Assembly: GCA_033439255.1 (NCBI GenBank)
Contig: CM065884.1
Coordinates: 806,001 to 870,000, forward strand
Direction: 5' to 3'
DNA: 64,000 bases
Source: Hericium rajendrae
Taxonomy: Eukaryota > Basidiomycota > Agaricomycetes > Russulales > Hericiaceae
The notes below the pieces were generated by a model. It had not been told where the DNA came from. It searched no databases and was given only the letters and a program-made list of their open reading frames with translations. Positions 1 through 64,000 of this stretch are shown one piece after another. Position numbers and translations under genes: made by a program. Positions within the stretch are counted from its first letter, which is position 1. Each line of letters starts with the position of its first letter.

Positions 1-297
1 AAATTCAGCATATTCCATACAATCGCTGTCTGATTGCTGGATTATGTTTAACTGTATAAGCTGCTGGTCGACCGCGATGTTATGGACACGTTGCGTATAG
101 TGTCTTCGAGTCTTGATCGTCTGAATAACAAGATATATGCTGGTTCAGAAATTCTCCAGCATCGCGCGTGCGTGCCGGCAAGACCGAAAAATCATATACT
201 GAAACGTGAGGGATATGCACAACAGATCGAGACCGAAGTCAAGCGGCGGATTACAATGAAGATTACAGAAAACGGAGACGCAGAATACGCCTATTAC

Positions 298-1923
298 TTA
301 CACTGCGCGACCCTTACCCTTCTTATCGTTGCCCTTCTTATCGTTGCCCTTCTTATCTTTGCCTTTCCAGCCTTTTCCCTTCCGTCTTTCCAGTTTCTCC
401 TCTATGGCGATCTCAGCAGCCTCTGCGGCCATCTCATCAACCTCTGCGGCCATCTTAGCAGCGATGGCGTCGAGCTCGGGATTGGAAATAGGGATCGCAG
501 AGAACGAAATCGGCTTGATCCCCGGAGTCGGCGAAGGCGGTGCGCTGGAGTCTGGCAGCGAAGCTTCATCGTCCGAGACAAACACATCATCCAAAGGCAG
601 ACCAGGGAGCGAAGAACCGCTGGAAGACGGGCCGGCCTCCCTGTTGATTGGACCTTCCGGCTCGTCTCTGCCTATCTCCTCCAAAGAAAGCGAGTTGCTT
701 CTGCTCCGCGTCTTCCGTTCCGTCAATGGAAGTTGACTGGTGGATCTTTTCAGATGTGCTGTTGGCTTATAGTCACTGTCTTTAGATTCCTTCGGAGTTG
801 GTGACGGATGAAGCAACTTGGCAGCGTATGCATCCTCTCGCAATGTTGCTCCAGAAACTTCTTTAGCGGCGTTATCTATCTGTTTCCTTACGATTCGCTG
901 TTCGGGAACGATAGTTAACAAAAGGACATAAACACGAACGGCCAAGCATATCGTACCAGGGCAGTCTCGTCCTCCATGTGCTCGCCAGAAGGTACTTGAA
1001 ACCATGATGGCTGTCGCGACTTGACATGCGGGGCCATAGTGATGTCCAGAGCATTCAAAAACCCGTTGCTAAAAGCGCAGTCACCTTCTTCGACAATGCG
1101 ATGAAACGCATAAAGTGGCGTTGGCTTAAGCATCCGTGGAAGTCCTACAAACATAGTCAGGGAGGACAGAAGTTCATTGAGTCTCAAGTCCAAACCTTCA
1201 ATGCTCTCTACTCGTCTCCTCTTTCCTAGCTTCTGAGGAGTCGACGGTGGAGTGTCCCCCGAGACATCTGACGGTTTGACTTTATGTGATGGAGCATAGG
1301 CATCCAAATTGCGAGGCATGTTGTACTCGAAAAACGAGAATTGATTTCCCATGATGAGGAAGGCGTAAACCTTCTTTGCTCCATAACGGCGAAACGCAAA
1401 GAAGGCCTGCTCGCTAATTTGGGCGACATGCTTTCGGATATCATTTTTCTCAGGGTCAGACGGACCAAAGCGCCAATCTTGCCATTCTTCCGGTGGTTTT
1501 ATTTCCGCCAAGAAGATCAGGCCCGCAGGCTTGGAGGGGAGCCAGTTGGAAGGAGATCTGCGATTGAAAGCGTGTATGGCCCCAAAGTCAGGGTCCCTAT
1601 ACCTCCTGTTCGTCGTCGAAGTACTCCATTCCAAGCGTGTCTGAGGACAACACACAAATGAACCACCGTCTTCTCGGGATTCACATACGGCACAGTAGAT
1701 GGAGATAATCCAGTCAGAGACGGTGTAGGACGGAGCTTCTGTCGGAACGTTTGCAGTAGCATAGGTGAGTGAAGCACACAATGACCGAAAGAAATGTTCC
1801 TTCGTAATCAGAATAAGCTGGTAGCATGTTAAAAGTTAGCCATATACCAGGCGCAGAAATAGTGGAAGAAATACAGACATCGGGGTCATTGTGGCAAGCA
1901 GCTCGTTGAGAAGCGTCAGCCAT
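298..1923 (-). CDS. Putative PD-(D/E)XK nuclease-like protein, copy 1
   Basis: Three exons can be read on the minus strand. A short first exon (MADASQRAACHNDP) starts at the ATG at 1921-1923. A long central exon begins LILITKEHFF, and a C-terminal exon starts near RIVRKQIDNAAKE and ends at the stop at 298-300. The central exon contains RDPDFGAIHAF, then about 20 residues later LIFLAEIKPP, then an amphipathic stretch HVAQISEQAFFAF and FLIMGNQFSFFEYN. Asp, then E-x-K about 20 residues on, followed by a helix with Gln, matches the PD-(D/E)XK nuclease fold signature; this assignment is inference from motif spacing. The C-terminal exon is low-complexity: Ser/Pro-rich, then acidic, then a Lys/Gly tail ending KGKGRAV, which could serve nuclear targeting. 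It is a clear paralogue of the gene at 4735-6350 and is divergent from the family A gene at 2370. No frame break was seen. Confidence 0.72.
317..361 (-). repeat. Three tandem 15-nt units in the C-terminal tail
   Basis: Three back-to-back 15-nt units occupy 317-331, 332-346 and 347-361. The third differs at one base. On the minus strand they encode repeated Lys-Gly-Asn-Asp-Lys-type pentapeptides of the basic tail, so length changes here stay in frame. The paralogue at 4735 has only a short KGKGRGI ending. Confidence 0.85.
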
Positions 1924-2238
1924 AGGTGCTCAGAAACCAGTAAATGAGGTGAATTGGCATCACCAACCGTTCTCTATCCAAGCTTTATATGCGCCAAATC
2001 AGGTACGCCTTGTAGTGCTTTGAGACATTGTTCCACAGCAGGCCGCACAGCACATGGCATGCATCGTTTGTGGACGAGGCAGATTGTAATCCCGGTAATT
2101 GTTATCGGGGCAAAAGCATATGAATTGGGATCAAAGCGGAGCAGAATTGCACCGCTTTCTTTTCGCCTCGTGCTCGAACAATGGGAAGTCGGAAGCTTTG
2201 GACAAAAGATATGAAATACCGGAAGACATGAGGAGGCC

Positions 2239-2278
2239 ACGCGTAAACACACATATCACGTGACCGTGTTGTTATAAG
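2239..2278 (+). promoter_or_regulatory. Promoter block of family A copy 1
   Basis: ACGCGT at 2239-2244 (matching the yeast MluI cell-cycle box), TCACGTGACC at 2256-2265 (a perfect CACGTG E-box) and TTATAAG at 2272-2278 occur in this order about 90 nt before the ATG. The same order and spacing recur before the gene at 6809. The E-box plus AT-rich box recurs before 8415 and, inverted, before 14038. The 1924-2369 interval is the shared divergent promoter with the nuclease-like gene; nothing else is seen in it. Confidence 0.6.
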
Positions 2279-2369
2279 GCCCAGCCTGTTGGATTTACGG
2301 CGCTTGCCCAACTCACGTCCTACGCCGCCCATCTATCATCATTCTACACGTCCTGCGCCCACTTCTATC

Positions 2370-2983
2370 ATGTATCCCCAAATCGAACGGTATACCATCG
2401 AATATGAACGCGATGCTGAGGGAAACAAAATCCCAGATCGTATATCGGGTTACAAGTTGACCGAGCAGACCATTCAAGCTCGCCGCAAAGTCCGTCCCTG
2501 TTCACTCCAGCTCACGGATGCACCTATCTTACCTGTGTTCTCTAGTATCGCCAGGCTTTGATGAAAGGCCGCGAGCCCATGGTCGATCTGCCCAACCACC
2601 TTCGCGCCGATCCGCGCAGCCCCTACCTGCAACCACCCAAGCTGAAATACGGCCTTGCATTCACAACCGAGCAGCTACTGGATTGCGCCGAACGCTATGA
2701 GCTGCCACTGGAGGACCTACCCGTCGAGCGACACGCTCTGCACGTCTGCGATGCGCTCTGCGAGGTCGACTCACTGTTGTCCGGCGCCTGCAAGATGATA
2801 CTCCGCATTTCCGTGCCGATCGACGTGGACAATGAGTGGATGGTTGCGCTATATGACAACTACAACTGGTGGTCGGAGCGCCTTGTGCCAGAGGAAGAGG
2901 AGGAGGTTGTGACCCTCATTCGGCGGGCACTGAAGATCGATATGCCTCTGAAGTGGTATTACGACGCCTCGCCTTCTTCATGA
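2370..2983 (+). CDS. Small orphan protein, family A copy 1 (subtype I)
   Basis: Two exons: 2370-2489 (120 nt, starting MYPQIERYTIEYERD) and 2546-2983, joined by a 56-nt GT-AG intron and giving about 185 residues. Exon 1 holds the family signature DAEGNKIPDR followed by a Gly-Tyr-Lys-Leu-Thr stretch. Exon 2 starts YRQALMKGREPM and carries KYGLAFTTEQLLDCAERYEL, a hydrophobic strand with PIDVDNEWMV, the hallmark LYDNYNWWSE, a run of five Glu, then IRRALKIDMPLKWYYD at the C-terminus. There is no signal peptide or membrane segment. Function is not recognised. Four paralogues lie within 12 kb; the closest are at 8415 and 13418. The reading frame is intact. Confidence 0.8.
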
Positions 2984-3866
2984 GCTTCGTAGCCAGGGCT
3001 GGTGAGTCGGCGTCAATTCATCACATGTACTTCGCTCACAGTGCTTTCTCTAGCATACCTCCCTTCATGTTCCTTCCTTGCCTGCATTCTGCTATTTACT
3101 TCACATGTTCATTGCTATCGTCCTGCTTTCACGGAGTAATCGTGTGTATGATCTCGCCTTAACGTATAATATTTGCTACGCTATTTCTACTCGAGTGCTT
3201 GCGTCAGGAATTTGTTGGCTACGATGTGCATGCTTGACCATCGCGAGGTACGTTTGTCAGTGTCCCGGTATGGTCAATGCGCATCAAAAATCATTATATG
3301 TCCTGTAGGACCATCAACGGCCCATTTTCATGCATCGCTTCTGAGCCTTGTCCCTCCCATCTCCCGTCGCACCTCTGCGGGGGCCAACTGAACGTACGTG
3401 GGACTCTTACACATATCGCTTTGTCCCATCCATTGTGTTATCGGACGGTAGCGGATCTCATCTCCAGCAGAATGCCGGCTACAAACTAACGCAAACAAAG
3501 CCAAGGGCCGGCAGGAATACAACGTGTGTTGTGCGCAACGAACTGAGCATGCTCGTCGCAGGTGGAGTGCGGTCGACAAGTGCGAGACGTCGCTAGTGCG
3601 AGCAGCAACCGGTGTTTGACGCATTGACGGTGCAGTGTTTCACGAGCGAAACACAGTTGCGATTTCCTTTCTCCGACAGGCGTTCAGTTAACGTCGATTT
3701 GATTCCATTTGATTTCGTTGGAAGTTTGGATCAGCCAAATCCTGGCATTCGATCCCATTCAATTTCATTCGCGCCGATTCTCACTGGGAGTACTGACCTT
3801 TGGCTTTGGATATCATAAGCTACTGTCGCCAAACCCTCGCGCTTGTTCACCCTTGCATACACTGTC
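2984..3866. other. Intergenic, no gene seen
   Basis: About 880 nt between family A copies 1 and 2. Open frames here are short, overlap on both strands and match nothing else in the window. The CACGTG plus TATA block found before the other family A genes is not visible before copy 2. Confidence 0.6.
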
Positions 3867-4465
3867 ATGTCCGCCTTCCCCAGCCAACATCTCATCGAGT
3901 TTGAACTTGATGCGGAGGGCAACAAAATCCCCGATCCTCTTTGGGGATATAGGCTGACTGAGCGGTCGCTAGAATCACGCCGCGAAGTACGTTCCTCTTT
4001 ACTCTTAATTTCGCGCGCCTTTCCTCATCATATCACAGTATCGCCGCAATCTTGTTAAAGGACGCAAGCCTATGCGTGAACTTCCTGACTCTCTTCGCGC
4101 CAACCCACGACTTCCTTACCAGCAGCCTCCAATGTGGCAATACGGCCTCGCATTCACTTACGAGCAGCTCATGGACTGCGTCGCTCGCTTCAACATACCT
4201 TTGATCGAGGTATCCCCTGATGAGCAGGCTCTTCGCCTGTGACGCTGTTCTCAAGGTCAATAAATTGCTGACCACCGCTTGCAAAATGGTTATCCATATC
4301 ACCGTGCCGATCGACGAGGAGAACTCGTGGATGGTCGGTCTTTACGACAACTATAACTGGTGGTCCGAAGTCGAGGAAGAAGAGGATGAAGTCGTTGACA
4401 TTATCAGGCGGGCGCTGAACATCGATTTGCCGCTGCAGTGGTATCACGATTCCAGGCAGCCTTGA
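3867..4465 (+). CDS. Small orphan protein, family A copy 2 (subtype II), frame broken
   Basis: Exon 1 is 3867-3986 (120 nt, MSAFPSQHLIEFELD, with DAEGNKIPDP). Exon 2 starts at 4039 after a CACAG acceptor with YRRNLVKGRKPM. The frame stops at TGA 4240-4242 after the ALRL segment. The family sequence resumes in another frame as CDAVLKVNKLLTTACKM, then GLYDNYNWWSEVEEE and RRALNIDLPLQWYHD, ending at 4465. The step fits loss of a TG dinucleotide or gain of one base. Compared with copy 3 it also lacks three residues after NWWSE. It may be a pseudogene or an intact gene carrying a sequencing indel; other genes in the window carry similar breaks. Confidence 0.7.
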
Positions 4466-4734
4466 GGGACTTCGAGTCGTGGCCTGAATGTTCTCATTTG
4501 CGCGGACTCGCATAATGCATACTCTACATCATAATGCTTTCGTACCGTTGATATATTCTGTGTAGTCTGTCTTTTGTTTTCAGCTTGCATTTGATTCGAC
4601 ACCATTAAGCCTGCCGAATGATTTACGACGAAGGAATCAACGCTGGCATTTCGTGGAAAAAAAATGCAAAATATGAGATCACGGAGCAAGGTACAGATAG
4701 ATTATAGAATTGAGACACGGGGTATGGCTATGGT

Positions 4735-6350
4735 TTATATACCACGGCCCTTGCCCTTCGTATCCTTGCCTGCCATTGCTTTGCGTTGCTGCTCAAGTGC
4801 ACGAGCTTCGAGAGCGTCGCGTTCCTGCGCGTTCCGAGTCTTGCGCTTCGGCACTAGGACTTCCTCCTCTGCAAGCGCAGGAGCAAAGACCAAAGGATCA
4901 GAGTCAAGGCCTTCGTAGAGCGCGGGCCAATCGGCAGGTGAAGATGGACGGCTGGAGTCTGGTGGCAGAGGAGCTTCGTCGTCAATAGATAAATTGTCCA
5001 GAGAGTCGTTGACAAGCGAAGAACTGCTGGAAGAAGGGCCGGGTTCACTGTCGAAGACCGCTTCGTCTATATCTTCATTGTAGGAGCAAACTGAGCTGGC
5101 GCGGCTACTCCGCAGTGTGTTTCTCTCTGGCAGTAAGGCAGAGGCAGCAATTTCGAGCCAAGTCGATGCCTTGAAAGTCTTGTCTTTGTTTTCGGACACC
5201 TCGGTATTTGGAATGGGATAACGTTTTGCAACTGCGGCAGCAGCATCCTTCAACGCTTTGCCAGATACTTCGTCGGCAGCCTCCTTGATTTGATCACGAG
5301 CATGTTGCTGTTGTTTTCATCATTTAATGGGGCATTATACCAGCTAAAAACGAACGGGAACGCACCAAAGATGCCTCAGATGGTTCGTGGTTACCTGACG
5401 GAGCCTGGAACCACGATGGCTGGCACGACTCTACATGCGGAGCTGTCGCCGTGTCCAAAGCCACTCGAAAGAAGGGACCTAATATCCGACTCTCTGGATC
5501 GCAAACGTCCTCAAAAGCATAGATGACATTAGGCTCGAGCATTTTTGAGGGTGGCTCTGCAAGAATGATGAGAGCCTGGACGGGAAATGATGCAACGTGC
5601 CAAGTGGTATATACCTGGGAAGCTTTCGACTCTCTTTCGCTTCCGTGGCCCCGAAATCGCGGCCAACTGCTTCGCCAATTTCTCCGACGGGTCCATCTTG
5701 CGAGGTGGAACATATGCATCGAGGTCGTCAGGCTTGTTGTACTCAAAGAAGGCGAAGCTGTTCCCCATGAGCACAAAAGCATGCAACCTTTCTGCACCGT
5801 GATGCCGAAACCCGAAGTATGCCTGCTCGCTAATTTGCGCGATGTAATCTTGAAGACCCTGATGAAGAGCACCAGCACTTGCGGGGCTTCGCCAGTCTTC
5901 CATGGAGTCCGGCGCCTTGATCTCGACTACATATAATAGGCGAGGTGGTTGGGAGGGCAGCCAGTCCAACGCCGATACACGATCGAAAGCGAGCATAACG
6001 CCGAAATCTGCGTCCCGCCACTGCTTGCCCTTTATTGGATGGTGCCATTCCAGGCGCGCTTGAGGATAGCACAGAAGTGCGGACCCCTTGTCTTTGGGCT
6101 TGCATATGGCACTATGAATGGAAAGGATTAAGTCCGATACGGCATACGAAGGGGCCTCAGTCGGAAATCTTGCAGCGGCGTTGGTCTGCGAAGCATGTAG
6201 GGCCGTGAAGAAATCGTCCTTCGTAAGTAGAATCAACTGGAGAAAAAATCAGCATAAGAATTAGCAATTTAGATCACAGCTGAACAACTCAGAGTTCAGA
6301 CGCACCGAAGGGTCATTGTAACACGCTTCTCGTTGAGAATGATCAGCCAT
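4735..6350 (-). CDS. Putative PD-(D/E)XK nuclease-like protein, copy 2
   Basis: Paralogue of 298-1923 with the same three-exon plan. Exon 1 starts at the ATG at 6348-6350 (MADHSQREACYNDPS, donor GTGCGT). The central exon starts LILLTKDDFF and has WRDADFGVMLAF, then about 20 residues later LLYVVEIKAP, then IAQISEQAYFGFR and VLMGNSFAFFEYN, so the proposed Asp/Glu/Lys triad is kept. The frame shifts near 5612, after RKRKRVESFPG, and resumes as VYTTWHVASFPVQ, consistent with a one-base indel. The last exon starts about QHARDQIKEAADEVSG, is Ser- and acid-rich and ends KGKGRGI. Conservation of the motif between diverged copies supports a working fold. It is divergent from the family A gene at 6809. 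Confidence 0.7.
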
Positions 6351-6707
6351 CGGATGCGAGAAGGAGGGCGAAGGCAAACGAGAATGAAGGTAAGAGATCT
6401 GGGAGACCGCCGTCCTTTCATTTATATAGAAAAAGCGGCAGCAGCAGTGCTTTGATTGTTGCCTCTAGCAGGCCACAGTCCACTCGGACAGCTGCTATTC
6501 GCATTGTCGTTCTACGATTCGGAGGTGGACTGCCCTGAGTTGCCGATGATTGTTCTTGCGGGTATAGCACTTTTCCGTGAAAAGCGTAGCCTGCGCTAAT
6601 TGAGCGCCAAGCTATGTGTCGCTTTTCTGCCGCGTGGCTCATTGTTCCATGAAACGTTGGAATGGTGGTGGTGAACTGGGTCGAAGCTCAGTCACCACGA
6701 GGCGACC

Positions 6708-6749
6708 ACGCGTAACCAGTCCACAATCACGTGACCGCGAGCTTATAAG
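6708..6749 (+). promoter_or_regulatory. Promoter block of family A copy 3
   Basis: ACGCGT at 6708-6713, TCACGTGACC at 6727-6736 and TTATAAG at 6743-6749, in the same order and nearly the same spacing as at 2239-2278. It lies 60 nt before the ATG at 6809, inside the 458-nt divergent interval shared with the nuclease-like gene starting at 6350. The rest of that interval shows nothing further. Confidence 0.62.
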
Positions 6750-6808
6750 AAGTCGGCGAGAAACCTGGCGCTAACTTACTTTCCCTCTTACCACCCCCAT
6801 ACATTGTC

Positions 6809-7419
6809 ATGTCTTCCCGCTATAGCCTCTATCTCGTTGAGTTCGAACGTGATGCCGACGGGAATAAGATTCCTGATCCTGTCTGGGGATACAAGTTCAC
6901 TCAGCGGTCGCAGGAAGCGCGTCTCGAGGTTCGTCTCGAGGTTCTCGTCTACTGCCACAAAGGTCCCTTATCAACTTGCATCAGTATCGTCGCAACCTAG
7001 TCAAAGGGCGAGAGCCTATGCGCGAACTTCCAGACTACCTTCGCGCCGACCCACGGTTTCCCTACCAGAAGCCACCAAGGTGGCAGTATGGCCTGGCGTT
7101 TACCAATGAGCAACTCATGGACTGCGTGGCCCGCTTCAAAATTCCATTGATGGACGTATCTGCCAATGAACATGGCATTCGCCTTAGCGACGCTATCCTC
7201 AAAGTCAACAAATTATTGACCGTCACCTGTCAAATGGTGATCCATATTACTGTGCCGATCGACGTGGAGAATTCGTGGATGGTCTGCCTATATGACAACT
7301 ATAACTGGTGGACGGAGCAGCTGGTCGAGGAGGAGGAGGAGGAGGTTGTGGACATCATCAGACGTGCGCTGAACATGAAGTCGCCGCTGCAGTGGTATTG
7401 CGATTCCAGACAGCCTTAA
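6809..7419 (+). CDS. Small orphan protein, family A copy 3 (subtype II)
   Basis: Exon 1 is 6809-6928 (120 nt, MSSRYSLYLVEFERD, with DADGNKIPDPVWGYKF). Exon 2 is 6985-7419 and starts YRRNLVKGREPM. At the exon 1 end, a CTCGAGGTTC unit is duplicated, creating two donor-like GT sites 12 nt apart; the first gives the 120-nt exon seen in all copies. Exon 2 carries QYGLAFTNEQLMDCVARF, then PIDVENSWMVCLYDNYNWW, an acidic run of seven Glu interrupted by nothing but Val at its start, and RRALNMKSPLQWYCD. The frame is intact. It is closest to copy 2, defining subtype II (YRRNLVKGR start, PLQWY end). Function unknown; no signal peptide. Confidence 0.8.
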
Positions 7420-8353
7420 CGGGCTTGTCGCCATGTTGTAAGTCGCCGAGATCTACTTCTTATTCTGCGCTGACTCGGGCGTTCCAGTTTGTTTCCTATT
7501 GCACGCTATCAGATCTGCACGCTACTGTATTATACGTCTTGACTTGCTTTCGGACGGAACACGCTGTACAATGGTCATTTTCTTTCTTTCTGACATCGTC
7601 TTCTCCAGTCTCAAAAGCGACCAAACTAAGTTCGCATGCCACGTTCTGCCGGGCCATACGAAACACCTGTCCCGTCCATCTATCTCACTCATCGATCAGA
7701 GCACCGACCTCCCGTATGTTTTAGCACTGATGCGATGGACTAAATGGCGAAGACCAAGCACTTTGGCAGACTGTCATGTTTTCATAACTATGCGGAAAGG
7801 TGAGTCGTACTCAATTTACACTTGCTCGATGACATTCGATATTCGCAGGACCATAACTACCGCTCGGAGGTATGTATTGCTAACGGGAAAGATATAAATA
7901 CAGGTCACCTGCAATATAGCGTTTGTTCAAGGACAACAGACGTATGTCTTCCCAGCGTGAGCTTGAATATGTCCGTCTCGCTGGATTTGACGCGTTATCA
8001 TGGTTAAGGGACATGTTGCAGCCCAGGGAAAGGAATGCGATGCGACAGAATGGAACCCGCTCATGACGTACCGTCCCAATGCCTCGCCACACCCTCGACC
8101 GACTGGAGATGTTAACTCAATGTCTACCGCAATTGCTTTGGTCTCCATTGACAAGCTGTGTGCCTCAAGTTGCTGCGCGGGAAAATACGAGACGACCGTG
8201 CGCTCTAGGAACACAGTCCCGAACATATAGGCGCGATATCTGATGGGTACCAAATCGCGCTTTATTTCTGCGTCAATCGCCATTGTTGAAAGTACAATAG
8301 CGTCGCGGAGATGCTAGCATGGACGTAAAGTACTTCAACGCGAGTCCACTGCA
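7420..8353. other. Intergenic, no gene seen
   Basis: About 930 nt between family A copies 3 and 4. Open frames are short and overlapping, and none resembles another gene in the window. The last part merges into the copy 4 promoter. Confidence 0.55.
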
Positions 8354-8377
8354 TCATGTGACCGCGTCGCATAATAA
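8354..8377 (+). promoter_or_regulatory. Promoter block of family A copy 4
   Basis: TCATGTGACC at 8354-8363 followed by ATAATAA at 8371-8377, about 40 nt before the ATG at 8415. The flanking sequence from about 8340 to 8390 is almost the same as the inverted promoter of the copy at 13418-14038, pointing to a recent duplication. Confidence 0.58.
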
Positions 8378-8414
8378 CACGGCAACGCAGCTCGTCTCGT
8401 CTGTCTCCACTACC

Positions 8415-9024
8415 ATGTACTCTCACGCCAAACGGTATATCATCGAGTACGAACACGACGCCGAGGGAAACAAAATTCCAGATCGTGTTTGGGGCTATAA
8501 GTTGACCAAGCAGACGATTCAAGCTCGCCGCGAGGTTCGTCACTGCTCACACTGACTTGCAAATGAAACCATCTCACCTTGAGTCCCAGTATCGCTAGGC
8601 CATGACGAAAGGCCGAGAGCCCATGGAGGATCTACCCAACCACCTTCGCGCTTACCCGCGCCGCCCTGACCTGGAGCCACCCAGACTGCAATACGGCCTT
8701 GCTTTCACGACCGAGCAGCTACTGGACTGCGCCGAGCGCTACGAGCTGCCACTGGTGGACCTGCCCCTCGAAAAATGCAATCTTCGCGTCCGCGACGCAC
8801 TATGCGAGGTCAATTCGTTGCTGTCCGGCGCGTGCAATATGATCCTCCGCATTACCGCACCGGTGGACGTGGACAACGAGTGGATGGTCCCGCTGTATGA
8901 CAACTATAATTGGTGGTCTGAGCGCCTTGTGCCAGAGGAGGAGGAGGAGGTTGTGACCCTCATTCGGCGGACTTTGAAGATCGATATGCCTCTGAAGTGG
9001 TACTACGACGCCTCTCCTGCATGA
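8415..9024 (+). CDS. Small orphan protein, family A copy 4 (subtype I)
   Basis: Exon 1 is 8415-8534 (120 nt, MYSHAKRYIIEYEHD, with DAEGNKIPDRVWGYKL). Exon 2 ends at the TGA at 9022-9024. At the acceptor position used by the other copies (AG 8588-8589) the exon would read Tyr-Arg-stop, because the usual CAG codon is TAG at 8596-8598. The same change makes a new AG at 8597-8598; splicing there keeps the frame and gives AMTKGREPMEDLPNHL. The rest is intact: QYGLAFTTEQLLDCAERYEL, PVDVDNEWMVPLYDNYNWW, an acidic run, RRTLKIDMPLKWYYD. Function unknown. Confidence 0.76.
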
Positions 9025-9396
9025 GCTCCATAGCCGGCCCTTGTGAGTCGCCATTTTGTGTGCTTTACTCTGGTCATGCCCAACTATCTAGCGTCTCTTC
9101 AATCATGTTTGTGTCTGAAATGCAGTCTGTTACCTACCTCGGTCGTCGTCATATCGGTTCGCGCGTTTATGTGGTCCGCCTGCGCCGAGCGCCCGGAACG
9201 GCGGTCCCCGATGACGGTCCCTCATCATACTAGCCTGGTGCTCAGTCCTGCTAACTTACTTGCTTTGATGGATCAGCGATATTTGCATGGTAGAATTATA
9301 ACTATTCAGTTTCTCTTTAATGAAATTCGACAGCCACGGTGCCACACCCGATATACTCTTTGACAGGTAAGGATTCATATTAGTATAACGTGCAAG
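9025..9396. other. Intergenic between convergent genes, nothing seen
   Basis: About 370 nt between the 3' ends of a family A gene (plus) and a family B gene (minus). It probably holds both 3' ends; no distinct poly(A) or other motif could be assigned. Confidence 0.5.
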
Positions 9397-10085
9397 CTAC
9401 GTTCCCCCTTCGATCGAGCTCAACTCGCCACGGTTTTCCCCACTGACAACAGGCTCGTACCACCGCGCCGGGCTATCCTTAGCATCTACTGCTAGAAAAC
9501 CCTGGATCCATTCCACCATTGCTTCCTTTGTGAATCCACTCTTCGCCATCCTCTTCGTGGCTTGGGTTACTTCATGATTAGAATAGATCCCCACCAGCAC
9601 CGCACCGCGTCTCTGGCCCTCTCTTGAATACGTGACTTTAACATGGACAAATGGGCTGCGGAACAATTCATTCATGTGCGCTCGTGTCGCCTCGTATATA
9701 CCCGGATCCGACTCCTCGGCGGTCACTTGTTCTTCGGTCATGAGCTGCGCTTTGATGACTGCGGTTTCTAGTTGCTCCGTACTGCAGTGAATGCCAAACA
9801 GGTATGTTTTGGGCATGCCCTTTGTGGCATAGCCGTGGTCTAGAAGGTGAGGAGGAAGATCATCGCAGCCCACAACCTTTATCTTTTCCTGCAGGTGATC
9901 GTTCATTGATATAAACCACACTAATGCATGTAATGGAGAGCTGAAATCCGAACCTTAGTCCGTCTCTGGTTCTGGAGCACCTCAGGATACTGAGGCTCCA
10001 TTTGGAACCAAGTGTCCACGTTGCCAGTGAGAGACGATTCAGTTACGGTAGGAGTAGGAGACGGCGATCGCTCGGCAGGTGTCAT
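9397..10085 (-). CDS. Small orphan protein, family B copy 1
   Basis: Exon 1 is 9954-10085 (132 nt; ATG at 10083-10085; MTPAERSPSPTPTVTESS). A roughly 65-nt intron runs from donor GTTCGG to a CTGCAG acceptor, and exon 2 runs from 9888 to the stop at 9397. Exon 2 has GCDDLPPHLLDHG, then YLFGIHCSTEQLETAVIKAQ, a strand VHVKVTY, the signature VLVGIYSNHEVTQATK, MVEWIQGFLAVD and ARWYEPV near the end. The N-terminus is Ser/Thr/Pro-rich, probably disordered. The frame is intact. Function is not recognised. The Tyr-x-Gly-Ile start, central Tyr-x-Asn and terminal Arg-Trp-Tyr parallel family A. Confidence 0.75.
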
Positions 10086-10432
10086 GATGGGTTGGGAACA
10101 GTGAAGGAACTAAGAATTCGAACATCGCTTGCCAATCATAAGTACTTTCCCGAAACAGACATGCGCTCTGTAAATGATGTCGGGAAGGAACAGGTCTCTG
10201 CTTCGATCCAACACTTACTGAGAAAGAATAAAAGATTCTCAGTAGCCGTATATTACACACAGTAGTACAGAAGCAGCCCTCCACGCATAATTCGTGCGCA
10301 CAGTGCACAGCAGCTTTGACCCCGCGTTTAGGGAGAAAGAATAAAAATTCATCAGTATGCTGCAAGAAAACAACCGCAGAAACCTCTTCGTTACATCATA
10401 TAAATCGTCTGCAAACAGACTCCCCTCCGAGC
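10086..10432. other. Intergenic, nothing seen
   Basis: About 350 nt between two minus-strand family B genes; presumably the copy 1 promoter and the copy 2 3' end. No TATA or CACGTG block like that of family A is visible. Confidence 0.5.
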
Positions 10433-10985
10433 CTAATATTCAGGGACAAGAGGCGCATACCACCGCACCTTGTCCTCAACGCCCAGAAGCTCCCGAATAT
10501 ATTCCACCATCTCCTCCTCTCCAACCCCCCTCTTCTTCATAACCCTCCGCACCGCCGTCCTATAATGATTCGGATATATCGACACCAGCGCCGCAGAAAC
10601 CTGGTCCGCCCTGCGATGCGCAACCGTGACCCTAACGAACGGGCAACCGAACCGGCCGATCAGATGGGCCTGCAGGACCTCGTACGCGCTGTGTCCCTCC
10701 TTGGCGAGCCCGGCGTTGAGGACCGCGGCGTTCAGCTGTTCCGTGCTGCAGTGGATGCCCCATCGGTATTCTTTGCGTTCGAGGCCGAAGGTGGGGATGA
10801 GTTGGTCTAGGCAGTGTAGTGGGAGCTCGTCGCAGCCGTGCATTTCTATCAGATCCTGCTGCTGTGGGAGACTGTTGAATATTATACCTGTATTAGATCT
10901 AGCTGAGATCCAAACCGTTATCTGGTCCTGATCTCGTTGGTGGAGGCGGGTGTGCGACGAACGCGATTGTCACGTTGCCGAGCAT
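10433..10985 (-). CDS. Small orphan protein, family B copy 2
   Basis: The main exon ends at 10433 and begins near 10855, at a CAGCAG acceptor, with DLIEMHGCDELPLHCLDQ. It carries YRWGIHCSTEQLNAAVLNAG, VRVTVAH, ALVSIYPNHYRTAVRR, MVEYIRELLGVEDK and VRWYAPLVPEY, clearly paralogous to copies 1 and 3. A likely first exon starts at the ATG at 10983-10985 (MLGNVTIAFVAHPPPP), since copy 1 has a similar Gly-Asn-Val; the exact exon 1/2 join could not be settled, so the upstream limit is tentative. The main exon is intact and GC-rich. Function unknown. Confidence 0.68.
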
Positions 10986-11074
10986 AAGTAAAGCACGAAA
11001 GTCAACAAAGCGTCTGCTTCAGACATATCATGCATGCAAATTTATGTCAAGTCCTATGAAAGGATCAAAGATTA

Positions 11075-12637
11075 TCAGCAGACAAAGCAAAAAGTCCTCA
11101 GTCCTTCACACCGCGATCCCGACCCCATATTGCGCAACAGCGGATCAAGCGACGCAAGCTCGTCCTTGATCCCGTTGCGCGCAAACGCGTCCAGGTCCTT
11201 CAGCAGCAGCGAGATGATTTTCTGCCCGCCCGTCAGCATCCGCGCAGTCCAACCAAAGTCACAAAGAGGAAGAAGGAAGGGGAGAAGGCGCACCTTGAAC
11301 TTGCCGTCGATCTTGAGCATCATCTCGCCGAGCGCGGGCGTCCAGCTCGGCGGCGGGCTGCCCATCCCCCCGCCGCCCGCACTGCCGCCGCCGTTCGCGA
11401 CGCCCCACAGCCCGTCGGACTCGCCGACGGGCGCGGCGCCCTCGCCGCTGAAGAGGTAGCTCACCTGTTCGCCGTGTCAGCCGGAGTGCAAGGTGGAGAG
11501 GAAGGAGGGAGGAAGCATACGCCGGGGTGGGGCGAGAGCCCGAGGATGTGTTGCGAGGCGTGCGGGAAGGCGGAGGGCCCGAGGAGCTTGGAGAGCTTGT
11601 GGTATGTTTCGGAGAGGATGTCGAGGAGGGAGAGGAGCGTTTGCGAGTAGGAGAGGGCGAAGGGCTGGGTGAAAGGTTAATGCGTGCGGGGGAGAGGATG
11701 GGGAGACGCACGAGGTGCGGGGTGACGAGGTAGGATGCGTCGGAGGAGTCGGGGGTCATTGCTATGCTGTAGTCGGTCATGCCGCCTGCTTGGCGCTTCT
11801 GTGGGCGTTTCCATATGCGCTGAGGATGTGCTGAAGGTTAGGTGGGGGTTGTGGTGGGGTGGAGAGGACGCACCATGCGGTTGATGGGGCGTTCGCCGTC
11901 TTCCTTTGCCTGCTCGTATTCCTGCAAGGTATTGAGAATGGCGCGGAGAAGGTCTGGTGGATGATGGATGTCGAAAAGGGTGGAAAGAGACATGCCGAGC
12001 GTCGCGAAACGCGTTGTACTGGTCGAACGACCGGCATGAAGAGATATAAGACGGCGATATAGAACTGCAGACCCACCGTTTCTTCATAGCAGCATCGCTG
12101 AACACGCGACCGAGTTCGCTGCGCGAGATCATAATAGTGTGGAACCAATGGCTCCGTCTAACGGCGCACACGAGCATCGTTCAAGAGCAGGACTCACAAG
12201 GAAATCGTAAAGACGCACCCGTCGTGGACATTACGCACATATGTCAATGTGATGATGCGCTTCTGCACCAGGTCCCGCAGATATTCGATCGACGCTGCCT
12301 GCGGGCTCGTCACGCCGCCCCCTACTGCCCCGGTCGAGTCCGAATGCATGCTCTGCACGTCCCATTCCCGCGTTGTCTGGGTCGGTGTGAACGATGCCGC
12401 GGTTGGCGTCGCGGACGACACGCCGCCTGCCATAGATGCTGCAAACGACCCATGGGTTGCCGTCTGGGGTGGTGGCGGCGGCGGCGGCACTGGTGTCGGC
12501 ACGGGCGACGGAGATGTGGAGGGTATGGACGAGGGCGCGGACGAGGATGTGGAGGGTTTGAAGGACGAAAGGAGGTTCTGGGCGGAGGACTTGCGGCGCA
12601 TGGTTGGGCGATGGGAAAGGCTGCCTTCCGTCGACAT
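11075..12637 (-). CDS. Conserved fungal protein of unknown function
   Basis: The start is the ATG at 12635-12637 (MSTEGSLSHRPTMRRKSSAQ). About six exons follow. After a Ser/Pro-rich disordered N-terminus with a polyproline run come EYLRDLVQKRIITLTYVRNV, HWFHTIMISRSELGRVF, MSLSTLFDIHHPPDLLRAIL, then ILNTLQEYEQAKEDGERP, QAGGMTDYSIAM, a segment ending HASQHILGLSPHPG, a Gly-rich VSYLFSGEGAAPVGE region, and finally KIISLLLKDLDAFARNGIKD and ELASLDPLLRN. A 72-nt in-frame intron (GTGCGC to GGGCAG) separates KIDGKFK from KIISLLL. From memory this architecture belongs to a conserved fungal family with no assigned role. It is single-copy here and interrupts the orphan cluster. Confidence 0.75.
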
Positions 12638-13417
12638 TTTAATGGAGTGCTTCGGCGGTTGTTGGGCCCAAAGAAGAGGATAGATGCAATGTCTGATGCT
12701 CCTGCCGCAGATGCGCTATGGGAATCTATAGGCGCCCGTGAGGCGCGTCGCCAACTCGCTTGTCGACCCCGCCTCCCTTTGCTCCTCCATTTGTTCTGCC
12801 CATTCGAGACCCGACCTTGTTCTCTGCATCAATTTAAGACTCTTCCTCGAGCTTCATCTGCCAATCTCGACGTTATCATGGTCAGCAGCGCGCGTTTCGC
12901 GCGCCTTCGAGCGTTCTGTAATCGATTGCGGGTTTAGCATTCGGGCTGCATGTGGAAGCACGTCCATCTGAAACTCAAGTCTGCATCCTGCAAGGCCCTG
13001 ACAAGCCCTGACTGGTTATAGTTCTGCTTTTTTGTCAAGCGCCACGAAGCTCTGTCAGGTACGCCCGTCAGATTGATGGCCACCGCCGTGATCTGCATGA
13101 TTCTGCAGCTGCGTGGTGGTTTGGGCAAGTAATTTGTGCCTAGATGCGTGTCACAGAAATCATGTTCTCGGATGGAAATGACATCTTGCAATTTCTTTTG
13201 AGACAGAGTCCTGAGGCAAGTTCGCGTCCTTCCCAGTCCCGACTAGCCATAGTCGGAGACTAACCGACTGATCTTATATTAAGCTACTGCGCGAATCAGG
13301 ATGAAGACGATTGAGATAGGTGGCAGATTGCCTTCTGGAAAGGAATATGAGGGAAGGGAAACCAGACAGTTTATCATGACCAAAGTGACGCGCACAAACA
13401 TGGCCTGGCTCCGGAGC
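12638..13417. other. Intergenic, no gene seen
   Basis: About 780 nt between the 5' end of the conserved gene and the 3' end of family A copy 5. Short open frames occur on both strands without family similarity. The first part is presumably the promoter of the gene at 11075-12637. Confidence 0.5.
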
Positions 13418-14038
13418 TCATGATGAAGGAGAAGCATCGTAATACCACCACAAAGGCATAACAATCTTCAGTGCCCGACGAATGAGGGTCACGACCTCCT
13501 CCTCTTCCTCTGGCACAAGGCGCTCCGACCACCAATCATAATTGTCATAAAGCGGGACCATCCACTCAATGTCCACGTCCACTAGTGTTGTAATGCGGAG
13601 TATCATCTTGCACGCGCCGGACAGCAATGAATTGATCTGACAGAGCGCGTCACAGACGTGGAGGGCGTGTCGTTCGATGGGTAGGTCCTCCAGCGGCAGC
13701 TCGTAGTACTCGGCGCAGTCCAGCAACTGCTCGGTCGTGAACGCAAGGCCGTATCTCAGCTTGGGTAGCTCCAGGTCAGGCTTGCGCGGGTCAGCGCGAA
13801 GATTGCCGGGGAGGTTGTCCATGGCTCTCGACCTTTCATCACGGCCTGGCGATACTGGAATACATAAATGAGATGGGTTGCATCCATTCGCAGTCGAAGC
13901 GGTCTGGCAAAAACGAACCTTGCGGCGAGCTTGAATGGTCTGCTCGGTTAACTTGTAACCCGAGAGACGATCTGAGATTTTGTTTCCCTCGGCGTCGTAT
14001 TCATATTCGATAGTATACCGTTTGATTTGAGAGTACAT
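13418..14038 (-). CDS. Small orphan protein, family A copy 5 (subtype I)
   Basis: Exon 1 is 13919-14038 (120 nt; ATG at 14036-14038; MYSQIKRYTIEYEYD with DAEGNKISDR). Exon 2 runs from 13854 (acceptor CCAG, starting YRQAVMKGRE) to the TGA at 13418-13420. Just after KGRE the expected Glu-Pro-Met codons read with one C too few (CC where copies 1 and 4 have CCC), so the frame shifts and resumes as MDNLPGNLRADP. Then follow RYGLAFTTEQLLDCAEYYEL, VDVDIEWMVPLYDNYDWW, an acidic run and RRALKIVMPLWWYYD. It is closest to copies 1 and 4 but on the opposite strand, and its promoter matches copy 4. Confidence 0.75.
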   Translation of the reverse strand: MYSQIKRYTIEYEYDAEGNKISDRLSGYKLTEQTIQARRKVRFCQTASTANGCNPSHLCIPVSPGRDERSRAMDNLPGNLRADPRKPDLELPKLRYGLAFTTEQLLDCAEYYELPLEDLPIERHALHVCDALCQINSLLSGACKMILRITTLVDVDIEWMVPLYDNYDWWSERLVPEEEEEVVTLIRRALKIVMPLWWYYDASPSS

Positions 14039-14082
14039 GGTGGTTGAGACAGACAAGACGAGCAGCGTTGCCGCCATACGTG

Positions 14083-14106
14083 TTATTATACGACGCGGTC
14101 ACATGA
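14083..14106 (-). promoter_or_regulatory. Promoter block of family A copy 5
   Basis: On the minus strand TCATGTGACC (complement of 14097-14106) is followed by TATAATAA about 10 nt on, 45 nt before the ATG. Order, spacing and flanks match the block before the gene at 8415. Confidence 0.58.
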
Positions 14107-14559
14107 TGCAGTGGACTCGCGTTGGCACTAAACGGTCCTCGCTGACAGCATCTCCTGGACGTTCCATCTCACCTCGCGACATCGGATTCGACTCGACCCA
14201 ACGTCTCTTCCTACCAACTCGCATGACCTGCTCGAATGACAGGACACTCATGATGCATCCTTATCTAGAAATTTCCGTAGACGCCGCGGAGTCGTTTCTT
14301 TTCGACATAACAGTCGTACACGCCTGTGTTGACGTGTGACTGCATCGATATCAACTAGAGATGCGAGCTTCTTTCATCCTATCTTTGTGACCCGTCGCGA
14401 CGTTGACCTTGTATCTAGACTGAGTCTTGCGGCTACAAGTATTGGTCTTGACGATATAAAAGAGTAACTCATAACAGGTGCGACTCTTTGCTGTACACCC
14501 TAATGCATGGAAGCTCATTTACTTGCCATCCGCCTCTACCAGTGAACTTGTGATCCGCC
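14107..14559. other. Divergent interval between family A copy 5 and family B copy 3
   Basis: About 450 nt. A region near 14455-14465 reads gatataaaagag, a plausible TATA box about 100 nt before the ATG at 14560. Nothing else was recognised. Confidence 0.45.
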
Positions 14560-15331
14560 ATGATACCAGCTCAACGATCGCCATCTCCCACTCCTACCGT
14601 GACTCAGTCGTCGCCCTCTCGCTACGCGCATGCTTCGTCTCAGACGGATCCTCTGTGCCAAATGTCTCCGGATCAGATAGAGGTTCGTGTTTTAGCCATT
14701 CTATAGCATGAAGTCGATCACCGTTTCCTACACCTACCGTGAATCAGTCGGCACCTCCGGGCAGCATGAGTACTTTGTGCCAGAGAGTGCCTCTAAAGCG
14801 CGTACCTCGGAGTCAATCTGAGGTTCGGATCTCAGTTGCATTCTCGTACGGTTACGCCACTCATAAAGCGATCTCCTGTAGCAATGGGAGTTGGAGGAAA
14901 TGAGCTGCGACGACCTTCCTCCGCATTGCCTAGGTCAAACTGCCGAAGTCCCTGGAATAGTGCGTAAAGAATACCGACGGGGCATTCAATGCAGCACGGA
15001 TCAATTGCGCGCTATGATCCGTAAGGCCGGGCTCGTCAAGGAAGCAGAAAGGACAGATATGCACCAGGCCTTACAGAGTCACCTAATCCGCAAGTTCAAC
15101 TTCCCGTTGATCGCCGTCAAAGTTGCGTTCCACAGGAAGGGCCAGGTATCCGCGGCAATGGTGTCGATATATCCCAATCATAACAAGACCGCAGCCCAGA
15201 AGGCTATGGGGAAGAGAGGAGTTAAGGAAAATGATATAGTGGGATACATTCAGCAACTTTTAGACGTAGGTAAAGAACCGCGGTGGTACGAAGAACCGCG
15301 TTGGTACGCTCCCGTTATCCCTGGTTACTAG
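14560..15331 (+). CDS. Small orphan protein, family B copy 3, with doubled first exon
   Basis: A first exon is at 14560-14682 (123 nt, MIPAQRSPSPTPTVTQSS, donor GTTCGT), homologous to exon 1 of family B copy 1. A second exon-1-like segment follows at about 14720-14822 (RSPFPTPTVNQSAPP, donor GTTCGG, same phase) but has a TGA just upstream in that frame. Exon 2 is 14882-15331, starting QWELEEMSCDDLPPHCL. It carries EYRRGIQCSTDQLRAMI, VKVAFHRKGQ, AMVSIYPNHNKTAAQK, IVGYIQQLLDVG and a duplicated Pro-Arg-Trp-Tyr near the end (EEPRWYAPVIPGY). Joining 14682 to 14882 gives an intact frame. Function unknown. Confidence 0.72.
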
Positions 15332-16243
15332 ACTGGGAGGGGTCCTAATCAAGGGGCTCTTTATGCCTTTACAATAATTCGGGACGTTGAGTCGCGCTGC
15401 AAGGGCCCGTGCGAGGCTACGGTGGCAGGACAATTTTGAAGGTAGGCATCAGTCGGAACATTCTGACCTTAGAATCATTGAGGCAGGCTGCTTTCGCCTT
15501 GCCTTCGGCGACGAAGTGCTGGCTGACCAGGACCGCCGTTTCGGGTGTGGGCTGATTACATTCCCGAGTCAGATGCTCTTATGCGCTCGTTGTCGCAGTT
15601 CTATCCCGTTACATGGCATCGAGCTCTAATCGAACATCGCCTTGTCTTCCGTAGCCTAGTCACACAACTTGAAGTTGGCCGTGTCACCAACTCCGTTATT
15701 CTTATCCAAACGTTCTAGATGTCTCGCGCTAGAGTTGCTCGCCCATCATACACGCTTGTGCCGCGTTGCATTGAAGGGCGAGTTGTCTGACATCAATTAC
15801 GCTTTCTTTCTGGTAGGCGAAGGGACCGGAAGCATCAAAGTACGTCTTCTCTGTTACATATGCTACACGCAGCAGATGCGCTAATCTCCGACTACGAGTC
15901 AAGGATCATGACTCGCGTCTGCGGACCTCAGGTTGCCTGCCACCGTGTTTACTACCTGGTCTCGTGCTCGCAGACCCTCGCCTTCATCTGCACATATGTA
16001 GGTAACGGAACATCGACACTGATAGGTCGCTGAATCCTACATCTCCGTCTGCCCCGTCTCGTCCTGAAAGGGCATTCAACGTGTCTGGACGTGATGCCGT
16101 TACGACAAATGGCAAGCACTTATTACCTTCGTGATGACTAAATCGAGACGCTGTCACATACAGCAGCATATAAACGTTCACTTCGAAGCTCGTACTGCCA
16201 GCTCAACATATCCTCCCGCCGATATTTACTGACAGCACTAAAC
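15332..16243. other. Spacer with duplicated upstream segment
   Basis: About 910 nt. The stretch near 15357-15395 (ending in cgggacgttgagtcgc) resembles 18235-18280, and 15790-15990 resembles 17230-17430. These look like joints of tandem duplication units carrying family B genes. No additional gene is supported. Confidence 0.55.
15790..15990 (+). repeat. Diverged direct repeat, left copy
   Basis: It shares with 17230-17430 an ordered series of short matches: taggcgaa with ggg nearby, atatgctacacg versus atacatgctgcacg, gcagatgcgctaa versus gcagacatgctaa, and the word tcgcgtctgcgg. Each copy lies about 250 nt upstream of a family B gene (16244 and 17458). Confidence 0.6.
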
Positions 16244-16852
16244 ATGCAATCGAATCCTTCGAGCTCTACTACCGGGGGACCCGTCGCGCTTACCGGCCAA
16301 TCTACACAACTCGCTGCACTCAGGAGGAGATATATTGTGCGTCTCACATGTCAACATACAGAGTTCTATATCAATCCTAACTGTGAACTTATAGCCACTG
16401 AAGACATTCAAACACGACGAGCTCCCCAAACATTGCAATGTGCGCTGGGCCCGCACGCGACAAGTCCACCCACATACCTCTATGGCATCTCTTGCTCAGA
16501 ATCATTTCTCTTCGATTATGCCAAGAAACACGACATTAAATATGCGAATGATGACTTGGCTGGGAGATCGACTGTGTAGTGGAGGCGATTACGGACATCA
16601 TGCAGAAAGCGTTCAATTGCCCTTTCATTACCACCAAACGTTGGAAGCAAGTGCAAGTGAACGGACAAATCCTAAATATGGTATTGCAGCGTATACAAAC
16701 CAGACGATGTTGGCGCCGAAGTGGTTGAAGAAGATTGGAAAGACATCGGTGGAAGAGGTCATCTAAAGATTCAAGAGGCGACGGGGATTCGTGACGAACC
16801 GATGTGGCACCCCAGCATCGGAGTCGTGCCAAAGGATGTTGCAGGTCTCTGA
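16244..16852 (+). CDS. Small orphan protein, family B copy 4, frame broken
   Basis: The ATG at 16244-16246 begins MQSNPSSSTTGGPVALTGQS. A donor (ATATT then GTGCGT) follows after 31 codons and an acceptor lies near 16390, but the phase is not settled. The next segment has PPTYLYGISCSESFLFDYAK, and a stop ends the frame at 16579. In other frames the family sequence continues as AITDIMQKAFNCPFITTKR, then KYGIAAYTNQTMLAPKWLKK and KTSVEEVI, then KIQEATGIRDEPMWHPSIGV to the TGA at 16850-16852. At least two frame steps are needed, so it is a pseudogene or indel-damaged. It is closest to the copy at 17458. Confidence 0.62.
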
Positions 16853-17457
16853 TTCGTGATGTGTAGATGCCCACATACGTAGTGGAAGGAACTTTATGCA
16901 ATCAAGTAGAAAGAGTGCGACAGTTCATCGCAGGCCATCGCGCGACGGCCGACGCTCCGAGCGCCCGGCGCAGGCGCATCACTCCGAGTCGGCGGCTCCA
17001 CGCCTGCAATTCCACGCGACGTTGAGCAGCGTTGAGCTCGTGTCCAACATCTCCCCGTCGTGAAATGTTGCCTGGTCGAATAACCAGATGCGGGCCATGC
17101 CGCCGTTTCTTCCTTGCCCAAATGTCAACCCAGAGTCGCTTCTCTCTGATACACTGGCGGGCCGCTTTGCATTGATAAGACGACATCAGCCATGAATGGC
17201 ATCTTCCAGGAGCAGAAGAAGGTCAGTCATCTGGAACTGATTCTTTTTCCGATAGGCGAAAGGGCAGATCCAGTCATATTTATGTCAATGCGCGTTATAC
17301 ATGCTGCACGTGGCAGACATGCTAACTTATGACTACTAGCTCAGATTAACTTATCGGCTCGCGTCTGCGGGCTGGCTGTCGTTGCATCTGCCACCTGGAT
17401 CGTGCAGTCGCAAACTCCCCAACTCCCTCGATTACAACTCAGTGACCGAAAAACAGC
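16853..17457. other. Spacer with duplicated upstream segment
   Basis: About 600 nt. 16878-16900 (tacgtagtggaaggaacttt) recurs at about 18228-18250, and 17230-17430 repeats 15790-15990. No gene is supported; open frames at 16894-17186 on the minus strand overlap each other and lack family similarity. Confidence 0.5.
17230..17430 (+). repeat. Diverged direct repeat, right copy
   Basis: Partner of 15790-15990, again just upstream of a family B gene, supporting tandem duplication of a gene-plus-promoter unit of about 1.4 kb. Confidence 0.6.
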
Positions 17458-18081
17458 ATGGGTAGACTGTTGGGTTCTGTGCCGGCCCCGGCTCCACCTC
17501 TGAGTCCTGTGGAGACATCCAGCGGTCAAATACTGAGATCCACCCGGAGTGCGAACCTAATCCGGTCTCAGGTCCGTGCATCTCACATCCTCAGCATAGC
17601 TCTGAATGCTCACCCTGTCGCGTGCTAGCTTCCGACGTTTACGGATGACGAGTTTCCCGAGAGATTGAAGAGGCTACCCGAGCAGCAACGAGACCCACCG
17701 CCCAAATTTCTCTACGGCGTCGCATGCAATGCAGCAACACTCGTGCGTTATGCCGAGAACAACAACATCACTGTGCTCCAAGGCATAGAATTTTCCGACA
17801 CGGTCAGGAGCATTCGGGATCATATGAAAAACGCATTCGACACTCCTTTCGTGAGAATCTCACTATTAGACAAACGTGGGGAGCAGGGGCAGTATCTGTA
17901 TGGCGTTGCGGCGTATAACAATCACTTGTATTATACGGCACCGCCGTACCTGGAGGCGACGAAAAAGCCGACGATACCCGAGGTCATCGAAAAGATCCGA
18001 CTCGCATTGGAGATTTTTGACGAGCCGAGGTGGTACGCCGAGAGTGGCATAACGTGGAGCGAACTTAGGAGTTTCATCTGA
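17458..18081 (+). CDS. Small orphan protein, family B copy 5
   Basis: Exon 1 is 17458-17571 (114 nt; MGRLLGSVPAPAPPLSPVET; donor GTCCGT). A 57-nt intron follows. Exon 2 is 17629-18081, starting LPTFTDDEFPERLKRLPEQQ, giving 188 residues. It carries PPPKFLYGVACNAATLVRYA, PFVRISLLDKRGEQGQYLYG, VAAYNNHLYYTAPPYLE, IPEVIEKIRLALEIFDEP and RWYAESG. The frame is intact, and this copy gives the clearest view of the family core: Tyr-Gly-Val strand, helix, Phe-Val-Arg-Ile strand, Ala-Ala-Tyr-x-Asn, C-terminal helix and Arg-Trp-Tyr. No signal peptide or catalytic motif was recognised. Confidence 0.75.
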
Positions 18082-19362
18082 AGGAATGGGTGGTTACTAT
18101 ACTACATACTTAGCAACATGATGTAGTCGTACCACTATATGCCCCACATCTTATTGACAAGCCATCCGAAACTAGAGATTACTGCTACCTTTAGGTAGTG
18201 GGATCTCTGATATGTGACGCGTGGGTTGGTACGTAGTGGAAGAACCTTTATAAAATTATTCGCGACGTTGAGTATTCCATAGTTCATCGTACCAGCACGG
18301 GTTGTTCCTCGCGCACTATGTAATGCGTAGGGACAACAGTCATCCAGATATCTTGTCTTGTCGTTCAAACGTTTAGAGTACTTTCCAAGGCGTTGTGTTT
18401 GCCGTCAATTTGGGCTTGTGAGTTAGGTCGCCATGGGTACTGAGCAGGCCATCATACCAGGACCGGCGAGGGCCGATCCTCCAAGCGTTCGATGCGGGTG
18501 GTCACTCCGAGTGCGCGAATGTGCACAGCCGTCGACACAAGAGCGCGCGCATGGAAGCAGCTCGTGGTTTCGACATGCGGTGGGATGCGGGGCATCAAAG
18601 CGCGAGGACATCGAGTGGCGAGTTGGGGAGATGCAGGACGCGCAGATGGAGGCGAAGAGCGTGGACGCATCAATGCGCGGTGCGTCCGAGGCGTCGACTC
18701 GCTGCGTGCTGGTGTCGATGGAAAGGGTACTGGCCTAGGAACGCTGAACGCGGGCGTGGAAATGGTGGAAGAACATGATGCGCGAAGCAGGGACGCGAGG
18801 CGCGGTGTGCGTGGTGTCGATACACGGGGCGCAGGTGCGGCGGCGGGCGGCGCGCTGGCCGACACCCCGAGGATAAAGCACGGGAGTGTGGACATGATGA
18901 GTAGTAGTAGGCGGGGTACGGGATGCCCAACACGGGCGACGCATCGTCGTGGCCTTGGTAAGACCCGTCAAACTGGTTCCGCAGGTGTGCGCGAGCATGG
19001 TCGCGTGCATGCCATGAGTGTGTGAAGGAACTCTACCCACGGCCCACTAGAATGGGCTCCGAACGCGAACGCCGTTCAGCAAAGGTGATTCGTACTTACT
19101 TGTTACTGCCCAACGCTGGCCCTTGGTCGTGTTCAACGTCACTTCCTGATTGCAATAAACGTCAATGGGTCATGGTAGGGATCAGGTCTTGAGGACCGGT
19201 GAATTTGACCAACCAGCTGGGGGAGGTCACACCTCTCGACGGAGTAAGTTCCAGGTTTGCCTATAGTTCACTCAGCAAAAGAGCGCGACAGAGCGGGATG
19301 CGATGGCGGGTTCGGAGGAAGATAAGGATAATAAAATTGACTTCTGTTTCTTCAACATCATC
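18082..19362. other. Intergenic; GC-rich stretch without a supported gene
   Basis: About 1.28 kb. 18228-18280 matches duplication joints seen at 15357 and 16878. From 18430 to 19040 the DNA is GC-rich and open in several frames on both strands, with Ala/Pro/Arg-rich or His-rich translations. No frame shows domain similarity or convincing intron structure, so no gene is called. Confidence 0.45.
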
Positions 19363-19462
19363 GGGCATGTAGCTCAGTGGTAGAGCGCGCGCTTCGCACT
19401 GGCTTACCTAATATGGTTGTCACGTGTGCGCGAGGTCCAGTGTTCAATCCACTGCTTGTCCA
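19363..19462 (+). tRNA. tRNA-Ala(CGC) with 28-nt intron, copy 1
   Basis: Acceptor 5' strand GGGCATG pairs with CTTGTCC at 19455-19461, with discriminator A at 19462. G3-T70 (19365 with 19459) is the alanine identity wobble pair. There is a T6-T67 mismatch. The anticodon stem CGCGC pairs perfectly with GCGCG at 19428-19432. The anticodon CGC is at 19395-19397. The T arm is CAGTG-TTCAATC-CACTG. An intron at 19399-19426 lies at the canonical position after base 37. Pol III terminator TTTTT follows at once. It reads the alanine codon GCG. Confidence 0.93.
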
Positions 19463-19752
19463 CTTTTTGTTTTGTCGAGGCATGCCGATTTGCGCGTTTG
19501 CCTCGGAGATGCTGTAGTTATTGAATATTGAGCACACAGTCAAGTTGATATTTGCGGACTCTCAGTATCGGAGTTTCAGGGGCAGATCTATATCAAGTAA
19601 CACTTGGTCCAGGGCCATCTCGTCTGCTAGTCGTGAACGCTGATGCCATCTTGCCCCATCACATTTACAGTCATCTTCAAATCCGCGTCGAGCCTGACTC
19701 CTCCGTTCGTTGAACTGAAGCGCGAGCTAAACTACCGTGTAGCGTCGAAAAG

Positions 19753-20932
19753 ATGGAATCTGGATCCCTGCGGGCGACAGACGTGAATGGCGACGATACC
19801 CCAGGCCCTGCGGACGATCGTCAAACATCAACGCTCCCGGTTCCCGTTGAACTTCTCCACAAGATCATCCTCATTTACCTCGCAGATGCTTTCTGGAGCC
19901 TTATCATCGAGCCTGGTCTCGACAAAGAATGGGACCCACTCTCAGCACTGCTGCATACATCATTCAGATTTCGAGAAGTCACGACCGACATTCTCAGTCA
20001 TATCGTCGGCCCTGCATTCGTGGACCCAGAAGGCGGGGTAACTCTTCGCGTATATTTCTTGTTATGATTTTTCTCATTTCGTATCACAGGAACAGAGTAA
20101 AGTATCTCGAGATCCTCGCTGAGGTCAAGCGCCTGAAGACCCTTGCAGAATCGGGAGATCCAAGTCAGCTATCTGACTCCGAGCTCACCGAACTCGTCAC
20201 CGCACTACTACCTCTTGTATCTGCGGATGCCCCCATCCTGTGGCGGGCCGGTGACTTCGCCATCAACTCTTTGCAGTTTCGTCTATACGAGTTGAACCAA
20301 GATTGGGCCTTTGTTTGCGATGCAACCGACTATATTACCGCTAAGATCTCTCCGTGGACACTGAAAAATGGGGTCTTGTCCTCAATGAGAATCCCAACCC
20401 CGGTGTTCGGCGCGATCCTCAAACCGATCCAAGAACATTTCGTGTCTAGCCAACACTTGATCGGGAGGAGTATGTTATTTAATCATTTCGGTGGCCCTCT
20501 GCTGATTTATTGGCCAAAGTTTCTACCTTGCAAGCTCTATGCGATACTCTGCAGAGGTCAATGCCTATCCTTTCCAGGGTCTCCGCTGGAGTTGTGCTAG
20601 AGCAGCGACACTTTGTCGATCAGATCATGCAGGGGATGAACAGCATCGGAAAGAATATGGTCGAGCGAATAAAGCTGGGTGAAAGCGTGGTGAACGTGCA
20701 AGTGCTCCGTATCCCCGATAATGTTCTGGAAGGGATCAATTTCTACAAGGTTCTGTCGTATTCCCAGATACCACAGGATCGGCCGGATGATGACCCCTTC
20801 AGCCGCTTGTGCACCTGCGTCCAGGAGCTCTTGTTCTCCTATCTACAGGACGACCAGAAGGAGGCGGTCATGCTGAGGCTGAGGCTTGAGAAGATGAATC
20901 TGGGCAAATCTGAGGAGCCTGGTTCGGAATAG
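19753..20932 (+). CDS. F-box-like orphan protein
   Basis: Three exons are visible. The first (ATG at 19753) begins MESGSLRATDVNGDDTPGPA and then has an F-box-like leader, LPVPVELLHKIILIYLADAF. The second starts near NRVKYLEILAEVKRL after an intron of about 57 nt (donor GTAACT). The third starts near VSTLQALCDTLQRSM and ends at 20932 with KMNLGKSEEPGSE. The total is about 350 residues, mostly helical. Leu-Pro-x-Glu-Leu-x-x-x-Ile followed by helices is typical of the large Agaricomycete F-box-like families, which would act as Skp1-dependent substrate adaptors; this is inference, and only the N-terminus supports it. The gene at 52105-53352 shows a similar N-terminal pattern. Confidence 0.68.
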
Positions 20933-21613
20933 GCCTTCTTCCTTGTTCCACTCAACGTTGTGTTTTTCTTTTCCACCACTTTCACCACCTTCGTGGCACG
21001 CGGCTCGACGTCCCTTTCGCCTACTCCTCGGGCGTCGATCGAAGAGCGAGACGGCTAGTGCACTTGTCACTCTTCTATTGTATGGTGCTCGTCGTCACGA
21101 CATCGTTGCTGCTAGCTTCTTTTCAAACCATCTTAAAAACAACCTGCGCATCAACGCGCTCCTGGATTACAGCGGCTATTCACATTCCTCATATTCTAGT
21201 TGCATGTCCTTTTTTCCCTTGTGCAGATTATCCGAATACAGTACAAGTGTTGGTACGAAGGGAGCAGCATCACCTCAAGCTGGTAATCCCTGCTCCCCGC
21301 AGGGACATGAGCACTTCATCGTCGCATAGCTGCCGACCTCAGAAATCGTGCAGTTGCTGAGTGCCCTGGAGCCTGGAGGTGCTGGTATCCGCACCAGATC
21401 AACTGATATGCAGCTCATTAGTGCTGGCGTGCCATTGCAGTGTCGCAAAAAGGAGATGTTGTTCCCAGCGGCGGGGCGCACGGCCACCCCTTAGGAAGCC
21501 TTGCGGTGCCATTGGTCTTACACCCGTAGCAGGCCGAAAATGCGCGGCGCTCACGCGAAGCACGACTTCCGTATCCAAAGTACCCAATCCATGCAGCAAA
21601 CAAGTCCCTACAA
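20933..21613. other. Convergent 3' interval, no gene seen
   Basis: About 680 nt between the F-box-like gene and the 3' end of the TIP homologue. Short overlapping frames only. Confidence 0.5.
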
Positions 21614-24455
21614 CTAAAGTGCATCGAAATTGATATGATGCGACGCCCGCCGCCGCTCCATCTCGTCCTCCCTCTGCAACAAACAAGCACATCAGCCCCG
21701 CATCCCCATCACCCAACCGAACCAAACCCACCTTCTCGTTTAAATGCAACACAAACACCACGACCGCGAGCAGAATCATCGCGCCCACGACGCTCACGCC
21801 CACCCACGGATCCAGTCGCCCGGGCGCAGATACAGCTCCTTGCGCCACTCCTCCGGCCCGACGTCGCCCTTCGGCGGGTTGATCACGATCTTCGAGTTCG
21901 GGATGACCATCTCGAGCCCGACGTAATGTGCTGTTTCGCGTGCTTCGTCGAGCCCGCGAAGAGGTTCTCGATGTAGTTGTTCGTGCGCCCGAGTCCGAAG
22001 AACGCGTAGGGCAGGTTGAGCGCCTGGTATGCGGTCTGCGGGAGCTGTGCGACTTGCGCGGCGGAGCGCCGGCCGGAGGTCGAGAGGACCGTGTATTTGA
22101 AAGTTGCGCCGGAGTAGGAGACGCCGAAGGGCTGGAATAATGATCATGAGTGTAGACGAGATAGGTACGGGAGGAAATAGCTTACGCGGTACTTCTCAGT
22201 GCTGTTGGGTGCGGTGCACCAGCCGCTGCTGCAGGCTCCATTCAAAACTAAATCATGACCACTTTAACAAGTCGAATCAGAACAAACTGAGTGACTCACC
22301 AATGGCTTTCATGAAGAATGCATCGTAATAAAGTTATTCTGCACGAACAGGATGTTACCCTGTCCCTGGTCGCCCGTGCGCTGAATCATAATATCCAGCG
22401 TGCCCTGTCGCATCAAAACCCATCAGCAACCACTCCGCCAAACAACATGAAAACAAACCCACATCCTCGTCCATATCCAAAAACGCCACGCCCCGCGCAT
22501 CTCCAACGCTCTCCAGCGCCTCCGCGCCCTTCCGCACCTCGCTCCATCCTCGTCTCGCCCCGGGCGCGTCGCAGCCCACCACCTTGCCCTGCCCACAGTG
22601 CTCGGACACGACAAGACGCGCCTTGCGCGTGCGGTCGCCGCGCGCGCCGGTGATGAAGAGCAGGTCGGGGAAGCCGTCGAGATTGACGTCGCCGATGCGC
22701 GGTGGGGTCGGGATGGGCGGGGTCGAGGACGTGTCGAAGATCTGGAGATATGATAATGGCGATGAGGAGCTGGAGGCGGGAAGAAGGTTGGACATGGGGA
22801 CTGTGACGAAGTTCTATATCGCATGACAGACAGAGTAATTAGATGTTATGACCGCGTTGGGAAAGCAGAGCTTAGAACTTACGGGTCCTGAAATTCGAAC
22901 TTGAAGTTGGGGTCCGCGACACACAGCGCATCGGTCTCCTGCAAGTCCTCTTGCTCGTCTCGTTCTCCTGTCGTGTGTCCATCCGCACCTGACTTTCATC
23001 TTCCAGGACAACGCGCCGTTCCAAGGAGGAGATGATCGCATCCGAGGCACCTGAGCAGAGCGGCAGCTGTTTGTTGTACGCGATGTTGATTGCGCAATTG
23101 CTCCCGAGCCCAGTGGTGGGCGAGACGGCATCGCAGGCCGTGATAAGAAGGTCAATTGTACCATCTCGGTCTGAAGACGATCGCGTCAACAAAATGGCGT
23201 ATACACAACAAGCAAAAGACGCACCCATGTCCGCGAATCCGATACTTTGTGTACCCTGGGTAGCTTTCCGCTCTGCGCGAGTGAGAACCCATTGTCCTTG
23301 TTGTTGACCCAGATCTGGAAGGATTTCGAGGTGTCCGGTTCGTCACAAACCAGAAAGAGGTCTTGAGGCTGGATAGTCAGTTAAGTGCGCCTGCTCTGAA
23401 CAATATTAATAGATACACACCTGCAAGGCAGTCACCATTCAAGTCGACTACAGCGTTACTATGAGGGTTGGATATCTGGCAAGTAGGAGCAGAACCATTG
23501 AATGGTGGATCGATGCTGTATTGTCAGATAGTGTTAGTGTCTCTAACAGACATGCAGCTACCGTAGGGGAAGGAAAGAAAGGAAACTTACATGTCATATA
23601 ATTTGTCGTTGTTACTCGAGGCATTCCAGACGTTGTGCCATACGTGAAGAGAAGGTGGTCTCCCCGACCGCATACCAAGTAAGTCAATCTTCATATCACC
23701 GTCAACGTCAAGAGGGATGGGTTGGGATAGAGTGGAACTCGGAAGTTCAATGGGGTCGAGGTCTGTAATAAATACCGTGCAAGTTCACCAATGATATCCG
23801 GTTCAGAGCTCATTCGACCGCTAGACAAGACAGACGTACCGAATCCCCCGCCTACATGAGCCTTGTACAGTGACATTGTCAACTGGCTGAAGGACGAGCT
23901 CTGTGCCATAACGAGGATATCGAGAGTGCCGTCCTGGGTGAAGTCGCCGGGCACGACATTGTGGACGGTCTGCGGATGGCGGAAGGACACAGAGCGTTGG
24001 AAATTGAAATCCTCTAGGCGTCACCAGTATGAGGACATTCATTGAATCAAGAAGATGCGAAACGCACCATGATTCCAGAGATAGACAGTGAGCGTATGCT
24101 GGTCCTCTCCAAGCATCAGCACGTCCAGACTGTTTCACAAGACCACAATAATTCTCAGCTATCACATGCCTCCCCGAGCAAGGAAATCCGCATACAATTG
24201 ATCTCCATTGAAGTCCCCCCATGCGACCACGCGACCATCTCCATCAAGTCCCATCGACCCCGCACTGAGCAGCCCGCTCCCTTTAAAGCGTTTCGGCGTA
24301 AATGGCCATATCCACGATGCGGCTGTGGGTGACGCGAGTCCGATGGCGACGAAGAATGTGAATAAGAGGAAATGGGATAGTCGTGGGGGTCGTCGTCGTC
24401 GAAGTGACCTGTACATTGGTGAAAGGAGCGGGATATGTAGTCGGAGGGAGAGCAT
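21614..24455 (-). CDS. FG-GAP repeat membrane protein, T-cell immunomodulatory protein (ITFG1/TIP) homologue
   Basis: Multi-exon gene. The start is the ATG at 24453-24455 (or an in-frame Met 13 codons later). An N-terminal hydrophobic segment (SHFLLFTFFVAIGLASP) acts as signal peptide. FG-GAP/EF-hand-like repeats follow: GDFNGDQFLDVL, GDFTQDGTLDILV, DVDGDMKIDLLG, DLNGDCLADLF, DGTIDLLI, GDVNLDGFPDLLF and DMDEDGTLDIM. Near the C-terminus comes GLEMVIPNSKIVINPPKGDV, then a transmembrane helix (VGAMILLAVVVFVLHLNEK). After a last intron the tail is REDEMERRRASHHINFDAL, with the stop at 21614-21616. The family is a conserved beta-propeller of the secretory pathway with calcium-binding loops. All splice joins examined keep frame, so this gene appears intact. 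Confidence 0.9.
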
Positions 24456-24693
24456 CCATGGACGGGCGCGCCATCACCTGCTATTACGCGTTCGTGACCG
24501 GCAACTCGGCTCCCAGGATCCTTTCAATCCTTTCAATCCACTGCGACACATATATTGATCCTAAATTCGATCGGCGTGCTTGTATCAGTAATGTACCGAA
24601 GAATACCAACATCTACATAACTCTTATTATAATAAGAAAGCTTTACAAAAAGTCAGGAGTTGATCCTGGGCTTAAACAAGATAAAGAAAAAGG

Positions 24694-24793
24694 TGGACAA
24701 GCAGTGGATTGAACACTGGACCTCGCGCACACGTGACAACCGTATTAGGTAAGCCAGTGCGAAGCGCGCGCTCTACCACTGAGCTACATGCCC
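24694..24793 (-). tRNA. tRNA-Ala(CGC) with 28-nt intron, copy 2
   Basis: Identical to the copy at 19363-19462 except for one base inside the intron (C for T). The anticodon is at 24759-24761 and the intron at 24730-24757; the same G3-T70 wobble and T6-T67 mismatch are present. A run of T follows the 3' end on the minus strand. Sequence flanking the two copies is unrelated, so identity stops at the gene ends. Confidence 0.93.
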
Positions 24794-24958
24794 GTTGATA
24801 TCGAAATGCACAGCATAAACTCTAGGTTTTTAACACGCGATATCGAAAGGGCAAAGCTAGACACCTCTGGGGGCAAGATCTCGACATGTAACCTACCCAA
24901 CCGTCTTGAAAAACAAACATCAGATCATACACGGTTGGGCAAACGATGAAACAATGAA

Positions 24959-26136
24959 TCACGGATCTTCCTCCAACTCTTTCTCCTCGACAAGCTCCCA
25001 CGATCGGTCCTTACCTTCTCCTCCAAGTGACTTAACCCTTCCTTCCTTCTCCAGCTTCCGCAAATGCAGATCCAGCACCCGCGCAGCTGGCTCCCACAAT
25101 CCCACCGGATACTGCTTGTAAAGCCTCTCCGTGATTCCCCACGTCGTCCATGCCCTGTCCCCCTCGCCGTCCTCGTCTGCTTCAGCACGCCCACGACCTG
25201 TCCCTCGCGCTCGATCCGATGTTCGATGTACATCTTGATCGTCTGCCAGCCGTCCTTGACCACGGGGCCATGAGACGGGTAGAGGATATGTACCCTCCAG
25301 AACCAACGTTTCCCGACGTGGACTTGCCTGCCCAGAGCATCTTGCGCAGGCTCGCGAGGTAGGCGGCGAGGTCCTCGAAGACGGCTGTGCCCTGTCCGAG
25401 GACGCTGTCGCCCGTGAAGAGCGCGCGGTCGGGCGCGAAAAGCAGCGCGATCGAATCGGTGGTGTGGCCGGGCGTGTGGAGGACCTGAAACGTATCTGTA
25501 GGGTCCGAGGGCAGCGTAAAATCTGGCCATCTGCGAGGGGTGGAAGACGCCGAGCTCGGCGGGGGATGCGGAGGGCAACGTTAGGCTGTCCTTGGGAGTT
25601 TGCTGCGAGCTCCTGCAGATGCGCGTCGGCCTCGCCGGGCGGCAAAGGGAAGTTTGTGGACTTTCGGGCCGGAAAGGCGCTGTCTGGATTATAAGTTGTC
25701 CATAGCTCGCGCAAGAGCTGCAAGACGTGAGGGAGACCATCGACATGATCGTGGTGCCGGTGCGTGAGGATGATGTCTGAAACGAGCGGCTGCGTGGGGT
25801 GCGCTATTCCTGCTGTACTCAGAATGGCCTCCTGAGAACAGCAGGATACGCAGGCTCGCCGACGCCGGTGTCGAGCAGAACATAAGGGTTCGTGCAGCCG
25901 ATGATGTACGTGTTTGTGCCTTGCAGCGTGAATTTGCCTGGATTCTAGATGCTGTTTGCATAAAGGATGATTCGGGATATGCATTTCTGCTGAACTTACC
26001 TGACCCAATACGCGGATGACCTTATCGCTGAGCTGGACACAAAGTCCTCAGCCTAAAAGGCCCGCTGTATAATCTGTAGAGCAGCGTAGAAGTCACGTAC
26101 CCGAGTGATAGACGGCAACGCCTCTAGTTTATCCAT
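24959..26136 (-). CDS. LACTB2-like metallo-beta-lactamase fold hydrolase, frame broken
   Basis: Starts at the ATG at 26134-26136 ([12 protein letters not shown]), then short exons ([48 protein letters not shown]). The metal-binding motif [13 protein letters not shown] is clear, followed in another frame by [14 protein letters not shown] (metal His), [19 protein letters not shown] (metal Asp), [13 protein letters not shown] (metal His) and the C-terminal LACTB2 winged region [19 protein letters not shown] and [25 protein letters not shown]2 relatives are single-strand-specific endoribonucleases. About four frame steps are needed (first near 25827, where AGGAGG replaces an expected AGGGAGG). 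None introduces stops if followed, so sequencing indels are as likely as decay. Confidence 0.82.
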
Positions 26137-26408
26137 GACGAAGGAGGTCAAGAGTCAAGACCGCAAGCTAACGCTTCAAAACCCACCGAGAACTGCGGCC
26201 GTTCTTATACACACGGGATATGAGCGATCCCAGCGCCCCGAAGACGCTGACAGAGGAAATCAAGAGCAAACGCGATCGCTGAGCAGGAGGTCCGCGAGTG
26301 ACGCCATGGTCCACGGACCGTGCGTTGCTGACTCAGCATAGAAGGACATTACGGGAGTCTCACGGTCCATCGCGCCTCTTGCTCTCGACGTGCTCGTCGT
26401 TGACCACC
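26137..26408. promoter_or_regulatory. Divergent promoter interval
   Basis: About 270 nt between the LACTB2-like start (minus) and the CWC22 start (plus). No single core element stands out. Confidence 0.4.
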
Positions 26409-29317
26409 ATGTCTTCCTCACTGTCTCCCACGACGATTCCAGCTTCAACAATGCCGATAGATGAGACTATGACGGGCTCTGCATCCCCGATGCTATTCTT
26501 CAGAAACGCAAAAGGTAACGTCTTTTTGGCATTGTCATGATTGGAGCACAGCGTTGAAACAGCATTGCAGGTCTCGTTCCGTTCACCACTCAACGAAGAT
26601 GCGCCCCCTGCGACACGGCGTCGGTCAGCGTCGCCACCTTCCAGCAAGAACGAGCATAGATCTTCCCAAAGTCGACGATGTCGACCCTGTGCGGCGCGCA
26701 GAGCGCGAGAAGCAGCTCGCCGCTCGCTTGGCCGCCGCCGAGCTCGAAAAGGCCAGTGACGGCGTAAAAGGCAAGGAGAAGGCGTCCGATACCCAAGCCG
26801 AGGTCGCCAAGCTCGCTGGAACACGTTCTGGTGGTGTGTACATGCCCCCCGCTCGCCTTCGCGCCATGCGCGAGGCTGCTTCTGCCGACCGCTCCAGCGC
26901 GGAGTACCAGCGTCTGTCCTGGGATGCGCTCCGAAAGTCCATCACCGGTATCGTCAACAGGGTCAACATCGCGAATATCAAGAATGTCGTGCCCGAGCTA
27001 TTTGCCGAAAATCTCATCCGCGGGCGCGGCTTGTTTGCGCGTAGCGTCATGAAGGCACAGGCTGCTAGTTTGCCCTTCACGCCGGTCTTTGCGGCATTGG
27101 TGGCAATCATCAACTCGAAGCTGCCGCAGGTGGGCGAGCTGGTGCTTGTGAGGCTTGTGAGTCAGTTTAGGAGAGCATTCAAACGGAACGATAAGGTATG
27201 TGGCATCGCTTGTAAACCGGAAAGACATCATTCTCATGCTGTCGAATTTGTAGACTGTCTGCCATTCCACGACGACCTTCATCGCGCACCTCGTCAATCA
27301 AGGTGTCGCGCACGAGATCATCGCCCTGCAAATACTTGTCTTGCTGCTTGAGCGTCCAACAGACGATTCCATCGAGATCGCTGTCGGGTTTACGCGAGAG
27401 GTCGGCGCCTTCTCGCAGAGAACTCGCCGAAGGCAAATGCAACAGTATTCGAGCGCTTCCGCGCAGTTTTGAACGAGGGCACCATCTCACACCGCGTGCA
27501 GTACATGATCGAGGTGCTCATGCAGGTGCGGAAGGATCGTTATAAAGACAATCCCATTCTGCCGGAAGGACTGGACTTGGTGGAGGAGGAAGACCAGATC
27601 ACGCATCAGGTGCAGTTGGAGGAAGAGTTGCAGGTGCAGGAAGGGCTCAGTGAGTATTTACGTCTTCGTCATCATGAACGTTTGGCTGATTCATTTCCAG
27701 ACATCTTCAAGTTCGATCCAAATTACGTGGAGAACGAGGAGAAGTACAAGGCTATCAAGGCTGAGATTCTCGGCGAAGAGTCAGGAGAGGAATCCGTATC
27801 TGAGGAGAGTGAGGAGGAAGAGGAAGAGGAAGGTGTGTTTGCCATCTTCTTATCTCGACGATACTGGTATTAATTGACTCGTTATAGTCGCGGAAGAGAA
27901 GGAGGGCATCGAAGATCGCACCGAGACGAATTTGGTCAACTTGCGCCGTATCATCTACTTGACGATCATGAATGCACTCAACTACGAGGAAGCCGTGCAC
28001 AAGCTGCTCAAGGTGCAAATCAAAGAGGGCGAAGAGGTATGTTTTTCTGCGTCCATCGGTACCGCTGCATCATTAACCGGACCACATGCAGATTGAGCTC
28101 GTGAAGATGATCATTGAATGTTGCTCTCAAGAACGCTCTTACTCGACCTTCTATGGTCTGGTCGCCGAGCGTTTCTGCAAGCTCAATCGCGTCTGGAACG
28201 AATGCTTCGAAGCTTGTTTCGAAGAATATTATACAACGATTCACAGATACGAAACAAATCGCCTGCGCAACATTGCCGGCTCTTCGGACATCTGCTTGCG
28301 AACGATGCGATCTCTTGGGCTGTCCTCCGGTGTATCAAACTCAACGAAGACAACACGACGTCTAGTAGCCGTATCTTCATCAAGATCATGATGCAAGAGA
28401 TCGTGGAGAGCATGGGACAGGCCAAAGTGAAGGAGCGGTTTGACGATCCAGAGGTCAAGGCGCTTTGCAGCGACATGTTCCCCCTCGATAATCCGAAGGA
28501 TACCCGATTTGCGATCAATTATTTCACAAGTATCGGCTTGGGGGCGCTCACGGAGCATATGAGAGAACATCTCAAGGTATGCAATTCTTGTATACATCTT
28601 TCTCAACACTGGTCACTAATCTTATTCTTTCAGAATGCACCTCGCCTCATCATGGAGCAGCGTCGTGCCATGCTCGAAGCTGCGTCATCGGAGTCAGATA
28701 CGGACTCGTCTTCAGAGGAGTCGGAAACGAGTCCGAGCGACTCGTCCGAGTCGGTCTCTTCTGAAGTCTCGCGTGACCGCCGCAGGCGCAGGCCTTCGCC
28801 TTCGCCGACGCCACCGCGCCGACGCCCCGACTCGCGCGATCGTTACAGGGACTCTCGCGTGCGTGACGAGGACCGTTCGCGCCGCCGCGAGGAAAGAAGG
28901 GATAGAGACAGAGTGCGCGAGAAGGCACGGGAGCCGGAAAGAGACATCGACGTCGATAGGTATGCGCGGCCGAGAAGGGCCTCGCCGTCGTATCGCTCGA
29001 GCAGGCGGTACTCCGAATCGGTCTCTAGGTCGCCCCCGCCTGCGCCACGGAGTCGGTCTGAGCGGGGCGGGAGGGACAGGGAGAGGGACAGGTCGCCCCC
29101 GCCCCCACCACGGGAGAAGGACCGTGCGTACGTTGCAAGGGACAGAGAAAGGGAGAGAGATCGTGGTTACGATAGGGACAGACGGGTGGATACGTCTCGG
29201 GACAGGAGGGATGATTCTAGCGGGGAGATACAGCGATCGACGCAGGTAATTCTGTGTTTGATGGTCCGTGATATGGCGGAAAATCGTGATTATATCCGTT
29301 CTGGATTGTACTTGTAG
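26409..29317 (+). CDS. CWC22: Pre-mRNA-splicing factor CWC22 (nucampholin)
   Basis: The likely start is the ATG at 26409 ([18 protein letters not shown]); the 5' exon joins are uncertain. Then come [19 protein letters not shown] and [13 protein letters not shown], followed by the MIF4G domain: [40 protein letters not shown] and [20 protein letters not shown]. The MA3 domain follows acidic linkers: [40 protein letters not shown] and [20 protein letters not shown]. The C-terminus is Ser-rich, then a long Arg/Asp/Ser tail. CWC22 places eIF4A3 in the spliceosome for exon junction complex assembly. Two one-base frame breaks sit near 27410 (GAF then [14 protein letters not shown]) and near 28280 (IAG then [13 protein letters not shown]), each explained by a lost C of a CC pair. 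The gene is essential where studied, so these are probably sequence errors. Confidence 0.92.
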
Positions 29318-29493
29318 AGTATATTGCTATGATCATGCGCTGCATATTTGCATGTGTCGAAGCTGAGCACTGAGCTTTAATAGGAGATCCATGTTTCATG
29401 AATAAAGGTAAAGAATCAGTATAACTCGAGTGTCCAGCACCCAGTCAATCAAGTAACTACACGATAATAAGTATATACAAGCGTCAGAACAGA

Positions 29494-32400
29494 TCAGTCG
29501 TTGGCCGCCCTCGTCTCGTCATAACTCGGCGGCGCCAAATCCCTTGCCCGTTCTGCCCGGATAACCTCCATCTCCCGCCTCAGGCGTTCGACCTCTCTTT
29601 CCAGATTTCGGGAAGCTTCTGCTCCACTGGGCGTGGCGGCAGCGCTTCCCGGGTTTGGATTGTGCAGGTCTTCTCCTGGAGGGCCGGAGTACTTATCCCC
29701 AGTGCCGCCCGCCGCTTGCGCGTCGCGGCCGATTCCGTGTAGGCTCGACGGTGCTTCCTGCAGCATCGGCCTTCCGGAGTCTGACGTGGTCTGCGACGGT
29801 GTGGCGTGATGCTGTCCTATCACAAGTGCTGACTGACTGCCGCCTGTGGGACGTGCACGTCATAGTGCGATGTGAAAGGTGTGACCCAAGACATCTCCTG
29901 CTGGTCCTCAGGCTCTAGCGTGAGCGCTTGGCGACGGGCGCGTTCACACTTGCGGCGCCGAAGGAGCCAGATGATGAATACGGTGATGCAGCCGACGAGA
30001 GCGATGCCGCCGACGACACCGCCTGCTATCGCGCCCGCGAGCACCCTCGGTGAGCTATTCGATGTATCGGACGAGCTGAAACCGAGTTGCCCCCGATCTG
30101 GCTATAATGGCGAGGGGAGAGGGTGAGCAGATTGCGGCATAGAAATTGTCAATAACTTACTTCAAAACGAGAGGCGCGAACATCGCTCCTTGGGCTGGAC
30201 TGTGTACCTTCATCAGCCTATGCTACGAAGTGAGGTAGCTGGCCAACATACCTTGCCTGTCCGGAAGATGCCTGCCCGGTATCGCTGTCGTATATGTCCG
30301 CGAAGACAGCATTCGTCCCATTATATGAGGCGTATGCTCTCAACAGCGAGATCATGGCGTTGCGCGTGGTGTTATCTGATGTAGAGCTGGCTGCGAACAT
30401 ATTCCAACCTAATTTACGTGTGAGTAGGTAGTGTATACATTCATCAGACGAAGAACAAACTTGAGCTAGCAGCACCGTTCAAGGGACTCTGGCTATCTAT
30501 AGGTAGGCCGTATTGGTATATCTTCTGGCCAGACATGAGAAGCGACGTGAACAGATCACTTTGAGCCTGGAATACCTGCAGACGACGCTCAGCAATGGCC
30601 TGCTGAAAAGAGGTGTCATACTCACGTCTTGATCAACAATGCCTGTCTTAAGCCAGGCATCCGCAAAAACATTGTAGCCCAGAGTCCATGAACCATTGTT
30701 TCCAAATGATCCAAGCATTCGATTTTTGTCGGTCAAAGCTGTGCTTTTCCAGCTTGCTGTTAGCGCAGTCGCGTTGGCCTGGAAACCATGCTTATCAATG
30801 ACTTGGGAGAACACTTTAACAAATGCAAAGAGGGTGTTACCGAATATGTTGTAGAATCGTTGGTCTGCTGCATTTTGGAACTGATCAAGGACATCGCCTT
30901 GACTGCGATTATCCCCTTGACAGCCAAGTTCGGCTGGATGCCTCCTTCCGCGTCAGCCGAAGCTCTAAGATCATTCGTTATCTGGAAGCGTTCGACTATC
31001 AGCTTCAACAACGCACTCCTGGAAACTATCATCGCTGATGTCCATCGAGTTCTGAACGAGGAAGTCGGCCCAAGACTTGAGGAGGTTATACTGTTGTCGG
31101 ATATAATTGAGTACACAGTTCAAGCTCTTACTTTGAGCTGAACTCACATATCTGGTGACTAGGCTAGAATCGCCCGCCGTGACCATATGAGCATACGCCA
31201 TGATGATCATATTTGATGTCTCTGAAAATAAGACCAAATCTCAGCCTGATAGAAGATGGAAAAGAAACGCGTCCCACGTACGCTCGATGCGCTGATTATG
31301 CATGCCAGTCGTTGGATTAACAGCAGGATATTGCTGGCCTAAGCGATCGCGTCAGTAGCAGGCTTGCGACCCGATGATTGACGTTCATTACCGGCATCCT
31401 GGGCAGCGTATGGATTTGGCCATGCAGGTGAGTTCTGGAAGCGCAGCAGAGGTTCAAGGAGAGGTGGACCTAGTGCCGGGTCGAGGTACATGAACATGGG
31501 CCATGCCGCGTATAAGATCTCGACAGGATTGACGCGCCTGAATGGTAGTCCAAAAAATGTTAATGGCGTCAGATACCTCAGGGCAGGTAAACGGGCCTTG
31601 CTTTGCTGTGGTGCCTCCGATATTTTTCATGAACATCATCACGTCGGATGTATTCCACTTCCCATCCGTGCCCATCGCTACAGTAAGCTCTGTCGCGCCA
31701 TAGACCTGGCGAACTGCCAGTGACACCAGATCTTGATAATCCGGGACACGCCAGCAGCAGCATGAAGGATGCGGTCATCCAGCGTCTCTGCTCGCTGCCG
31801 GGCGTTCGAAAAGTCACTCAAGAAGTCATCGATCTGTAAAAAGGATGAGACGGCCAATGAATCTCCGGAATCACATTGTTGAAAACCAAAACTTACCGCA
31901 CTGCCCATGTCAGAGTATCTTGTCATAAAATATAGGCTGTAATTGAGGGCGTTGTTGGACAAATCGACGTATTGTACAGCAGGATTCCGTGCATAGCCGA
32001 CTGCAAAAACGACTGGCTCCGGGGTCGATTGAATTGAATCGAAGTCCCACGAGAAAGCGAATCCGGGCCAGGCCCTAATCAAAAGCGGGAAGGGATACCG
32101 AGTTTAACCATTCGAAGTCGTCCTCAGCGGAAAAAAGACACGTACTGGGATATACTCCGGAATGCTGTGTCATGTATGCCGGTGAGTGTCCCATTGGCCA
32201 AGAACCAGCCGCGACATGCTGCAGAATCGCCAGTCATGTCTGTCACTACACCTTTCTACGCATCACAGTTCTATATTAACGATAGCATATGCATAAAAAC
32301 AAGAACGTACTGAAGGATTCGAGATTGTGGCGTGGTACGAAGTACCCCATCCCGCCTGGTCCGCAGTTTCAGTAAACGATGATTGCGATTGAGTAGATAT

Positions 32401-33129
32401 TTCATGATAGATGCTGTTTCCGGAACGATTTGTATCCCAAGTCACGACAGCTTGGCGATCGCCCGAGGCCCATTCTTCGCGCGGGAAAGCGAGTTGGTAA
32501 CATCACATAGAGGACACTCTGAAGAGGCTCACCTGCGCTGATATCTGCATAAAACGAGACCACATGTGGACGTCCATCCACTGAGGTGGCCTCGACGTAC
32601 ATATACGAAAAAGGCATCGACTGTCGCACCATATCTCCTGGCTGCATATTCGTTCAGCATCAGTGTCGGCATAGCCTCGGACACGGTGACCACCACTCAC
32701 TTCGATGGGACTCAGATATGTCACATTAAGTCGCATTGGCCCTGCTGGAATCGTGTAGATTGTACGCGTCGGGGTAACCGTGACCGCCAATGGCGTAGTC
32801 GCATTTCCGCCTCCCTCGCCCATCCAATTGTAAGTTGTATTATCAACCCTCACAAAACCTTGCCATCCATATATCTGCGCCAGAAGTTGTGAATACGCCC
32901 CAAAATTCGTCCGAAGGAAAATACTCACGGAACTTAATGACCATCCCTGGGGCCACTTATCAGGGATTGGCGTCGCGTTCGTAGCTATCTGCCAGACGCT
33001 TAAGTAAGGAGACCTCACAGCAAGTGGATATATGGCGGGTGTGAATGCCTGTTGGCATGTAACTGGAGCGATGAGGTTGAACGAAAAGAGAGCGGTCAGG
33101 AAGTGGACGAGTGACCATGCAGCAACCAT
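29494..33129 (-). CDS. Glutaminase A-like (GtaA) family membrane protein
   Basis: Start ATG at 33127-33129 with signal peptide (MVAAWSLVHFLTALFSFN to TCQQ). Many short exons follow. The DUF5127-type N-terminal part has FTPAIYPLAVRSPYLSVWQI, GWQGFVRVDNTTYNWMGEG and RPHVVSFYADISAG. The central DUF4965/glycosidase-like part has FAFSWDFDSIQSTPEPVVFA, DLVSLAVRQVYGATELTV and SDVMMFMKNIGG. The C-terminal part has LLKSWADFLVQNSMDISDD, GGIQPNLAVKGIIAVKAMS and FGNNGSWTLGYNVFADAWL. Then follow a transmembrane helix (AGAIAGGVVGGIALVGCITV), a basic stop-transfer segment, and a cytosolic tail with a coiled-coil heptad run (LEREVERLRREMEVIRAE) ending APPSYDETR. Secreted fungal homologues hydrolyse glutamine; here the enzyme would be anchored at the membrane, which is inferred. 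A truncated copy of its 3' end lies at 41419-42456. Confidence 0.87.
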
Positions 33130-34079
33130 AGCCAGTCTGAGAATCACTCCGGTGCACCAAACAAATGCAGGATTGCGAATCCGATAATGTAGCCTGGCAA
33201 ATATGTCAAGAGAACGGGGAGCCTCAAAGAATGGAAGGACAGGATGAAGGTGAGGCGACGGTGACGGTGAGACGGCAGACTCCAAGCGACGAACGATGAA
33301 CCAGCACTGTTATCGAGATGGGGGCTGATGCTGAAGGCCTACTCTTGTCAGCTACTGTATGAGCCTGCGTGACAGCAAAGCGCTAGGATCTGCTAGGATA
33401 TGTAACCGGTGGCTTTCTGTTAGGCCGCCTTGTCAGGGGCAGAGCGCTCATAAAGAACAGCAATGACACCATGTCATAAACTGCCTCAACTAGCCGTTGC
33501 CATGTCAGCGGCCAGCAATGATAGAATCGCTCCCCTGGACCCACGTTTTATGTGGTCTATACATCCTGTCTTTCTAAACCTGCATATGAGACCTTGTAAC
33601 GCGGTCACTGCTGTTTGCACAGTATTAATCAGCGAGGACAGTACTGACCATTAATTGTTCTAGCCTCAGAGATCACATCGGCATCGCATTGAATGGCAAC
33701 ATTGACAGGTTGGCGTCTTCTAAGGGGAGTGCGAATAGGCGAGGTACTTATTTCACCTCGCTTGAAGCTGTACAACCGGCATATTGGCTCGAAGATGGCC
33801 GCCCATATACTTGAGCGTCTGGGGCTGTCTGGGGCGACCGGAAGCCAAAATATCATGACAGTGCGAACGAAATGGATTGCCTCGGCGTATAGGGAAAACC
33901 CGAGCTACAATGATGAGCGCTATGAGCTAGTTGAAAATGTGCGCCCAACGTGAGCCAGTAAGAGAAGAGACAACTCGAGGAGACGTGAAAGTTGAGCAGC
34001 AGATAAGCAGTTGAATGTCATTCTATAGTGATAATGTCACGAAAACTCCAGTTGAGGGAATACCTATGATAAGTGCGCT
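33130..34079. other. Intergenic, no gene seen
   Basis: About 950 nt between the GtaA-like start and the 3' end of the GMC gene. Short frames at 33463-33654 and 33693-33953 (plus) have no recognisable similarity. Confidence 0.5.
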
Positions 34080-37063
34080 TTAGATCTTGCCCTTAATGAC
34101 GTCCGCAGCTGGAGTAGAATCGATCTCAGCTCTGGGTACTATGTGCAATAGGAACAAGACGATACCCTGTTCGGCGAGAGCGTATACATAAGCTAGAAAG
34201 GACACACGCGTATCAGTAAGAGACATTGATGCAGCGGAGAACCACTCACTCTGCGTGTGGCTGGCAATGTGGAGAGGTAGCACCGACAGATCTACGACGC
34301 GAATGTTCTCCATGCCATAGACTCTGAGCTTCGGATCGACGACGCCGTTAAGCTCCTTCGGTAGCATCGAACAGGAGCCAGCCGTATCTGCGAGCACTTG
34401 TGGATGAAAAGACACATAGAAGAGTATAATTCACGTACGGAAAGTCATTTTAGCTGCCTTCTTGATCCATGCTTTGAAATCTTTCTCATCTTGTACGCCT
34501 GTACCAGGATTGACCTCTTTGCCTGCATGCCAATTTGTCTCGTCAGACATAATCTCAGTGCGAAAGTGGCCGTGCAGTGCACACCGAAGCATTCGCTGAT
34601 GGGTTCGTTTTGCGGGATAGCACGAACAAACTTCAACGTTTCGTACAGGGTTATGAGATCTAACAAAGCGTGAATGAATAATCTGCAGCAGCGATAGATG
34701 AACAGAACATACCCAACTCATCCTCAAAATAATGCGGATCGATATCCGGTTGAATGGTGGGGTCAGTCGACACACATGCTGAAGTGCCAGAGTCAGCGAC
34801 AGACAAGGCGTGAACGATAGTATAGGGCGTATCCTTACAATGCTTCCTCTCGACCAGGGATGATTGATGCCAGCTACCAACGTTGCATACTTCTTTCCCG
34901 GCTCTGGTAGATCTGGAGATCGGCCGAGAAACCATGAGCTATGTTGACACAAGAGAATCGACTGTAACCTACTCGGCCCGCTCATGAACGCCGGGAGAGC
35001 AATGTACTCCAAACTCCCAGCCTTGTTCTTCAAATTCCGCATTTGAATCTCGTATTGCTTCTTCAATGACGGGCTCAGGGTGTCGTAGTTCTCCTTGAAC
35101 CTAGTTTCCTGTCTGGCGATAATCTCTTGTGCACGTGAGGTGACCGAATCGAGAGGGAGCATGAAGAAAGACAGAGGACCAAGCAGCATGAGCCCTTTGC
35201 CTTCAGAGCTGATGGAAGAAGTAACGTGTCAAACTGAACCGGTGGACGAGAAGAAAGATGACGCACACCAATTTGGCTTGTTCCTCCCAAGTGCCGACGT
35301 CATGGAGAGGATCGAGACTGAGATAGTGATTGGGTTCTTTGAGCTCTGAAGCGGCGTAGGATGAGAGAAATTTCAAAAGAGAGCTTTTGACACCAACCGT
35401 AGCTCATGGAACAAATCACGTGCTCTTGGACGTTATTTCCAACGCCTGGGAGCGAAGTCTTGATGGGGACTCCGATCTTCTCGAGAACCGCAGGGTCACC
35501 GATGCCGGAAAGCTCGAGGATCTGAGGCGATTGGATGGCCCTTCGTAAATCGAAGTGAGTTTAGGAGATTCGGACACATGATGATCAGGAACCGTACCCG
35601 GCACACACCAAAACTTCCCTCTTCACCTGAACCAGACATCTCTTATCGTGGTGCAAAAACTCGACGCCTGCTGCGACAATGTTCCCGTTCTCATTCTTTG
35701 TGTCCGACATGATGATCTTGCAGACGACGGCATTGGCAAGAACATTTAGATTAAGCCTGCTGTTTGCTTCCTTGAGATATTGCTGAGAGCATGCGGAATC
35801 AGGGTCAAACGAATTGAATGAGAATAATTTACTTGCAATGGCATATGAGCATTGGTGTGTCTGCGGGTTGATGGTGTTCAAGGGTGTAAATGTCCCAATA
35901 ATTCGGCCGCAGACCTGGGAGGAAATGTGAGTATGAGAATAAATGCCTGCCGCTTAGAAAAGCGACATACAGGTTCCTCAACAGTTTCGACATTCATGTG
36001 ATTCAACGTCTGTAATGAAAACGTTAAATGACACTCTCAACTGATGCAAGACTTCAGCGCACATCTCGAAGGGTGAGATCCCACCCTGACCGGCCAGCGA
36101 GAAATCCTGTCTTGATAGGACCTGACGGTTATGAGCGTTCAACCCATTGGTCTCGTGATATGGAATCTTGCTCACCATTATAACCGTGGAACTCCGGATC
36201 CCACGTCAAGCGATCCGCCAAAGTGACCTCTTCGGATGGCGGTATGAAGCTTTGCAAGATATTCAGAAACCGCAGACCACATAACATATTGATGACCTAC
36301 CCTTCGCATTTCTTTGAGTACTCGAGGAACCATTTCCAATTCCACCCAGGGTTTCCAAGCTCCTCAATAGCTGTTGTGTAAAGTTGAGAAAGGGATTATG
36401 GACTAAGAGCGGAGAAACTCCGCACCGTCAATGTCCTCTGCGGGCGGTCTGACCCAGACGTAGAAGTTCATCATAGAGCTACCTCCTACGCCTTTACCTC
36501 TGTTTAAGAGGTCGGAATCCGCTCATAAACTGGGTGGCAGAAGCAGGACGCACCGAGGCCATATGAAAACAGAGTCGTCACAGTGCTTTGCGGGGCCTAT
36601 CGAGAGGACTGAGAACAGTGAGCCTATTGCATAACAGAATGGACGCACTGTTTTGAAATGGTAATCGTATTGAGGATTCCCGAAGCTCAAGCCATAGTTA
36701 CCAGGGTATACTGATCAATGAAGAAAGTCGGCATCACATCGGCCACAAACATGAGTAAATGTACTCACGGACTCTCTGGTCACCCGCATGGTCTGAACCA
36801 GCTTCCAGGACGCATACAGTGACGTTTGGGTCCTCAGTCAGGCGCACTGCTAGAACGAGGCCTGCGGTCTATTTTGGGACAGCATAAAAACGCATGGCCA
36901 GATGGAAGAATTCGCGACAGGGAGAAAGAACATACCCCGCCTCCTGCATTCAGATCAAGAAGTTAGCAAGTGATCAAGGCACGTCCAGGTATCTGGAAGG
37001 CTCACCAACAATAACATAGTCAAACGCCTTATCCGCGACTTGCTCAATCGTTGCGTAAACCAT
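34080..37063 (-). CDS. GMC oxidoreductase (aryl-alcohol/glucose oxidase type)
   Basis: Start ATG at 37061-37063 (MVYATIEQVADKAFDYVIVG). After two introns the dinucleotide-binding loop reads VIVGGG then TAGLVLAVRLTEDPNVTVCV and LEAGSDHAG. Next are YPGNYGLSFGNPQYDYHFKT and the GMC signature RGKGVGGSSMMNFYVWVRPP, followed by AEDIDAIEELGNPGWNWKWF. Later exons give TFTPLNTINPQTHQCSYAIA, LNVLANAVVCKIIMSDTKNE, GVEFLHHDKRCLVQVKREVL and VCAGYGS. The C-terminus has the substrate/FAD region GSCSMLPKELNGVVDPKLRV, YGMENIRVVDLSVLPLHIAS and HTQ (catalytic His), ending ADVIKGKI. GMC enzymes are FAD-dependent alcohol/sugar oxidases; extracellular ones supply peroxide for wood decay. No clear signal peptide is seen, so an intracellular form is possible. 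The gene has at least ten introns. Confidence 0.88.
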
Positions 37064-37818
37064 GATGCTGACAATCTGAGGTCGAGGTTCGACGGACAAC
37101 TAGACCCTTCAGCTCTCAGCCCTGCAGATATAAGGCGGCCCTCGTCTCCCCTGAGAACGGTCTGCAATATAAACCGGGACACGCCAAGTACACGTCGTCC
37201 GCCGACGCAAGCGCATGGGTCAGCAAAACCCACCAGTGCACGCGTACTTTCATCTTGAATGCTCGACAGACCTGCCTGCGCATCAGGACTACGTATCTGC
37301 GCGAGGCCACGAGGCGACCATTGCTTCACGCTTTAGCCAAGAGGAAACGTGTGTTTGGCCGACCATGTCGGAGGAGTGTCAAAATTGTCTCGGTTGGACT
37401 CCCGAATCGGCATTTCGTCAGTGCAATGGGGCAGGGCCGGGCACTGAGCTACGGTTACCCATTAGCGGAAGCAAATCAGAGACCAGATCTTCGGAATGCC
37501 GTTCTCCTTTCCGCAGGTTCGGCGTCATCACTGCGGAGTCCAGCTGTGAGATCTTTTGGAAATCTCTCTGCCAACTGAAAGAGCAGGCCATCCCCTCCGG
37601 ATCAAGCTGGTTTCTCCCCACGAGGAACCCCGCAGCAAAAAGACAAATAAAAGACAAATCACGATAGATGACAAGATTGGTGGGCAGCCTTACATAATTT
37701 AAGCCTCTTCAGTTAACTGCGGAGTGGTGCGCCTCGGTGGACCCTCACAAAATATCCAGAACTTAGAGAGCTGAGATAAATCATAGCCGCCGGTTGTGCA
37801 TAGACCAGTTTTGTACTA
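37064..37818. other. Intergenic, no gene seen
   Basis: About 755 nt upstream of the GMC gene and downstream of the mutarotase. A 5' region with a possible TATA-like agatataaggc near 37126 lies about 65 nt before the GMC start on the plus-strand map. Overlapping frames on both strands have no similarity. Confidence 0.45.
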
Positions 37819-38298
37819 TCATTGACTTCCTTCAAAACGAAAGACTTCTTCCAATTCCTCGCAGTACATTAGCTTCTGGATCATGATATGTGATGATAGG
37901 ACGTTCACCTTCCACCACGGAATATCTCCGCCACTCCCAGTAGCACCCTCGACGAAGCTCTCCTGCATTCCATCAGTCAACTTCCACCATCGCCTGGTTT
38001 CCTCATCGTTCGCCATTTCTGCCATGTCTTTCTGAAAGTCGTTTCCGACGTACTTGAAAGTTGCGATCAGAAGATGGAGAGGCGGATAGTAGTGAATGGA
38101 GTAATCGATGATGTGGGCTCTCTCAATCGCGGCGAGAACACTCGGCCACACATCAGCATGAATCGCTTTGTATTCAGCCTCAGCCTCTGGTTTGAGCTGA
38201 TGATCGTAAAAATCACTGTCAAAAACGGTAGGCAGTTCGAGATTTGAATGCGGTACCTTGATGATCTGGCACATCCGCTTTGCCTGAGAGGTTGACAT
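37819..38298 (-). CDS. L-rhamnose mutarotase family protein
   Basis: ATG at 38296-38298 (MSTSQAKRMCQIIK). The family core follows: EAEYKAIHADVWPSVLAAIE, DYSIHYYPPLHLLIATFKYV, DFQKDMAEMANDEETRRWWK and LTDGMQESF, matching RhaM-type L-rhamnose mutarotases, which interconvert rhamnose anomers. In bacteria the His of the HxxVWP segment and the Trp-Trp pair line the active site. A 60-nt insert after RMCQIIK begins GTACCG and ends CATCAG, so it is almost certainly an in-frame intron; removing it joins IIK to LKPEAEAEYK as in other members and leaves about 139 residues. The neighbouring GMC oxidase may or may not share a sugar pathway. Confidence 0.88.
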   Translation of the reverse strand: MSTSQAKRMCQIIKVPHSNLELPTVFDSDFYDHQLKPEAEAEYKAIHADVWPSVLAAIERAHIIDYSIHYYPPLHLLIATFKYVGNDFQKDMAEMANDEETRRWWKLTDGMQESFVEGATGSGGDIPWWKVNVLSSHIMIQKLMYCEELEEVFRFEGSQ

Positions 38299-38974
38299 GG
38301 CTGTTCAGCGCGGACGAACGCAACCGCTCGCAGATAGAGATAACTGATGCACTGTACCAGTATGTTAGATGGTCGTGACCAGCAGCGAACGAGCTGCGGC
38401 CCGTGATTTCCATCTCATGACCCTCCTGGATTTCTGACCATGCAGTCTTGTGGCGGACTTTCGAGGACCCAAAATTCACTAATATGTCCAGGAGAATGTG
38501 GTAGAAAGATGCATATGAAGAGTTCGATTCTTGGATACTCAGGGGAGTTTCAATTGAAAAGCTGTGCAGCTATATCTGACCAAAATATCGTTCGGAGGAA
38601 AATCACTGCAAAAAAAAAAAAGGTCGAAAAAGCACGAGTAATTCAATCAACCCACAGGCAGCCTTGGTTTCTTCCAATCAATTGTTTACAAGGGGAATCC
38701 TCCATCGAGAAAAAAAACTTCAGAACACAGCAGATTTACAGCCAAAAAATGATATGAAGACTGCAGGTCGCAACAACGGATCGAGAGTCGAAACACAATC
38801 AACGCCACATTTTGAGCTCCGCCGCGTATCACTTCCACTGCCACCGACGTGGTACTGCTGTACACGTCTTTCCTCACCGTCGCCCGCCCACTTCATATAG
38901 CTTGTTCATAGCCTTGTTCGCTGCACACACCTTCATCGACACCAATATCGCCACCAGCGTTTAACACATCCATC
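38299..38974. other. Divergent interval, no gene seen
   Basis: About 675 nt between the mutarotase start (minus) and the Rab11 start (plus). It contains a run of 12 A near 38610. The segment near 38890-38920 is probably the Rab11 core promoter, but no motif is definite. Confidence 0.5.
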
Positions 38975-40205
38975 ATGGGCGAAGTTAGCAACTTTGATTA
39001 CCTGTTCAAGGTGTGTGGTTGCGCAGACGAGCTTGAAATACTTGCTGAACGCTTCGTGATATTCGTTATAGGTCGTACTCATCGGAGACTCTGGCGTTGG
39101 AAAATCGTGCGTACCACACTTTGATGCTGTGCTGGAAAACCGCTGACTATCTCTGTCGTTATGTAGAAATTGTGCGTACTTGGGACACCCTCTACCCCAT
39201 GTTCAGGATGAACTGTGATGGACGCTGGTGCTGATCTGTCTTCTGTGCGTTGCCAGTGCTATCGCGATTCACGCGCAACGAGTTCAATCTCGAGACCAAG
39301 TCGACGATTGGCGTGGAATTTGCCACACGGACGATTAGCGTGGATGGAAAGACGCTGAAGGCGCAGATCTGGGATACTGGTGAGCTTCTCATTTTTGCTT
39401 CCTGTTCCGGGTCCGCGTCAACCGCAGCTCTATTCTTCATGGTCTGCATGTCGTGCTGCGATAACCATGGCGCTATCGGACTTCGATTGCGCAGTCCGCA
39501 GGCATGGCCCACGTCGGCGGGATATATCACTTCAGTCGACAGTGCTATGCGCCTTGGTGTCGGATTTGACAATGGCAGACTGTCGCGGATGTGTTCCATT
39601 GCCTCATTCGTGGTCCGTGGATTCTGAGTTGGTGCTGATCATGTTTGACTATTAGCTGGACAAGAGCGATACCGTGCCATCACTGCTGCGTGCGTTATTT
39701 TTTTCGTAAATCTCAATTTCGCCTGACGTTGAACCATTCTCCAGGTATTACCGAGGTGCCGTCGGCGCACTTCTCGTCTACGACATCGCTAAGCACGCGA
39801 CATACGTCAACGTCACGCGATGGCTGAAGGAGCTGCGTGACCATGCGGATTCGAACATTGTGATCATGCTGGTTGGGAACAAGAGCGATTTGAAGCACCT
39901 GAGGGCTGTGCCCACGGAGGAGGCAAAGGCCTTTGCCAGTGAGTTGACTCCGTGACGAGCTTTTGCGTCCGTCGCTTACGCCGTTGAACTTAGCCGAGAA
40001 CGGTCTCTCCTTCATTGAGACATCCGCTCTCGACGCCTCGAACGTCGAGTCGGCCTTCCAAACTATCCTCACCGACATCTACCGCATCGTCTCCGCGAAG
40101 TCGCTGGAGGCGTCCGCAGACCCCATCAAGCCCGGAACCGGCGACACCTTGACGGTTACGCCGAGCCTTGACGCGAGCGCTGCCCAGAGCAGCAAGTGCT
40201 GTTGA
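38975..40205 (+). CDS. Rab11/Ypt31-type small GTPase
   Basis: Exons read: 38975-39010 ([12 protein letters not shown]), 39072-39106, a 5-nt microexon at 39166-39170, 39257-39379, then three or four more to the stop at 40203-40205. All joins keep frame. Motifs: G1 [20 protein letters not shown], switch [12 protein letters not shown]3 [21 protein letters not shown]4 VGNKSDL, G5 [11 protein letters not shown], and a C-terminal Cys-Cys (SSKCC) for double geranylgeranylation. The sequence [12 protein letters not shown] and the N-terminal acidic-aromatic leader place it in the Rab11/Ypt31-32 branch, which drives exit from the trans-Golgi and recycling endosomes. About 210 residues, normal for the family. 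Confidence 0.95.
39166..39170 (+). other. Five-nucleotide microexon of the Rab11 gene
   Basis: AAATT is flanked by TAG (39163-39165) and GT (39171-39172). It supplies the end of the Ser codon, the Asn codon and the first base of Leu in GKSNLLSRF, which is invariant in Rab11 proteins. Without it the P-loop would run out of frame. Confidence 0.85.
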
Positions 40206-41418
40206 GCACTGGGCTTTTCCGGCTATCTTGGTGCAGGTTTGAGGCGGCGTGTTGGGAGCCTGGCTGCTCGGTTTAATTTCGTCGTGGGTGGTTAGGGCTG
40301 GATACCTGGATGAGCGTGTCGATAGATGGGGGACTACCTGCAATGTCGATGGCCTTATCGTTTCTTTTTGTTAACCTTTCCTGTGCATGTGCATACGGCG
40401 TACACTCAGGCTACTTTTGCGACTTCAGATTCTCTGTAATAAATTTTCTAAATTGTTATACCCCGCACCTGTGTGTCAATCTCCTTGTTCTGCCTTGATG
40501 TACATAGATGGCAGTAAGAATGTCGGTATTTGTCAGATGAATGTACATACCTTGCAACGCCATTGGTAGCTTCGACATCAGAGAGCGAGGAAGACTGAGG
40601 CGTGGTTATCGAGTGTTACGCCGGTCTGTCGGTATGTGTCAGGCACTGGCTATTTTATTACACTTTCGCAGACTCCACTTCGTAATCCCTCCTGACTTCA
40701 CCAACATGACAGTGCAGAACATGCGTTTGTCAATTATCCAGGTGAAGGAGAGACACAGGTACGTGAGGCATTGAAACACGAACAACAGGTCAGGCCTTGG
40801 TGACTTTGTTAACGGATGTGCGCTGATTCTTGATAGTTGTGGATGCGCAGTGGCTCCGTGTCGCCTTTGCGTGAATAGGCACAGTACATGAAAGACCGTC
40901 AATGTCGCGACAAAGGCCCTCAGATGGATCTGCCGAACATCGACGAGCGCCTGGAAGAATCGATGTTGAGGAATGAACAAGCCACCTAGTCTGCTTCGTC
41001 CATCAGTTCAATATTTTGCCTTTGGAGACAGGTCTTCTTTTGCGTTCGAAGTCGCTGTGGGCGGCGATAAACCGACCACGAGCGCCTTCGTTATTGGAAT
41101 TTGCGCAAATTAGTGGATACAGCTCCACCCCAGAAAACGAGGAGGGACGCCTGATGCGCCAATGCATGCGATGTGGCCCGGTGGCCATGTTCCTCTTCCC
41201 TGTCTCCTTGTCGCCTTCCAGCATCTTCCTTCATTTCGTTCGCCTGCCTCTTTCTAGCCTGTTATTGGCTTCTCCGCAGCTTTCACTCCATCTGGGGCTG
41301 GAGTCCGTCCATAATCTGGCCTGACTCATCTTGCCGGGGCGTTGTCAGTACAGATTTGAGTCTAGCATGTCGACGGTTGGCCGGTCATCTACAGTTGCGC
41401 TCATCGGTGTTTCCAGGT
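40206..41418. other. Intergenic, no gene seen
   Basis: About 1.2 kb from the Rab11 stop to the truncated GtaA copy. It contains AT-rich Rab11 3' sequence near 40430-40450. Open frames at 40541-41324 overlap on both strands and lack similarity. No N-terminal GtaA sequence was found here. Confidence 0.5.
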
Positions 41419-42456
41419 GGTCAACGCCCAGACGACTCTTTATAAATCGCTCCTGAAGCCTGGCTATGGTTACTACTTCGGCCTGCCCATCGACAGTCAA
41501 AGGCCATTGAACGGGAGTGCTAGTGCCAGTTCGTGTTTCATTCTTTTTCTTCCGAAGTGCACGTTGAACCCATTCTCTCAGGTTGGGACGTGTTTGCCGC
41601 CAACGTCAATACCGATAAATGCACAAGCGACGCTATCATCTCGTTGGTGAGGACGCATGCCTCGTTCAACAAGAGCGCAGACATTTTCTCGGACTTATAC
41701 GATGGCAGCAGTGGCGCCGTGGTTTCCGGGCAGGCGAGATGGGTTCAACCCTGACCATTCATCACCATCGTGCTGATCAGCGTATTAAAAGCGTCGCCCT
41801 CGGCGCGATGTTTGCACCACTCATCCTGATTACACTGGTATTACCATCAAATAAACCGCCATTCCTCTAGCCAACTTCAAGTCGGCTTCGCAACGCCAGG
41901 TCTGTCAGGAGATTCTGCGTCGCACAGCAGAGCTACCGCAGGCGCGATAGCTGGCGGCGGCATCGGCGGCGGCATCGCCTTGCTCGTTGTCCGGCACTTC
42001 CGCCGCCGGAAGCGCGAGCGCGAGCAGGCCGAGCACTTCGCGCTGGACCTCGGGGAGGCCCCACCCAGGCATCGGAGATCCCGCCGTTCGCACCGTATGC
42101 GCCGTATCATGAGAGGGACGCGTCGGGGAACACGTTCACACCGACAGTAGGACAGCACGAGCGCGAGCTTTCGCACTCCGATGGCGCTAGTTCGTCCGCC
42201 GGTGATTCGTCAATACCAACGGCCACGTCGGCTGGCACGCGCAAGCGCATGGAGGCGTACGGCCTGACTCATGCCTCGTCTCCAGGTCCTATAGGAGGAG
42301 CGCCAGACAGTCCACATGGTAGCTCCGAGAACAAATGACGCTGCTGCAGGAGATATCCAGAGGGAGTTGGAATGGCTTAGGCAAGAAATGAACATGCTGG
42401 GAGCTGGGCGGGAGAGGGACTTGCTGTCGCCGAGTTACGATGAAACGCGACAATAA
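41419..42456 (+). pseudogene. Truncated 3' copy of the GtaA-like gene
   Basis: It begins at a CAG acceptor with VVNAQTTLYKSLLKPG, then YYFGLPIDSQRPLNGSASAS, matching the exon of the gene at 29494-33129 that reads YQYGLPIDSQSPLNGAASS. Next come WDVFAANVNTDKCTSDAIIS and THASFNKSADIFSDLYDGSS, a shortened transmembrane stretch (ATAGAIAGGGIGGGIALLVV), a basic segment, and a tail ending LEWLRQEMNMLGAGRERDLL and PSYDETRQ, with the stop at 42454-42456. The first roughly 600 residues of the family are absent, and frames change between segments. It is best read as a 3' duplication remnant about 8 kb from the full gene and on the opposite strand. Confidence 0.8.
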
Positions 42457-42958
42457 ATTATTGTCGCCCCGTTGTCTTTATACACTGGACATTTGATCAG
42501 GAATTGACCGGCTATACCAGCTACACACTGATTGTGTAGACGATAATAAAGCAATTGAGTATTGTAACTTAGTTCGTTAGGTATATTTTGGAAGGAAGCA
42601 GGCCGCCGTGGTAGGCCGTGGTGGCGTATTGCGCTGTTCCGTCCATTGACTCCGCTCCGTCCGAGTCTTGTCATCGTCTCGTGGGCGGCTGTCCTTCCCC
42701 ACGGTGCCTTCCCCACATTCTGTCACCACCACCAACATCCACGCCTTGGGCAGACATACACGTTATGCCATCCTGAAATTGTGGTCTGACTTTTGCGAAT
42801 ATCCGACACACTGATTGGTCATAAATCATCCCCGCTGGTTTCTGCGCCCTACTGGCACCAGCGAGGCTAACCTCCCACTCTCGGATTGACGAACTAAGAT
42901 CTCTTCAAGTGTTCAGGATCTTAATATTGGCCCAGCGATACCCACTTCTCACGAGGAG
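42457..42958. other. Intergenic, no gene seen
   Basis: About 500 nt upstream of the F-box-like gene; no motif recognised. Confidence 0.5.
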
Positions 42959-44479
42959 ATGAGCTACAGCTATACCGAACTCTGGCATGAACCAGAAGTG
43001 TTCCTGCGCCCGCGCCCGTTGGAGCGCGCTCCGGGCAGCTTCATTCTGCTGCCATTGCTCCCAAAGCGACCTCCTCCAAAAGCGCTTCCAGCCGAGATTT
43101 GGTTGAAGGTCCTTGGATATGTATTTGCCGAGGAGGAAGGAGATGTCCTCAAACGGAGGGCGCGCCTGCGCACCCAGTGGAGGACGATCATTGTATGCAA
43201 GACATGGACGGTGAGTAACTTGCATGCCCACGGCGGGGCTTAGCTGGGCGTTGCTTCACCATGATCTAAGCTCATGACTGGCGCTCAGCCTGGCCTTGCT
43301 TGTTGACCATCTTTACGAACCATGGAACGCTGATGCTGCATGGCCGCTTTGCCCGTCTTCCAGGAACTCGCGTTACCCTTGCTCTATGCACGCGTCCATA
43401 TCTTCTCCTTGTTATCTTTGGAGAAATTTGTCCATCACCTCTACACCTCAGACCAAAAATGGGACTCCATCCGCCGCATTCTCTATTCCGCACCCGGACG
43501 CTGGGTGCAGCGCCTCGATATCTCCGAGATCGTGTGCGCACACGACGCGGAGGTGCACCGTCTGGCCATCGACACGCTCCTCATGCGGCTCTTTCCGCTT
43601 CTCCCATTCCTCGTCGAGCTCAATTTGAGCTCCGAGATTACGCTGAGCGCACGCTCAGCCGGTTCATTGAGGTGCAAGGATGGAATAGAGCGACTCCGTA
43701 GGCTGAAGGGACTGAAGGTGTCAATACCGGAGGACCAAACATTCGAGATGGGCTCTGATGGGCCAATTTTGGAACTCCTGCGGGCATGCTGGGGATTAGA
43801 GCAGCTGGAGATGGTCAGTCCCGACGATGCAAAACCCGACCAGGAGTCCCTACTCCCCACGGAAGACCAGGGCCTGATCGAGGGCGAGCCTCTATCGTCA
43901 CTCGAGGAGCCACTATACCTACCCAACCTGCGCTTCCTCTCCCTACTCTCCATTCCGCCGTCGCCCTTCCTTTCTCTGCTCCTCCGGTCACCCCTCCCCG
44001 CCCTGCGACACCTTATGATCACGCCCCTTGACGACTCCCTCACGCCCTATACCACCTCCATCCTCGCCATCCACGGCGCCCAGCTCTTCACCCTCCACCT
44101 CAACACGCCCAAGCACTGGCCCACAGGCACGCACCCGCCCACGCCCGCGCTCCTGCAGCGCGCCCCGACACTGAAGCACCTCGCGCTCGACTACCCGCTG
44201 CCGGTGCTGACGCTGCCGCCCGGCACCACGCACCCGCTGCAGATCCTGACGATCCCGCGCCCGAACGCGCCCTTCCTGCGCGAGCTCGAGGGCCTGCTCC
44301 CGCGCCTGCCGCGCCTCGCGCTCGTGCGCGCGCGCAACGTGCGCTGGCTCCAGCGCGGCGTGAGCGGCAAGGCGCTCGAGGCGGGCGTGCAGGGCGAGAT
44401 GCGCGAGTGGCGCCGGCGGCTGCTGAGAAGGGGCGTGCGGCTTGTGGATGGGGAGTGGCGGGATCCGGATGTGGTTTGA
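42959..44479 (+). CDS. F-box-like, leucine-rich orphan protein
   Basis: Exon 1 starts at the ATG at 42959 (MSYSYTELWHEPEVFLRPRP) and contains an F-box-like PPKALPAEIWLKVLGYVFAE and WRTIIVCKTWT before a GTGAGT donor near 43210. The main exon is open from about 43340 with ALPVFQELALPLLYARVHIF, then VQRLDISEIV and LPFLVELNLSSEI, and Leu-rich repeats such as LYLPNLRFLSLLSIPPSPFL, LPALRHLMITPLDD and APTLKHLALDYPLP, to the stop at 44479. An in-frame stop lies just before the ATG at 43340, so the exact acceptor is unsettled. The family is expected to act as a Skp1-Cullin-F-box adaptor; this is inferred from layout only. The 3' third is very GC-rich. Confidence 0.7.
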
Positions 44480-44965
44480 TCTACTGCTTGTGGTGGATGT
44501 CTTTTGCTTAGGGCATTGGTTTCGTGCGGGCTTGGGTAGACTGTTGATGATTTGATGTTGCTTCGTATGCTTCATTTTTTTGCCATGTTGTGCCTGTATC
44601 CGCTGCTTGTTTGTTCTACTTACTGTAACTCATGCACCACTCATCTACTAATGCTAACTAAATATCATTTGTTGGAACATTCATGCAGTTCGACATACTC
44701 AGTCGTCGCGGACGAAAAGATGTCCAACATCCTCCAGGGTTTACGTGGTGTTGGCGCCGCAATCTATCAAATTCGTTACCCTGGCTCATTCGCTGATTGA
44801 CAGTCAACGTCGAACAAGCGCTCAAGCCCAACTCGAGTCACTAGGAGTAGTCACTGGGTCATGCCCGAGTTTCATTCAAATACACCCCGGGAAGAATGCA
44901 GCATGTATAAATACCCCCACTAACATCGCAACTAGCACGGCGTCTTCTCTGTTCGACGAGTCACC
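44480..44965. other. Intergenic, no gene seen
   Basis: About 490 nt, with a possible TATA element (tgtataaata near 44904-44913) some 55 nt before the PhzF-like start. Nothing else is recognised. Confidence 0.5.
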
Positions 44966-45928
44966 ATGAGCACCAGCTACCCATTCAGCATATACAACGC
45001 CTTCACGGAGTCCATCGCCGGCGGCAACCCCGCCGCGGTCGTCCTCCTGCCCACGCTCACCATCCTCCCCGACGACACGCTCCAGACCATCGCGCGGAAC
45101 TTCAGCCAGCCCATGACGACCTTCGTCTCATTCACCGCGCCCGCGCCCGCATCCTCGGGCGCCGAGGACCCAGGCACGATGGTGCTCGGCGTGCGCTGGT
45201 TCACCGTCGAGGCGGAGGCCGCGCTCTGTGGGCACGGCACGCTCGCAGCCGCAGCCGCGCTCTTCGCGGACGCGGACGCGCCCGCCGTGCACACGCTGCG
45301 CTTCCGCACGCCCCGTGGGGCCGCGCTCGTCGCGCGCAGGGCCGCCGCGGGCCGCATCGAGATCGCGCTGGACGCGGCTGCGCTCGCGGCGCCGGGCGCG
45401 GCGGACGAGGCGCGCTGCGGGCGGCGCTGGTGCGCGCGTTTGGGGAGGAGGTGGAGCGGAGTGTGGTGGTTGTGAAGCAGGGCGCGGGGACGGAGCATCT
45501 GAGGAGGTATGTGCTCGTGGAGCTGGACGTGCCGGATCTGAGCAAGGTCAAGTTGAAGCCGCATGGCCTGGTGCGTGGCCTCGTGTATCCGCCTTAGGAG
45601 CGTCCTGGATCCATGTGCGTGAGCGCAGGTTGGCTCGCCGTTCGTGGTCCACGTCCTTACGACGCGCTCGCCGACGCCGGACGTCGCGTTTCATTCGCGG
45701 ATGTTCGCCGCGATCGGCGAGTACGTCTTCGAGGACCCCGTCTGCGGGTCCGCGCACACGTTACTCGCGCCGTATTGGAAGGAGAAAAACGGCACCACTG
45801 GGGCGGTTACGGCGAAGCAGGTCAGCTCGCGTGGCGGGGACTTGCTGGTCTCCGTCGACGAGGCGGAGGGGCTCGTGCGGCTGGCAGGACCGGCGAAACT
45901 TGTCAGCAGAGGGGAGATTTTCCTGTAG
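44966..45928 (+). CDS. PhzF-like epimerase/isomerase family protein
   Basis: ATG at 44966 (MSTSYPFSIYNAFTESIAGG, then NPAAVVLL). Family motifs: QTIARNFSQPMTTFVS (the expected catalytic Glu position reads Gln here), VRWFTVEAEAALCGHGTLAA (CGHGT substrate loop), and in the 3' exon VFEDPVCGSAHTLLAPYW (DPVCGSAH). An intron at about 45570-45628 (GTGCGT to GCGCAG) joins KPHGL to VGSPFVVHVLTTRSP. Near 45414 the frame steps from ADEARCG to AALVRAFGEEVERSVVV, needing one added or two removed bases, most likely a sequence error in this very GC-rich stretch. Relatives include PhzF isomerase and diaminopimelate-epimerase-fold proteins; the substrate is unknown. Related fungal and plant proteins also lack a confirmed role. 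Confidence 0.88.
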
Positions 45929-46017
45929 CAGGTCAGAATATACGATAACATTATATGCAGATATCCTTTCTCGGACTTATAACAATACGCATAGACAGAG
46001 GAACTCGTACAAGATGA

Positions 46018-47833
46018 TCAGTGCACCATGGCTAATATTCGGTGGTAGTCTTCTTTGACGCTCCGGAACGTCTCCTCTAGCTTCTCAAGCCGCTCTTCCT
46101 CTTCCAGCTGAGAAAGCACCTCCTACATGGCAGAACAAGTTATTAGTATACAGGCGGCTGAAACAACAAGTGCGACGCACATAGTTGAAACGGTATAATC
46201 TCTCCTTGACCTGCAAGCGGAACGCACGTGCAGCACGCACGTCCGCTGGGTCAAGATGCAACAACTGAAGCATTTCCAACAGCCGGTGGAATTGCCGCTG
46301 TAACCGAACCAGTCTCAGCATTTTCATTTCACTGGTATGCGAGACGACTCACTCCGGCGATCTTGAGGTCTTTGCGCCACTTTTCCGACCATGCTTTGTC
46401 CACCGGCGGGCCCATCTTCGCTTTGCCTTTTCCGGCGGCAGCCTTCCGGCGCCGCGGGCCCACCCCGCCGACTTTTCCTCCGTCGCTCGACGCAGTCACG
46501 CCAGCGTCGCCGAAGCCTTCACGCATAAATTGTTCATGTCCGAGCAGCATCTTCAGATCGTTCCGGTCGCGCAGGTCCTCGAAGGCCTCCGCAGGGTCTT
46601 CGATGGTCAGCTCGGCAATGGAGGGCTGCGCGAGAACGTAGTTGTAGATGGCGTTATACAGGCCGGCTGAATGGCACGTCAATTTGTGGATAGTAAATAG
46701 GTGTGAAGGAGGAGCGTACAGCCATGACCTTTGTGTTGGTATGGCGGGACGATGACGAATTGACTTGGTAGTTGTTAGCATATATGCGAGTGGGGGGAGG
46801 CTGAGCACGGCGTACCTGAGTCGTAGACGGACTTTGTCTGGAAAGCAGTAGAATGGGTATAGAGACGAGTAGCCCACGAAGTGGTACGTCTCCACCAACG
46901 GCGTCGTCCTTCTCTTGCGTTTCTCGAATCTGTCGAAGATGCTTTAGAGTCAAAGCAGATGGGAACAATTGGAACATGCTCACAAGACAACAAACTCCCA
47001 GGATTCTTCATCCTCGTTGATGTACGAGCCCCCCTCAATGTATAGCAGAACGAACAACTGCATGCGCCGGTGATACATCTTGAATCCAGGCGTATTCCAC
47101 GTCGCCTATCCCATCAAATAGTAGCTGTATCAACATGATACGTTCCACCTTATCTAGAACAACAAAACGAACTCACATGGTACGCCTCGAAAACAACCGC
47201 GTCTTCATCCCCCTCTTCTAACGCCATCCCCCTTGTCCTTTCCTCTTCCAGACGCAGGCCTTGTATATGAATAAATCTTCTCTCCCAGGGGCTGGAACGT
47301 ATCCGCCTCCTCCTCGACGCGTCCCAGGAATCCCTCTTCCGTCTTATAGTAGTCCGGCGGGATGAACTTCTCGAGCATCCCACGCACGTCGTCGACCGCG
47401 ACCGAGCCATCCAGGGAAGCCGAATAGCGGATGTCGAGATAATAGGCGAGTGAACCAGAGGCGAAGCGCAGCTGTTTGACGCGTTGGTGGTTGAGCGGCT
47501 GCTACAATGAGGAAGAATGAACGAAACGTACGTCGATGACGAGGTCGCTGTAGCCATACACCTTTTCATCTTCGCCATATATCTGGGAAAATGTTTGAGA
47601 TTGTATCATCGAAAGACGCGAAAGAACACGTACAGGGTAGGTGAATGTCGGGTGGAAGCCTTCGTACGACTCGTCTTCTGCGAGGACTTCTTTGTCTTTC
47701 GGGGCGCGTACTATTCGCCAGTTTGCCAACAGACACGTGAATTCATCAGTCGCGGGATACAGGATAGATAACATTGCAATGCACCTAGCGACAGTGTCAA
47801 CGCTGAATTGGTTTCAGCCGTCCATTGAGCCAT
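46018..47833 (-). CDS. HAT1: Histone acetyltransferase type B catalytic subunit HAT1
   Basis: ATG at 47831-47833 (MAQWTAETNSALTLSL). The N-terminal domain has YEGFHPTFTYP, IYGEDEKVYGYSDLVID, ASGSLAYYLDIRYSASLDG, GMLEKFIPPDYYKTEEGFLG and FQPLGEKIYSY. The catalytic GNAT domain has AVVFEAYH, WNTPGFKMYHRRMQLFVLLY, IEGGSYINEDEESWEFVVLY, YHFVGYSSLYPFYCFPDKVR and the acetyl-CoA loop SQFVIVPPYQHKGHGSGLYN. Then come EDPAEAFEDLRDRNDLKMLL and a C-terminal helical tail ending HRILAMVH. HAT1 acetylates newly made histone H4 at Lys5 and Lys12 with its RbAp-type partner. A frame step near 47260 lies between EKIYSY and LRLEEERTRGMALEEGDEDA; otherwise the introns join cleanly. Confidence 0.93.
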
Positions 47834-48328
47834 GATTGGAGCGCGCCAGATGGTTCGGGAGACTGATATTAGTTAGCTCGACGATGACCTCAACAATACA
47901 GTGTCCCCTCGAACGCTTTTGATATACACGGGACAGAATAGAGAAACGCGAAGATATCAGTGCGACACCAGGTAACGGGATAGGAGAAGTCAAGTCGCGG
48001 TGTCAATTGAACTCGGTGACGCGCGTTTGTGGCTGGAAATGACGCGTCCACAAACGCCCACAACTGGCGTAGGCTCATTGCTTCATCTTGGATCTGACCA
48101 ACGTCAACAATTATCATTCAAATTACATAGCTTGGGTGAAGAAATGGTCGGAGATCCGTCCATTATAATATGCTCTGATGTTACAAGGCGAGATGACCAT
48201 CCATCCCATAAATAAAGTCTTCACAACCTCCGGCAGAAATCTGGTAGAGAACAAAGTAGAGCCCGCTCCGACCATCAAAATTCTGCACCTCCCAGATAAT
48301 CTTCCATTCATCTAACGAAATCCATTCA
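47834..48328. other. Intergenic, no gene seen
   Basis: About 490 nt upstream of HAT1 and downstream of the first BTB gene. A minus-strand frame at 48181-48414 could be an extra 3' exon of the BTB gene but has no support from its paralogue. Confidence 0.4.
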
Positions 48329-49499
48329 TCAGAACAGGCGATAGGACAATAAAGGCGCAACGAACCTCCTTCCTCTAGGCCCATGTGCAACATCCGGGTG
48401 TTTGTCAAGGTCAAAAATATCAGGTAGCCTTTGCCAAATCTCTTGTCTTTTGACTGCCGTTATCTGCCGAAGATATTCATGACAGCGAGGACATAGCTTG
48501 CCAGTCGTATCCAGGTCCTTCAACCAGTCGAGGCTGGGTATGGACGGACGGTCTCCCATCACGAAAGCCTCTTCGCGAAGAAAACCCAGCTCTCTGCGGC
48601 ATTCTAGAGTCTGGCCGCACCGAGGGCTGAACTTGGCATCGAAAACGGCCATGAGCAAGTCGTGATGGGCCACGGTGAGGCGTGAAAACCTGCAGAGCAT
48701 TTCTCCATGACATCCCCGTAGAGGTCGAAGAACGCATCAAATTCAAATTTCTGCCTCTTGAGTCTCTTTGCATATTGTTGCGTTTCTTCCAGAGCCTGAT
48801 AAACGCCCACCATCCCAAGCCTCGACTGGCAACAAGCGTAGAGAATTGACGGCAGGAAAGTGTCGAGATCGTGGTCCATGGCTAAGAACGCGATCAACAT
48901 CGCGTCCAAGGTCCGATTGCCTTTCGATTCGGCAACACAGCAAGCTCCCAGACGGTCTTCAAACATCTCCAAGTCCGGGGGGTACGCATCCAGGATACGG
49001 TCGATTGCTATTTGGCGCAAGGGCCATATGCGGAAGTTTGTCGCCAAGTGCAGCCATGCTTCCAACTCAACGGTTTCGGGAAGACGAGACAGATCCTCAA
49101 AACTAGGCACAGTGACAAGTAAGGATCCTCTTATATTGGCGGGTTTTGATTCGAGACGGATACGGACCTTCGTTTATATAGAGCCCTCAATATATGGCGC
49201 AGCTTTCTATCGCTGCAGTCGATTTCCAGGACTGCGCAACCTTCAAACAAATCCTCCCCTTGCTCAATTGATGGAACGAGGTCTTGGAAGTATCCAGATG
49301 CTCCGGCCAAGACGGATACATGGACGCGGAAAAACTTGCCGTTCGCTTTGAGGAGGATATCGCCGTCGTTATACCAAGGGGAGCTACGCTCTTCGAGAAC
49401 CCATGTATGAAGCTTGTCTTGAGTCTCCGGGTCAAGATGCGTTTTCTTCTGTGGACGGGAAGATGAGCCCGCGCTCTGCGCCTGACGTTTGGGAGCCAT
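48329..49499 (-). CDS. BTB/POZ domain protein with C-terminal Cys pairs, copy 1
   Basis: ATG at 49497-49499 (MAPKRQAQSAGSSSRPQKKT). The BTB domain is WYNDGDILLKANGKFFRVHV with SVLAGASGYFQDLVPS and RKLRHILRALYKRR. After an intron comes a helical region: VELEAWLHLATNFRIWPLRQ, AYPPDLEMFEDRLGACCVAE and FLAMDHDLDTFLPSILYACC. Near 48685 one base is missing in a T run (AGF then SRLTVAHHDLLMAVF). The tail has CGQTLEC and LCPRCHEYLRQI, giving a C-x5-C plus C-x2-C pattern shared with the paralogue at 50459. The 3' end is tentative because the paralogue stops soon after LPDIF. It is probably a Cullin-3 adaptor or transcription-linked BTB protein; no partner is visible. Confidence 0.78.
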
Positions 49500-50458
49500 G
49501 TTCCCTGCTATGCTCTGGTCAGTGGAATCCAAGAAATTTCAGCAGCGGGCTGCAACATCGAGTACCGAACATTCGCGCACCTTCAACTTGTGCCTAATGA
49601 CAATCAGCCGTAGTCGTTAGAAGGGCGAGCTGAAGAAAGCTGGGCACAGTTACTTGAAGGTCGTCGTCAAGTTAGCTATATATGCCGATGGTGACGTCGT
49701 TGTACGCGACAACATATATAGAGTCTGGCGCTTGTGAGATGTTATGTGCAGTATGGGCCTACGTAAATATTTGTCGGCACCTGTCGTTCGTTCAAACACA
49801 TCCACCACCGATGTCCTTCATTGCGAAATCCATGTATTATTTTCGACAACTGTGCAACATCACCGTCGTACTCCCAGCAAGCACAAGTGACAATTGAGCT
49901 TTATTTCCATTAGATTCCACTGAGCACATCAAAGCAAAGGATGATGTTTTGGGACGACTTTGGGACGACCGAGACGTGATGGAAATGTGCAGTCGGTTCC
50001 ATTCATCTCGCAAATTTTCCTGAGAGATTGCTGCGAGTTGCAACGCTCTGCCTTGAAGCTCATGACAACAACGCGATTCCTCCCAGGTAAGTAATTACTA
50101 CAACATTTTCGGTCCGATAGATAGCGAGAGCGCATGTTGATCATGCAAGCATGGAACCCGCGATGGGGGACCAAGCTCGGAGTTTTCTGGATGACGTGAT
50201 GCGGAAGAGTGATGAAGAATGAACAGATCTGAAGAGGCAAATCGCACCGATGAAATGCGTCATATCGCATTCTAAACTCAAAATAACATTTCGATTTTTA
50301 GCAGATTGAAATCACAAACAGAGTAAGAACTGGTGGGGCACCAGGTCGACCAGATATCGGAATGCCTGCAGCGGACAATGTCTCGAACTGAAATAGTCAA
50401 ATATCATCATCAAATGCGGTATAAGAGACGACTATAGCGTACCTTGAGTCGTCAGAAG
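49500..50458. other. Intergenic, no gene seen
   Basis: About 960 nt between the two BTB paralogues: promoter of copy 1 and 3' region of copy 2. Short frames only. Confidence 0.5.
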
Positions 50459-51592
50459 TTACTCGGGAAGCATCCTACCCATAATTTCCTGGCTCACGCT
50501 AAAAATCTCCGGCAGATTCTTCCAGATATCAAGCCGTTTCCGTTCGATGATCTTCTCCAAATGCGTGTGGCAGCTTCGGCACACTGTCTTCCTTGCATCC
50601 AGTTCTCTGAGCCAATCGGAGTCGGGAATGGTTGCAGAATCATGTAGAAGAGCATCGGTCTTCAAGGCGTGAAGATGAAGATCGTTGAGCGCCATGTTGC
50701 ATTTAGCCTTCTGTTTGCACCCAGGGCTACTCGCCTCGCGTAAGACACTGGCAAGTAAGTCGTATATTGCTGTGGAGAGGCGGGAACGACCTGTGTGGCA
50801 TCTTGCTCGGATCTTCGAACAAAGCACGTAGTTCGCGTCATATGTGTAATCCTTCTCGTCTTCCAATTTGCGCATGAAAGCTTCGGTGTCCTTTAATGCG
50901 TCAAGTACGTCTTGGATCTCCAGCTGACAGCAGGCATAAAGAGCGATGGGAAGGACGATCTCTATCCCATTGGCCATGGCTAGATATGCCACCAGTACCG
51001 CATCCATGTTGAGATCATCGTCTGAGTCCGCAATGCAGCACCTCGCCTCAAAACCATTGTAGGCATCCAGGTCGGGAGGATATGCGGAAGTCATGCAGTC
51101 GATAGCACGTTGCTTCAACTTCGGCATAGAATATTCTTCTCCTAGATTTAACCATGCCTCCATGGCAATGAATTCCGGAAGGGTGGACTCGGATTCATAG
51201 CTAGATTTAGGCGAATGACGAATAAGCATCCTGCAGGAATCCAGTGAAGAAGCTCTAGCTCACCGCGGTTGGTATATGGCCCTCAATAAATGTTCACATT
51301 CAAGGTGGTGTCCACGAAGCTTGAAGGCCGGACATCCTCCTATTTGCCTTGCCTCGTCTCCGATAGAGTCGAGCAAGATCTCCAATGTAGGCGAGGCTTT
51401 CGACAAAACAGATTTATGGACCCGAGATTGGAGCGGCGGTACGTCAAGGACGACGTTCCCATCATCAAACCAAACTGCACCATGCAGTCTTGTTTCAACA
51501 CGCTGTCTTTTGGTGGGGCGAGACGCCTTGTCCTGATGTACGTCGGGATTCTTTTCCTCGTGACTCTTAAGGGGATTCTCGTTGGTTAACAT
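50459..51592 (-). CDS. BTB/POZ domain protein with C-terminal Cys pairs, copy 2
   Basis: ATG at 51590-51592 (MLTNENPLKSHEEKNPDVHQ). BTB-like region: VWFDDGNVVLDVPPLQSRVH, KSVLSKASPTLEILLDS and ECEHLLRAIYQPR. A short intron (GTGAGC to CTGCAG, about 33-36 nt) leads to MLIRHSPKSSYESESTLPEF. The helical part parallels copy 1: AMEAWLNLGEEYSMPKLKQR, SAYPPDLDAYNGFEARCCIA and AYLAMANGIEIVLPIALYAC. The tail has CKQKAKC and VCRSCHTHLEKIIERKRLDI, then WKNLPEIF, ending GRMLPE. The frame is intact. The intron is unusually short, so the splice boundary deserves RNA support. Confidence 0.82.
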
Positions 51593-52104
51593 AGACCTCT
51601 CGAGTCTCTAAACGGATTCAAGGTCAACTTCGCGACGCTTCAGGGGACGAGCTGCGAATATCTCACATACCTTTGTAAAAGCTCGTTCGTCGCTTCAACT
51701 TGAATCGCAGAGGGAACGGGCCACCTCGATCAAGGGTTCCAAGGCGGGTTTATATAGCGACTCATGGCCTGGTGACTTCTAGAATTGTGACATGGAAAGT
51801 CTGTCTGATAAGCGGGCACCGGTCTGAGATGGGGTTCCCTGAAATGATCCCCGTTACTGACCTCGCCGTCGCGGCTACGTGTCCAACAATGAAATCCGGT
51901 CATACCTGCACGAGGATAACAGATCTGAGGGTGACAGATGAGCTTGATAAGGACGATTTCCGTCGCGGAGGTCTGTAGCCATCGTATCAATTGTATCATG
52001 GCGCCCATGGGCCAGGATCTAACCCGTAGTGGTAACAGATTATCAATAACCAGAAAATGGTGGCACCGCTAGAAGCTATGCAGCATGAAGCCGACGACAG
52101 AGTA
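51593..52104. other. Intergenic, no gene seen
   Basis: About 510 nt upstream of BTB copy 2, downstream of the F-box-like gene. Short frames only. Confidence 0.5.
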
Positions 52105-53352
52105 TCACAACGGAATTATGTCGTTTGCCCTCCAGCCCATGTACCTTTCCAGTTCCTTTGCAGATAAGAAACTGACAAGGCATCGCAATCCCAAGTTCCT
52201 CATGCGTTCACGCTGCCCATCTTCTGACTCGAAGCGCAGAAGTTCCAGAAACCGATAGAACCCTGCCATGCGCAGCTCATAGTCCTCGATCATGGGTTCG
52301 TCTTCAGGGTCCATATCCAGGATGGCCAGAAGACTGTCGCGTTGCGTTGCGCCGTAGTTCTGTAGACTCTTGACGAGCAGAGTGATCTTTTCATCGAGCA
52401 GCACGATTTCCGCCTGATTCTCCTTGAATGAGGTAAGATCGTCAGCGCGGGAATAAACATCGACCAAGCTCGAACGGCGTACATGCGTGAACATGCCTGG
52501 GCGGAAAAGAACGTCGAAGACATCATGGAGTTGATCCATAATTGTCTTGAATAACCGGACTGATGGATTCATGAGCATAAAACGAAGATGAAAAGGAGCT
52601 ATTTGCTCACTTCGAAGCCAAATCAACGTCCTTTCTTAATCTGACGCCATATACGTCCCAGCAAAAGGTCCTGCATATTTGCAGGTACGGTTGACATCGC
52701 TGTCTCATTGAGACGGCTCACATGTCCCTCGGTAAAAATGGCGGCCATGATATACTGCAAGGAGGCGTATCGCCAGCATAATTTCTCCAGCGCGCTGTTG
52801 AATAGGAGATGCTTCGAGATGTGTATGAAAGGGCACATCGGTGATCGAATGAGGCGCTCTTGGGCGACTTGAAGCCCATTGCTGAGAAGTAACTCAGGTG
52901 TTATAGCGCTGGCGAACGCATATCGGCAAAAGGTCACAAATGCAGGTTTGTAGTTTGTGATGATACTAGAAGAAGAGAAATTTAGATGGACATGGTAGAC
53001 GTCGCGGATCACAATACACTCACCGCCCATTGCCTCGTATGAAAGTCTCTCCCCAAAGATAGTGTAGCAGCTTGATGGTACAGGCTCGGATAATGCGCGA
53101 CGTGTGGAGGAGGGTGATGATGGCATCCCACTCAATCCCCGAAAAACACGCTGGGGTCTCTATGATATCTGCATGGAAGTCTCCAAGGACTGTCGCAACA
53201 ATATCATAGACAAGTTCTGTTGGCAATGCAAAGGAAGGGCGGGAACTCGAAGTGCTCATAATTCGTCCGCCGCTCGCAGATAAACTTGTTCGATGTCTTT
53301 TAGACGCCGTGGGCGCTTTGCGTCCTCGTTGCTTCTTCGGTCTACCGGGCAT
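52105..53352 (-). CDS. F-box-like orphan protein
   Basis: ATG at 53350-53352 (MPGRPKKQRGRKAPTASKRH, a basic N-terminus). The F-box-like segment is SFALPTELVYDIVATVLGDF, followed by WDAIITLLHTSRIIRACTIK and LLHYLWGETFIR. After an intron come SIITNYKPAFVTFCRYAFAS and HLLFNSALEKLCWRYASLQY; after another, LRSEQIAPFHLRFMLMNPS, RRSSLVDVYSRADDLTSFKE and RMRNLGLRCLVSFLSAKELE, ending WRANDIIPL. About 390 residues. The N-terminal plan resembles the gene at 19753-20932 (Leu-Pro-x-Glu-Leu, later Leu-His-Thr-Ser), suggesting the same broad family. The role is unknown. Confidence 0.7.
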
Positions 53353-53704
53353 GTTGTGTCGTTATAACTGAGAAATGGTAACAACTTGAAGAATGTGTAT
53401 AACAGTAGTAAGAGTTTGAATCAAAGACAGTGATGTTGGTGATCTGGTTAGCGTTCTAACGAGGAGGTCGCAGTCACAACGCGACAGGCCTAGGAGTCAG
53501 CGTCATACTTCTTGTATCGCTCCCAAAGCGTAATAAAAGGAGGCCTCCCTTGCTCCCATGAGGACCCTTGCAGATATGCTATTTTGTTAGGCAGAGCTTA
53601 CAGAGCCCTGAGATAGTATACGTATATCATTATGCATCAAATCAAAGCATTATCCATAGCATGCGTGTACGCGACAAGAAAATTAGTATACGATTACAGA
53701 CTCG
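53353..53704. other. Intergenic, nothing seen
   Basis: About 350 nt between the F-box-like start and the SCAP 3' end. Confidence 0.5.
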
Positions 53705-56700
53705 TTAATCCTTCAATCTACCTGCGAGGCGCACCGATAAATTACGTTCGAGATCCTTGCACGGTAACAATGACAGCAAGCCAACCGTATTGCCGAACCC
53801 AGCTAGGCAGTACGACGGACCACAGACGAGTCGCGACACGCGCGTAAACGGCAACCTCTGCACCCCAGGCTTGACGCGGAGAGGCCGGTCGGAGGACATT
53901 GATGACCGGCGGCTCGAAGCAGGCGAGGCTGTCGCGCTCAACTGGTCGTTACAGCCCTGCTCAAGCGCGGCGAGCGGAAGCGCCTGCAAGCGCGCCAGCG
54001 CCGGGTCAAACGTCCACACCTCCCACCGCTCCAGCGTCGCCTGGCTCAGACTCGCCATCGAGTCACGCCCGAGATGCACCCTCGCATCCGACACCGCGAT
54101 GGCCGCCCGCGGCTTCCGCCGCAGCCCCACTATCCGCTTATCCAAGACGTCCCAGCTCCCGCGCTCGACAGTCGTATCGCCGGCGCGCATGACGACGAGG
54201 TCCTCCAGTTCGAGGGCGGCCCTTCGCTTGCATTAGGGGTATAATGCGGCCCGATCATCGTCTCGCCGGTCTCACCGTCGAGCTGGATCCCCAATACGCC
54301 CATGCCGCGTCGCGAGTGGAAGTCCTTCTCTGAGGCTCGGCGCGACAGTCCTCCATGCGCCGATATCGGAAACGCCGTATCCAAGGCCGGAGAATGGTCG
54401 GACAATGATGGATGCCGCGAGCGTGAGATGAGCCCGCCGTTTGATGATGCCTGGCTTGCGCTGCGCGAGCGTCGTCCTGCTATTGGGCTCCATGCCGATG
54501 ACAGCTGCGCCTGATTGTGGCTGCACGAACAGCGTCGCGCGTCTGTGGGAATATACGCGCGATAGAAGAGAACGACTTGTCCGACAGAAAGCGAAAGCGT
54601 GAAGCTGTCCACAGGAAGCTCGCCGCACTGCGTACATGACTTGACACCCGCAGGGCATATTCGCAGATTACTGATCTGCCCATGTGCCTCGTCCAGTATC
54701 GAAATGCACTCCCCATTGCTGCCATCCCACAACGACACCACGCCAGCTTGAGTGGCCGCAGCTACGATGACGGACTCCGTGCCTCCCGAACGGACGATGC
54801 TTGCGTATATCTCCGTGATGGTGTCCGCGGGATTTCCGGCTAGAATTTGACAGTCGATAGCAAGAGGCACGTCCGAGGATGACGCTTCCACGAGTTCTGC
54901 GGCCCCATCGGACATACAAAATGTAGCCAGGACGCGGATGTATTTTGAAGTCGGACCAAGGTCGACGAAATGATAGGAGCAGGCCTCGACGGCGAGATAA
55001 TTGTCGGACGCTGCGGCCCGGCTGTGCTCCACTTCGCGATGACGCCATTCTCGTAGGCTGCCAGAACGAGTGCGGGTACTGGCAATGGTGCTTGTCCCCC
55101 AGCACGAGCAGGCGTGAGGACGCCTGAGGACATCCCGCCCAGGAACTGAAGACTCGTGACGGCGGACGATGCGCTTTGCAGCATGAGCACAGGCAGAGGC
55201 TTCGCCAGACCATCGTCGAGCGACCAAAGTGCGATAACGCCGGCACCAGTGCCCACGGCGCAAAGCCACCCGCGTCATCGACGGTGAGCGCCGTGATCGT
55301 GGATGCAGCTGACGATGTGCTTGGAGTCTGCAGCAGCAGTTCAGCCGTGTCGATGTAAGCGTAGACCTTCCTGTCCCGGAACCAGACGGCAACTTCGTTC
55401 TCCAGACCAACAGTGGCGATGATGATTACCGTCCTTGTTGGCAGCGATGAGTTCAACATCGCTCGCAAGCGCACGCGGCAGCGTCATGAATGACATTTCC
55501 TCCTCGACCGGGCTGTCGTCCTTGACTGGCGCATCTGGTTCTGCACGATTTCGCTGCGCTTCGAGTCGTTCGGTGTCCTTGAGCAGATAGAGCAGCAACC
55601 GTACAACAGCAAGCAGGTCAAAGTGATGGGGAGCACCACGATCCGCAGCATCCACACCGTGGTGCGCACGATCCAAGGCTGCGATCTCGAGCGGGGAGAA
55701 AAGGGATTGAGATGCTGTCGTTCAGATGTGTCGTTCGCATCCTGAGAATGGAACAGCAGGATGGTCGGCGACTCGACGCGCAGGTGGACGAGGGGTCTTC
55801 ACTGGATTCAGCATATGCCAGATATGCCAGGCAGGTGCTGCACGTTGTTTAAAGTCTGAGATCACGCTGTCTTGCTGTACATGGGCATCATTCCGGGACA
55901 ACCGAACACCTATCCCTGTTCCGCGAACGGCAGGGTAGGTGGCAAAATACAGTGTCGCAGTTGTCGCCAAAAGCTGTCACATGTTGAGCGGATGCAATCA
56001 GACACGAGATGGAGCACTCACCAGAAGGAGGCTAAAGTTCTTCGTCGCACGACCGCGGAGCAAGCCATGAATGCGGTTGATGAACTTTGCCCATCGCGAT
56101 TTCGATTGCGTGACTGCGAAACTAGGCCCCGGGGCCTGAGACTGCAATGATGGTGTCCCTTTAGCATCCTGTTGCAGCAGCTCGTCGAGCTCCAGCCTCT
56201 GTAGATCAATTGACAAGACAGCCACGAAGAAAGTGTGGACCAAGAACCAATGCGCGACCAGCACGACGACGGCAAAAGCACAAAATTGTCTGATGGCGCC
56301 GTCCGACAATTTAGCTATGATGCCGAGAATGATGTTGTATGAAAGCACTTTGAGAGAGTTGGAGGTGCCCGCACCGCTGAGTCCCTCAGCAATGCGTTCT
56401 TTGACAGGAAGAGTAATGGAAGTCTTGACGACGGCCTCAACCTGATATCAAACAAAATTATAATTCAGTAAACAGTAAAAAGAATCCAAAAACAAGATAT
56501 ACAGACCAGAGTGAACATATTTTCCATCCCTATGAACAGGATAACAAGGGGAAATAGTTCCCTGCAAAATTAAATTTAGTGGGTCGACTTCCTTAGATAA
56601 GATAGGTATTTACCAGGGTATCATTGTCACCCGAAATCCTACAAGAGCACACACACTCAAGCTCGTGACCGTACTTACGAGCATTTCGACCATTCCGGTG

Positions 56701-57775
56701 AAGATAAGACCGATGCCGTTATGGACAAGGAGGGAAACTCGCGTGACTTTCGTGAAGAGCACGACGAAGGCGAAGTAGGCGAGATACAGAAAGATCGTCA
56801 AGAATGGACCATTTGGGCGAAGACAACACGTTTGTCTTGAACTGTCGAGGGCATGAGGTTTGCAGCCGAATCTGAAGTGGAATGAACTGACCTCCAAAGC
56901 GATGAGTGCTGGTTCCTGAGCTTCTGCCATTAGATCCGCGGTTCCTGCAGTCGCTTGTTCAGAATTCGGCGCCAAGCGGAATGGCCGGACATGCCAAGAC
57001 AGTCCGTCTCGGGGAAAAAGAACGTGAGCACCAAAAACATCGACTGATCCACTGTCCTGCTTGGGTATTCAACTGTCTCGCGGCCAGCAAGCACCATCTC
57101 ACGGGTGATGGGTATTCCGGAAATAGAAACGTCCCTTGACGTGCTGAGCGTCTGCATGATATCAGAGTCGGACAGCATGGCGCTCTCGGAATGTTTCCAG
57201 AACTCGAGGGGGCTGATGACGAGACAGCGTCCATCCGGTTTTCGTAGGCATGGGAGTTTGTGAGCGGCAAGGCCATCAGTATTCTCTGCTCCAAGTGCAG
57301 CGCAGACAGAAGCAGGTCGTGACTGAGGTGCCAGCTGTTTCGTCCGCCGTCGGATTGTGTATCAGAAGGCGCTCTAGACGGAGAGTCTGCTCCTTTCCGC
57401 AACGAGCACGGGCTACAGAGTCTTCGCGTACTCGCAGGTTATCCTGGCCGGTCCAAACATTCCAAAGGTCATGCTGTGCGTAGTAGTTGGAGATAGCACC
57501 TGCTGCCACGAATGGGTCGAGGATTTGGGAGAGAAGTGAGCGAGTAAACGGGGTTGGGATGACGAGTAGATGGCGAGAGCTGGATAAAAGAGGGAGGTGA
57601 TGACGACGGCAGATATTAGTAGGACACGGATTTGGTGTGTAGCACAGTGACTTTGAACAAGATTAAGTCAAATCACAATGCATAAATTTACTGATACGAC
57701 TCACATTCCGAAGTGATGGAAGAATATATGGCCTAGAGTGCGTACGCGTTGCAGTAGGGCCGCGAACGTATCCAT
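53705..57775 (-). CDS. SREBP cleavage-activating protein homologue (SCAP)
   Basis: ATG at 57773-57775 (MDTFAALLQRVRTLGHIFFH). An N-terminal luminal region leads into the sterol-sensing domain: GPFLTIFLYLAYFAFVVLFT, IFTGMVEMLVSTVTSLSVCA, LVGFRVTMIPW, VKERIAEGLSGAGTSNSLKV, LSYNIILGIIAKLSDGAIRQ and FCAFAVVVLVAHWFLVHTFF, then VAVLSIDLQRLELDELLQQ. Further membrane segments follow near 55600. The C-terminal WD40 part has GAGVIALWSLDDG, VTSLQFLGG, NGVIAKWS, AGVVSLWDGSNGECISILDE and AHGQISNLRICP. SCAP escorts the SREBP transcription factor from ER to Golgi when sterol or oxygen is low (Scp1 in fission yeast). Multi-exon; most joins inspected in the sterol-sensing domain keep frame. No SREBP gene is in the window. 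Confidence 0.92.
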
Positions 57776-58752
57776 GGTATGAAATCAGATCTCGGTCGTG
57801 ATGATATAGGCCTAGTGTAGTCTTGAGGGTCGTACGATGTTGTATGTCGCGTGTGAGCGCGCAGTCTCGTGTAGCAGCACGGCTGTGATGGGTGTGCAGT
57901 ATGGATCCCTCGCGGTCGGGTGAAGCATGGCAATGGCTCGGGAATCAGACTAACACATATAGCCCAAGAAAACAGTAAGCTTGACCTTTCGGGCTCCGAT
58001 GATCAAAAGCTAGAGGTGGGCTTACCAGACATGGTACGAACGGAGATGAGGAGGAGGAGCAAGCTCTGTTCCGCGCCTGTCTCGGAATGCCCGGCAAGAG
58101 AATGCAAATTCTGTGCACACGGAAGCATTCTATATTTGGCACATGTGGGAAGAAAGTCGCCGCAGTGACCGCGCAAAAGCGGCCTGTATTCGGCACAATA
58201 TCGTATGATTCGCTTTACTTGGAAGCGCCGCCTTGCGTCGGCAGAACCCTTGCTTGCTGATTATGGGCAATGCACAGAAGGCTAGGGAGGAGGTTTTTTT
58301 TTTTTGACACTTTCTTTCTCCCTTTTTGTTAGAGGTATTTTGCAGTTGTCAGTGATATTGCAGATGCAGGTGAATGCTATTTGAATCGGAGAGGTATCGG
58401 AGCTCGAAATGGTCGCTGTCGCTGCGGATGCCGAAGGCTGTGTCAGCCACCCAAATGCCAGGCAAGGCTTCAATTTCGGGGGTGCAATAACCCTTGCAAG
58501 CAAGGGAATTTTTGGGTAGCTATTGGGCCCAATTATCCCGTTATTCCGATCCGCACAAGTCCCCCAATTTCCGTGAACGTCGCGTCCGAATTTCGTGTCA
58601 TCGTGCAGGCGCGCTGCTCGCTGTGTATCTTGTTTACCAACCACCACCATGATCCCCACGTCGTCGATGTCCAGGAGTGTGAGCAGGATAGCGCGGTCCG
58701 CTGCTAGGAGCAGATGTACGTAGCTCGTTATACGCATAATTAGTACCCACCA
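57776..58752. other. Intergenic, no gene seen
   Basis: About 980 nt between the divergent SCAP and PDX1 starts. It includes a T run of ten near 58293. A minus-strand frame at 58282-58851 crosses into the PDX1 5' region and has no similarity, so it is not called. Confidence 0.55.
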
Positions 58753-59840
58753 ATGCGACTTTATAGCGTTGCATGCTTCATGTAGACGCAGCCGCATCAC
58801 TAACTTTGGGATGCCTGCTATGTCTCCGACGATGAATGAGGGTGGAATCACATCGTGGAAGAAGAAGGAGGGCGATCACTTCACAGCAGGAGACGTACTG
58901 CTCGAAATTGTGCGTCCACAACCTTCCTCAACAGACTCGTATCACTGAGAGCACCGCGGTGCAGGAAACGGACAAGGCCGCGATTGACGTCGAGGCGCAG
59001 GATGACGGTATCGTGGGCAAGATTCTTGTGCGTCCCATGAATCCTCCGCGCTCCCGAACAAAGTTGACATGCAGCATGAACCTGCCTCCAGATGCCAGAT
59101 GGCACCAAGAATATCCCTGTCGGTAAAACTATCGCCCTCCTGGCGGAGGAAGGCGACGACATCTCCAACCTCCAGGTGCCGAAGGAAGAGACTGCCAAGC
59201 AGGAGGCTGCGCCCCCACCAAAGTCCGAAGCCCCGCCTCCGGCCGCACCTGCACCTGCACCCACAGAAAGCCGCCCCCGAAGCACATCGAGCACACGCGC
59301 CCGCTGTTTCCATCAGTCTTGCGGCTCCTGCAGGAGAATGACGTCGCGGATGCGGAGAAAATTAAGGGGACGGGTGTGAGGGGGATGCTGACGAAGGGCG
59401 ATGTGCTTGCGTACCTTGGCAAGGCGTCAAGTCCGACAGGAACATACAAGGAGGCTGCCTTAGCAGAGAAGAAACCAGAGCCAGTGAAGAAGGCGGAGAA
59501 GGTGGAAGAGAAGGTGGAAGAGAAGGTGCGTTCCGTTTAGTCTTTTTGGATTATTCTCACATAATGTTTTGCGTTAGCCCCTCGATGGTGCTGCCATTCG
59601 CCGTCTCATCGTCGGCAGTATGTACCAGTCGTCTGTGAAGGCAAGAGCAGCAGCAGGTATGCTTTGATTGCTCTGAAATTCTCCAATGCCTAATCTGATG
59701 CAAGCAGCGCCATCTCTCCTTCCGATTTCGACTCCATTATTGCTGACTACCTGCCCAAAGCTCATCGTACCTCTCCATCCCAGCCGCCCGCCGCGCCTCC
59801 AAAGTCGAAGGACGCTGATTCATTTGACGACCTTGTCTAG
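58753..59840 (+). CDS. PDX1: Pyruvate dehydrogenase E3-binding protein (protein X, PDX1)
   Basis: A possible start is the ATG at 58753 (MRLYS), leading in an adjacent frame to [20 protein letters not shown], an Arg-rich mitochondrial presequence followed by the lipoyl domain [20 protein letters not shown] and GDVLLEI. After an intron the lipoyl-lysine loop [20 protein letters not shown] is seen, then [16 protein letters not shown]-like sequence. An Ala/Pro linker precedes the peripheral subunit-binding domain: [40 protein letters not shown]. The end is [20 protein letters not shown] and a short tail ([11 protein letters not shown]) with the stop at 59838-59840. The E2 catalytic HxxxDG domain is absent, as in fungal PDX1, which tethers E3 in the complex. 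Two frame steps (presequence; before the binding domain) are likely indels. Confidence 0.88.
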
Positions 59841-60382
59841 ATACGCGTCTCCATATTATAGGGCTTCCAATAGACTTCTGCATCTCACCACTTTCATCTA
59901 CTAATTATGGGGCGACGGACCAAACAAATCTTGCGAAGCTAATAAAGTCGTATGATTTGACATTCCAGGTTAGTAATTTATTTTTGCTGGATGGTGAGTC
60001 ACGGGAGCGAGCACCGCAGAATTCGACAATCCAAACATCGACCCATCCTGGAAAGCAATAGCCTCCCTTTTGGTAAGCGTTCATGGATTCAACTGATCTT
60101 CGAATCTCCAAAACAACGGTGCTTTTTCTGATTTTCATTGAATCTTAGCTTCTTGCCCGGTTTCGACAAAATCAGGGAACCGAGCAACGTGCCCAGTCTC
60201 ACAATGTTTCTTGCAAAGCAGTTAGAAATTTTCGGCGGTTGGGATTCCTTCCTCACGTTGGCATCGCAACTACAGTTCTTCTCCTCGCAAGACTAAAGCT
60301 TTACAAGCGTTTGGGACAGCAATTTTAAAAATACACTGGTATACAACGTCAAAGTCTATACATCTTCATCAAGAGGCAAACA
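59841..60382. other. Convergent 3' interval, no gene seen
   Basis: About 540 nt between the PDX1 and RAD1 3' ends; AT-rich, with no gene supported. Confidence 0.5.
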
Positions 60383-61932
60383 CTAAAAAATCAGCCACGT
60401 CGCCCTCGAAACGACCGATGCACTCACCCGAAACTCGATAAACGCATCACTTGTCCCGCCTCGTGGTTTTGGCGACGGCATCAAGAATTGCAGACTGAGT
60501 AATCCCTCCTCATCGATGCGCAGGGATGTTTTGGTCGAGTGCTGCAGCGCACGGACGGCGCGTGTGATGTTCGAATATCGATAACTGCGCTTTGGTGATG
60601 AAGGCCGAGCATCGTGACATGTGAGATGCACGCACCTGAAGCTAACAGTACGCGTACATTCGAACGTTTCGAGCACTTCTCTATCATTTGGGTAGTCCAT
60701 CTGACGATCGGAAGGTCAGCCGCAGTAGTCAGAGTGAACGAAAAAATTGTCTTACTTCTGTACTGCCGAATGAGCCTACGGCTTGTATGCGCAGCATCGG
60801 TTTCGCGGTCGCTCGTGCGGCTGTTCGAGCAGCGGTGGTATTTGTGCCGTGTGCTGTGGGTGGATTGCCGATGAAGGTGAGCTTGTCAGATGATGGGTCG
60901 AGCTCGGACAACGCATCGCGAAGCCAAGATGACTGAAACGGGCAGGGGATCAGTACAAAGTAGCACTTTATTAAAGATGTGACAGACCTTCAGAATAATT
61001 TTGAGTGCTCTGTTCAGGATGTAAGTTGGTGCGAAGCAAGGAAACCGAATGGGACTTACGTCTGTTCAGCATCGAATGGCAGTTCTAAATGTGGCTCCGC
61101 ATCGTACGTCGTAATCTCGCACGTCGCCGTCGGTCCAGCTGCATCCTCCAATCTACGAAATTTAACACCGTCAATCCAATCGAAAAAAAGACCCAGCACT
61201 CACACCAGAAGCGTCAATGGGTGTCCCTCCCCCGCATACGAGAGCCGCATCCCCGTCCGCTTCTCCCCACCTGCCGGCCCAAAGAAATTATCGATTCGTC
61301 CACCGTGCCCCTCATCGTCGTGTGCATCCCCATCGTCATCATCCCCTGCCTTTCGCCATTTCTTATGCTTCGCGCCGCCCGCTCCCGCGCCAGCCGTGCC
61401 GAAGATGTTGAGGCATTCGATGAGCGTGCCAAGCGGTACTTCGAGAACAGTTGGGGGAACGTCTGACTGAGAGGCAGGAACTGGTGGGGGTGTTAGGGAG
61501 GATGATGGGGTTGATGGTGGGGAGGCGGGCGCTGGCGGGGGTGTGTAGGTATATTCGTCGAAGATGTCGGCGAAGACGTAGGCAGTTGCTGAGTTCCATA
61601 ATCAAATCATTAGAAAATCCGGCATGAAGAACAGAGAAAGTACCAAGAATGGTCCGCGCTTCTTCAACTGTGACTGTAAAACCGCTGTGCGTGATAGTAA
61701 CGGTAGCGCGCTGTGATCCGGTTGAAAAGGTCAGTCGCCGGGAAGAGACGCCAGAAAAAAACTTGCGTTCGCGAAGTTTACACCTCGTAGCAGTCCAGAG
61801 AAGTATCTGACATCATGCACAGATGTGGAGAGGACCTAGAAAGTCGTTATGACCTGAGGCCTCCCCCAGTCATTAACGCGCATCGCTCACCGGCGCGATG
61901 TGCTCTTCTTCCTCTTGTGAGGTTTGAGACAT
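60383..61932 (-). CDS. RAD1: DNA damage checkpoint clamp subunit RAD1 (9-1-1 complex)
   Basis: ATG at 61930-61932 (MSQTSQEEEEHIAPVLSTSV). The PCNA-like fold begins VHDVRYFSGLLRGVNFAN, then RATVTITHSGFTVTVEEART and ILATAYVFADIFDEYTYTPP. A Pro/Ser-rich insert precedes VLEVPLGTLIECLNIFGTAG. Then a Gly/Asp/His-rich acidic insert (KHKKWRKAGDDDGDAHDDEG) interrupts the fold, followed by GMRLSYAGEGHPLTLLLEDA, ATCEITTYDAEPHLELPFDA and LLKIILKSSWLRDALSELDP. The C-terminal part has YSNITRAVRALQHSTKTSLR and IDEEGLLSLQFLMPSP, ending SRATWLIF. RAD1 forms the sliding clamp with RAD9 and HUS1 that activates ATR-type kinase. The two low-complexity inserts are longer than in yeast and mammals. Introns join in frame. 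Confidence 0.92.
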
Positions 61933-62259
61933 TTTTTTATGACTTAAGAGTAAAGGATTTCAATCAATGCCTTGAGGTACTTTGATGAAGTCAGTTGAGG
62001 TGGTGGCGGAATGCAAGACGCGTCGAGACGCGCACGCGCAACGACGCGTTCATGACATAATCCATGCACGTGCGAACACCTAATGCTGCCCTCGTCATGC
62101 TTGTCTTCCAGCGTCTTCCTTGCACTGCGCCGCGGCTGGCAGACCGCCTCTTGAAACACCTTGCATTGCGGAGGACTGGGGCTGTGCTTTCGGCGTTGTG
62201 TCGTCCCACTTTTCACCTATTTTTCTTTTGTCCCAGCACCCTGAAGCAGCTGGCTGATC
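61933..62259. promoter_or_regulatory. Divergent promoter interval RAD1 / PI-PLC gene
   Basis: About 330 nt shared upstream region, with a run of nine T at the RAD1 start. Overlapping minus-strand frames at 61944-62340 have no similarity. No defined element is seen. Confidence 0.45.
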
Positions 62260-63778
62260 ATGAAGGCAAACCAGGAGCTGACCGTCTATAACTGGACGGA
62301 GGACACGCTCGTCTTTCACTCCACAGATGACCTGGACCATGCACTTGAGCCTCGCACCTCAATCAACGTGGAATCGACGCGCAACTTCACGCTCTCCCCA
62401 TTCAAAGAGAAATACGCGTACGATTTTGAGTCGACTGAGGGCGTGAAGGGGCTGGGAATGTTTGGCCAAAAGTACGATGTAAGACTGAAGAAGCGCGGGG
62501 CGGCTTTCCTTCAGGCGATGGTCTCCCAAGAGTGTCCATGGAGGATATATCGTCGAAGGTACGTGTAACATTGGTTGAAACTGAGAATTGGACTCAATTG
62601 TCCTTGTGTCAGCTCTCGAGGAAACGCCAGAATGTTCTCATCTTCTCAAAGAGAAATCTGGCGTCCTTCTTGTCTGAGATTCCAGATTCACTTGCACTGT
62701 CTGCTGTCTGTCTTCCAGGTATGTTTACCATGTTTACTGACTTGAGAGCTTCAATCATGACCTCATTTCCGGATAGGTACCCATGATACGTTCGTTCGTC
62801 TTATCTCTCAATTTTGACATGCGATACTCAGACACACCGCAGCATGGCATTTTACGGATGGCCGATGAGCCAGTGTCAGGCCGAAGATACGCATCTCGCC
62901 GTGCAACTTAAGAACCGGGATTCGCGTTCTGGACATCCGCCTGGCCGTCAAGGAAGGCCAATTGATATCTTACCATGGCCAATACCCAGAACGCACGCCA
63001 TTCATCTCCATTCTCCACGACCTTTACGCCGTTCTTGACTGACCCTGCCTCTTCCCGCGAAACCATCGTCGTCTCCATCAAGCAGGAAGACTACGACGAC
63101 ACGCCCGGGGACATCTTTTCGCGCACCGTGCGTGAAGAGATCGAAGCAAGTGAGGGCGGGCTGGGCATGTGGTATCTCGCGAACAAGATCCCGCTGCTGG
63201 GCGAGGTGCGCGGCAAAGCAATCATGTTCAGTCGGTTCGGCGGGACGGCGCCGAGTGGCCCAACGCGCTCGAGGGCATGGGCATCCACCCGACGACGTGG
63301 CCGGACAGCGAGAAGCAGGCCTTCTCCTGGGAGCTCAAGAACACGCTCGTGCGCACGCAGGACTGGTACCACATCTCGTCGTTCCTGGACATCCCCGAGA
63401 AGGTCCAGCTCGCGATCGCGCTTACTGATCCCACCGCCTGTGACGGAGCCCCCGATCCCGGTGCTCTCGATCACGTATTTCTCCGCGTCGTCGTTCCCGC
63501 TCGCGGCGCCGTCGGTCATCTCGACGGGCTTTGGGTGGCCGAGCATTGGGCTCGGCGTGGAAGGGGTGAATAGCCAGATTGGCCGCTGGCTGCTCGATAT
63601 GCTGAGCGACGGGTCGAAATCGCAAGGCGTAGGGACTTGCGGCCTGACGGATGGGCCCAAGATTCGCGGATGGACGTTAATGGATTTCTACATGGAGCCT
63701 TTTGGGTCTGACGTTGTTCCATTGCTGGTGGAGTGCAATTTTCGTGGTCGGACCAACGAGGAGGGATGGGCACAGTAA
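62260..63778 (+). CDS. PI-PLC X-domain (bacterial type) phosphodiesterase-like protein
   Basis: ATG at 62260 (MKANQELTVYNWTEDTLVFH), a beta-rich N-terminal domain. After an intron, KNVLIFSKRNLASFLSEIPD and LALSAVCLPG lead across a further intron into GTHDTMAFYGWPM (first catalytic His). Then KNGIRVLDIRLAVKEGQLIS is followed by YHGQYPERTPFISILHDLY (second His) and SSRETIVVSIKQEDYDD, as in the TIM-barrel of bacterial PI-PLC. Later parts: EEIEASEGGLGMWYLANKIP, GEVRGKAIMFSRFGG, GIHPTTWPDSEKQAFSWELK, LSITYFSASSFPLAAPSVIS and PKIRGWTLMDFYMEPFGSDV. Four frame steps (near 62915, 63033, 63243, 63421) separate these; the third fits GGGG read as GGG. Substrate unknown; no signal peptide. Confidence 0.85.
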
Positions 63779-64000
63779 TACCAACGACCCATGAACACTT
63801 TAAGACTTGACCTTGCATCTTGACTTATTGCTGGAGCTTGTATTTCCTGTACACACACGGATCGATATACTGTACAGTAGATTTGGATGGTTCCACTTGG
63901 CCTTCACTACAGCCCATACATACGACAGGTGGCCACTCGGGACAAAGTTCGTGCAGACAGTGAGCACTATGCAACATTAACTGTGCGTTGTGCTAGATCG
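63779..64000. other. Right edge, no gene seen
   Basis: 222 nt of 3' flank after the PI-PLC gene; a TATA-like gatatactgtacag near 63865 has no assignable gene. Confidence 0.4.

Follow-up and report, generated by a model that had tools for sequence, protein, structure and literature searches.

Killing and recognition systems known from fungi belong mostly to ascomycetes and fission yeast. In bacteria, toxin-antitoxin and toxin-immunity systems associate a nuclease with a small partner, copies consisting of the partner only are common, and the components co-diversify. To our knowledge, drive with killer and antidote encoded by different genes would be unusual at a copy number such as the one presented here. 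PD-(D/E)xK nucleases of the Cas4, RecE and lambda exonuclease type share the pattern E...D...ExK...Q. Among the fungal systems, the SPOK spore killers of Podospora and other ascomycetes kill through a PD-(D/E)XK domain and form a multi-copy, duplicating family with a resistance function (PMC6660238). In the fungal death clusters gasdermin/protease and het-S/nwd2, effector and controller genes are linked (PMC10197012), and the HD1/HD2 mating-type genes of Basidiomycota form a divergently transcribed pair (PMC4915694).

The locus analyzed here lies in a window of 64,000 nucleotides of Hericium rajendrae DNA and contains small genes of a family A, with diverged members called B, and a second family, C, which the original prediction had overlooked and which has 15 loci genome-wide. 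As in SPOK, C appears to carry a PD-(D/E)XK nuclease domain. However, SPOK, compared by description only, joins nuclease and kinase in one protein, whereas here the nuclease-like gene and the small partner are separate and divergent, and no Pfam match, hence no kinase, was recognized in the ORFs 915-1832 and 5529-6245 of the two C genes of the window. In addition, SPOK kills, whereas killing by C would be a prediction from sequence. A nuclease-like gene adjoining a small partner, many partner-only copies and co-diversification recall the bacterial systems, but A and C are eukaryotic genes with introns, divergent instead of operonic, and limited scans gave no relative. The linkage of the fungal death clusters is also shared, although C is nuclease-like and not a pore-forming or NLR protein, and 15 copies are present in one genome. 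As for HD1/HD2, only the divergent arrangement is common to both, since the scanned parts of A, B and C had no homeodomain match. A mating-type locus was discarded: homeodomain (PF05920) matches occurred only at C3:1187854 and C1:2085043, and the STE3 pheromone receptors are on contig C2.

The predicted cluster of ten small genes, five A and five B, was located in full, and profiles started from A1 or B1 alone exclude chance. At its left end, gene C1 (298-1923, minus strand; inner exon borders approximate) begins with a short exon 1 from 1923, has its PD-(D/E)xK-type domain at about 1257-1817 and finishes in a low-complexity tail with the basic end KGKGRAV. A shared intergenic region of 446 bp (1924-2369), which carries CACGTGACCGTG at 2257-2268 and TTATAAGG after it, separates it from its head-to-head partner A1 (2370-2983, plus strand), an intact gene of 185 aa with exon 1 at 2370-2489 and exon 2 at 2546-2983 (splice sites by eye). 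The second pair has the same geometry: gene C2 (4735-6350, minus strand; inner exon borders approximate), whose tail ends in KGKGRGI and whose domain is 49% identical to that of gene C1, lies head-to-head with the intact A3 (6809-7419, plus strand), with the promoter element CACGTGACCGCG on the plus strand at 6728-6739 and then a TATA-like TTATAAG.

The remaining three A copies have no C partner. A2 (3867-4465, plus strand) has an exon 2 broken into two ORF pieces. A4 (8415-9024, plus strand; promoter element at 8355-8366) shares 83% identity with A1 across exon 2; its usual splice acceptor leads to a stop, so a shifted acceptor is needed (by eye). A5, which starts at 14038 on the minus strand and extends to 13418, has the element at 14094-14105 and a frame break where exon 2 starts. 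On the minus strand lie also B1 (9397-10085) and B2 (10433-10969, the span of the open frame, with an approximate start). B3 (14560-15331), B4 (16244-16852), a degenerate remnant with pieces in several frames, and B5 (17458-18081), the most diverged member, are on the plus strand. Thus, with A2 and A5 frame-broken and B4 fragmented, seven of the ten copies appear intact at the exon-2 level.

By sequence profile, A and B are one superfamily, as had been proposed: iterated searches seeded from either converge on one set (inclusion E 1e-3), and each profile recovers the other group. Started from A1, the profile gave E values from 1.7e-18 to 5.9e-49 for A1, A3, A4, A5, B1, B2, B3 and B5 (B1 2.9e-26, B2 1.7e-18, B3 1.9e-24, B5 2.4e-23), 1.4e-14 and 5.6e-25 for the two pieces of A2, and just 2.4e-5 for B4. 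As a single query, B5 reached A loci at E 0.13-0.57 only. In the tree, B1-B3 group together on a very long branch (100/100) and B5 stands apart on a long branch of its own, so that, on this evidence, B is not cleanly one clade. The separate short first exon that had been attributed to every copy exists in the five A genes of the window, with a common motif of the type ...E(Y/F)ExDAxGNKIPDxxxGYK..., but in B1 and B3 it is of a different, Ser/Pro-rich kind. Outside the window, the motif was found in the A partners on contigs C1 and C4 and partially in those of C7:703 and C7:547, and it was not seen in the other A partners inspected.

The structure model, for which four sequences of A and four of B were combined, predicts a ferredoxin-like element order (beta-alpha-beta-beta-alpha-beta; pLDDT 78); because both groups were modelled together, it does not independently test whether they have a common fold. 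Against a viral structure library the best match of the A model was an uncharacterised Marseillevirus protein (E 0.004), and none reached 0.001. No convincing Pfam match was obtained with exon 2 of A or B, and no nucleic-acid-binding family was convincingly recognized in A. An acidic DNA-mimic inhibitor is not supported either, because A shows no marked acidity (the pI has a median of 6.4 and is below 6 in 16 of 40), and this reading was rejected.

For C, the residue pattern suggests a PD-(D/E)xK-type nuclease: E, D, E-x-K, Q and Q are invariant in the 13 readable copies (the two frame-broken ones, C7:796 and C13:1328, being left aside), with a mean pairwise identity of 30%, and the catalytic pattern E...D...ExK...Q is present. 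This pattern is shared with the Cas4, RecE and lambda exonuclease group, but C had no sequence-profile match and the confidence of its model (pLDDT 46.6, built from 2 sequences) is too low for assignment, so the predicted nuclease fold depends on the residue pattern. With this weak model, Foldseek placed chains of SSO0001, which we take to be Cas4-type, in four of the top seven rows, and the top 50 also contained RecE, HinP1I, lambda exonuclease and many APOBEC rows. The Pfam scan of the domain was not convincing, as one of ten members matched Uma2 weakly (E 0.025) and two further weak matches were unrelated. Against PDB sequences the best match was unrelated (E 0.45), with no match to a curated family, and PADLOC matched none of 10 members. 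The protein is probably nuclear and has a long tail with a basic end; the tails of the C proteins read as low-complexity sequence. In the C7:703 and C7:632 matches, a TAG lies at the extended edge, and both read without a stop inside the domain.

A bacterial or viral origin was considered for both families and rejected, on scans that detect close relatives only. Of one C, none of 24 prokaryotic stretches was confirmed as a relative; in IMG/VR the same was true of 17 stretches for one A and 6 for gene C1. A phage tblastn with gene C1 returned two records of one phage (E 0.8).

Genome-wide, we located 55 A/B loci on 8 contigs, a count that omits two weak matches on contig C11 (E 0.2 and 0.49), in a survey covering this one genome. 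The proposed radiation exists, but it is not local to the 16 kb of the cluster: 38 of the 55 loci fall within 365 kb of contig C7 (460-825 kb). Every one of the 15 C loci, which lie on contigs C1, C4, C6, C9 and C13 in addition to C7, has a head-to-head A on its 5' side, and the pairing is well supported. In 14 pairs, among them all five located off contig C7, the domain edges are 729-1441 bp apart (729-1058 bp in 13 of these 14), and in the remaining one 12 kb apart. No C locus without an A was found, while 40 of the 55 A loci serve no C; this is the layout of a toxin-antidote system, where each toxin gene has its partner and partner-only loci are allowed. All 13 C copies whose domain can be read throughout have an A partner with an open exon 2; of the frame-broken ones, C7:796 also has an A with open exon 2, and in the A of C13:1328 a stop occurs close to the end.

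The distances within the two families are congruent. With an A at 645-650 kb taken as the partner of C7:632, a Mantel comparison gave r 0.81 (n=15, including the two frame-broken C copies; 0 of 100,000 permutations). Substituting the nearest A gave r 0.74 (0 of 100,000), and keeping a single pair from each close clade gave r 0.77 (n=9; 12 of 100,000). A harsher thinning, to 10 of the 13 pairs without broken copies and with the nearest A for C7:632, lowered r to 0.50 (p 0.008). In the partner ranking, which also omits the broken copies, the true A came first for 4 of 12 C, while for two it stood at rank 9 and at rank 15 of 28, a fuzzy result. Congruent distances and linkage show that the genes travel together, which is less than showing that they bind or neutralize.

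Based on these observations, we prefer, at somewhat short of an even chance, a reading where C is a nucleic-acid-cutting effector and A its cognate neutralizing, antidote-like partner; the antidote role of A we infer. In this module A, with B as its diverged members, would be the small partner and C the other gene, both diverging from a short intergenic stretch that they share and that usually has CACGTGACCGCG near the A promoter. C would cut nucleic acid and harm its own cell, and A, small and with its ferredoxin-like element order, would bind and restrain the cognate C. With this proposed restraint, the pair could act like poison and antidote, either as a drive system or by post-segregational killing between nuclei, and duplicated A genes without C would be retained as extra immunity. 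A wider claim, possible but doubtful, is that these are eukaryotic nuclear nuclease-antidote pairs, at least 15 with cognate specificity and accompanied by an arsenal of orphan antidotes, as a fungal counterpart of bacterial polymorphic toxin/immunity arrays, and that they may drive competition between nuclei, either within the dikaryon or when spores form. If true, a mushroom basidiomycete with a multi-copy, co-diversifying nuclease-partner pair would be a tractable model of conflict between nuclei in a shared cytoplasm. A laccase exon close to laccases whose structures are solved, one of them named Coriolopsis gallica, suggests a white-rot Agaricomycete. No publication on such an A/C family appeared among the literature matches listed, which comprise titles and abstract openings and few subscription papers.

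The suggestion of a self/non-self role gains an anatomical reason, because a nuclease-like partner gene sits head-to-head. It can also be understood as a sensor-effector pair of immunity or allorecognition, where A would be a variable sensor or regulator that releases C, a cell-death or genome-attacking effector, at non-self. The head-to-head geometry and the co-diversification fit this equally well, and allorecognition systems often consist of two tightly linked genes, with gasdermin/protease and het-S/nwd2 described as two-gene units (PMC10197012). We consider it unlikely, given that no NLR, gasdermin or HeLo-type Pfam match was found in the scanned A/B exon 2 and C domain and that dN/dS between paralogues indicates constraint on average. 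The genes had been supposed to be fast-evolving, which in the sense of positive selection was not supported: dN/dS by NG86 was 0.07-0.40 over the 43 A pairs with a usable ratio (3 more were saturated) and up to 0.58 by YN00 where computable, and pairwise NG86 values stayed below 0.41 in both A and C. Positive selection was thus not seen as an average of paralogue pairs.

Another aspect to mention is the fifteenth pair, C7:632, an apparent exception, where the 12 kb between C and A contain an ORF of the LINE type that encodes a reverse transcriptase domain and an endonuclease domain. The distance profile of this C favors the A genes at 645-650 kb (ranks 1, 3, 4 and 5 of 27) over the nearest A (rank 12); second place goes to the A at 693 kb and sixth place to B3. 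The insertion bears on a genome-defence nuclease, where A would be an exchangeable adaptor giving C its target or substrate specificity (transposons, mycoviruses) and extra A genes would widen the repertoire. The nuclease signature, the excess of A over C and the tandem A genes beside pairs, with reading frames mostly open, agree with such a role. But a LINE-type element within one module implies that at least local protection is missing, specificity subunits would be expected to have diversified surfaces whereas dN/dS is low (as pair averages), and A lacks a convincingly recognized nucleic-acid-binding family; we regard this as unlikely.

The dispersal of copies over contigs C1, C4, C6, C9 and C13 besides C7, and a small companion beside a nuclease-like gene, could also be explained by a remnant or domesticated mobile element, with C as a transposition or homing nuclease, A as accessory and a self-spreading pair. 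This is quite improbable: inspection by eye of the longest 60 DNA matches between loci (413-4155 bp) revealed no ends in common, one 365-kb region contains 10 of the 15 pairs, the pairs have a promoter element in common and both genes are constrained. An element with fixed ends was rejected, since the homology blocks end differently (by eye).

The promoter element is not private to the A/C family. The genome has 63 exact CACGTGACCGCG sites, compared with 17 for the reversed sequence used as control, and 9 of the 63 were at A genes; this use elsewhere, together with the average constraint, would suit an ordinary duplicated housekeeping pair, a nucleic-acid-processing nuclease and its subunit with no role in conflict. 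The copy numbers (15 and 55), the low mean identity of C, the pseudogenes and the orphan A genes form the wrong pattern for it, and it is improbable. At a match of at least 11/12, the element occurred upstream of 13 of the 15 paired A genes versus 10 of 31 unpaired copies, with a background of 57 of 884 sequence windows that include the A upstream regions themselves. The two pairs without it are that of contig C4 and that of C7:703.

The ten small orphan genes of the original prediction, A1-A5 and B1-B5, which form one superfamily, are all present in the window. Exon 2 is open in A1, A3 and A4, and A2 and A5 are frame-broken; the reading frames of B1, B2, B3 and B5 are open, and B4 is a remnant. 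The search of Pfam at E up to 10 with eight A/B proteins gave no match, and with 40 members it returned 11 scattered weak families in all, the top match being DUF6226 (E 0.0029, 2/40). In this one genome (46.8 Mb, 19 contigs), on which all counts are based, several merged searches located at least 55 A/B loci, fragments counted, and C7:460-825 kb (contig C7, which carries the window at 806001-870000) holds 38 of the 55. A locus was counted if it had E<=0.01 or was found by profile, two weaker matches on contig C11 being excluded, and the counts are lower bounds. When the predicted structure of A1 exon 2 was compared with a viral structure library, no match was obtained at E<=0.001; the best matches were small uncharacterised proteins, including those of giant viruses (Marseillevirus LCMAC101, E 0.004; Pithovirus LCPAC304).

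Two A genes of the window are head-to-head with members of a nuclease-like gene family, C: gene C1 (298-1923, minus strand) with A1, and gene C2 (4735-6350, minus strand) with A3. Genome-wide, four C queries retrieved 14, 15, 14 and 4 loci, all inside one set of 15, and 14 of these 15 have a head-to-head A at 729-1441 bp between domain edges. Five of the 14 pairs lie off C7, on contigs C1, C4, C6, C9 and C13; of all sequence off C7, ~0.13% is within 1.5 kb of an A. We are highly confident of the pairing itself. The relationship is asymmetric, as 15/15 C have an A and 40/55 A loci are not the partner of a C. In addition, a C-less unit of two adjoining A genes was observed at C7:707084-709368, C7:717274-719549 and C3:3591371-3592916; both C7 copies are mutually inverted (DNA identity 84.5%), and the C3 copy shows 82.9-85.6%.

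In the 13 readable C copies, with a mean pairwise identity of 0.30, residues E22, Y26, Q54, D72, E100, K102, Q128, Q132, A133 and F155 (numbering of the C1 gene domain) are invariant, which we take to be the E...D...E-x-K...Q pattern of PD-(D/E)xK nucleases. The structure model of the C domain was poor (pLDDT 46.6); with it, Foldseek placed SSO0001 in the top row (E 0.028) and in 4 of the top 7 rows, but VIA ranked RadC, deaminases and JAMM proteases. All six C genes inspected (genes C1 and C2, and those on C6 and at C7:666, C7:697 and C7:725) carry low-complexity tails ending in basic runs, which suggests a nuclear location of the protein. One C clade (C6:2614745-2615569, C7:665652-666533 and C7:696934-697815) presents an acidic-looking in-frame insert of ~110 residues after E-x-K; here, tail DNA blocks are 79-84% identical, against 70-73% for those extending from A into the C domain.

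Distances among A partners correlate with those among C partners in Mantel tests, both for 13 pairs with positional partners (r 0.73, 0/100,000) and for a thinned set of 10 from these (r 0.50, p 0.008). The same was observed with one pair per close clade (n=9, r 0.77, 12/100,000) and in a second set of 9 including the five off-C7 pairs (r 0.76, 15/100,000). Furthermore, the frame-broken C genes agree with their As: that on contig C13 is closest to the C6/666/697 group (identity 0.39-0.44), and that at C7:796 to C7:725 (0.74). At the level of sequence distances, this shows that A and C duplicated as one unit; the correlation is no proof of binding.

The exceptional pair is that of C7:632, where the nearest A is 2.8 kb away, on the tail side. 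By distance, the As at 645-650 kb fit better (ranks 1, 3, 4 and 5 of 27) than the nearest one (rank 12). Without this locus r was 0.86 (n=12, 0/20,000); with the 645-kb A as its partner it was 0.81 (15 pairs, 0/100,000), and with the 629-kb A instead, 0.74 (0/100,000). Between this C gene and the best-matching A array sits a LINE-type element ORF (C7:639306-642998, plus strand; RVT_1 1e-31, Exo_endo_phos 3.5e-11), and we infer that its insertion separated the two.

A toxic nuclease and its cognate antidote, of which C would be the former and A the latter, would be expected to leave the traces seen here, namely the A/C asymmetry, the nuclease signature and a divergence that is matched between the partners. 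We place this reading first, tentatively and at somewhat less than an even chance; SPOK is a precedent for a fungal driver whose killing is carried out by a PD-(D/E)XK domain (PMC6660238). The same anatomy is compatible with a sensor-effector allorecognition pair, for which two-gene clusters are a precedent (PMC10197012), and with a nuclease that has exchangeable adaptors. Both A and C are constrained on average, as indicated by low NG86 dN/dS in close A pairs (0.07-0.40 in 43 computable of 46, 3 being saturated) and in four C pairs (0.13-0.31); YN00 values, where computable, reached 0.58 (one A pair). Broken copies are present in both families alike.

The 12-bp element CACGTGACCGCG, for example at window 6728-6739, was found with <=1 mismatch in the 600 bp upstream of exon 2 in 13/15 paired As (the 645-kb A being taken for C7:632), on one strand throughout and at -257 to -408; in this zone it was not found in the C4 and C7:703 pairs. 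It is present in 10/31 unpaired A copies, and in the window a TATA-like stretch comes after it. The exact word occurs at 63 sites genome-wide, against 17 for the reversed word. Of the 63, 9 are at A genes; on these counts, it may be a wider, general promoter element that the pairs use.

Elsewhere in the window, a split tRNA-like sequence was seen by eye at ~19366-19463 (plus strand), and ARAGORN gave no tRNA over the window. An ORF at 24962-26047 (minus strand) contains a BLACT_WH domain (3.9e-12), a winged helix associated with beta-lactamases. On another contig, exons of STE3-type pheromone receptors are clustered at C2:4205734-4253418, with 18 matches, some of which have internal stops.
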